Below are positions 1 through 32,956 of a DNA stretch of 32,956 nt, piece after piece (the first letter of the stretch is position 1; every line of letters begins with the position of its first letter). The notes beneath the pieces are model-generated. The model saw nothing but the letters and a program-made list of their open reading frames with translations. It was not told where the DNA came from and did not search any database. Source of the DNA: Nitrospira japonica (GTDB taxonomy: Bacteria; Nitrospirota; Thermodesulfovibrionia; Thermodesulfovibrionales; DYHX01); NCBI GenBank assembly GCA_020723925.1, contig DYHX01000012.1, positions 1 to 32,956 on the forward strand, in the 5' to 3' direction. A program made the translations under genes and the position numbers.

Positions 1-8
1 AATTTTTC

Positions 9-33
9 ACCCCACACCAACGTGGTGTGGGGT
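9..33. repeat. Perfect inverted repeat upstream of pcrA
   Basis: CCCCACACCA (10-19) and TGGTGTGGGG (23-32) are exact reverse complements around a 3-base loop, and A9/T33 adds an eleventh pair. Neither side is followed by a clear T tract, so it is not a convincing intrinsic terminator. It could end a transcript arriving from outside the window, or be a protein-binding palindrome or REP-like unit. Confidence 0.6.
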
Positions 34-126
34 TCACCATATCTGCATCTTTCAACTGCATTATTTGGGTTGATATGATAGACGCATACGGCTTAGATAT
101 GTTAATCTATGATGTCTGGAGATGAG

Positions 127-2238
127 ATGTCAAAAGAAAATTTACTGGAAGATTTGAACCCTCAGCAGAGGAGTGCCCTTTTGCATACAGAAGGTCCGCT
201 TCTGATACTTGCAGGGGCAGGTAGTGGTAAGACGAGGGTTATTACTTACAAATTTGCATATCTTGCGAAATCAAATAGGCTTTCGCCATCTTCTATACTC
301 ACTGTTACGTTTACAAACAAGGCAGCCAATGAGATGAAGGAGAGGATAGTCAATCTTATTGGAAGGGATATACAGGGTTCATGGATTGGCACCTTTCACT
401 CCCAGTGCAATAAGATACTCAGGAAGGAAATAAATGCCCTTGGCTACAGGACTGACTTCTCGATATATGACGAAGGTGACCAGTGCAATCTTGTAAGGTA
501 TATACTGAAGGAGTTCAAGCTATACGAGGCCCTTTATAAGGGCGTTGCATCAAGGATAAGTTCCTTGAAGTCTTCCCTGATAGGTCCAGAGGAGTTTCTT
601 TCTACAGGCGATGGTTTTGGTTTTGATGAGAAGCTTGCAAAGGTCTATATAAGGTATCAGGATGAACTGAAGAGGTGTAATGCCCTTGATTTTGATGACC
701 TTATAATGTTGACAGTAAAACTCTTTGAGGAAAACCCAAAGGTACTCTATAGATATCAGAATGTTTTTCCGCACATCCTCGTTGATGAATTTCAGGATAC
801 AAACTATGCGCAGTACAAACTGCTGAGGTTGCTTGCTTCAGCGCACAGGAATATATGTGTTGTCGGGGATGACGACCAGAGCATCTATAAGTTCAGGGGT
901 GCTGATGTAAATAATATTCTTAATTTTGAGAAGGATTTCTCAGGCGCAAAGGTTATAAAGCTTGAGCAGAACTATCGTTCGACCCAGAATATACTCGATG
1001 TCTCAGGTGCTATCATATCCATGAACCCTATTAGAAAGCTCAAAAAGCTCTGGACAGAAAGGGGATGCGGAGAGAAGGTTTTTCACTGCTGGATGAACAC
1101 GGAGGACGAGGAAGCAAAGCATATTGCAAAGGTTATAAGGGAACTGTATCTGAAGGGTGCTTACAACTACAGGGATTTTGCTGTGCTCTACAGGGTGAAC
1201 CTTCAATCAAGGGCTATAGAGGAGGCGTTGAGGGATGAAGGGCTACCATATCATGTCATTGGCGGCATAAGTTTTTATCAGCGGAAAGAGATAAAGGATA
1301 TTATTGCGTACATGCGCCTTGCTATAAATCAGGACGACAGCGTCAGCCTGAGGAGGGTAATAAACTGTCCTCCAAGGGGGATGGGCGCTGCAACCCTCTC
1401 GAAGATTGAACATGAAGCAAAAAAGAAATCAGTAAGCCTGTTCACTGCAATCAAGTCCACATTAAAGGTGAATGGTATTGCCTCTGCAGCCAGGGAGCAT
1501 CTCGGAGAGTTTATAAAACTGATAGAACATATTTCGTCCGTAAATTATAAATCGGCAGCCGATATGCTCAGGTATATAGTCGATAAGACAGGATATATGG
1601 ATTCTATTGACGAAGAAAGAGGGCAGAATATTAATGAGCTTATTGCGTCTGCGGCGGGTAAAGATATAAAAGATTTCATTGATAGGGTGTCGCTGTTTAC
1701 AAATATAGATGATGCAATTGCAGAGAATGCCATATCATTGATGACCCTGCACAGCGCAAAAGGGCTTGAGTTCCCAGTTGTATTTATTGTAGGGCTTGAA
1801 GAGGGTGTGCTGCCATATTTTAAGGCCATAGAGAATACAGATGAAATACCAGAGGAGAGGAGATTGTTTTATGTTGGTATGACAAGGGCTAAAGACATTC
1901 TCTGGCTTACAGGGGCAAGGAAAAGAAGGTTGTATGCAAAGGTGCAGGAGCAGGAGCCGTCAAGATTTCTTAATGATATTCCAAGGCAATACTGTCAATG
2001 GATAGAGAAAACAGTAAAAAAGCCACTGCCTGTTGCCATCTCAATAAAGAAGATGATTGAACCACTGAAGCCTCCTACCCCTTATGCGGCTGGCTGCAGG
2101 GTGAAACATCCAAAGTGGGGTGTGGGTGTTGTGAGGGACTGTTATGGAGATGGTGACGAGCAAAAGGTTATGGTAAACTTCCCGAATGTAGGCGTAAAGA
2201 GACTTGCCCTGAAGTTTGCAAATCTTGAGAAAATATAG
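127..2238 (+). CDS. pcrA: ATP-dependent DNA helicase PcrA/UvrD
   Basis: Superfamily 1A 3'-5' DNA helicase that unwinds duplexes in nucleotide-excision and mismatch repair and clears stalled replication or RecA filaments. The Q-motif region LNPQQRSAL is followed by Walker A (AGAGSGKT), a TxxN-type motif (TFTNKAANEM), DEFQDTN for Mg/ATP binding, GDDDQSIYKFRGA (motif III), LEQNYRS (motif IV), SLMTLHSAKGLEF (motif V) and EERRLFYVGMTRA (motif VI). The C-terminus (GCRVKHPKWGVGVV) is the Tudor-like domain of PcrA that contacts RNA polymerase. An in-frame ATG lies at 109, but GGAG at 118-121 is correctly spaced for the ATG at 127, giving 703 residues, normal for PcrA. It leads a short + strand group with gatC and panD. 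Confidence 0.95.
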   Translation: MSKENLLEDLNPQQRSALLHTEGPLLILAGAGSGKTRVITYKFAYLAKSNRLSPSSILTVTFTNKAANEMKERIVNLIGRDIQGSWIGTFHSQCNKILRKEINALGYRTDFSIYDEGDQCNLVRYILKEFKLYEALYKGVASRISSLKSSLIGPEEFLSTGDGFGFDEKLAKVYIRYQDELKRCNALDFDDLIMLTVKLFEENPKVLYRYQNVFPHILVDEFQDTNYAQYKLLRLLASAHRNICVVGDDDQSIYKFRGADVNNILNFEKDFSGAKVIKLEQNYRSTQNILDVSGAIISMNPIRKLKKLWTERGCGEKVFHCWMNTEDEEAKHIAKVIRELYLKGAYNYRDFAVLYRVNLQSRAIEEALRDEGLPYHVIGGISFYQRKEIKDIIAYMRLAINQDDSVSLRRVINCPPRGMGAATLSKIEHEAKKKSVSLFTAIKSTLKVNGIASAAREHLGEFIKLIEHISSVNYKSAADMLRYIVDKTGYMDSIDEERGQNINELIASAAGKDIKDFIDRVSLFTNIDDAIAENAISLMTLHSAKGLEFPVVFIVGLEEGVLPYFKAIENTDEIPEERRLFYVGMTRAKDILWLTGARKRRLYAKVQEQEPSRFLNDIPRQYCQWIEKTVKKPLPVAISIKKMIEPLKPPTPYAAGCRVKHPKWGVGVVRDCYGDGDEQKVMVNFPNVGVKRLALKFANLEKI

Positions 2239-2288
2239 AGCTGAAAATAGACATATAATATTTGGTATTAGCCAATTTATAGAGTGAG

Positions 2289-2567
2289 ATGAAGATATCG
2301 GTTGAACACGTAGCAAGACTTGCGAGGCTTTCTATTTCTGATGAAGATAGAGAGATGTTCGGCGCACAGTTGAGCAGCATCCTCGACTATATGGAAAAAC
2401 TTAATGAGCTTGACACAAAGGATATAGAGCCAACCTCCCATGTCCTTTCCCTCAGCAATGTTATGCGGGATGACGAGCCGAGGCCATCCCTGTCAGCAGA
2501 GGATGCCCTTAAAAATGCCACTGACCCATCAGGCAAATTTTATAGAGTACCAAAGATAATAGAATGA
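2289..2567 (+). CDS. gatC: Asp-tRNA(Asn)/Glu-tRNA(Gln) amidotransferase subunit C
   Basis: GatC is the small chaperone-like subunit that wraps around GatA and GatB in the GatCAB complex, which converts Glu-tRNA(Gln) and/or Asp-tRNA(Asn) to the correctly charged form. The 92-residue product has the family hallmarks: the N-terminal HVARLARLSISDEDREMF segment, a middle helix with LDTKDIEPTSHV, and the C-terminal LRxD-like VMRDDEPRP followed by GKFYRVPKIIE. The start follows a GAGTGAG purine stretch 50 bp after pcrA. gatA and gatB are not beside it, so the complex is encoded at separate loci. The stop overlaps the first in-frame ATG of the panD frame, which suggests translational coupling. Confidence 0.93.
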   Translation: MKISVEHVARLARLSISDEDREMFGAQLSSILDYMEKLNELDTKDIEPTSHVLSLSNVMRDDEPRPSLSAEDALKNATDPSGKFYRVPKIIE

Positions 2568-2581
2568 CAAAGGGGTTCGCT

Positions 2582-2938
2582 ATGTTAAGGTGTATGCTCA
2601 GGGCAAAGATACACATGGCCACTGTCACAGAGTCCAACCTTGCCTATGAGGGGAGCATCACCATAGACGAAATTATACTCAAGAAGGCGGGTATCCTTCC
2701 ATACGAACAGGTAATGATAAGCAACCTCAACAATGGAGAGAGGTTCGAGACTTATGTTATCCCCGGCAAGAAGGGTTCTGGCGAGATATGTCTTAATGGC
2801 CCAACGGCCAGGAAAGGCGTTGTGGGTGACAAAGTTATTATATTCTGTTACAGCTACGTTGAAGACAACAAGGTCAAGAGATTCAAACCGAAGATAATCC
2901 TCCTTGATTCCGGGAATAAGATTCTCATAGTCAAATAG
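2582..2938 (+). CDS. panD: Aspartate 1-decarboxylase (pyruvoyl enzyme)
   Basis: PanD converts L-aspartate to beta-alanine for pantothenate and CoA synthesis. It is made as a proenzyme that self-cleaves between Gly24 and Ser25, turning Ser25 into the pyruvoyl cofactor. The frame is open from 2564, but starting at the ATG at 2582 (after AAAGGGG) gives MLRCMLRAKIHMATVTESNL and puts the cleavage pair exactly at Gly24-Ser25 (YEGSITIDE), as in characterised enzymes. The conserved NGPTAR segment that lines the active site is present. With 118 residues the length is normal. It sits immediately after gatC with no other pantothenate gene nearby. Confidence 0.95.
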   Translation: MLRCMLRAKIHMATVTESNLAYEGSITIDEIILKKAGILPYEQVMISNLNNGERFETYVIPGKKGSGEICLNGPTARKGVVGDKVIIFCYSYVEDNKVKRFKPKIILLDSGNKILIVK

Positions 2939-2962
2939 GGTCTCATTTAGCCCCAATTGTCT

Positions 2963-3343
2963 TTATAACTTTTTTGCATCAATCGCCTTTCTCACTGCCT
3001 TTACCATGTCAGCCACTTTGTAAGGCTTGTTGAGGAAACCCAAAACACCTGATTCTTTGAGACTCTGCGCCTCATCAGCCGCATAGCCACTCGATATGAT
3101 AACCTTGATATCAGGGTTTATCTCTCTTAATATCCTGCATGCCTCGGTGCCATCCATCCTGGGCATGACCCTGTCCATAATAACAAGGGCAATCTCGTTA
3201 CCTCTTTCTTTATAAATTGCTACTGCCTCCTCGCCGTTTGATGCAGTGATAACCCTGTAGCCGAGGTTCTGAAGTATTGATTTTCCAAGCTCCCTTATTA
3301 TTTGCTCATCATCAATAAACTTTATATAATAAATACGTCGCAT
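2963..3343 (-). CDS. Stand-alone response-regulator receiver domain
   Basis: CheY-like receiver of 126 residues with no output domain. The acidic pocket is IDDE (Asp11/Asp12), the phosphoacceptor is Asp57 in IMDRVMPRMDG, the switch residue lies in ISSGYA, and the conserved Lys is in NKPYK. Receivers with this sequence style (DEQIIRELGKSIL, MVKAVRKAID) are often the C-terminal domain of hybrid histidine kinases, so this may be a detached remnant of one. I found no kinase-like sequence in the 190 bp upstream. No cognate kinase is adjacent, and the neighbouring membrane-protein gene gives no hint about its pathway. Confidence 0.8.
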   Translation of the reverse strand: MRRIYYIKFIDDEQIIRELGKSILQNLGYRVITASNGEEAVAIYKERGNEIALVIMDRVMPRMDGTEACRILREINPDIKVIISSGYAADEAQSLKESGVLGFLNKPYKVADMVKAVRKAIDAKKL

Positions 3344-3534
3344 TGAAGAAATTTTGAATCCATGTCTGCATCTTTTGGGTACATGAAAAAGGTTAAGACT
3401 ATATAGGTCTCATTTTGCGTATTATTGTCTCGCAAGTGATCTGCATAATTAAAGACTATTTTTATCCTATTTAATTGATTTTGTCACGTGAAATTTGAGA
3501 GACTTTCACGAATCATGCAATATTAAGAGAATCA

Positions 3535-4053
3535 TTACTTTTTCGTTATATCTTCCCTCTCAATCTTACGGATAATATCAGGGATGCTCTTTATCTTTTC
3601 CAACAAAAACCCTGATATTTTATCAAGATTCTTGTATATCCTTACGCCAAATATGATGATTAGAGTCGCTGCTACTGCAAGAAATATCAGTGAGTATATA
3701 TAGAGATTTTTGCCGAGTAACAGAGAAAAGACATCCTTATAGACCCAATGGGCAAGCCCTGTAGCAATTATTGCCATAGTAAATAGGATGATATCCCCAA
3801 AATATTTCTCTTCAGTAACCTTATTAAGTATATTTTTACCTTCCCTGCCAAAATTAAGCAATAACAACAAAATTAACGTGTTAACAGCGAGATTTCCAAC
3901 AGTGCCTATGTAAGCAAGCACACCTGGCGCCCCCTCGTCAAATGATGGGATGGCTATGGCCATTAAAATCTTAATGAAGATAAGGGCTATTATCCCTACC
4001 ACAAGCTTAATAAGAGGGCGCAGCATCTCTGAAAAATTATATGATTTTTCCAC
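3535..4053 (-). CDS. Hypothetical inner-membrane protein, four predicted TM helices
   Basis: I do not recognise the family. The 172-residue protein has four hydrophobic segments at about residues 13-34, 45-66, 85-105 and 115-140, a charged loop (NFGREGKNILNKVTEEKYFG) between the second and third, and a basic amphipathic C-terminal tail (KIREDITKK-like) expected in the cytoplasm. There are no cysteines or obvious catalytic residues. It lies just downstream of the Ttr-like operon on the same strand but is separated from it by a hairpin at 4086-4111, so it is probably transcribed on its own. The gene upstream edge and the ATG at 4053 follow an AGAGGTAA-type purine stretch. Confidence 0.6.
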   Translation of the reverse strand: MEKSYNFSEMLRPLIKLVVGIIALIFIKILMAIAIPSFDEGAPGVLAYIGTVGNLAVNTLILLLLLNFGREGKNILNKVTEEKYFGDIILFTMAIIATGLAHWVYKDVFSLLLGKNLYIYSLIFLAVAATLIIIFGVRIYKNLDKISGFLLEKIKSIPDIIRKIEREDITKK

Positions 4054-4085
4054 GATTACCTCTTTTATAAAGGATTCAATAATTT

Positions 4086-4111
4086 AAGGGGCAAGGTCAC
4101 CCTTGCCCCTT
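4086..4111 (-). terminator. Hairpin terminating the Ttr-like operon
   Basis: AAGGGGCAAGG and CCTTGCCCCTT form an 11-bp perfect stem with a 4-base loop, 29 bp after the stop codon of the molybdopterin subunit. Read on the minus strand it is followed by TTAAATTATT, a modest U-rich tail. It separates the operon from the membrane-protein gene downstream. Confidence 0.65.
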
Positions 4112-4139
4112 CTGCGGTCTGATTCTGTAAGTGACCCTC

Positions 4140-5339
4140 TTACACCTTCACAAGCTTCACCCTTGTATCATAAAAGACAACGCTTGCCCCAACAGGGTCG
4201 GAAAGGGGGGTGTTCTTTACTACTGGGTCAAGTCTCATGGCTGCATTAGCATGAACCCCAGCCTTTCTCTTCGGGTCACCCTTAAAGGTCTTTCCATCAA
4301 TGGCAAAGTCCTCTGCACCTGTAGCCCAGTGACCATAGCCGAGCGGGAATGTAACAACACCAGGTCTTATACCTTCAATAACCTTTACTTTCCCGATCAT
4401 GGGTTTTTTCATCCCATTGCCAAGGTCCCATACACCATCAGGGTTTGTGGCAGAGACAACCTTTGCCTTATCACCGCTCTTAAGCCCAAGCCTTTTTGCA
4501 TCTATTGTATTGATATACAGAAAGTTCTCAGGCATAACAGCCCTAAGCCACGGAGATGTGATTGTCCTGCTCTTACACTGGGTTATATCCCTGTAAGTGC
4601 TGAGTATCATGTCATAACCATCGTCCTTTATCGGCCTTCTGAGGAAGTCCTGATAAGGCGGGATATAGGTGCCAAATCCAGGGATGTATTTTCCTGTCAT
4701 CGCGTCCTTTGTCTTAGCCATCTTTTCGGAATATATACAGACAAGTTTTTTATACCCAACATTTAGCTGTTCTCTGGTATATGCCTTTTCATAATCCATA
4801 AACCTGCCTCCACGATTAAGGACATATACCACTTTGGGCCACCACTCTGGACCAACTGCGGTCTTCCACTTTGCCTCATCAAAGACAGTCTTTGGTAAAT
4901 GTTTCCTCGCCTTTCTGAAGAGTTCCATCTCCTTAGGTGATGCATCAGGCACCATATCTCCCTTTTCTCCAGATGCTATATTAGCCACACACTTGAGGTA
5001 GAAATGCTCGGGTCTTGTAAATGGCATTACGGGACCAAAACCATCTCGTCCAAAACCTTTAAGCCCGAGCCTTTCTGCTATGGCTAATAGCATGGACTCA
5101 AGACATAGGGGCATCTCCTCACCATAGACCTTGCATGAATCTACAAGCGGCGACATAGCAGGCTGACGAACAGGCTGGACCCTGATGGTATTATTTGGAT
5201 GCGTTCCATGGAATTCCCATCTCTCAAGATATGTAGTGTCAGGGAAGATGTAGTCTGCATACATGCTTGTTGTGCCGATGGTGATATCTGAGGTGAAGAA
5301 GAGGGGAACCTTCTTTGTGTCCTTCAATATTTCAATCAT
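4140..5339 (-). CDS. TtrA-like molybdopterin oxidoreductase, C-terminal segment (frameshifted off)
   Basis: Last 399 codons of a Ttr/Psr-type bis-MGD catalytic subunit. The start (IEILKDTKKVPLFFTSDIT) continues the molybdopterin-binding fold, with MYADYIFPDTTYLERWEFHG, the typical metal-site-lid motif of this superfamily. Residues from about 270 form the C-terminal molydopterin-dinucleotide-binding domain (INTIDAKRLGLKSGDKAKVV, GVVTFPLGYGHWATG). The natural reading joins the middle segment through STP-AGHAMIEIL. The junction at about 5349-5353 is a run of five C in which one extra base breaks the frame. The ATG at 5339 is internal, so this piece is unlikely to be an independent gene. Whether the break is biological or a sequence error cannot be decided here. 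Confidence 0.8.
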   Translation of the reverse strand: MIEILKDTKKVPLFFTSDITIGTTSMYADYIFPDTTYLERWEFHGTHPNNTIRVQPVRQPAMSPLVDSCKVYGEEMPLCLESMLLAIAERLGLKGFGRDGFGPVMPFTRPEHFYLKCVANIASGEKGDMVPDASPKEMELFRKARKHLPKTVFDEAKWKTAVGPEWWPKVVYVLNRGGRFMDYEKAYTREQLNVGYKKLVCIYSEKMAKTKDAMTGKYIPGFGTYIPPYQDFLRRPIKDDGYDMILSTYRDITQCKSRTITSPWLRAVMPENFLYINTIDAKRLGLKSGDKAKVVSATNPDGVWDLGNGMKKPMIGKVKVIEGIRPGVVTFPLGYGHWATGAEDFAIDGKTFKGDPKRKAGVHANAAMRLDPVVKNTPLSDPVGASVVFYDTRVKLVKV

Positions 5340-7116
5340 TGCATGTCCTGCAGGGGGTGGAATAAACAGGAGAACCCATATACATAAAGACCGCCTTTAT
5401 TGGGTAAGGGTATGCATCCACAACAGATGGAATAATCTCCTGATATATGTCGGAGGCGTGCGGATACCACTGTCTCTTTGCAGGATACCCCTTAAATAAA
5501 GTGGTCTCATCATATTTCACACCGTGCCTTATTATGGAGACACCCCACTTTGTGAATTTTCCGGGGTCAAGCTTTTTGACATCAAAGGGCTGGCCTTCCT
5601 TGTCTCCCACATGAGGGTATGTCCCTCCCCACGCAGCTCCTCCTTTCCAGTCAAGATTGCCGATAAGGACATTAAGGGTGAGCCATGCCATACATCCATA
5701 GATACCATTAGTATGCTGGCTTACACCCCGGTGGACCTCAACTGCAGCCCTCTTTCCATAAGATGTAAACTCCCTCGCAAGCTCAACAATGTCCTCAGGC
5801 TTCACATCAGCAATCTTTGCCCATCCCGCAATGCTATTCCTTATAGAGTCCTCATACAGCATCTGAAAGACACTCTTTACAGGGATGTCTATAGGTTTCT
5901 TGTCTTTCTCTACTCCTTTTAAAGTAGTAGAGACAAAGAGGTCACCTTCAACTGCCACCTTTTTGTCATTGGGGTCAAAGGGAATGGGTTTATCACCCTG
6001 CATTACTATAAATGGGTAAAGTTCGTATTCTTCTTCCTTGTCTTTGACCTTGCCTTTCTTTTTCACTGCTGGAAGCCCCAAATCCTTTGCTGTAAGGAAA
6101 TGCCCGGGTCTTCCGTCTTCTATTTTTACAAGCCATGAGGCATTAGACCATGTTGTCTCACCATCATCATCATCAGCCTTTTTATTAGCATTTTTTAGAT
6201 ATTTCTCATCATACTGTTTATTCTCTATTATCCATCTCTGCATGCCCATCGCAATGGCGGTTTCTTCTCCTGGCTTTGCAGGGAGCCACTTCCATGCCTT
6301 TCCAGCAGTCTTTGAAAGCCTCGGGTCTATAACAGCAAACTTCAGCCTCCCCTCTGCAAGACCCTGTGCTATCTTTGCACAGCGGAGGGGTGGATAGTTA
6401 CCTTCATAAGGAGAGGATCCAATAAAGATTATAAAGTTGCTGTGTCCTGCATCTGCCTGCCAGTAAAACTTTGTGCCTTTTCCCCATTTTTCCTTTTTGT
6501 CCTTTTCCTCAAAATACCACTGGTGGCTCATGGCATAGCCTGCAAAATAAAGACTGCCCTGGCAGACCGTGGTATGTCCGTGGCCATTCACTGTCCCGTA
6601 ATTGTCACGAAATCTTGCCGCGAAATCACCCCTACCTGCCTTCTGCCTGCCCCAGAAATAGAGGAACTGGTTATTCTTTGGACCTAAATCTGGGTGATTT
6701 GGGTCTATGAGGACATGGAGTTGGTCTTTCCATGTCTCTTTGAATTTTTTTACAAGCTCTTTTTTCTTTTCATGGTCTTTTTCCTTTGTAATCTTGCCTG
6801 ACTCCTCTGCCATCTTCTTTGCAAGCTCAGGGTCTGTAAGTGCCCTTATCTTCCTTAATCCATCCACATGCTGGTTTTCGCCAATATCAGCAAAAATCTT
6901 TCCGCCCTCAACTATCTCTTTTATAGCCTGCTCAAATGGAATAGTCTTCCATTTCATTGAGCCCCTTGGTCCTGCCCTTTTTATGACCTTTGTAATCCTG
7001 TAAGGGTCATACTGTATCTGAATACCTGCCTGTCCCTTTGGGCATATATGGGCATCAGTAGTTGCCATATCAAATGGAGATGTATTATTTATGGAACATG
7101 TGGCAGCATACCCCAT
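5332..7116 (-). CDS. TtrA-like molybdopterin oxidoreductase, middle segment with Mo-ligand region
   Basis: Central part of the catalytic subunit. It begins in frame at about TSPFDMATTDAHICPKGQAG, which supplies the fourth Cys of the N-terminal [4Fe-4S] cluster. NGHGHTTVCQGSLYFAG carries the expected Mo-coordinating Cys, and FIGSSPYEGNYPPL with KFAVIDPRLSKTA forms the first MGD-binding site. GVSQHTNGIYG and NLDWKGGAAWGG follow in the second half. A Lys/Asp-rich insertion near the middle (KKADDDDGETT, KKKGKVKDKEEE) makes the whole enzyme about 1086 residues, closer to TtrA than to the shorter PsrA, PhsA or ArrA. Substrate assignment to tetrathionate is inference; another sulfur oxyanion, arsenic or selenium compound is possible. 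Confidence 0.8.
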   Translation of the reverse strand: MGYAATCSINNTSPFDMATTDAHICPKGQAGIQIQYDPYRITKVIKRAGPRGSMKWKTIPFEQAIKEIVEGGKIFADIGENQHVDGLRKIRALTDPELAKKMAEESGKITKEKDHEKKKELVKKFKETWKDQLHVLIDPNHPDLGPKNNQFLYFWGRQKAGRGDFAARFRDNYGTVNGHGHTTVCQGSLYFAGYAMSHQWYFEEKDKKEKWGKGTKFYWQADAGHSNFIIFIGSSPYEGNYPPLRCAKIAQGLAEGRLKFAVIDPRLSKTAGKAWKWLPAKPGEETAIAMGMQRWIIENKQYDEKYLKNANKKADDDDGETTWSNASWLVKIEDGRPGHFLTAKDLGLPAVKKKGKVKDKEEEYELYPFIVMQGDKPIPFDPNDKKVAVEGDLFVSTTLKGVEKDKKPIDIPVKSVFQMLYEDSIRNSIAGWAKIADVKPEDIVELAREFTSYGKRAAVEVHRGVSQHTNGIYGCMAWLTLNVLIGNLDWKGGAAWGGTYPHVGDKEGQPFDVKKLDPGKFTKWGVSIIRHGVKYDETTLFKGYPAKRQWYPHASDIYQEIIPSVVDAYPYPIKAVFMYMGSPVYSTPCRTCND

Positions 7117-7400
7117 GGGGTATAAGGACTGCCTTCAATCTTCATGGCAACTCCATCGAGGAATTTAACCTTCATCCCACAGCCCGTGTTACAGTTCTGG
7201 CATACAGTGTATATCTGGTTTTCGGGCTTGCCAAGCTCATACAAAACCTCTGGTGTCATAGGCTGTGCCAATGCCCTTGAGGCTGCTTCAAGCCATGAAG
7301 GTGCTGATGATGCCAGAACAGCTCCGCCTGTAGCCGCTGCGCCAGCTTTTAAAAAGTCGCGGCGGTTTAATCCTTTATTTTTTTCGTTCTTTTCTTTCAA
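7089..7400 (-). CDS. TtrA-like molybdopterin oxidoreductase, N-terminal segment with Tat signal
   Basis: First 103 codons of the catalytic subunit. It starts at TTG (7400) with AAGGAGGTG correctly spaced and overlapping the stop of the NrfD gene. A twin-arginine signal (NRRDFLKAGAAATGG) directs export of the folded enzyme. CQNCNTGC provides three of four ligands of the FS0 [4Fe-4S] cluster. The frame ends in TAA at 7089 just after GSPYTPWGMLPHVP, while the expected continuation (NNTSPFDMATTDAHICPKG) lies in another frame. Adding one base near 7089-7092 restores a continuous protein. Composite start-to-end length 4140-7400 is a multiple of three because the second break is opposite in sign. 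Confidence 0.8.
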   Translation of the reverse strand: MKEKNEKNKGLNRRDFLKAGAAATGGAVLASSAPSWLEAASRALAQPMTPEVLYELGKPENQIYTVCQNCNTGCGMKVKFLDGVAMKIEGSPYTPWGMLPHVP

Positions 7401-7401
7401 T

Positions 7402-8580
7402 TTACACCTCCTTCTCTGCTGTTGGCTTCATTGGTGAAATAAGATTGAGTATCCAATATCCAATTGTAAACCCTAATACTGCAATTCCCAGTGGCAGCAT
7501 GTTTATTGCCCATTCAGTGCCCGACGGTGTATATGTAAATGTAAGCCTCTCATGAGGGAATGCTTCTGCAAGTCCAGGGAGTGGTTCAATAAGCTGTGGA
7601 TTGACTATTATGTTGAGGGGTACTACCCAGAGTGCTATCACTATCAGGATAGATGCCAGGGCTACGGCATACCAGTTTCTTGGGATATTAATGATCGATT
7701 GGACGAGGAGGATGACCGCTGGGATCACCAATCCAAGGATCAGTGCCCATGTTGCCTCATAAATACCAGAGAAATAGATTGTAATCGGAGTTGCAATATC
7801 AATCTCTGGATAGCGTATCCCCGTGAGTGTCACGGCAGCGCCAATCGTTGACAATGCCATAAATATAAGAATGGCTTTGCCAAGAAGTCTTGTGGTTTCA
7901 TTGTACAGGTCGGTTTCTTTATCAGGGCTGAAGGCTATATACATAATATTCAGGAAGGCACCACCTGCTACAAGGGATGACAATAAAAATCCAAAGGACA
8001 GCGCAGATGACTTCCAGAATGGCTCTCCCGCAACAACGCCAAAGACAGCGCCTATTACACTGATAAGCACTATACCAACCGGTATGGAAATCCATCCCAG
8101 GACTGCACCTATTGTGTCGGCTCCTTTCACACCCTTGTTTGAAAATAGAGAAACTATCAACTCCAGAGCCAACACTACACTGTAAGCTACATGCATCCAG
8201 ACCATCCATGTTATCATTGAACTGAAATGCGGTTTAAAGATAATATCAAATGCCTTTTCAATCCTGCCGATATCCATAACAATGGTGAGAATAGCAGCAG
8301 TCAAAATCAGAAGCCCTGATAGATAAATGACCGTCCCAATGGATTTCAACTGCTTCATGCCGAATATGTAGACAAGCAGTACGAAGGACAGAAGTGTGCC
8401 CACCTCGAGCCATACTAAGTACACATACCAGCTCACACCAAGCCCCCACGGGACATAGCTGGTATAATTAGCGACTAAGTGTCCTTCTTTCAGGAGCTTG
8501 CTCAATCCTCCAGCTCCAATGATAAGAAGGACAACACCTACTGCCAGACCTATTGCTGAAAAGATTATTTTCTTTACCAT
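7402..8580 (-). CDS. NrfD/TtrC-like membrane quinol-interacting subunit
   Basis: Integral membrane anchor of the PsrC/NrfD family, passing electrons between the quinone pool and the Fe-S subunit. The 392-residue product has about nine to ten hydrophobic helices, an N-terminal YTSYVPWGLGVSWYVYLVWLE-type stretch characteristic of NrfD proteins, and a C-terminal helix GIAVLGFTIGYWILN. The frame is open to a TTG at 8601, but the ATG at 8580 has a G-rich Shine-Dalgarno and leaves only a short gap after the upstream gene, so I chose it. It lies between the Fe-S and catalytic genes, the B-C-A order of the Salmonella ttrBCA operon. No haem-ligand or Cys motif is evident. Confidence 0.85.
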   Translation of the reverse strand: MVKKIIFSAIGLAVGVVLLIIGAGGLSKLLKEGHLVANYTSYVPWGLGVSWYVYLVWLEVGTLLSFVLLVYIFGMKQLKSIGTVIYLSGLLILTAAILTIVMDIGRIEKAFDIIFKPHFSSMITWMVWMHVAYSVVLALELIVSLFSNKGVKGADTIGAVLGWISIPVGIVLISVIGAVFGVVAGEPFWKSSALSFGFLLSSLVAGGAFLNIMYIAFSPDKETDLYNETTRLLGKAILIFMALSTIGAAVTLTGIRYPEIDIATPITIYFSGIYEATWALILGLVIPAVILLVQSIINIPRNWYAVALASILIVIALWVVPLNIIVNPQLIEPLPGLAEAFPHERLTFTYTPSGTEWAINMLPLGIAVLGFTIGYWILNLISPMKPTAEKEV

Positions 8581-8593
8581 AGCATTCACCCCC

Positions 8594-9475
8594 CTATACA
8601 AGATAATAGCACTGTGGGTCTGTGCCTATTTCCACCCTCAGCCGCATGACATTGGGGTTTGCAATAAGCTCAGAAACAAGGCTATTTGGGTCATTCTTGT
8701 TTCCAAAATATGTGGCCCTTCCAATACATGTCACGGTGCATGCAGGAAGCATCCCTGCTGAGAGACGGTGTTGGCAAAAATGGCATTTCCTTACATTGCC
8801 AACAGGTTGTTTATGTGCCTCCCTTACCCATTTTTTGTTATATTCAAGGCTGGGCCTTTCATTATAGGGATTAAGACCCTCCTGTCCCAGGATAAGCCCT
8901 GCGGATGCTGGAAACCCTGTCTGATAATCCTTATACCCGAAATCAAATACCCTTGCATTATAAGGGCAGGCAACCGCACAATATCTACAGCCAATGCACT
9001 TGTTATAGTCAATATCCACGATGCCATCCTCCCGTTTCTTCGTAGCGCCAACAGGACATACTGACACACAGGGAGGCTTTTCACAGTGAAAGCATGGTCT
9101 TGGAGTAAAATTGCGGCTGACATTTGGGTATTTCCCCACCTCTACATCCATTACAGGACGGTAAACTATACCCGGAGGCAATTTGTTCTCCGCCACGCAT
9201 GCAATAGTGCAAGCATGACAGCCAACACATTTTCTTAAATCAATAACCATTATCCACCGCTGTGGCGGCTTCTTAAGGGATTCTTTAAGCTCTGCCTCCA
9301 TCCTGATAAGTGGGTCAACCTTTGCATATTTTTTATAGAGCTTTGCTACATCCTCTGGTTTTGGTGGTTCTATCTTTGTCTGTGCAGCGGCATCCCTGGT
9401 AACTGCCACCGCCGCAGCCCCTGCAAGGACGCCCCCCAGAACTTGTTTGAAAAACTCACGACGGCTCTCTTCCAT
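8594..9475 (-). CDS. TtrB-like electron-transfer protein with four [4Fe-4S] clusters and a Tat signal
   Basis: Periplasmic ferredoxin-like subunit relaying electrons between the NrfD anchor and the molybdoenzyme. A Tat signal ([13 protein letters not shown]) is present. Four Cys clusters follow: [35 protein letters not shown] and [20 protein letters not shown], giving 16 ligands for four clusters. Its own Tat signal, the [13 protein letters not shown] opening and the PQCYYLV terminus resemble TtrB more than PsrB or PhsB. GTG at 9481 is in frame, but ATG at 9475 is better spaced from AAGGAGGTG. It is 6-13 bases from the small upstream gene and almost touches the NrfD gene downstream, so one operon is clear. 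Confidence 0.88.
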
Positions 9476-9487
9476 CTTCACACCTCC

Positions 9488-9877
9488 TTATTTCTTTTCC
9501 TCTTTTGGCTCAAGTTTTTTAATCTCTATACTTTTAGCTGTCTGAAGAGGCTTTGTAGCGTCTAATTCATACACTACTGTTATCTTAGACTTGGGAGTTA
9601 GGTCTTTTAATGGCAAAGCCTTACCCTCATAAGTAACGGTAGTTGCCTTTTCATCGGCGAGTATGACCATTGGACCAGCCGCTGTCATTATTGTAATCTT
9701 GTTTTTGTCAACCGCCGCCACTGACCCCATAATCTTCTTTGCAGGACCCGGTTTCTTAGCCTCAACAGGCTTTTTATCCGTTGCTGGCTCAGCCTTCTTC
9801 TCTGCCTGTGCCGTTGCCATTGAAACAAATGCGAGCGCCATAAACATAACAAGTATAAATCTGCCTCTCTTTAACAT
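9488..9877 (-). CDS. Small secreted protein heading the Ttr-like operon
   Basis: 129 residues with a Sec signal peptide (RGRFILVMFMALAFVSMATAQA), a Lys/Pro/Ala-rich linker (about residues 25-48), and a compact beta-rich domain beginning IMGSVAAVDKNKITIMTAAG with alternating GxV-x-KITI and KITVVYELD strands, suggestive of a small OB-like fold. It ends in a charged tail (KKLEPKEEKK). I do not know its function. The gene has a strong GGGAGGTGAAG ribosome site and is the first gene behind the sigma54-type promoter at 10046-10061. The separate protein at 14128-14433 has the same design, so the two may be related periplasmic accessory proteins. Confidence 0.7.
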   Translation of the reverse strand: MLKRGRFILVMFMALAFVSMATAQAEKKAEPATDKKPVEAKKPGPAKKIMGSVAAVDKNKITIMTAAGPMVILADEKATTVTYEGKALPLKDLTPKSKITVVYELDATKPLQTAKSIEIKKLEPKEEKK

Positions 9878-9952
9878 CTCTTCACCTCCCTTATTTTAAG
9901 AGCTTTCAAAAACTTACAAACCCTTGAAAACCAAGGCATCGTAAGTAACATT

Positions 9953-9986
9953 TCCTTCACTTCGTTCAGAACCCCTCAGAATGACA
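9953..9986. repeat. REP-like repeat in the Ttr-operon leader
   Basis: A stretch with the core TTCGTTCAGAACCCCTCAGA followed by ATGACA, of the kind that recurs between genes in many environmental genomes. It lies in the presumed 5' untranslated leader between the sigma54-type promoter and the first gene. Only one copy is in this window, so the repeat status rests on general familiarity. Confidence 0.35.
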
Positions 9987-10045
9987 CCTAAAACCCTTTT
10001 GTTATTGAATAGCCTCAAAAAGATTTTTATCATGTATCATGAAAA

Positions 10046-10061
10046 TGCAATCCACATGCCT
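10046..10061 (-). promoter_or_regulatory. Sigma54 (RpoN) -24/-12 promoter for the Ttr-like operon
   Basis: On the minus strand AGGCATGTGGATTGCA matches the TGGCAC-N5-TTGCA pattern, with GG and GC exactly ten bases apart as sigma54 holoenzyme requires. The predicted start is near 10035, giving a leader of about 158 bases before the small-protein gene. It lies directly downstream of a gene for a sigma54 activator. Confidence 0.7.
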
Positions 10062-10124
10062 GAATTCGGATGGTTGATTTTTAAAGAATTTTTATGGGAA
10101 GGGGACGAAGAACTGTTTTGAGAA

Positions 10125-10140
10125 TATACAGAAATGTATA
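10125..10140. promoter_or_regulatory. Palindrome, candidate enhancer site for the adjacent sigma54 activator
   Basis: TATACA-GAAA-TGTATA is a perfect 16-bp inverted repeat five bases past the stop codon side of the activator gene and about 90-105 bases upstream of the predicted sigma54 start. That position is typical of upstream activator sites. It is AT-rich with no T tract, so a terminator role is unlikely. Confidence 0.45.
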
Positions 10141-10144
10141 GTTT

Positions 10145-11533
10145 CTATGCAGAAAACTGAAGGTTATATTCCTCTATCTTTTTCCTCAACGTCACCCTGG
10201 TTATTCCAAGAAGAGAGGATGCCTTTACCTGATTGCCTTTTGTTAATTCGAGAGCCCTTTTTATAAGCGCCTTTTCCACTTCTGCAATAACCCTGTCGTA
10301 GGGCTTGCCTTCTCCTGACAGAAAGGCACCTTCAATAACAGAGTTGATTGCCTCTCTGAATCCCTTAGAGATATCTTGCTCTGGAAAGATAAGATCTTCT
10401 TTGCTCAGGATATTTCCTTTGGCAACAATAACCGCCCTGCGAATGGTATTTTCCAGTTCCCTCACATTGCCGGGCCATGAATAGCTCTCAAGGGCATTGA
10501 GCGCATCAGGAGAGATTCCTCTGATATCATGATCGGTTTCCCTATTTGCCCTTTTGATAAGATACTCTACAAGGATTGGAATATCTTCCCGCCTTTCCCT
10601 GAGTGGCGGGATGTTCATGGAAACAACATTCAATCTGTGATAGAGGTCTGGTCTGAAACGGCCTCTACTCACCTCCTCTGAAAGGTTTTTGTTTGTTGCA
10701 GCTATAACCCTCATATCAACCTTTATAGTCTGGTTCCCGCCAAGCCTCTCAAAGGTCGAATCCTGTAACACCCTCAGGACCTTTGACTGTGTCATGGGGT
10801 TCATATCTCCAATCTCATCAAGGAATATTGTGCCGCCACTGCACTGTTCAAACCTCCCTATGCGTCTTCTATCAGCGCCTGTAAATGCTCCTTGCTCGTA
10901 ACCGAAAAGTTCACTCTCAACAAGGTTTTCCGGAAGCGCGGCACAGTTCACAGCGATAAAAGGCTTATTCTTTCTGCTGCTGTGATGATATACTGCCCTT
11001 GCGATTAGTTCCTTGCCAACACCGCTTTCTCCAACAAGGAGCACAGGCACATCAGTATGGGCGACCTGTCCTATGAGCTTACAGGCATTCAAAATAGCAT
11101 TGCTTTTCCCAACAATCCGCTCTACACAGCTTGGCGTATCGTCAACGTAAAAACAACTTGCCTCCACAAGAAGCCTTGCAGATGCAAGCCCCTTTTCTAT
11201 AATCGTCCTGAGCTCACTGTTTTCAAAAGGCTTTGTAATATAATCATACGCACCTTCCTTCATTGCCTCAATAGCAGTATCAGTATCTCCAAATGCAGTC
11301 ATCATGATTATCGGGATATTGGAAGATGTTTCCTTTATCTTTCTCAAAGCCTCAATACCGTTCATCCCTGGCATCTTTATATCCATAAGCACAATATCAG
11401 GCTGCTCTTTCTCTACTTTCTCAAGGGCATCAATACCATTCTCAGCGGTAATAACTGCATACTCCTCCCCAAAGGCACGCTCAAAAGAGTACCTGACTGC
11501 CCTCTCATCATCTACAACAAGGATTTTATTCAT
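10145..11533 (-). CDS. Sigma54-dependent response regulator (NtrC/AtoC class)
   Basis: Transcription activator of 462 residues. The receiver domain (1-120) has VVDDE, phosphoacceptor Asp51 (VLMDIKMPGMNG) and KPF. The AAA+ domain (about 140-375) has Walker A GESGVGKE (168-175), the sigma54-contacting GAFTGA loop (215-220), Walker B GGTIFLDEIGDM and arginine fingers near PPLRERREDIP. The C-terminal Fis-type helix-turn-helix is KGNQVKASSLLGITRVTLRKKI. The start overlaps the kinase stop by four bases, and the binding protein overlaps the kinase likewise, so the three are one operon. The likely target is the sigma54-type promoter right after this gene, driving the oxidoreductase operon. Confidence 0.92.
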   Translation of the reverse strand: MNKILVVDDERAVRYSFERAFGEEYAVITAENGIDALEKVEKEQPDIVLMDIKMPGMNGIEALRKIKETSSNIPIIMMTAFGDTDTAIEAMKEGAYDYITKPFENSELRTIIEKGLASARLLVEASCFYVDDTPSCVERIVGKSNAILNACKLIGQVAHTDVPVLLVGESGVGKELIARAVYHHSSRKNKPFIAVNCAALPENLVESELFGYEQGAFTGADRRRIGRFEQCSGGTIFLDEIGDMNPMTQSKVLRVLQDSTFERLGGNQTIKVDMRVIAATNKNLSEEVSRGRFRPDLYHRLNVVSMNIPPLRERREDIPILVEYLIKRANRETDHDIRGISPDALNALESYSWPGNVRELENTIRRAVIVAKGNILSKEDLIFPEQDISKGFREAINSVIEGAFLSGEGKPYDRVIAEVEKALIKRALELTKGNQVKASSLLGITRVTLRKKIEEYNLQFSA

Positions 11534-12948
11534 GTAGGTAATAATATCGAGACTATAGTTCCGCGATTTATCGCGGTATCAACTTCCATACTTCCACCAT
11601 GCTCCCGTACGATATTATAAGCTATAGCAAGCCCCATACCAGTTCCATCCTCTTTTGTTGTGAAAAACGGGTCAAAGATACGATTAAGGTTTTCATCAGG
11701 GATGCCGGGGCCTGTGTCATGGATACATGCTGATACTGTGCCATCACCCGCAGATGATGTCACCTTTAGTGTCCCGCCACGTTCCATCGCCTGAATGGCA
11801 TTCAGAACGATATTCAAGATCACCTGCCGCATCCCATCTGGATGTGCCTTTACTTTAGGAATACTAAAATCGAGTTCTTCTATTAGATTGATATTCGATT
11901 GTTCCATGTTTGGTCTGCTCAGTGTAATCACCTCTTTTAAAAGCTCATTTATGTCTGTGCTTATGAATTCTGCCTTTGCTGGTCTGGCAAATGCAAGGAA
12001 CTCTTTCACTATCCTGTCTATCCTGTTAATCTCACCCTCTATTATCTCGATGTCTGCTGCGCATAGGGCATGATTTTTTTCCTTTGCTGTCTGCATCAGC
12101 ATCTTTATAGAAGTAAGAGGGTTTTTTATCTCGTGGGCAAGACCTGCAGAGAATTCGCCAAGCGCATAAAGCTTCTCTGTGCGTATAAGGTTTTCCTGTG
12201 CTGCTTTTATAGCATCAACTGATTCTTTTACTTTCCTCGACATCTCGTTGAATGCAACGGATAGTTCCTTTATTTCGCCTTCTCCGATAACCTCCACCTC
12301 GGCGCCGAGCTCTCCGCTTCCAACTCTTTTTACCCCCTGATTCAGGATCAATACAGGCCTGATTATTTTTCGCGCCATCCATAACCCCGCCATGATTCCG
12401 CTTAAAACTATCACCGATGAGAGCAGATAGAGTTTCTTCTTGATGCCTGCAAGGGTCTCTATTAAGAATTTCTTTGTTATACCGAGCCTGAGATAACCCA
12501 CAGTGCCGAGTCCTTTTGCAACGATGGGGACCGAAATATCATATATCTGGAGAGCGGGATTGTCCCTGAGTATAATGGATTGAGACCCTGATAAGACTGC
12601 TTTATCAACATGAGGTGGTTTAAGCTTTTCATCATAGACCTTCACAATTGGCTCACCTTTTAATCCATAGACCTCTCCAAAAGCAACGATACCCTTTTCT
12701 GCGGTCATGGATGATTGAAAAAGCGAATATATTGCATATCTTTCCTCGTATAGAAGAGGTTCGACCATCTGGTGCGATATGATCTCTGCAAGATATGTCC
12801 CCTTTTTCTGAAGCTCAAGCTCAAGGACATGCCTCTCTTCACGGAGTATAAGCCAGGCAACAGTCACAGTCGTAGATGCAACAACAAGGGCAATGGAGAT
12901 GGAAATCCGGAAGGCAATGCTGTTTAATAGTCTTTTAATAGTCATCAC
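11530..12948 (-). CDS. Membrane sensor histidine kinase
   Basis: 472 residues. The first TM helix (about 10-34) and second (173-190) bracket a periplasmic domain of about 135 residues. A HAMP domain follows (192-244), then HisKA with the phosphorylated His272 in LAHEIKNPLTSIKML, and a HATPase_c domain with NIVLNAIQAM (N box), DTGPGIP (G1), FDPFFTTKEDGTGMGL (F and G2). Four-base overlaps at both ends tie it to the PhnD-like binding protein upstream and the sigma54 activator downstream. Its periplasmic domain has no PhnD fold of its own, so the separately encoded binding protein may present the signal to it, as in AioX-AioS. Confidence 0.9.
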   Translation of the reverse strand: MMTIKRLLNSIAFRISISIALVVASTTVTVAWLILREERHVLELELQKKGTYLAEIISHQMVEPLLYEERYAIYSLFQSSMTAEKGIVAFGEVYGLKGEPIVKVYDEKLKPPHVDKAVLSGSQSIILRDNPALQIYDISVPIVAKGLGTVGYLRLGITKKFLIETLAGIKKKLYLLSSVIVLSGIMAGLWMARKIIRPVLILNQGVKRVGSGELGAEVEVIGEGEIKELSVAFNEMSRKVKESVDAIKAAQENLIRTEKLYALGEFSAGLAHEIKNPLTSIKMLMQTAKEKNHALCAADIEIIEGEINRIDRIVKEFLAFARPAKAEFISTDINELLKEVITLSRPNMEQSNINLIEELDFSIPKVKAHPDGMRQVILNIVLNAIQAMERGGTLKVTSSAGDGTVSACIHDTGPGIPDENLNRIFDPFFTTKEDGTGMGLAIAYNIVREHGGSMEVDTAINRGTIVSILLPT

Positions 12949-13847
12949 TCCCTCATTTTTTTCTTCACCTCATGAGCCGAAAGATAATTAGCATGATCAG
13001 GTAAAGCAAAGCCATCTATTCCAATTTTCTTAAGTATTTCTCTTCCCTTCCCATCTCTGGGCATATTCAGCAGTATCTTTAATACGGCCTTTCTATCCTC
13101 TCCTGGCAGTTTCGGGGACACAACAAATGGTGGAATTCCAAAGGGCTGTGAAGTCATTATCACCTTTACATTAGAGGCATAAGGGTTGCCCTTTTCCCTG
13201 AGGTCATCAAGTATGAGACTATCAACAGAAGCACCATCAGCAAGCCCCTTTGCCACCACCTCGATGGATTTCTCATGTCCCGCTGTATAAAAGGTCTTGC
13301 TGAAATAATCCTTTGTTAATATCCCTCTTTCATTTAAAAGTGAGGTTACATATAACCTGCCTGTTAAAGACAGAGGGTCGGTAAAGGCAAAGGTTTTCCC
13401 TTTAAGGTGTTCGAGGCTTTCAATACGGCTGTCTTTATGGACAATTATATAAGAATTATAAGTGGTCTTTCCTTTTATTACTGGAACTGCTAAAAGTTCA
13501 AGTCCAAAGTCCTGCCTTCCTGCTAAATATGCACCTGTGCATGTAAAGGCAACTGAGGCCTTGCCGGTCCTCAGAAGGTCATTAATCTCAGAGTATTTCC
13601 TTCTCTGTTTCAAGACAACCTTTTCCCCTAATTCCTCAGAAAGGTAGTCAATGAATTCTGAGAAATTCGATGCTGTAGCTACAGGAGAGGCCATCGGTGA
13701 GACTGCAAAGACAAAGGAATCTCTACTGTGCCCTTTTGCCGCTGCCCCAGGCGATGGAGTTGCCCCCTTCCTCATCTCGAAGCTCATGGAGCTTCCAAAA
13801 GAGGTTAACAAAAAAACTGATAAACCCAGTGTGATGAATTTAATCAC
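12945..13847 (-). CDS. PhnD-family periplasmic binding protein, likely sensor component
   Basis: 300 residues, GTG start, hydrophobic signal segment (ITLGLSVFLLTSFGSS) and a PhnD/phosphonate-type binding fold: VFAVSPMASP, DLLRTGKASVAFTCTGAYLAG, HLKGKTFAFTDPLSLTG and the KGLADGASVDSLILDD hinge. No ABC permease or ATPase is nearby; it overlaps a histidine kinase instead. PhnD-like domains serve as the input of TtrS (tetrathionate) and as free proteins in AioXSR (arsenite). The only Cys is Cys103 in the ligand-pocket strand FTCTGAY, and AioX depends on a Cys in this part of the protein. The ligand is unknown. The start lies eight bases from a MITE-like element with no clear Shine-Dalgarno. Confidence 0.85.
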   Translation of the reverse strand: MIKFITLGLSVFLLTSFGSSMSFEMRKGATPSPGAAAKGHSRDSFVFAVSPMASPVATASNFSEFIDYLSEELGEKVVLKQRRKYSEINDLLRTGKASVAFTCTGAYLAGRQDFGLELLAVPVIKGKTTYNSYIIVHKDSRIESLEHLKGKTFAFTDPLSLTGRLYVTSLLNERGILTKDYFSKTFYTAGHEKSIEVVAKGLADGASVDSLILDDLREKGNPYASNVKVIMTSQPFGIPPFVVSPKLPGEDRKAVLKILLNMPRDGKGREILKKIGIDGFALPDHANYLSAHEVKKKMRE

Positions 13848-13854
13848 TATTTTT

Positions 13855-14001
13855 ATTACCCAAATTGAGCGATTCTTTGATTATAAATCACTCTTTGACA
13901 GGCGAGACGCCTGTCCTACTGTTTAACGACATCACCCATAGGGTAGGACAGCCGTCTCGGCTGTCATGGTTTTATATAATAAATCGCTCAACTTGGGTAT
14001 T
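13855..14001. repeat. 147-bp MITE-like palindromic element with two internal hairpins
   Basis: Terminal inverted repeats of 20 bp (13855-13874 and 13982-14001) match at 18 positions, core TTGAGCGATT. Inside are two perfect hairpins, GACAGGCG-AGA-CGCCTGTC (13897-13915) and GACAGCCG-TCT-CGGCTGTC (13947-13965). They are inverted relative to each other and differ by paired changes that keep each stem intact. No ORF lies within. It occupies the upstream region of the binding-protein gene, so that operon must be transcribed through or from it. Confidence 0.7.
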
Positions 14002-14087
14002 ATATAACACAGATTATACAGATGCGTAAAGCGTAAGAGGAAGCCGCTGAGATTGATTATTTTGGCTTGTCGACTTTAATTCCACTT

Positions 14088-14122
14088 TTAAAAAATCTAA
14101 GGCGGAGGAAAACCTCCGCCTT
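14088..14122 (-). terminator. Rho-independent terminator
   Basis: AAGGCGGAGG and CCTCCGCCTT pair perfectly (10 bp, 4-base loop). On the minus strand AGATTTTTT follows. It begins within a few bases of the stop codon of the small secreted protein gene and ends that transcript. Confidence 0.88.
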
Positions 14123-14127
14123 ATGTC

Positions 14128-14433
14128 TTAACAACCTTCTATTGGCTTCTTTTTTATCACACCCTGGCAGATATTCTTTCCAGCCTTGACGATGTGCTTG
14201 CAGACGACCTTGTCACCAACTTTAAGCCCTTCAAGTGTCTTCAGTATCTTATCATCCTCAACAATCATGGTGGTCTCAACACCCTTATCATCCTTTATCG
14301 AGAAGGTCTTGGCCTTGAGGTCGATCTTGGATATGGTTCCTTTGTGCTCCATTGGCTTATCCTGGGCAATGGCCATGCTTGCGAAAGCAAAGGCAATGAG
14401 AAGTGCTATAGCAATAACTCCAAATCTCTTCAT
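14128..14433 (-). CDS. Small secreted protein with OB-like domain
   Basis: 101 residues with a clear Sec signal peptide (FGVIAIALLIAFAFASMAIAQ). The mature part begins MEHKGTISKIDLKAKTFSIKD, then VETTMIVEDDKIL and GLKVGDKVVCKH, a small beta-barrel-like pattern that resembles the domain of the protein at 9488-9877. Three Cys (CKH, ICQG and a C-terminal GC) could bind metal or form disulfides in the periplasm. Function is unknown. A strong GAAAGGAGGTG precedes the ATG. It sits downstream of the YedE gene on the same strand, 140 bp away, and has its own terminator, so it may be the last gene of that transcript or a separate one. Confidence 0.72.
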   Translation of the reverse strand: MKRFGVIAIALLIAFAFASMAIAQDKPMEHKGTISKIDLKAKTFSIKDDKGVETTMIVEDDKILKTLEGLKVGDKVVCKHIVKAGKNICQGVIKKKPIEGC

Positions 14434-14573
14434 TTCTTTTTCACCTCCTTTCTAAGTATAATATTTTAATCCCGAGAATACAATTATTATGCCAGCAAAT
14501 CCATAAACCATTGAAATGACCCGCAGCAGAACAGCATTCCCATTTTAGCATTACATTCCCTTTTAGGAAGACT

Positions 14574-15647
14574 TTAATCCTTCATAGGCTTAATAAACAT
14601 AAAATAAACCATTGTCCAGTTGCCAAGGATTATGAAGATGGTGGCAACGATACTTGATATAGCAAGGCTGGATACACCTGTCAAGCCATGACCGATATTA
14701 CATCCCCCGCCTACTGCAGCGCCAAATCCCATAATTAAACTTCCGAGGAATGTCCTTAGCAGCTCCTTTGCTGGCGGCACATTCCATTTGAACTCTCCAA
14801 GTGCCCTCGCACTCAGATAGGCGCCGAGAGGAACGCCTATAACATAAATCGCACTCCATGTTGAGTTAAACAAACCCCAGAAATTGAACATAGGGTCTGC
14901 TGGGGCCCTGCTGTCTCTTGTCAAAACCGCCATGAAAAAATCAGCAGTTGGCCCTGTAAAAGACAGCCCTCTTGCATTACCACCCCAGTAGACCGATGCC
15001 CACCATGCAATTACTGCAATAACTCCGATCAAGAGCCCTGTAACAGACCAGTAATATCCCTTCTGTTTCCGAGGTTTAAAAGGTTTATCCTGAAGTATAA
15101 AAGGAAGGGCTGCAAGAACAAGCACAGCAATAACAATCCACTTGTATTGCCCTCCACCAAATAAATCCCAGAGGGCAGGAGCTATTGTATCATTTATCTC
15201 AACCTTAAAACCTTTAAGATACGTATAGACAGGCTTAAATACCCCGTGCATCGTCATTATGATGCCAAAGGCAAATCCCAATGTTGCCATCCAGGCATTA
15301 AGAAGCCCCTCACCCACCCTGTAAAGGATTCCGCTTCCACATCCCCCAGCTAAAACTATACCTATCCCGAACACATACCCCCCTATAATGTTTGCCACAG
15401 GTGCAAACGCCTGCCTCCTTAGACCCTCTCCCATATAACCGAGGTCTTCAAGGAGATTCGCTCCAAGTATAGCGATGACAAGGGCAAGGATATATGCCCT
15501 GAAGAGTGTGAAATCGTTAATAAAGATGATATCCCTGAAAGCAGAGTTCATGCAGTATCTGCCCCTCTGAAGAACAAAACCAAAGACTACCCCCACTAAG
15601 AGCCCTGTTAAAAGAGTCACTACTGTTCCAGACTGCAACCCTTCCAT
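14574..15647 (-). CDS. YeeE/YedE-family sulfur (thiosulfate-type) transporter
   Basis: Membrane protein of 357 residues with about nine to ten helices. The family's conserved cysteine motifs are all present: LQRGRYCMNSAFRD near the N-terminus, LAGGCGSGILYR, and GGGCNIGHGLTG near the C-terminus. In characterised YeeE the cysteines pass thiosulfate through the pore. YedE relatives are often next to TusA or DsrE sulfur carriers, and here three DsrE/DsrH-like genes lie upstream on the same strand. A good GGAGG precedes the ATG at 15647. In sulfur-disproportionating and sulfate-reducing bacteria YedE/TusA/DsrE clusters are thought to move reactive sulfur; no TusA is present in the window. Confidence 0.88.
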   Translation of the reverse strand: MEGLQSGTVVTLLTGLLVGVVFGFVLQRGRYCMNSAFRDIIFINDFTLFRAYILALVIAILGANLLEDLGYMGEGLRRQAFAPVANIIGGYVFGIGIVLAGGCGSGILYRVGEGLLNAWMATLGFAFGIIMTMHGVFKPVYTYLKGFKVEINDTIAPALWDLFGGGQYKWIVIAVLVLAALPFILQDKPFKPRKQKGYYWSVTGLLIGVIAVIAWWASVYWGGNARGLSFTGPTADFFMAVLTRDSRAPADPMFNFWGLFNSTWSAIYVIGVPLGAYLSARALGEFKWNVPPAKELLRTFLGSLIMGFGAAVGGGCNIGHGLTGVSSLAISSIVATIFIILGNWTMVYFMFIKPMKD

Positions 15648-15736
15648 AAAAATCCTCCAGAACTTTTTTTTATAAGAACCCTATTCTCAGGGTTATCCTA
15701 AACGACCTATGGCCCTCAGGATTATTGTAAGGCTTA

Positions 15737-15907
15737 CTACCATGTGAAAACTCTGTCGCTCTTTTCGATAAGGTTTATGATTTCCTCATAGTTCTTGTCT
15801 TTTTTATAGAGCTCGACAATAGTTACAGCGTCTGTTTTTTTATGTTCTTCTATTATCTTCTTCACTGTCTCATCTGGTTCTATCTTTAGTATATGAAGTA
15901 TTTTCAT
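15737..15907 (-). CDS. Tiny DsrH/TusB-like protein
   Basis: 56 residues. It opens MKILHILKIEPDETVKKII, contains a TDAVTIVELYKKD strand and ends SDRVFTW. The closing hydrophobic-x-W is typical of DsrH/TusB subunits, although the protein is shorter than the usual 90-100 residues and lacks the Cys used in Chromatiaceae DsrH. AGGA lies ahead of the ATG at 15907, and the gene begins six bases after the previous DsrE-like stop. The genes are therefore in the order DsrE-like, DsrF/DsrE-like, DsrH-like, followed by YedE. It could be a partner stabilising a DsrEFH-like complex; homology is suggested only by end motif, size class and neighbours. Confidence 0.55.
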   Translation of the reverse strand: MKILHILKIEPDETVKKIIEEHKKTDAVTIVELYKKDKNYEEIINLIEKSDRVFTW

Positions 15908-15913
15908 TTATTC

Positions 15914-16186
15914 CTAATATGGAAGGACAGTATCGTATTCAAGAAATTTCTTTGCCAGTTTCTCTGTAGGAATATACTCTATCCCGACGTTTTCTTCTGT
16001 GTTTGTATACATCTTCAGACCCAGCTCGTTTATCATCTCGAGGTTCATGGCAATATCCTCTGTGTTTCCAAGCTTCTTATCGAGGACAAAAACCTCAACC
16101 GTGTCATCCATTATTGTAAGCCCTACACTTATCCTCAATGCCTCGCCCTGTCTATCTCTAACCAAAACAGCTATTTTTTTAGAAAT
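15914..16186 (-). CDS. DsrE-family protein, apparent ATT start codon
   Basis: About 90 residues beginning (M)SKKIAVLVRDRQGEALRIS, with VGLTIMDDTVEVFVLDKKL and LEMINELGLKMYTNTEEN, the alpha/beta pattern of small DsrE/F proteins. No ATG, GTG or TTG lies between the preceding stop and the first conserved strand. The TTG at 16165 would remove beta-strand 1 (KKIAVLV). ATT at 16184-16186 sits five bases after AGGAGG (16192-16197) and gives the family's expected S-K-K-I-A start, so I place the start there. The Shine-Dalgarno overlaps the stop of the upstream DsrE-like gene. No Cys is present, so it is likely a structural partner rather than a sulfur carrier. Confidence 0.65.
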   Translation of the reverse strand: MSKKIAVLVRDRQGEALRISVGLTIMDDTVEVFVLDKKLGNTEDIAMNLEMINELGLKMYTNTEENVGIEYIPTEKLAKKFLEYDTVLPY

Positions 16187-16195
16187 TCTATCCTC

Positions 16196-16498
16196 CTAAA
16201 AAACAATGACCTTATCAGAGTCGTGGTTCATAACAGCGTTATTGTACTGACTGCCACGTGTGATACCTTCCGGCACGTTTTCTTCTGATAAGCCATGACG
16301 TTTCAGGCTAAAATCGCATAGGGTCATGGTTACGCCATTAATATCTTTGAGGCTTGTAAATTCTGAATCTGTGGAAAGAAGACACCCTTCATCCATCATG
16401 AAGATTATGACCTTATGCCCATTACTCAGGGCAGCCTTTGCCAGCCCCACTATATCTTCCTTATACTCATCTCTTGTCACAAGGATTCCGAGGGTCAT
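16196..16498 (-). CDS. DsrE/TusD-like sulfur-relay protein
   Basis: 100 residues from the ATG at 16498, which follows GTGGAGGT; an upstream in-frame GTG at 16510 is part of that ribosome site. Features are LGILVTRDEYKED, KVIIFMMDEGCLL and MTLCDFSLKRHGLSEENVP, then YNNAVMNHDSDKVIVF. The Cys in TLCDFSLKR occupies the place of the persulfide-carrying Cys of DsrE/TusD; a second Cys lies in EGCLLS. It is the first gene of a compact set of three DsrE/DsrH-like genes followed by YedE, so it is the most likely sulfur-accepting member. Which donor charges it is unknown. Confidence 0.75.
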   Translation of the reverse strand: MTLGILVTRDEYKEDIVGLAKAALSNGHKVIIFMMDEGCLLSTDSEFTSLKDINGVTMTLCDFSLKRHGLSEENVPEGITRGSQYNNAVMNHDSDKVIVF

Positions 16499-16562
16499 CG
16501 TAACCTCCACTATTTTGGGGAAGTTAAGTTAATGCGTTTGTATTAATAACATAAAACCCGTT

Positions 16563-17624
16563 TCAAGGTAAACTATAAAAATATGGGTTTTTGAATTTCT
16601 CTTTAATGATACCAGAAACCTTTTCTATAGTGACCGAATCCATACATCTCGTGTCTTTGCATCTCTTCTTGAAACATGGAGCGCATGAGACCTCTTCTCT
16701 AATTACAACGTGGCCATATCCGTAAGGGCCTGTCCTCGCAGGGCTCGTTGGTCCGAATATGGCAAAGACAGGCACACCGAGGGCTGCCGCAATGTGCATT
16801 GGCCCTGAATCATTGCTCACAACAAACTTTGCACCCCTCATAATCTCTCGCAATTCTTTAAGGTCTGTTCTTCCTGCAATGGAAATCGCATTTCCCCCTG
16901 AGCACTCAACAACTCTATTTGATATATCTACATCTGCCCTGCTGCCAATAACGAGGGACTTAAGCGGCAGCAATGATGCGAGCTTACCAAACCTTTCAGC
17001 AGGCCATATCTTGGTCTTCCATCTTGCACCAGGAACGATGACAGCGTAATCCTCGGAGAGCGACAAGTGACGAGTGACGAGTAACGAGTTAAAAGATAAT
17101 GGGAAAGGGAAACACACATCGGTTATATCACATCCAAGAAAGGCAGCAACCTTAAGATATCTATCTACTGCATGTATTTCCTTCCCACCTTCGACCCTGT
17201 GTGTATAAAACAGTCTGCTTCCCTCCCTTGCCTCCTTGAAGCCTACTCTTAATGGAGCACCTGTTGCTATTGTGAGCAGTCCGCTTCTTAGCAGTCCCTG
17301 AAGGTCTATGACCATGTCATATGCTTCATTTCTTAGCTCCCTAAAGAGGTGTCTGACTTCGGATACAGTATTTTTTACTTTTTTCAGATTCTTCCATTGG
17401 TCTTTATTGATTATCCATAGCTTATTTACCATTGGATGGTCTTCAAGCAAGCCTTCAAGCCCTTTTGATATTACCCAGTGGATTTCAGCATCGTGGAAAA
17501 AATCCCTAATTACATCAAGAAATGGCAGGCTATGAACAACATCACCGAGAGAGCTTGGTTTGATGATGAGGATTTTTTGAGGGGGCTTGGTTAGTTTAAT
17601 AGTTTTCAAGAGAAGTTTTGGCAT
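16563..17624 (-). CDS. Glycosyltransferase family 9 (ADP-heptose:LPS heptosyltransferase-like)
   Basis: Adds heptose from an ADP-activated donor to the LPS inner core at the cytoplasmic face. The 353-residue protein has the GT9 opening PQKILIIKPSSLGDVVHSLPF (from about residue 16), VIDLQGLLRSG, VIVPGARWKTKIWPAERF (sugar-nucleotide site), VVSNDSGPMHIAAALGVPVFA and GPTSPARTGPYG. C-terminal cysteines (CAPCFKKRCKDTRC) are common in this branch. Residues about 176-191 (SLSFNSLLVTRHLSLS) are encoded by a degenerate GTGACGAGT-type array and replace the usual linker between the two Rossmann domains. The ATG at 17624 lacks a clear ribosome site; a TTG at codon 6 is an alternative. Confidence 0.85.
   Translation of the reverse strand: MPKLLLKTIKLTKPPQKILIIKPSSLGDVVHSLPFLDVIRDFFHDAEIHWVISKGLEGLLEDHPMVNKLWIINKDQWKNLKKVKNTVSEVRHLFRELRNEAYDMVIDLQGLLRSGLLTIATGAPLRVGFKEAREGSRLFYTHRVEGGKEIHAVDRYLKVAAFLGCDITDVCFPFPLSFNSLLVTRHLSLSEDYAVIVPGARWKTKIWPAERFGKLASLLPLKSLVIGSRADVDISNRVVECSGGNAISIAGRTDLKELREIMRGAKFVVSNDSGPMHIAAALGVPVFAIFGPTSPARTGPYGYGHVVIREEVSCAPCFKKRCKDTRCMDSVTIEKVSGIIKEKFKNPYFYSLP
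17061..17095. repeat. 9-bp degenerate array inside the heptosyltransferase gene
   Basis: Units AAGTGACGAG, TGACGAGTAACGAGT and similar repeat with a period of nine bases in the coding sequence, in frame. The same unit type is at 18643-18662, 27355-27390, 30397-30420 and 30474-30505. The encoded peptide aligns with an interdomain linker, so folding can tolerate it. Confidence 0.7.
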
Positions 17625-17776
17625 ATATTTTTAGCTTTTTCTCAACCGTTCAAATCCTTCTATTGTTAAACCTGCTGATAATTTGATTTTAAGGTCTTTC
17701 TTTTTATGATTTTCCCTAAATGAATAGGAACATTCACTCGCCCACAAACAACTCTATTGCCACACCCTGTTGAATG

Positions 17777-19381
17777 TTAAAGACTGTCCCTACTATCTCT
17801 GCTAATAAACTCTACGACTTCTTTTAAATCTTTAGCAACAAAATCAGCATATTCTGATTCTTTTGATTGCCCTGTTTGCACAAGGATACCTTTTGCGCCC
17901 ACTGCTCTTGCAAGAAGCATATCAGCGTCTTTATCTCCAACAACATAGGATTTCTTAAGGTCAATCCCATGGTCAACCCTCGCCCTGAGAAGCATTTGCG
18001 GCTCGGGCTTCCTACAGGGACAGTGTTCATCAGGGTGATGTGGACAGTAGTAAAAACCGTCAAAGTTATATCTTTTGATAAAAATCTCGTTTATCTCGTT
18101 TACAAAATCTTCTTCAACAATCCCCCTCGCAATACCTGATTGATTACTGACTCCGATAAGTTTGAAACCTCTTTCTTTAAGAAGCTCCACATTATCGATT
18201 TCTGTAAAAATCTGGAAGTCATCATATTTATTGAGGTAGCCCACATCTCTGCATAAGGTCCCATCCCTATCAAAAAACACTGCCTTATGTTCTGGTATGA
18301 GCTTTTTAACAGCGTCAAAGACCTCGTCTGCTGATATAGCTTCCATACAGGCTAAATCCCCACGGCGACATTCCCTCTCAAAACATGGCGAACATTCAAT
18401 ATCCTTCTTAATCACAATGTTCTTAACTCCGAATGGCTCGACTGAGCTCGCCGAAGTCTCCGAACTCCGAACTTTTGTATTAATGGGGCCGGTGAGATTC
18501 GAGTCTGTTGAGCCAAAGATCGCTACAACAGGTGTCCCTGCTGCATATGATAGATGCATCGGGCCTGAGTCATTTGTAACAAAAACATCACACTCAGAAA
18601 TCAATGATGCAAGTTCTCTGAGATTGGTTTTCCCTGCCGTTAACAGTAACGAGTAACGAGGGATAGAGGATGGGCTCATAGATTTTAAGTTCTTGACTAT
18701 CTCATCTGAAATCTCTGCCTCTGCAGGACTTCCAAAAAGCACTATGCTCCCAGCAAGTTCGGTAATTGTTCTATATGCGACCTCTGCAAACCTTTCAGGT
18801 ATCCATCTCTTGGCAGAGCCATAGGTTGCACCAGGATTTATGCCAATAATCGGTCTTTTAAGGTCATTCAATTGTTTCTTTGCCCAGAGCCTTTCCTCAA
18901 GAGCTAAGTAAATCCATGGTTTTCTATAGGGGGTTTCAATGCCTATGGAGTTAAGGAGATTAAGATAGTAATCGATGTGATGCAGGGAGAGGATTTTTTT
19001 ATCAATAGGTATCGCATTTGTTAGAAGGAAACCACGACCATCTCTACTGTAGCCTATTCTTTCAGGGATGCCTGAGAGGATGGGTATCAAGGCAGCATCA
19101 AAGGCATTCTGAAGGAGTATTGCTTGTGAGATTTTTTTTTGTCTCACGATTCGGGATAGTTTTATCTTCCCGCTAATCCCTTTAAATTCATCGCTATATA
19201 AGATAATCTCATCAATATTCGGGTCTTTTTCAAAAAGGGGTGCAACCCCTGGCTTTACAAAAAGACTTATCTTTGAATCAGGATATGCTTTTCTCAATGC
19301 CATTATGGCAGGCATAGTCATAACAGCATCGCCAATCCAGTTGACTCCTCGGATTAGGATGTGCTTAGTCTTATCAGTCAT
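17777..19381 (-). CDS. Fusion of heptosyltransferase II and heptose-bisphosphate phosphatase (WaaF-GmhB)
   Basis: 534 residues in two domains. Residues 1-360 are a GT9 heptosyltransferase (ILIRGVNWIGDAVMTMPAIM, INPGATYGSAKRWIPERFAE, VFVTNDSGPMHLSYAAGTPV), the step adding the second inner-core heptose. Residues about 366-525 are a GmhB-type HAD phosphatase: FFDRDGTLCRDVGYL (DxD nucleophile), GVSNQSGIARG, the Zn-binding YYCPHHPDEHCPCRKPEP and VGDKDADMLLA. GmhB removes the 7-phosphate from heptose-1,7-bisphosphate on the route to ADP-heptose, so one protein holds an early and a late step of the same pathway. Residues about 236-248 and 301-319 are encoded by repeat sequence and fall in loops. The phosphatase part alone may also be made internally. 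Confidence 0.88.
   Translation of the reverse strand: MTDKTKHILIRGVNWIGDAVMTMPAIMALRKAYPDSKISLFVKPGVAPLFEKDPNIDEIILYSDEFKGISGKIKLSRIVRQKKISQAILLQNAFDAALIPILSGIPERIGYSRDGRGFLLTNAIPIDKKILSLHHIDYYLNLLNSIGIETPYRKPWIYLALEERLWAKKQLNDLKRPIIGINPGATYGSAKRWIPERFAEVAYRTITELAGSIVLFGSPAEAEISDEIVKNLKSMSPSSIPRYSLLLTAGKTNLRELASLISECDVFVTNDSGPMHLSYAAGTPVVAIFGSTDSNLTGPINTKVRSSETSASSVEPFGVKNIVIKKDIECSPCFERECRRGDLACMEAISADEVFDAVKKLIPEHKAVFFDRDGTLCRDVGYLNKYDDFQIFTEIDNVELLKERGFKLIGVSNQSGIARGIVEEDFVNEINEIFIKRYNFDGFYYCPHHPDEHCPCRKPEPQMLLRARVDHGIDLKKSYVVGDKDADMLLARAVGAKGILVQTGQSKESEYADFVAKDLKEVVEFISRDSRDSL
18425..18475. repeat. Repeat element in frame inside the WaaF-GmhB gene
   Basis: TCGACTGAGCTC followed by GCCGAAGTCT (18438-18459) and the tandem CCGAACTCCGAAC. 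The first part differs by two bases from 30453-30474 in the rpsI-argC gap. It encodes about residues 301-319 (RSSETSASSVEPFG) of the fusion protein without a stop or frameshift. Confidence 0.75.
18641..18664. repeat. Short 9-bp array inside the WaaF-GmhB gene
   Basis: TAACAGTAACGAGTAACGAG shares the GTAACGAGT unit with the arrays at 17061, 27355 and 30474. It encodes the loop around PRYSLLLTAG, in frame. Confidence 0.65.
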
Positions 19382-19445
19382 ATTTTAGTTTAACATTTCA
19401 TTCCCATTTCCTTCAGCAGCAAGAAAAATTAATTTTTAAAAATAC

Positions 19446-19475
19446 TTGACAATAACAATTCTAATCTGATAGTCT
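19446..19475 (+). promoter_or_regulatory. Sigma70-type promoter of the PerR-led island
   Basis: TTGACA (19446-19451) with TAGTCT (19470-19475) at an 18-base spacing, about 35 bases before the regulator's start codon. The -35 is a perfect consensus and the -10 is weak, as expected for a regulated promoter. Confidence 0.55.
19450..19464. promoter_or_regulatory. Candidate PerR/Fur box overlapping the promoter
   Basis: Read on the minus strand, TTAGAATTGTTATTG agrees with the PerR consensus TTATAATNATTATAA at most positions. It overlaps the end of the -35 box, where a bound repressor would block polymerase. Confidence 0.45.
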
Positions 19476-19483
19476 TTATTTAA

Positions 19484-19498
19484 AAAGAATTATTCTAA
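19484..19498. promoter_or_regulatory. Second candidate PerR/Fur box
   Basis: AAAGAATTATTCTAA contains the perfect palindrome AGAAT-T-ATTCT and matches the PerR consensus in its core. It lies between the -10 and the start codon of the regulator, so the gene is probably autoregulated. Confidence 0.5.
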
Positions 19499-19509
19499 AG
19501 AAGTAGGAA

Positions 19510-19920
19510 ATGGAAAAATACAAAGATATAGGACTCAAGCTTACTCCTCAGCGGCTGGCAATACTCGATTATCTTGACGGTAATAAAGAGCATCCATCGG
19601 CAGAGGACATTTACAAGGGCGTTTCAAAGAGGTTTCCAACCATGTCCTTTGCAACGGTTTACAATACCCTCGAAGCGTTAAGGCAGCGAGGAGGTATTTT
19701 AGAACTAACAATAGATCCTGACAAAAAGAGGTTCGACCCAAACACAAAACCACATCATCATTTGATATGCGTCAAATGCAAGAAGATAGTTGATATTTAT
19801 AATAATTACAAATTAGCGGTTCCAGAGGATAAGACAGAAGGATTTGAACTTGTTGGAAATCATATAGAGTTCTATGGCATATGCCCTAAATGCAAAAACA
19901 GTAAGGAGTTGAGGAGTTAA
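19510..19920 (+). CDS. perR: Fur-family peroxide/metal regulator (PerR-like)
   Basis: 136-residue repressor. The winged-helix domain (KLTPQRLAILDYL, MSFATVYNTLEALRQRG) is followed by the dimerisation/metal domain with PHHHLICVKCKKIVDI and FYGICPKCKN, whose two CxxC pairs form the structural Zn site. The His cluster and Asp (IDPDKKRFDP) supply the regulatory metal site, where PerR proteins are oxidised by peroxide. It heads a set of oxygen-defence genes and has two candidate boxes at its own promoter, which favours PerR over Fur or Zur. The final codons (KELRS) run into a degenerate GGAGTT repeat, so the C-terminus may have been altered by it. Confidence 0.85.
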   Translation: MEKYKDIGLKLTPQRLAILDYLDGNKEHPSAEDIYKGVSKRFPTMSFATVYNTLEALRQRGGILELTIDPDKKRFDPNTKPHHHLICVKCKKIVDIYNNYKLAVPEDKTEGFELVGNHIEFYGICPKCKNSKELRS

Positions 19921-19972
19921 GGAGTGGAGGGGCAAAACTCCAAACTCGCAACTCTACAACTCTTAAACTTAA
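19905..19972. repeat. Degenerate 7-8 bp quasi-palindromic array
   Basis: GGAGTTGAGGAGTTAAGGAG on the left and AACTCCAAACTCGCAACTC on the right are approximate reverse complements built from short repeated units. It overlaps the last codons of the PerR-like gene and fills the gap before the RCKP gene. Confidence 0.55.
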
Positions 19973-19990
19973 ATTAAGGAGGTGATAGAA

Positions 19991-20095
19991 ATGGCAGTCT
20001 TTAAATGCAGTAGATGCGGTACAACAAGGGAGGGAAGGTGCAAGCCGCAGAAATGTCCCAAATGCGGTGAAAAGGGAACAATGCAAAAACAGTGA
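19991..20095 (+). CDS. RCKP-type rubredoxin-like protein
   Basis: A 34-residue protein, MAVFKCSRCGTTREGRCKPQ then KCPKCGEKGTMQKQ. CSRC and CPKC form the rubredoxin-type metal knuckles and RCKP is the signature after which this small family is named. It should bind one Fe or Zn. A strong AAGGAGGTG lies eight bases before the ATG. It sits between the PerR-like regulator and the selenoperoxiredoxin, so an electron-donor role for the peroxide or superoxide reductases downstream is plausible but not shown. Confidence 0.88.
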   Translation: MAVFKCSRCGTTREGRCKPQKCPKCGEKGTMQKQ

Positions 20096-20145
20096 ATAGT
20101 CGTCAGTAATTTCTTTCACTGTTCACTAACTACTTTTAAAAGGAG
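20091..20145. repeat. Degenerate quasi-palindromic repeat between RCKP and peroxiredoxin genes
   Basis: AGTGAATAGTCGTCAGTAA and its approximate reverse complement TTCACTGTTCACTAACTACT face each other across a short spacer. It resembles in design the arrays at 19905 and 30396 and encodes nothing evident. Confidence 0.4.
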
Positions 20146-20187
20146 TCTTTGACTCTTGATTAAAATGAAAAAAAAGAGGTATCAATT

Positions 20188-20805
20188 ATGGGCGAAAATT
20201 GCTGTGGTTTAACAGTGGGACAGATGGTCCCAGATTTTAAGCTCGAGACCTTTGATCCATCAAAGGGTGATTTTGGTGAGGTCAGCCTTGAAACTCTAAA
20301 GGCAAATAAGAAATGGACAATACTTTTCTTTTACCCTGCTGATTTTACATTTGTCTGAGCTACTGAGTTTGCTGCTCTGGCAGAGCAGTACGACAGGTTT
20401 AAAAAGATGGGTGCAGAGGTTATAACCGTCAGCACAGACACAAAGTTTGTCCATCTTGCATGGCAGAGGGAAGAGAAGATGCTTGAGAATGTTAAATATC
20501 CAATGGGTTCAGACCCCACAGGAAAGGTCTCAAGGATGTTCGGTGTGTATGATGAGGAAACAGGGCTCGCATTGAGAGGGACTTTTATCATCAGCCCTGA
20601 GGGTAAGCTCCTTAATTCCGAGGTCAACTACTATAACATGGGCAGAAATGTCGATGAACTGATGAGGAAGTTTAAGGCAAACCTCCACCTTGCAAAGCAT
20701 ACGGATGAAGGCTGTCCGTCGAAATGGAAGGAAGAAGGAGATAAGACCCTTAAGCCCTCAGCAAAAATGGTCGGTAAGGTTTATGAGGCATACGAGGGCA
20801 AATAA
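20188..20805 (+). CDS. prxU: Selenocysteine-containing peroxiredoxin (AhpC/2-Cys type)
   Basis: Reading through the in-frame TGA at 20356-20358 as selenocysteine gives one 205-residue AhpC-like peroxiredoxin: [28 protein letters not shown]-Sec57[12 protein letters not shown], [22 protein letters not shown] and the resolving Cys176 in EGCPSKW. Sec57 is exactly the peroxidatic position (normally FTFVCPTE). The usual Pro after it is Ala. A perfect hairpin 13 bases past the TGA (20372-20388) fits a bacterial SECIS. It reduces peroxides, with a thiol or rubredoxin-type donor. ATG at 20188 follows AGAGGT. A conventional caller would report only the part from 20407. It belongs to the PerR-led island. 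Confidence 0.9.
20356..20390 (+). promoter_or_regulatory. UGA Sec codon with SECIS-like hairpin
   Basis: The TGA is at 20356-20358. CTGCTC (20372-20377) pairs perfectly with GAGCAG (20383-20388) around the loop TGGCA, and two further pairs extend it on the outside. Distance from the codon to the loop is about 20 bases, and the loop holds G and U, as SelB-recognised bacterial SECIS elements do. Confidence 0.75.
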
Positions 20806-20815
20806 ACTTATATAT

Positions 20816-20835
20816 GGCAGGGCTTTAGCCCTGCC
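20816..20835. repeat. Perfect hairpin between peroxiredoxin and superoxide reductase genes
   Basis: GGCAGGGC-TTTA-GCCCTGCC. There is no T tract after it, so it is more likely a REP-type unit or an mRNA-stabilising/attenuating hairpin than a terminator. Confidence 0.55.
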
Positions 20836-20860
20836 AATAATCAAAGGAGGTGAGGTAGAG

Positions 20861-21235
20861 ATGACAAAGAGATTACAGATCTACAAATGCGAAATATGCG
20901 GCAACATTGTGGAGATGATACACGAAGGCATAGGGCAATTGGTGTGCTGCGGCCAGCCAATGAAGTTCTATGAAGAGAATACTGTGGACGCATCTCAGGA
21001 AAAACATGTTCCTGTGGTGGAAAAAATAGAAGGCGGCTTTAAGATAAAGGTTGGGAGCGTTCCCCATCCCATGGAAGAAAAACACTACATTGAGTGGATA
21101 GAGGTTATAGCAGATGGGAAGGCATATCGCCAATTCTTAAAGCCGGGTGATGTGCCAGAGGCTGTTTTCATGATTGATGCATCGACAATTACTGCAAGGG
21201 AGTATTGTAATTTACACGGAGTTTGGAAGGGCTAA
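20861..21235 (+). CDS. dfx: Desulfoferrodoxin (superoxide reductase)
   Basis: Reduces superoxide to hydrogen peroxide without making oxygen. The 124-residue protein has the N-terminal desulforedoxin centre ([12 protein letters not shown] and VCCGQPM, four Cys for Fe), then the SOR centre with His ligands in [20 protein letters not shown] and the Cys-His pair in [10 protein letters not shown]. The ATG at 20861 follows AAAGGAGGTG. It is flanked by the selenoperoxiredoxin, which could remove the peroxide formed, and by a hemerythrin. A single-gene two-iron arrangement (2Fe-SOR) is normal for anaerobes. Confidence 0.95.
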
Positions 21236-21260
21236 CTAACAAAACCATGGGAGGTGTGAT

Positions 21261-21668
21261 ATGGCATTATTTGTATGGAGTGACGGATACAGTGTCAACA
21301 TTATGGAGATTGACAATCAGCATAAAAGGCTTATTGAGCTTATCAATGAGCTACACAGTGCAATGGCTGCTGGCAAAGGAAAAGAAGTATTAGGCAAAAC
21401 GTTACAGGGCTTAATTGATTATACAAAAACCCATTTTGCATATGAAGAAAATCTGATGAAAACGCACGGTTATTCCGAATGTTCGCAGCACAAAACAGCA
21501 CACGAAAAGCTCGTCAGTCAGGTACTGGATTTTCAGAAAAAATTTCAGGCCGGTGAGATGTGGGTCACCATTGATATTATGAACTTTTTAAAGGACTGGC
21601 TTTCAAAGCACATCATGGGAACCGATAAGAAATACAGCCCGTTTTTTAATAGCAAGGGAATTGCTTAA
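21261..21668 (+). CDS. Bacteriohemerythrin
   Basis: 135-residue four-helix di-iron oxygen-binding protein. The ligand pattern is intact: IDNQHKRLIELINELH, HFAYEENLM, HKTAH and HIMGTDKKY. It follows GGGAGGTG 6 bases before the ATG. Bacteriohemerythrins bind or deliver oxygen to reductases; here the flavodiiron protein downstream is a possible consumer. The gene lies in the run of same-strand oxygen-defence genes, but a hairpin at 21684-21713 just after it may reduce read-through. Confidence 0.93.
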   Translation: MALFVWSDGYSVNIMEIDNQHKRLIELINELHSAMAAGKGKEVLGKTLQGLIDYTKTHFAYEENLMKTHGYSECSQHKTAHEKLVSQVLDFQKKFQAGEMWVTIDIMNFLKDWLSKHIMGTDKKYSPFFNSKGIA

Positions 21669-21683
21669 AAGCATGTATCGCAA

Positions 21684-21713
21684 GGGTCAGGCTCAGCGGT
21701 GTAAGCCTGGCCC
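21684..21713 (+). terminator. Stem-loop after the bacteriohemerythrin gene
   Basis: GGGTCAGGCT and AGCCTGGCCC form a 10-bp stem (one G-U pair) with a 10-base loop. The tail (TATCAATTCTCTTAATT) is only mildly T-rich, so termination may be partial. Confidence 0.45.
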
Positions 21714-21771
21714 TATCAATTCTCTTAATTGAAGGAGCAAGGATGACAGAAGCAACAACAAGAGAGTATGT

Positions 21772-21897
21772 ATGCCAGCAATGGTGATAAAGGGGCTTTA
21801 CTGCCCTGACTGCTCCTCAAATACAAATGCAAATCCTGACAAAGTGGTTGTTGACAATGGGTGGATTATTGAATACGATATGGATATTGCAAAATGA
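21772..21897 (+). CDS. Small Cys-containing ORF (possible metal-knuckle peptide)
   Basis: A 41-codon ORF, MPAMVIKGLYCPDCSS then NTNANPDKVVVDNGWIIEYD, with one CxxC. Its TGA overlaps the ATG of the next ORF (ATGA at 21894-21897), which suggests coupling. A better ribosome site (AAGGAG) precedes another ATG at 21743, whose frame (MTEATTREYVCQQW) ends in TGA at 21785. Joining the two frames by a one-base shift would give a single protein with two Cys-containing stretches, so a frameshift or sequence error is possible. Family unknown. Confidence 0.4.
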   Translation: MPAMVIKGLYCPDCSSNTNANPDKVVVDNGWIIEYDMDIAK

Positions 21898-22085
21898 AGG
21901 ATGGAGAAAGGCAAAAAACAGAGACAAATAATAAGAGCCGTTGCTCGATTGTAAATATCCCATTTCCCACAGAGATAACATGCCCCATTTGTGGATATGA
22001 GGTTGAACTCTGGACAGATGAAGATGAAACAAGATGCCGCATTTGTGGTTATAAAATCTTTCATAACGAAGGGACAATTCATTAA
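21894..22085 (+). CDS. Small zinc-ribbon protein
   Basis: 63 residues with two CxxC pairs, EITCPICGYEVELW and TRCRICGYKIFHNEG, the spacing of a zinc ribbon or rubredoxin-like knuckle, ending in His. The charged N-terminus (KDGERQKTETNNKSR) is probably unstructured. It overlaps the preceding small ORF by four bases and ends 12 bases before the ferritin-like gene, which has its own AGGAGG. The context of oxygen-defence and iron proteins suggests metal binding or electron transfer. I do not recognise a named family. Confidence 0.65.
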   Translation: MKDGERQKTETNNKSRCSIVNIPFPTEITCPICGYEVELWTDEDETRCRICGYKIFHNEGTIH

Positions 22086-22097
22086 CAGGAGGCTTTT

Positions 22098-22514
22098 ATG
22101 GTAAGCAAGGAATTACTCAAAAAGCTGAATGAGGCGATAGCAAGGGAGATTCAGGTGAGCATTCAGTATATGTGGCAGCATGTGATGATTAAGGGAATCA
22201 ATGCACAGGCCATTGGACCTATTTTCAGACAGATAGCAATTATTGAAATGGGGCATGCTGAACTCATTGCAGAGAGGCTTGATTATCTCGGTGGTGAACC
22301 GACCACGCAACCCACACCCATCGAAATAGGCAAAAATGCAAAGGAGATGTTGAAAATAAATAAAAAGGCAGAAGAGGATGCAATTGCAATGTATAAGGAT
22401 ATTATAAAGCTTGCAGAAAAAGAAGCTGATTATACAACTAAAAAACTATTTGAACAAATTCTTGCCGACGAAGAGAATCACCATAATACATTCAGCACGC
22501 TTTTAGAGGATTAG
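22098..22514 (+). CDS. Ferritin-like/bacterioferritin-type di-iron protein
   Basis: 138-residue four-helix protein with carboxylate/His ligands spaced as in ferritin-like enzymes: NEAIAREIQVSIQYMWQH on helix 1, IIEMGHAELIAERLDYLGGEP on helix 2, AMYKDIIKLAEKEADY on helix 3 and ILADEENHHNTF on helix 4. It resembles the Bfr/DUF-type proteins encoded beside desulfoferrodoxin and flavodiiron genes in anaerobes. It is slightly short for a bacterioferritin (about 155), and haem binding is uncertain. Role: iron storage, or removal of Fe(II) and peroxide together. AGGAGG lies ahead of the ATG. Confidence 0.82.
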   Translation: MVSKELLKKLNEAIAREIQVSIQYMWQHVMIKGINAQAIGPIFRQIAIIEMGHAELIAERLDYLGGEPTTQPTPIEIGKNAKEMLKINKKAEEDAIAMYKDIIKLAEKEADYTTKKLFEQILADEENHHNTFSTLLED

Positions 22515-22530
22515 TCACTGTGGAGGCGCT

Positions 22531-23745
22531 ATGAAGGCTATTGAGCTTAAAAACGGGATATACTGGGTAGGTGCAATTGACTGGGCTGTAAGGGACTTTC
22601 ACGGCTATGGAACCCCTCGTGGCACAACTTATAACAACTACCTGATAATGGATGGCGAAATAACACTTTTGGATACTGTTAAATACGACTTCGCAGACAT
22701 CACCATCAAAAACATAAAGTCTGTTGTCGACCCTTCTAAAATAAAGAATGTAGTCATAAACCATATTGAGAACGACCATGTGACAAGCATTGACAAGATA
22801 ATGGATTTGACGCCAGATGCCACCATTTATATAACAGAAAAAGGCAAAAAGGGCCTTGAGAGGTTTTTTGACATATCAAAATGGGATATAAAAATTGTAA
22901 AAACAGGAGATACCTTAAATATAGGCAAGAGGACATTACTCTTCATAGAAACGCCAATGCTTCACTGGCCTGATTCCATGATGACATACATAAAGGAAGA
23001 TAAGATACTCATCAGTCAGGATGCATTCGGCCAGCATATTGCATCAGCAGTAAGATTTGACGACGAATTTATAACCTGCGAATCAATGTCAGAACTTGAA
23101 GATGGAGTTGTGGATTACTATGCAAATATCCTTATGCCATTCGGTCAATTAATAAAGGCAAAGATAGCAGACATACAGAAACTGGGATTGGAGATCGAGA
23201 TGATCGCCCCTGACCACGGGATAATCTGGAGGGCAAACCCTCAAAAGGTTTTACAGATGTACATGGACATGGCAAATGGCAAATCAAACCTGAGTGTCTC
23301 CATCATCTACGATACCATGTGGCATAGCACAGAGCAGATGGCACTCCCGATAATGCAAGGTATAAAAGATGAGGGGGTAGAGTGCAAGGTTATCAAACTA
23401 AGAGCCACACCAATGAGTATTGCCATAAAAGAGTTCTGGAAATCAAGAGGCAGCCTTATCGGAACACCCACTCTGAATAACATAATGTATCCGACAATAG
23501 CTGAGTTTATCACACATCTGAGGGGACTTAGACCTAAAAACAGGATTGTCGGAGCCTTTGGAAGCTATGGATGGGGTGGTGGTGCAGTAAAAGAGGCATA
23601 TGAAGAATTCAAAAGCATGGGGCTTGAGATTTTTGAGCCAGGATTACAGATACTTTATAGACCCGCATTAGAAGATGAAACAAAGTGTTATGAGTTCGGA
23701 AAAGAGTTTGCAAAGAAGGTAAAAGAGTACCATCAGAAATTCTAA
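22531..23745 (+). CDS. FprA-type flavodiiron protein (oxygen/NO reductase)
   Basis: 404 residues. The N-terminal metallo-beta-lactamase-like domain binds the di-iron site: His78, Glu80, Asp82 and His83 in NHIENDH, His in MLHWPDSMM, Asp in SQDAFGQH and His in APDHGIIWR. The flavodoxin domain starts near residue 255 (SVSIIYDTMWHSTEQMA) and ends with GAFGSYGWGGGAV. FprA proteins reduce oxygen to water, or NO to N2O, with electrons from rubredoxin or F420. It sits 16 bases after the ferritin-like gene and one base before the FMN reductase gene, forming the core of the oxygen-reduction part of the island. Confidence 0.95.
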   Translation: MKAIELKNGIYWVGAIDWAVRDFHGYGTPRGTTYNNYLIMDGEITLLDTVKYDFADITIKNIKSVVDPSKIKNVVINHIENDHVTSIDKIMDLTPDATIYITEKGKKGLERFFDISKWDIKIVKTGDTLNIGKRTLLFIETPMLHWPDSMMTYIKEDKILISQDAFGQHIASAVRFDDEFITCESMSELEDGVVDYYANILMPFGQLIKAKIADIQKLGLEIEMIAPDHGIIWRANPQKVLQMYMDMANGKSNLSVSIIYDTMWHSTEQMALPIMQGIKDEGVECKVIKLRATPMSIAIKEFWKSRGSLIGTPTLNNIMYPTIAEFITHLRGLRPKNRIVGAFGSYGWGGGAVKEAYEEFKSMGLEIFEPGLQILYRPALEDETKCYEFGKEFAKKVKEYHQKF

Positions 23746-23746
23746 G

Positions 23747-24415
23747 ATGAAAGTAGTGGCATTTCAGGGCAGCCCAAGAATAGAAGGGAATACAGACATA
23801 CTGCTGAAAGAAACATTAAAGGCGATATATGAAGCAGGACATGATGTTCAGTTATTCAAGCTCAACCTCATGAATATAAAACCATGTCAGGACTGCGGCG
23901 GATGCGATAAAACAGGAATATGCATAATTAAAGATGATATGGAGGAAATATATATGGCTATACGGGAGGCTGACAGGATAATCCTCGCCTCCCCTATTTT
24001 TTTCTTTGGTCTCAGCGCGCAGGCAAAGGTAATGATTGACAGGTGCCAGTCCTTCTGGTGTGAGAAATATCTTCTGAAGAGGCCTATTCTTGGTGATCAA
24101 TATGGGAGGAAGGGGTTACTGCTCCTCGTCGGAGGAATGAAGAAAGAGATCGGTTTTCGATGTGCTGAGGCATCTGCAAAGGCATTCTTCAGAACTATAA
24201 GTGTTCCTGAACACAAGACCCTTTATTACATGGGCATCGATGCAAAGGGTGCAATCCTTGAACATCCAACAGCTTTTAAAGAGGCTTATGAAGGAGGAAA
24301 AAGACTTGTTTCAAAGACAGGGGTGAGTCACGGTCTACAGCGTCCGCTTAATGATGACAATCGCTGTTGTCATCATCACGATAGTAAAAATCAAAAGAAA
24401 AGGTTTTTTAATTAG
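23747..24415 (+). CDS. NADPH-dependent FMN reductase/flavodoxin-like (IsfA-type) protein
   Basis: 222 residues. The start MKVVAFQGSPRIEGNTDILL is the flavin-phosphate loop of the iron-sulfur flavoprotein/FMN-reductase family. CQDCGGCDKTGICIIKDDM gives the compact Cys motif that ligates a [4Fe-4S] cluster in iron-sulfur flavoproteins, and ASPIFFFGLSAQAKVMIDR follows. It starts one base after the flavodiiron stop, so the pair is probably co-translated and this protein may feed electrons to it. The last about 28 residues (CCHHHDSKNQKKRFFN and before) are unlike the family and may come from a frameshifted or repeat-derived end. Confidence 0.82.
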   Translation: MKVVAFQGSPRIEGNTDILLKETLKAIYEAGHDVQLFKLNLMNIKPCQDCGGCDKTGICIIKDDMEEIYMAIREADRIILASPIFFFGLSAQAKVMIDRCQSFWCEKYLLKRPILGDQYGRKGLLLLVGGMKKEIGFRCAEASAKAFFRTISVPEHKTLYYMGIDAKGAILEHPTAFKEAYEGGKRLVSKTGVSHGLQRPLNDDNRCCHHHDSKNQKKRFFN

Positions 24416-24452
24416 AAGGCGTTGTCAAAATAATATCTTTGGGAGAGTATCT

Positions 24453-24998
24453 ATGAAGGCTATCTCCGAATATAAAATCGGCGAGAAAATCCTGCGACTC
24501 GTACAGGGAGACCTGACCGAGAGGGATGTTGATGCTATTGTGAATGCTGCTAACTCACATCTACAGCATGGAGGCGGAGTTGCAGGTGCAATCGTAAGAA
24601 AAGGTGGTCAGATAATCCAGCAAGAAAGCGACAGGATAGGCTTTACACCTGTTGGAACAGCAGTAATCACAGGCGCAGGGAAACTTCCATGCAAGTATGT
24701 CATTCATGCGGTTGGCCCAAGGATGGGTGAAGGGGATGAGGACAACAAACTCAAAAATGCAGTTTTAAATAGTCTGAGACTGGCAACAGAGAAAGGATTA
24801 AAGAGCATCTCACTTCCTGCCATAAGCTCTGGCATATTTGGATTCCCGAAAGATAGATGCGCAAAGATACTCGTTGGCGAGGCATATAACTTCCTTAAAA
24901 ACAACAAGGATAGCTCTCTTGAGATCGTGGAGTTCTGTGTATTCGATGATCTGACAATGGGCTATTTCAAGAGAGAATTTGATGCCCTTTTAGTCTGA
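24453..24998 (+). CDS. Macrodomain protein (ADP-ribose/O-acetyl-ADP-ribose hydrolase-like)
   Basis: 181 residues from the ATG at 24453, which follows GGGAGAG; the open frame extends upstream but that part is unrelated. Macrodomain signatures are LVQGDLTERDVDAIVNAANS, LQHGGGVAGAIVRKGG, VGTAVITGAGKLP, YVIHAVGPRM and ISLPAISSGIFGFPKDRCA. The ligand Asn-Ala-Ala-Asn and GGGVAGAI loop hold the ADP-ribose, as in YmdB. It removes acetyl groups from O-acetyl-ADP-ribose or ADP-ribose from proteins or DNA. It lies last in the + strand island, 38 bases after the FMN reductase, and converges on vorB. Confidence 0.9.
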   Translation: MKAISEYKIGEKILRLVQGDLTERDVDAIVNAANSHLQHGGGVAGAIVRKGGQIIQQESDRIGFTPVGTAVITGAGKLPCKYVIHAVGPRMGEGDEDNKLKNAVLNSLRLATEKGLKSISLPAISSGIFGFPKDRCAKILVGEAYNFLKNNKDSSLEIVEFCVFDDLTMGYFKREFDALLV

Positions 24999-25066
24999 AT
25001 TAAGAATTCGAGAAGAAAATTCTAAATTCTAATATCTGATTCCTGAATAATATCGAAATCCAAATG

Positions 25067-25083
25067 TTCAAAACTGTTTTGAA
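25067..25083. repeat. AT-rich hairpin between convergent macrodomain and vorB genes
   Basis: TTCAAAA-CTG-TTTTGAA followed by TTTTAG on the + strand. It is embedded in a degenerate AATTCTAAATTC/GAATTT-rich stretch (about 25003-25105) typical of the repeat-like intergenic sequence in this window. It may act as a weak bidirectional terminator. Confidence 0.4.
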
Positions 25084-25109
25084 TTTTAGTGCTTCGAATT
25101 TGTCTGGGA

Positions 25110-26228
25110 TTAGGATTTATAATTTAGGATCTGTTTCGTTAAGATTGAATACAGTTTCTCATAGACCTCTTCAGGAGTCATTATTGCACCACCTGGCCTT
25201 CCATAAAAAAGAACCTCTGCTTTCCCATTAACAGATAGCCTGACATCTTCCACCATCTGACCAGCATTGAGCTCGATGGTGATAAATCTTATATCAGCGT
25301 TGGCGAGGACTGACACCTGTTTTTCTGGAAATGGGAAAAGCGTGATTGGCCTGAAAAGCCCTATCTTAAAGCCCTCACGTCTTAATCTCCTAACAGCAGA
25401 GAGCGCTATCCTCGCTGCAATTCCAAAGGCAACAACTATAAGCTCTGCATCATCCACATCAACAGCGCTAAACTTCACTTCTTTCTCTTTCATCTTTCTG
25501 TATTTCCCCTGAAGGATATTGTTCCTCATCTCAAGCTCACCTTCACCCATATACAGGGACTTTATGACATTAGGTTCTCTTGCACAGGACGTCTCTCCTG
25601 ATTTAGTCATATTTGGCTTCCTTCCGCCGCAGCCTGTAAGTGCCCACGTTTTTTCTGGGAGGTCTGGCTTTACATAAGGCGTTGGATGAAAAGGCTCCAT
25701 CATCTGACCAACAATGCCGTCTCCGAGAATCATGACGGGATTCCTGTATTCATCCGCCTTATCAAAGGCAAGCATAGTGAGATTCCAGAGTTCCTGGAGG
25801 TTATACGGCGCATATACGAGGAGTTTATAATCACCATGGCCTCCGCCTTTGACAGCCTGGAAATAGTCTGCCTGGCTGCCTGATATGTTTCCGAGGCCAG
25901 GGCCTCCCCTCTGCATGTTGACGATTACTGCCGGGAGTTCTGCACCGGCAAGATATGAAATGGCCTCCTGCTTCAGGCTTATTCCTGGACTGCTTGACGA
26001 TGTCATCGCCCTTGCACCGCATGCAGCAGCACCGTAGACCATGTTTATTGCAGCAAGTTCACTCTCTGCCTGTATGAAGATGCCGCCTGCTTCCGGCATC
26101 TTCCAGGACATATATTCAGGGATCTCATTCTGCGGTGTTATTGGATAACCAGCATAAAAACGACAACCTGCGTGAATAGCAGCCTCGGCAATCACCTCAT
26201 TACCCTTCATAAAGAGTTTCTCCGTCAT
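25110..26228 (-). CDS. vorB: 2-oxoacid:ferredoxin oxidoreductase alpha subunit (VorB/KorA-like)
   Basis: Binds the 2-oxoacid substrate side in the ferredoxin-dependent decarboxylation of branched-chain or 2-oxoglutarate acids to CoA esters. The 372-residue sequence has MKGNEVIAEAAIHAGCRFYA, GYPITPQNEIPEYM, IQAESELAAINMVYGAAACG, TSSSSPGISLKQE and NMQRGGPGLGNIS. TPP-binding beta and gamma subunits and the ferredoxin subunit normally follow it; here the downstream side is a convergent macrodomain gene, so the alpha subunit is isolated. Residues about 206-220 (MTKSGETSCAREPN) are an insertion encoded by a palindrome. TATAAT lies eight bases before the first ATG, so the transcript may begin almost at the start codon. 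Confidence 0.85.
   Translation of the reverse strand: MTEKLFMKGNEVIAEAAIHAGCRFYAGYPITPQNEIPEYMSWKMPEAGGIFIQAESELAAINMVYGAAACGARAMTSSSSPGISLKQEAISYLAGAELPAVIVNMQRGGPGLGNISGSQADYFQAVKGGGHGDYKLLVYAPYNLQELWNLTMLAFDKADEYRNPVMILGDGIVGQMMEPFHPTPYVKPDLPEKTWALTGCGGRKPNMTKSGETSCAREPNVIKSLYMGEGELEMRNNILQGKYRKMKEKEVKFSAVDVDDAELIVVAFGIAARIALSAVRRLRREGFKIGLFRPITLFPFPEKQVSVLANADIRFITIELNAGQMVEDVRLSVNGKAEVLFYGRPGGAIMTPEEVYEKLYSILTKQILNYKS
25585..25600. repeat. Palindromic repeat core inserted in frame in vorB
   Basis: CAGGA-CGTCTC-TCCTG. The CGTCTC core and CAGG/CCTG arms match the first hairpin of the MITE-like element at 13897-13915. The flanks CCAAATATGACTAAA and CCTAATGTCATAAAG on the coding strand resemble each other, as a duplication at the insertion point would. 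The insertion keeps the reading frame. Confidence 0.6.
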
Positions 26229-26247
26229 CGTCGAAATTATATCATAT

Positions 26248-26277
26248 TTGACAAAACTTTAACCCTTCCTTTATGAT
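26248..26277 (+). promoter_or_regulatory. Sigma70-type promoter for glyQS
   Basis: TTGACA (26248-26253) and TATGAT (26272-26277) with an 18-base spacer, about 40 bases before the glyQ start codon. The -35 is a perfect consensus and the -10 matches at five of six positions. Confidence 0.65.
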
Positions 26278-26317
26278 TTTTTCTCAATTCAGATATGCAT
26301 AAGAGGTGTTTTTATAA

Positions 26318-27193
26318 ATGTATTTCCAGGATTTAATACTTAAGCTTCATCAGTTCTGGGCAAAACAGGGCTGCGTGCTGCTTCAGCCCTATGACATGGA
26401 GGTCGGCGCAGGAACATTTCACCCTGCCACGTTCTTCATGGCTCTGGGACCAGAGCCATGGAAAACAGCCTACGTCGAACCCTCAAGAAGGCCAACAGAT
26501 GGAAGATATGGAGAAAATCCGAACAGACTGCAACACTATTATCAGTATCAGGTCATTCTGAAGCCTTCGCCTGTTGAAAGCCAGGATATATACCTTGAGA
26601 GTCTCGCCTACATTGGTATAGACCCACTTAAACACGATATACGTTTTGTTGAGGACGACTGGGAATCACCTACCCTCGGCGCCTGGGGATTAGGCTGGGA
26701 GGTCTGGCTTGATGGCATGGAGATAACACAGTTCACATATTTTCAGCAGGTCGGTGGCATTGACCTCAAACCAGTATCAGTTGAGATCACATATGGGTTG
26801 GAGAGGATTGCAATGTTCCTGCAGGGCGTGGACAATGTATTTCATCTCGATTGGTGTAAAGGCATGAAATACGGAGATATTCACCACACTGATGAGGTTG
26901 AGTTCTCAAAATATAATTTTGATTATGCAGATACAGATTTACTTGCAAAACAGTTCGAATCGTATGAAGGAGAATCTAAGAGACTTAATGCACTCGGGCT
27001 TGTGCTTCCATCATATGAGTTCTGCTTGAAGTGCTCCCATATATTCAATCTCCTTGATGCAAGGGGGGCGCTTTCTGTTACAGAAAGGACCGGTTACATC
27101 GCGAGGGTAAGAGCCCTTGCAAAGTTGTGCGCTGAGGCATATTACAAACAGAGGGAAGAGATGGGATTTCCATTGTTAAGGAGTGAGCGGTGA
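26318..27193 (+). CDS. glyQ: Glycyl-tRNA synthetase alpha subunit
   Basis: Catalytic subunit of the bacterial alpha2-beta2 glycyl-tRNA synthetase. The 291-residue class II core begins [19 protein letters not shown] and has [41 protein letters not shown] (motif 2-like, substrate binding), [19 protein letters not shown] and [17 protein letters not shown] (motif 3). An AAGAGGTG site precedes the ATG by nine bases. The TGA overlaps the GTG start of glyS, and the Shine-Dalgarno for glyS (AAGGAG, 27178-27183) lies inside the glyQ end, so the two subunits are translationally coupled. Confidence 0.97.
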
Positions 27194-29445
27194 GCAGGAA
27201 GCAGTTAGCAGTGAGTCTTCAGAACACGGAACGCAGAGCACAGAGCACAGAACACAGACAGAAATCCGAAATCCGCAATCTGCAATCAGCAATCGGGAAG
27301 GACTCCAAACTCCAAACCACTGCCCTGAGCCTGTCGAAGGGTCCGAACTCCGAACTAAACTCGTCGCTCGTCAGCCGTCACTCGTCACTTTTACTTGAGA
27401 TTGGCACAGAAGAGATACCTGCAAGATTCCTACATTTTGGAATACAAAAACTGAAGGAAAATACCGAATCAATCCTGCGGGAAGACTATATAAAATTCTC
27501 CGAGATAAAGACATCTGCAACACCCAGAAGGCTTGCAATGATTGCAAATGGTATCCCTTTCATGCAGGAAGACAGGGTAAGGGAAGTATTTGGCCCCGCG
27601 AAAAAAGCTGCATTCGATGAAAAAGGCAACCCAACAAAAGCAGCAGTAGGGTTTGCAACTTCACAGGGGGTAAAGGTAGAAAGCCTTGTTGTTAAGAAGA
27701 GGGACAGGGGAGAGTATGTGGTTGCAGTGATAGAGGAGAAGGGTATAGCTGTCAAAGACCTGCTTCCTGAAGTCTTCAAAAAAATAGTGCTCTCCATGCA
27801 TTTCCCGAAATCAATGAGATGGGGGAATGGCAGTCTAAGGTTTGTAAGGCCTATCCACTGGGTGTTAGCCCTCTTTGACAGTGAAACAATAACCTTTGAG
27901 ATAGACGGGATAAAGAGCAGCAATCTCACGAGGGGGCACAGGTTCCTGTCACCAGGTGCGTTTCAAATTACGGAGATACCAGCTTACATAAACCTGCTCG
28001 AAAACAACTATGTAATCCTTGACCAGGAAGTAAGAAAAAGACTAATAATCGAGAGGGTAAAGAAACTCTCAGCAGTTGTCGGTGGAAAGCCTGTAGAGGA
28101 TGAAGGGCTGCTATCGACTGTAACCCACCTCGTAGAGTACCCTGTACCTGTCATCGGGAGCTTTCCAGAAGAGTATTTGAAGCTTCCAGAGGAACTGCTT
28201 ATTACTGTAATGAAGAGTCATCAGAAATACTTTGCCGTAGAGGATGAAGACAGCAACCTCATAAATCATTTTATAGTTATAAGCAATACCAGGGAAGAAA
28301 ACGCAGAGGCAGTGAGGGTCGGTGCAGAGCGTGTTATTAAGGCAAGATTCGAGGATGCAAAATTTTATTATGAAGACGACAGGAAAAAGCGCCTCGCAGA
28401 CAGGATTGACGACTTAAAGAAAGTGACATATCAGGAAAGGCTCGGAAGTCTCTATGATAAAGTAAAACGGATTGCGTCGATTGCAGACTTCCTTGGTGAT
28501 AAACTCCTTCCATTAAAAAAGGAAAAGTTGGGCAGGGCGTCATGGCTCTCAAAAACAGACCTCATAACAGGAGTTGTGAGGGAATTCCCTGAGCTACAGG
28601 GACTCATGGGAAAGTACTATGCTATGCATGATGGAGAGGATAAAGAGGTTGCAGATGCACTCGTGGAACAGTATCTTCCAGCCTATTCCGGTGATAGGCT
28701 TCCTGAAACAGAGGTTGGAGCGCTCCTCAGTCTTGCTGACAAGATAGACAATATTGCCTCCTTCTTCTCTATCGGGCTTACACCTACAGGCTCAGAAGAC
28801 CCATTTGCATTGAGGAGACAGGCGCTGGCAGTAATAGCGATAATAATCGAGAGGGGTTACAGCATCACATTGAAAGAGGTTGTAGATAAGGCCATCGAAA
28901 CCCTCGCACACCTGAAGGGCTCAAAAGAAGGAGGGGAGAATATACTCCTGTTCTTTGAACAGAGACTTGAACCGCTGTTTTTATCCCAGGGCTATACCCT
29001 TGATGCAATTCAGTCAATCATCTCCCTCTCAAGAACAGTACCGCTCAAAGAGATAAAGGGAAGGCTTGATGCGATACAGAGATTTAAAGAAGACATCGGG
29101 TATAACGATTTCTTGATCGCCATAAGGCGTGTAAACAATATCATCCCAAAGACCGAGCTTCCTGCTTTAAACCCTGGTCTTCTCTCAGAGGAATCCGAGG
29201 AAAAACTATATGAAAAACTTAATGTAATAAAATCAGATGTTGAAGGGCTGCTTACAGAGCAGAAATATTATGATGCTGTCAGAGTCCTCTCATTATTAAC
29301 AAATGCCATCAACAACTTCTTTGATAATGTCCTTGTCATGGACGATCGAAAAGAGGTCAAGCTCAACAGGCTCGCGCTCTTAAAGGGGGTTTGGACAACT
29401 GCGTCATCTATCGCAGATTTTTCGAAGCTGGCAGAGAATAAATAA
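27190..29445 (+). CDS. glyS: Glycyl-tRNA synthetase beta subunit with a repeat-encoded N-terminal extension
   Basis: Beta subunit, needed for tRNA(Gly) binding; 751 residues. The normal family start ([15 protein letters not shown]) is at about residue 67. Residues 1-66 are encoded by a cluster of degenerate 7-9 bp arrays at 27194-27390. No ATG, GTG or TTG lies close before LLLEIG, while GTG at 27190 has AAGGAG six bases upstream and overlaps the glyQ stop as expected for coupled glyQS. The extension is therefore probably translated. The body has [27 protein letters not shown]-type, YFAVEDED and [15 protein letters not shown] (HD-like domain), and a C-terminal anticodon-binding-like region ending [18 protein letters not shown]. 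Confidence 0.92.
27194..27390. repeat. Composite degenerate-repeat cluster in the glyS 5' coding region
   Basis: Successive blocks: 7-bp CAGAGCA/CAGAACA (27218-27260), 7-bp AAATCCG/CAATCTG (27263-27298), 7-bp CTCCAAA (27302-27318), the CCCTGAGCCTGTCGAAGGG palindromic unit (27323-27341), 7-bp CCGAACT (27342-27355), and 9-bp CGTCACTCGT (27359-27390). Two reading frames stay open across it. The 9-bp units match those in the heptosyltransferase gene and before argC. Confidence 0.75.
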
Positions 29446-29466
29446 AACCCAAAATTACCTAAAATA

Positions 29467-29496
29467 TTGACAATTCCTGAGCATTTCTATTATCTT
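29467..29496 (+). promoter_or_regulatory. Sigma70-type promoter for rplM-rpsI
   Basis: TTGACA at 29467-29472 with TTATCT/TATCTT beginning at 29490-29491 (17-18 base spacer); TATTAT at 29488 is a closer -10 match at a shorter spacing. It lies about 70 bases before the rplM start codon. Confidence 0.5.
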
Positions 29497-29507
29497 ATCT
29501 AATCCTC

Positions 29508-29536
29508 GTCCGCCCAGGCGGACCCGACTTTGTCGG
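29508..29536. repeat. Two adjacent hairpins in the rplM leader
   Basis: GTCCGCC-CA-GGCGGAC (29508-29523) is immediately followed by CCGAC-TTT-GTCGG (29524-29536) and then AAAAAA. The arms are perfect. It lies between the promoter and the ribosome site of L13. It could be a repeat insertion, or an RNA structure related to autoregulation by L13. Confidence 0.55.
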
Positions 29537-29562
29537 AAAAAATCATAAAGGAAGGTGAAGGG

Positions 29563-29988
29563 ATGAAAACCCAGTTTGCAAAGAAAACTGATATCGAGCG
29601 CAAGTGGTATCTTGTCGACGCCAAAGACGCAGTCCTCGGAAGACTTGCAACAAAGATTGCCACCTATCTGCGCGGTAAGAATAAGCCTGTATTCACTCCA
29701 AATGTTGATACTGGCGATTTTATAATTGTCGTGAATGCGGAGAAGGTCAATCTCACAGGCAAAAAACTTGATGACAAGGTTTACTATCACCACTCAGGGT
29801 ATCCCGGAGGCATAAAGGCTGAGACTGCAAGGAAACGCCTCAGTGAAAAGCCAGAGGAAGTCATAATCGATGCAGTGTGGGGTATGCTTCCAAAGAACAG
29901 GCTTGGCAGGGCGATGCTAAAGAAACTCAAGGTATACAGAGGTTCTGAGCACCCACACACAGCACAGAAACCTGAAATATTGCAATAA
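29563..29988 (+). CDS. rplM: Ribosomal protein L13
   Basis: 141 residues from the ATG at 29563, preceded by GGAAGGTGAAGGG; the frame is open from 29530 but the family start is MKTQFAKK-type. Hallmarks: [53 protein letters not shown] and [30 protein letters not shown]13 is an early assembly protein of the 50S subunit. It is followed 11 bases later by rpsI, the usual rplM-rpsI pair, with tandem hairpins in its leader. Confidence 0.97.
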
Positions 29989-29999
29989 AGGAGTTTTAG

Positions 30000-30392
30000 A
30001 TGGCTGAAATTAAATATAATGCAACAGGCAGGAGAAAAACCTCCATTGCCAGAGTAATCATGTCTCATGGCAGTGGCCAGATAATCGTCAACGACAAGCC
30101 AGTTGATTCGTATTTTCCGAGGGAAACGCTGAGAATGATGATAAGGCAGCCCTTAGAGCTTACAGGCATGGTAGGAAAATATGATGTAACTGTAAATGTT
30201 GATGGTGGAGGCCTGACAGGCCAGGCAGGTGCAGTGAGACATGGAATTTCAAGGGCGCTTGTGCGCATGGACAATGACCTCAGGCCGCGGCTCAAGAAGG
30301 AAGGCTTCCTCACAAGGGACCCGCGGGAGAAAGAGCGGAAGAAGTACGGCCAGAAGGGCGCAAGGAAGAGATTCCAGTTCTCGAAGAGATAA
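30000..30392 (+). CDS. rpsI: Ribosomal protein S9
   Basis: 130 residues with the family's [14 protein letters not shown] start, [37 protein letters not shown] and the extended basic tail ending [16 protein letters not shown], whose last residues reach the P-site tRNA. It shares a transcript with rplM (11-base spacing, GGAG ribosome site). A palindromic element starts three bases after its stop. Confidence 0.97.
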
Positions 30393-30395
30393 AAA

Positions 30396-30506
30396 TAGTA
30401 ACAAGTGACAAGTGACAAGTTAAAAACTAAAGACTTTAGACTTTTAAACGATTCGACTGAGCTCATCGAAGTCTTCTCGTTACTCGTTACTCGTAACTTG
30501 TTACTA
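30396..30506. repeat. 111-bp compound palindromic element between rpsI and argC
   Basis: Outer 11-bp inverted repeats TAGTAACAAGT (30396-30406) and ACTTGTTACTA (30496-30506) enclose CTAAAG-A-CTTTAG (30428-30440), the TCGACTGAGCTCATCGAAGTC unit shared with the WaaF-GmhB gene, and 9-bp AAGTGAC/CTCGTTACT arrays. It fills the whole intergenic gap. Its last base is the A of the argC start codon. Confidence 0.72.
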
Positions 30507-31546
30507 TGCTAAAGGTAGCCATATGTGGTGGCAGTGGGTATACAGGGGGCGAACTCCTTCGCCTCCTTTCAAAACATCCTGAAATAGAAGTAATAGCAGT
30601 CACATCCGAAAAATCCGCAGGCAAAAAAGTAAGCGACCTATTTCCGCATCTCCACAAATACTCTAATCTTGTATATGAACCTTTAAACAAGAAGAAACTC
30701 TTAGACAAAGCAGACCTCTTTTTTATGGCCATCCCCCATGGAACATCACAGGAGGCGGTTGATTCCTTTTTTAAAAATGGAAAAAAGGTCATTGATTTAT
30801 CCGCTGACTACAGGCTAAGGGATGCAAAGATATATGAAGAATGGTATAACGTGCCTCATAAGTTTCAGGGGACATTGAAAAAGGCGGTTTATGGACTTCC
30901 AGAGCTTTACAGGAAAAAGATTGCAAAAGCCCAGCTCATAGCAAACCCGGGATGCTATCCAACTGGAGCAGTCCTTGGACTTTATCCAGCAACTAAAAAT
31001 AAACTTATTGATATTGACTCAATAGTCATAGACTCAAAATCTGGTACAACCGGCGCTGGAAGGCAGTCTGATGTTACTTTCTCATACTGTGAGGTTAATG
31101 AGGGATTCAGGGCATATGGAATTGCCACGCACAGACATACACCAGAGATAGAGCAGGAGATTTCTTTTGTCGCTGGTAAAAATATCAAAGTCAATTTCAC
31201 ACCTCACCTTGTTCCCCTTGACAGGGGAATACTGACGACTATCTATGCAAAGCTTACAAAAGATGTCGATCTAAAAAAGGTTCTCAAAATCTATAAGAAG
31301 GCATACGCAAATGAGCCATTCACAAGGGTGCTTGATGAGGGAAGGTGTCCTAATGTAAAAAATGTCCGCGGCACAAACCTCTGCGAGATCGGGCTCAGTG
31401 TAAATAAGAGGACGAATACCATGATAGTTGTCACAGCAATAGACAACCTCATGAAGGGTGCATCAGGCCAGGCTGTACATAACATGAATATAATGATGGG
31501 CTTTGATGAAAAGACAGCCCTCGACAGCATTGCACTATTCCCATAA
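30506..31546 (+). CDS. argC: N-acetyl-gamma-glutamyl-phosphate reductase
   Basis: Third step of arginine synthesis: NADPH-dependent reduction of N-acetylglutamyl phosphate to the semialdehyde. 346 residues with GGSGYTGGELLRLL (NADP-binding), IPHGTSQEAV, the catalytic Cys150 in IANPGCYPTGA, IDSKSGTTGAGR and AYGIATHRHTPEIEQ. The natural start MLKVAICGG fits the family. No Shine-Dalgarno is present because a palindromic element abuts the ATG, so initiation may rely on coupling or the element's own structure. The stop TAA overlaps the ATG of argJ. Confidence 0.95.
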   Translation: MLKVAICGGSGYTGGELLRLLSKHPEIEVIAVTSEKSAGKKVSDLFPHLHKYSNLVYEPLNKKKLLDKADLFFMAIPHGTSQEAVDSFFKNGKKVIDLSADYRLRDAKIYEEWYNVPHKFQGTLKKAVYGLPELYRKKIAKAQLIANPGCYPTGAVLGLYPATKNKLIDIDSIVIDSKSGTTGAGRQSDVTFSYCEVNEGFRAYGIATHRHTPEIEQEISFVAGKNIKVNFTPHLVPLDRGILTTIYAKLTKDVDLKKVLKIYKKAYANEPFTRVLDEGRCPNVKNVRGTNLCEIGLSVNKRTNTMIVVTAIDNLMKGASGQAVHNMNIMMGFDEKTALDSIALFP

Positions 31547-32721
31547 TGAATCCTAAAGGCTTTTTATTTTCAACTGCAGATGCAGCAATCAAACAACATG
31601 GACGTAAAGACATCGCCCTCATCTTCTCAGAGGTTGAAGCCAATATTGCAGGCACATTCACCACAAACAAGGTAAAGGCTGCGCCTGTCAAACTCGACAT
31701 GAAAAAGATCAAATCAGGCAGGGGGCAGGTAATCATTGTAAATAGCGGTAATGCAAATGCCTGTAATGGGAAAAGAGGCATGCAGGATGCGACTGAGACA
31801 GTATCGCTTGTAGCAGAGGGCTTGAAGGTAAAACAATCCCTTGTCTATGTCTGCTCTACAGGCGTAATCGGCTCTCCAATGCCCATGGAGAGGATAAGGC
31901 CAAAGATTTCTGAATTAATAAGCAACCTCGGCAATTCAACTCCTGATGATGTTGCAGCAGCCATCATGACAACCGATACCTTTCCGAAGATTGTAAAGAA
32001 GAAAGTTAAAATCGGTAATAAGATTGGCATGATAGCAGGCATTTGCAAAGGAGCGGGGATGATATGCCCGAATATGGCTACAATGCTATGTTTCATGATG
32101 ACGGATATTGCAGTTGAGAAAAGTACATTAGACAAAGCGCTCAAGGAGTCGGTTAAAAAATCTTTTAACAGAATTACAGTTGATGGGGACAGGTCAACAA
32201 ATGATACAGCCTTAATAATAGCTAATGGTATGCTCGGAAATCCTGAAATTACAGAGAAATCGGGATACTATAAGGCATTTAAAAAAGCCCTTGATGAGGT
32301 CACATATGAGTTATCCAAACTCATTGTAAGAGATGGCGAAGGAGCAACAAAGTTTATAGAGATAGAAGTGAAAGGGGCAAAGAATGAGGCAGATGCTGAG
32401 AAAGGTGCCTTCGCTGTAGCCAACTCAAAGCTTGTAAAGACAGCCATCTATGGAAACGATGCAAACTGGGGCCGCATCATGGCAGCCCTTGGATATTCAG
32501 GCATCGAGATAAAAGAAGAAAAGACTGATATCTATTTCGGCAAAGTAAAAATAGTCGATAAAGGCATGACCACAGGAAAAGATAAAGAGGCAACAGAGGT
32601 CATCAAAGAAAACGACATCAAAATCACCATCGCCCTCCACCTCGGCAGAGCCACAGCCAAAGTCCTTACCTGCGATTTGACTGAAGAGTATATAAGGGTG
32701 AATGCAGAATACAGAACGTAA
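31546..32721 (+). CDS. argJ: Glutamate N-acetyltransferase/ornithine acetyltransferase
   Basis: ArgJ recycles acetyl groups from N-acetylornithine to glutamate, and in bifunctional forms also uses acetyl-CoA. It is an Ntn-type proenzyme that cleaves itself before the catalytic Thr: Thr179 in KGAGMICPNMATMLCFM. Other signatures are IVNSGNANACNG, STGVIGSPMPM, TVDGDRSTNDTALIIANG and KTAIYGNDANWGRIMAALGYSG. The 391-residue length is normal. The ATG shares one base with the argC stop, so the two are translationally coupled. Other arg genes are outside the window. Confidence 0.96.
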   Translation: MNPKGFLFSTADAAIKQHGRKDIALIFSEVEANIAGTFTTNKVKAAPVKLDMKKIKSGRGQVIIVNSGNANACNGKRGMQDATETVSLVAEGLKVKQSLVYVCSTGVIGSPMPMERIRPKISELISNLGNSTPDDVAAAIMTTDTFPKIVKKKVKIGNKIGMIAGICKGAGMICPNMATMLCFMMTDIAVEKSTLDKALKESVKKSFNRITVDGDRSTNDTALIIANGMLGNPEITEKSGYYKAFKKALDEVTYELSKLIVRDGEGATKFIEIEVKGAKNEADAEKGAFAVANSKLVKTAIYGNDANWGRIMAALGYSGIEIKEEKTDIYFGKVKIVDKGMTTGKDKEATEVIKENDIKITIALHLGRATAKVLTCDLTEEYIRVNAEYRT

Positions 32722-32726
32722 AAACC

Positions 32727-32753
32727 GTAATGAGTGATAAAATTACTCATTAC
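32727..32753. repeat. 9-bp-stem hairpin between argJ and the acetyl-CoA synthetase gene
   Basis: GTAATGAGT and ACTCATTAC pair perfectly around a 9-base loop, followed by GCATTAC. No T tract follows; it resembles the GTAAC/GTTAC repeat arrays elsewhere in the window rather than a terminator. Confidence 0.5.
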
Positions 32754-32778
32754 GCATTACAGATTATGGAGGTGTTGT

Positions 32779-32956
32779 GTGTCTGAAGAAAAAACAATTG
32801 ATGTCCTTCTGAAGGAGCAGCGGCATTTCCTGCCACCTAAAGAATTCCAGGCAAAAGCCTATATCAAAAGCATGGAAGAGTATGAAAGACTTTACAGGTG
32901 GTCTATCGAAGACCCTGAAGGCTTCTGGGCAGAGATGGCTGAAAAGCATCTATCGT
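32779..32956 (+). CDS. acs: Acetyl-CoA synthetase, N-terminal fragment (cut by the window end)
   Basis: Only the first 59 codons are present. MSEEKTIDVLLKEQRHFLPP and YIKSMEEYERLYRWSIEDP with FWAEMAEKHLS match the N-terminal cap of AMP-forming acetyl-CoA synthetases, which convert acetate, ATP and CoA to acetyl-CoA. The GTG at 32779 is six bases after GGAGG (32768-32772). The AMP-binding signatures lie outside the window, so a propionyl-CoA synthetase is possible. Confidence 0.8.
   Translation, partial: MSEEKTIDVLLKEQRHFLPPKEFQAKAYIKSMEEYERLYRWSIEDPEGFWAEMAEKHLS

Follow-up and report, generated by a model that had tools for sequence, protein, structure and literature searches.

The gene at 20188-20805 almost certainly encodes a selenocysteine (Sec)-containing typical 2-Cys (AhpC/Prx1-type) peroxiredoxin, in which an in-frame UGA codon is predicted to specify Sec at the peroxidatic position. 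It is a new member of a known family of Sec peroxiredoxins, and the interesting part lies in the history of the clade to which it belongs. The window, that is, the whole 32,956-nt stretch of DNA that was analyzed, derives from a 1.87-Mb draft genome of 106 contigs, assigned to Nitrospirota and related to Thermodesulfovibrionia. The features of the gene, in window coordinates, are as follows.

20175..20179, + strand, Shine-Dalgarno-like AGAGG, 8 nt 5' of the ATG at 20188 (sequence)
20188..20805, + strand, predicted Sec-containing AhpC-type peroxiredoxin, 205 aa, with UGA as Sec57 (translation; Pfam AhpC-TSA, 134 bits)
20200..20205, + strand, Cys5-Cys6, a vicinal pair close to the N-terminus (frequent in the clade)
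20335..20361, + strand, active-site motif P50-x3-T54-x2-U57-A58, PADFTFVUA (aligned with AhpC PxxxTxxCP)
20356..20358, + strand, in-frame UGA, predicted Sec57 at the peroxidatic position (TGA in 77 clade sequences, TGC/TGT in 40)
20371..20389, + strand, putative bacterial-type SECIS hairpin with arms 20371-20378 and 20382-20389 and loop GGC at 20379-20381 (folding, covariation)
20407..20805, + strand, ORF that a standard caller would report, 132 aa (table-11 ORF list)
20713..20715, + strand, Cys176, putative AhpC-type C-terminal resolving Cys (aligned with the VCP of AhpC)

Reading frame and active site

Translation of 20188-20805 encounters only one TGA, at codon 57 of 205, and this codon aligns with the peroxidatic Cys of the best AhpC structures in the PDB (FYPADFSFVCPTE in 1we0, and also in 1yf1), within a peroxiredoxin alignment that spans nearly the full length. 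The 205-aa read-through frame is therefore in agreement with the initial annotation, which had placed an in-frame TGA exactly at the AhpC peroxidatic Cys and had warned that a gene caller would miss the N-terminal part; indeed, because the table-11 frame starts at 20407, the first 73 residues, including the active site, would be lost. The protein shares with AhpC (TIGR03137; 1we0, 1yf1) the domain family, the PxxxTxxC pocket (P50, T54 and U57, as in the AhpC/Prx1 typical 2-Cys type) and the C-terminal resolving Cys, and differs from it by the predicted Sec in place of Cys, by the following Ala in place of Pro and by a short N-terminal extension containing CC. Its score against the AhpC equivalog model TIGR03137 is 206.5 bits, below the cut-off of 272, and we therefore consider the protein AhpC-type and not AhpC proper. 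Against the thiol peroxidase Bcp model (Bcp/PrxQ; NF006960), the protein likewise stays below the cut-off, with 38 bits against 140.

The Cys pair of the N-terminal extension lies in the context M-x-x-x-CC-x-L-x-V-G, beyond the region that aligns with AhpC of known structure. Among the relatives whose N-terminus is aligned, CC occurs within the first 12 aa in 48 of 72 Sec and 21 of 28 Cys forms.

The Ala directly after Sec had been described as unusual. So it is when compared with AhpC in general, but in the clade all 77 Sec copies have Ala; it is thus a rule of the clade and not an oddity of the query protein. The same Ala is also kept in the nested Cys members (CATE).

Decoding of the UGA codon

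TGA is present at the same codon in 77 distinct sequences (61-100% identity) from many independent assemblies, and 40 relatives have TGT or TGC there. This distribution bears on the objection that the TGA results from faulty sequencing or assembly, or that it marks a Cys peroxiredoxin gene which has only recently become a pseudogene. A single codon that is one base from TGT or TGC, in a draft of 106 contigs, could arise in this way, but the TGA recurs across independent assemblies, the remaining frame is intact and conserved, and the hairpin accompanies only the TGA copies; we consider such an accident exceedingly improbable.

The hairpin itself had been proposed to lie 3' of the UGA, and the RNA does fold at 20371-20389, into a stem of eight pairs that begins 12 nt past the UGA, with a GGC loop that begins 21 nt past it. 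Against dinucleotide shuffles the single sequence is not significant on its own (z about -1.2). When the peptide was recoded with synonymous codons, the native stem length was reached in 120 of 20000 recodings (0.6%) and the native folding energy in 7 of 2000 (0.35%). It is the comparative evidence across Sec and Cys relatives that carries the hairpin far beyond chance. The seven inner stem pairs are all intact in 67 of the 77 Sec genes, with one stem mismatch in 10 of the 77, and in none of the 40 Cys (TGT/TGC) relatives; the apical TGGCA is found in 76/77 Sec genes versus 5/40 Cys relatives, and the apical Leu is encoded by CTG in all 77 Sec genes and by mixed codons in Cys genes. In the stem alignment, 96.9% of cells are paired in the Sec set and 52% in the Cys set, which served as the control. 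Double-changed cells number 26, versus 6.9 in shuffles, and none of 500 shuffles reached that count; the signal is abolished by sliding the stem partners, and compensatory changes affect four pairs (for example, CCGCTCT/AGAGCGG, CTGATCT/AGATCAG and CTGACCT/AGGTCAG). Because the pairing and the compensatory changes are found in TGA copies and not in Cys copies, the stem looks selected as RNA, and apparently only where the codon is UGA. An Rfam scan of the hairpin region matched no family.

The genome also encodes the machinery that such decoding would use. Profile searches detected, each above its cut-off, SelA (548 bits), SelB (381 bits) and SelD (340 bits), and a tRNA-Sec was found at 71.5 bits, its anticodon being TCA. 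Thus selA, selB, selC and selD are all present, and the argument against Sec that the initial annotation had named, a genome lacking selA, selB and selC together with a base change at the codon, fails. In addition, three further genes of the same genome contain an in-frame TGA at a textbook Sec position, namely SelD (KAAGUAGK; locus L021, minus strand, contig C96) and two formate dehydrogenase alpha subunits, FdhA (ARIUHSATVA and ARYUHSATVA; loci L188 and L189 on contigs C39 and C78). In the first FdhA, the UGA is followed by CTCTGGCAGAG, the same 11 nt as in the apical hairpin of the peroxiredoxin, and we propose this shared element as a candidate local SelB-binding motif. The UGA of SelD is followed by a hairpin, GGTCC-GTC-GGACC. 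A search of the FlpD family for more Sec proteins gave three matches, none of which is interrupted by TGA.

UGA reassignment occurs in other bacteria, and one might suppose the codon to be read as Trp, or as Cys by read-through or reassignment, and not as Sec. Against this, the long ORFs of the window are uninterrupted under table 11 and hardly lengthen when TGA is read through, the clean in-frame TGAs that were found coincide with known Sec sites, and the Sec machinery and the SECIS co-occur; such a reading appears very improbable, although Cys may be inserted in place of Sec when selenium is scarce.

Sec decoding also agrees with the distribution of SelA among 396 genomes of the phylum, classed by whether their closest peroxiredoxin is of the TGA or the Cys form: SelA was detected in 77 of 79 genomes with the TGA form versus 21 of 35 with the Cys form (Fisher p = 6e-7, a value that overstates independence because the genomes are related). 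The two SelA-less TGA genomes, G217 and G038 (65% complete), each contain a tRNA-Sec of about 70 bits, and the missing SelA is therefore probably an assembly gap. Together, the sel genes, the 77 TGA relatives, a covarying SECIS without counterpart in the Cys relatives and the co-occurrence with SelA sustain the earlier proposal that UGA is decoded as Sec, which at the protein level stands as a prediction.

Relation to PrxU and history of the clade

According to Table 1 of PMC13188914, TxxU Sec peroxiredoxins are an experimentally verified and widely predicted selenoprotein family, and the query carries the TxxU motif by which that family is defined (PMC13188914, Table 1; PMC1794560; PMC1088965). 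The initial annotation had referred to PrxU-type proteins; PrxU is the Sec peroxiredoxin of the Eubacterium acidaminophilum type (NF040737; Soehling et al. 2001, cited in PMC8533274). Our comparison with PrxU was made with ten members from the phylum and the NF040737 model. The proposed likeness stands insofar as both proteins are AhpC-like, with the TxxU motif, Sec at the peroxidatic position and a similar function, but the assignment to PrxU itself does not: the query scores 188.9 bits against the NF040737 cut-off of 270, whereas true PrxU genes with an active-site TGA, which do occur elsewhere in the phylum (L164-L168 and L182-L186), score 351-403 bits; the query belongs to a clade of its own; and it has retained the resolving Cys. 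The latter residue is present in 71 of 74 Sec relatives and in all 39 Cys relatives, and all ten PrxU have Thr or Met at the position of Cys176. Since its clade possesses the resolving Cys, the query would be the Sec version of a typical 2-Cys enzyme, and the compared PrxU thus appear to be Sec versions without it. Three Sec-form relatives (L083, L147 and L156) have Ile or Val in place of the resolving Cys, a loss that resembles PrxU and that occurs in 0 of 39 Cys forms.

The phylogeny gives the same separation. In a maximum-likelihood tree of 106 sequences, built with the active-site pair masked and rooted with AhpC outgroups, a single clade (100/99), the query included, unites the Sec with the Cys-Ala proteins and is nested, through several supported branches, in a series of Cys-Pro lineages, and PrxU forms a separate clade (100/100). 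A common Sec origin, with the query as a member of the PrxU family, would explain the identical position of Sec, an identity of about 45% and the Ala that follows Sec in 6 of the 10 PrxU of the phylum; nevertheless, the low NF040737 score, the lack of the resolving Cys in the phylum PrxU, the nesting among Cys-Pro proteins and the different sequence after the UGA all speak against it, and we give this explanation little credence. Judging from its sequence, the query lies outside PrxU in the strict sense.

On this tree, the Sec label requires six changes, at least five of them forced by well-supported branches, and the Sec proteins form one group in no bootstrap tree. Such parsimony counts give the number of changes and not their direction. 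Any direction depends on parsimony and on the AhpC-outgroup rooting, and the PrxU node is one at which long branches come together. The count would also accommodate a history in which a Cys enzyme first exchanged Pro for Ala (CPTE to CATE) and the resulting CATE clade then acquired Sec on several occasions, and CATE enzymes do exist. However, all Sec copies share a hairpin at the same offset with an almost invariant TGGCA apex, the Cys copies stand alone in the tree or make up terminal families, and a SECIS is more likely to be lost than to arise repeatedly in the same form; this order of events therefore seems unlikely to us. The SECIS shared across the Sec copies favors a single gain, and we infer, with less certainty than for our other conclusions, that a Cys-Pro ancestor of AhpC type gave rise to the clade through one acquisition of Sec, separate from that of PrxU, with several later reversions to Cys. 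The nested Cys-Ala members are probably such Sec-to-Cys reversions, which retained the Ala. We thus lean toward a model of a Nitrospirota-wide 2-Cys clade in which that single Sec gain was accompanied by the change from Pro to Ala and followed by at least four or five reversions, in which CATE would be the fossil of a lost selenoenzyme, and in which a minority of Sec members, and no Cys member, lost the resolving Cys and so reached a PrxU-like state.

Such a history would add to the events recorded for peroxiredoxins in an earlier survey, where Table 1 of PMC1794560 lists five Cys-to-Sec events and no Sec-to-Cys event, whereas the present clade implies several reversions. Our literature search, with most subscription papers outside its scope, found no paper on Sec peroxiredoxins of Nitrospirota and no description of a separate, Cys-keeping Sec clade with reversions. 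The clade may serve as a natural selenium experiment, since it offers both residues on one scaffold, a probable direction of change and, in the Ala, a trace of that change beside the site; a comparison of sister Sec and Cys enzymes would make it testable why Sec is used in some peroxiredoxins and what a return to Cys costs.

Gene neighborhood and proposed function

The peroxiredoxin gene lies among genes whose predicted products suggest an oxidative-stress cluster.

19510..19920, + strand, PerR-like Fur-family repressor, likely the cluster regulator (Pfam FUR, 109 bits; best NCBIfam match PerR, below cut-off)
19991..20095, + strand, RCKP-type rubredoxin-like protein, 34 aa (NF045720, 66.5 bits, above cut-off)
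20861..21235, + strand, desulfoferrodoxin (superoxide reductase) (TIGR00320, 214.6 bits)
21261..21668, + strand, bacteriohemerythrin (NF033749, 172 bits)
22098..22514, + strand, ferritin-like/bacterioferritin-like protein (Pfam Ferritin, 108.5 bits)
22531..23745, + strand, flavodiiron protein, O2/NO reductase type (Pfam ODP and Flavodoxin_1; NF008887, 407 bits, below cut-off)
23747..24415, + strand, NADPH-dependent FMN reductase family flavoprotein (Pfam FMN_red)

In a set of 54 peroxiredoxin loci, many of them truncated, PerR lies close to the gene in 22, the flavodiiron protein in 18 and desulfoferrodoxin in 17. The window also encodes, at 21894-22085, a 63-aa zinc-ribbon-like protein (CPICG...CRICG), which is matched close to the gene in 14 of the 54 loci.

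On this basis, we propose that SelB, with Sec-tRNA(UCA), decodes UGA codon 57 as Sec under the direction of the downstream hairpin, and that Sec57, seated in the PxxxTxxU pocket, would reduce H2O2 or an alkyl hydroperoxide and thereby be converted to a selenenic acid. Cys176' of the partner subunit would then resolve this selenenic acid to a selenenylsulfide, which a thioredoxin-like or other donor would reduce. The enzyme would operate in a PerR-controlled oxidative-stress cluster of an anaerobe, together with rubredoxin, superoxide reductase, hemerythrin, ferritin and a flavodiiron protein. Thus, by homology for the catalysis, the bond, the reductant and the control alike, the likely function is that of a PerR-regulated H2O2 peroxidase acting through a Sec57-Cys176' selenenylsulfide. 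Because standard gene calling drops the active site across the clade, the peroxide defense of these mostly uncultured anaerobes is under-described.

Elsewhere in the window, on the minus strand at 4140-7400, the catalytic subunit of a molybdopterin oxidoreductase is broken up into three ORFs of differing frame, which encode a TAT signal with Fe4S4, the molybdopterin domain and the dinucleotide-binding domain, respectively; the interruptions near 7100 and 5335 are frameshifts or sequence errors.
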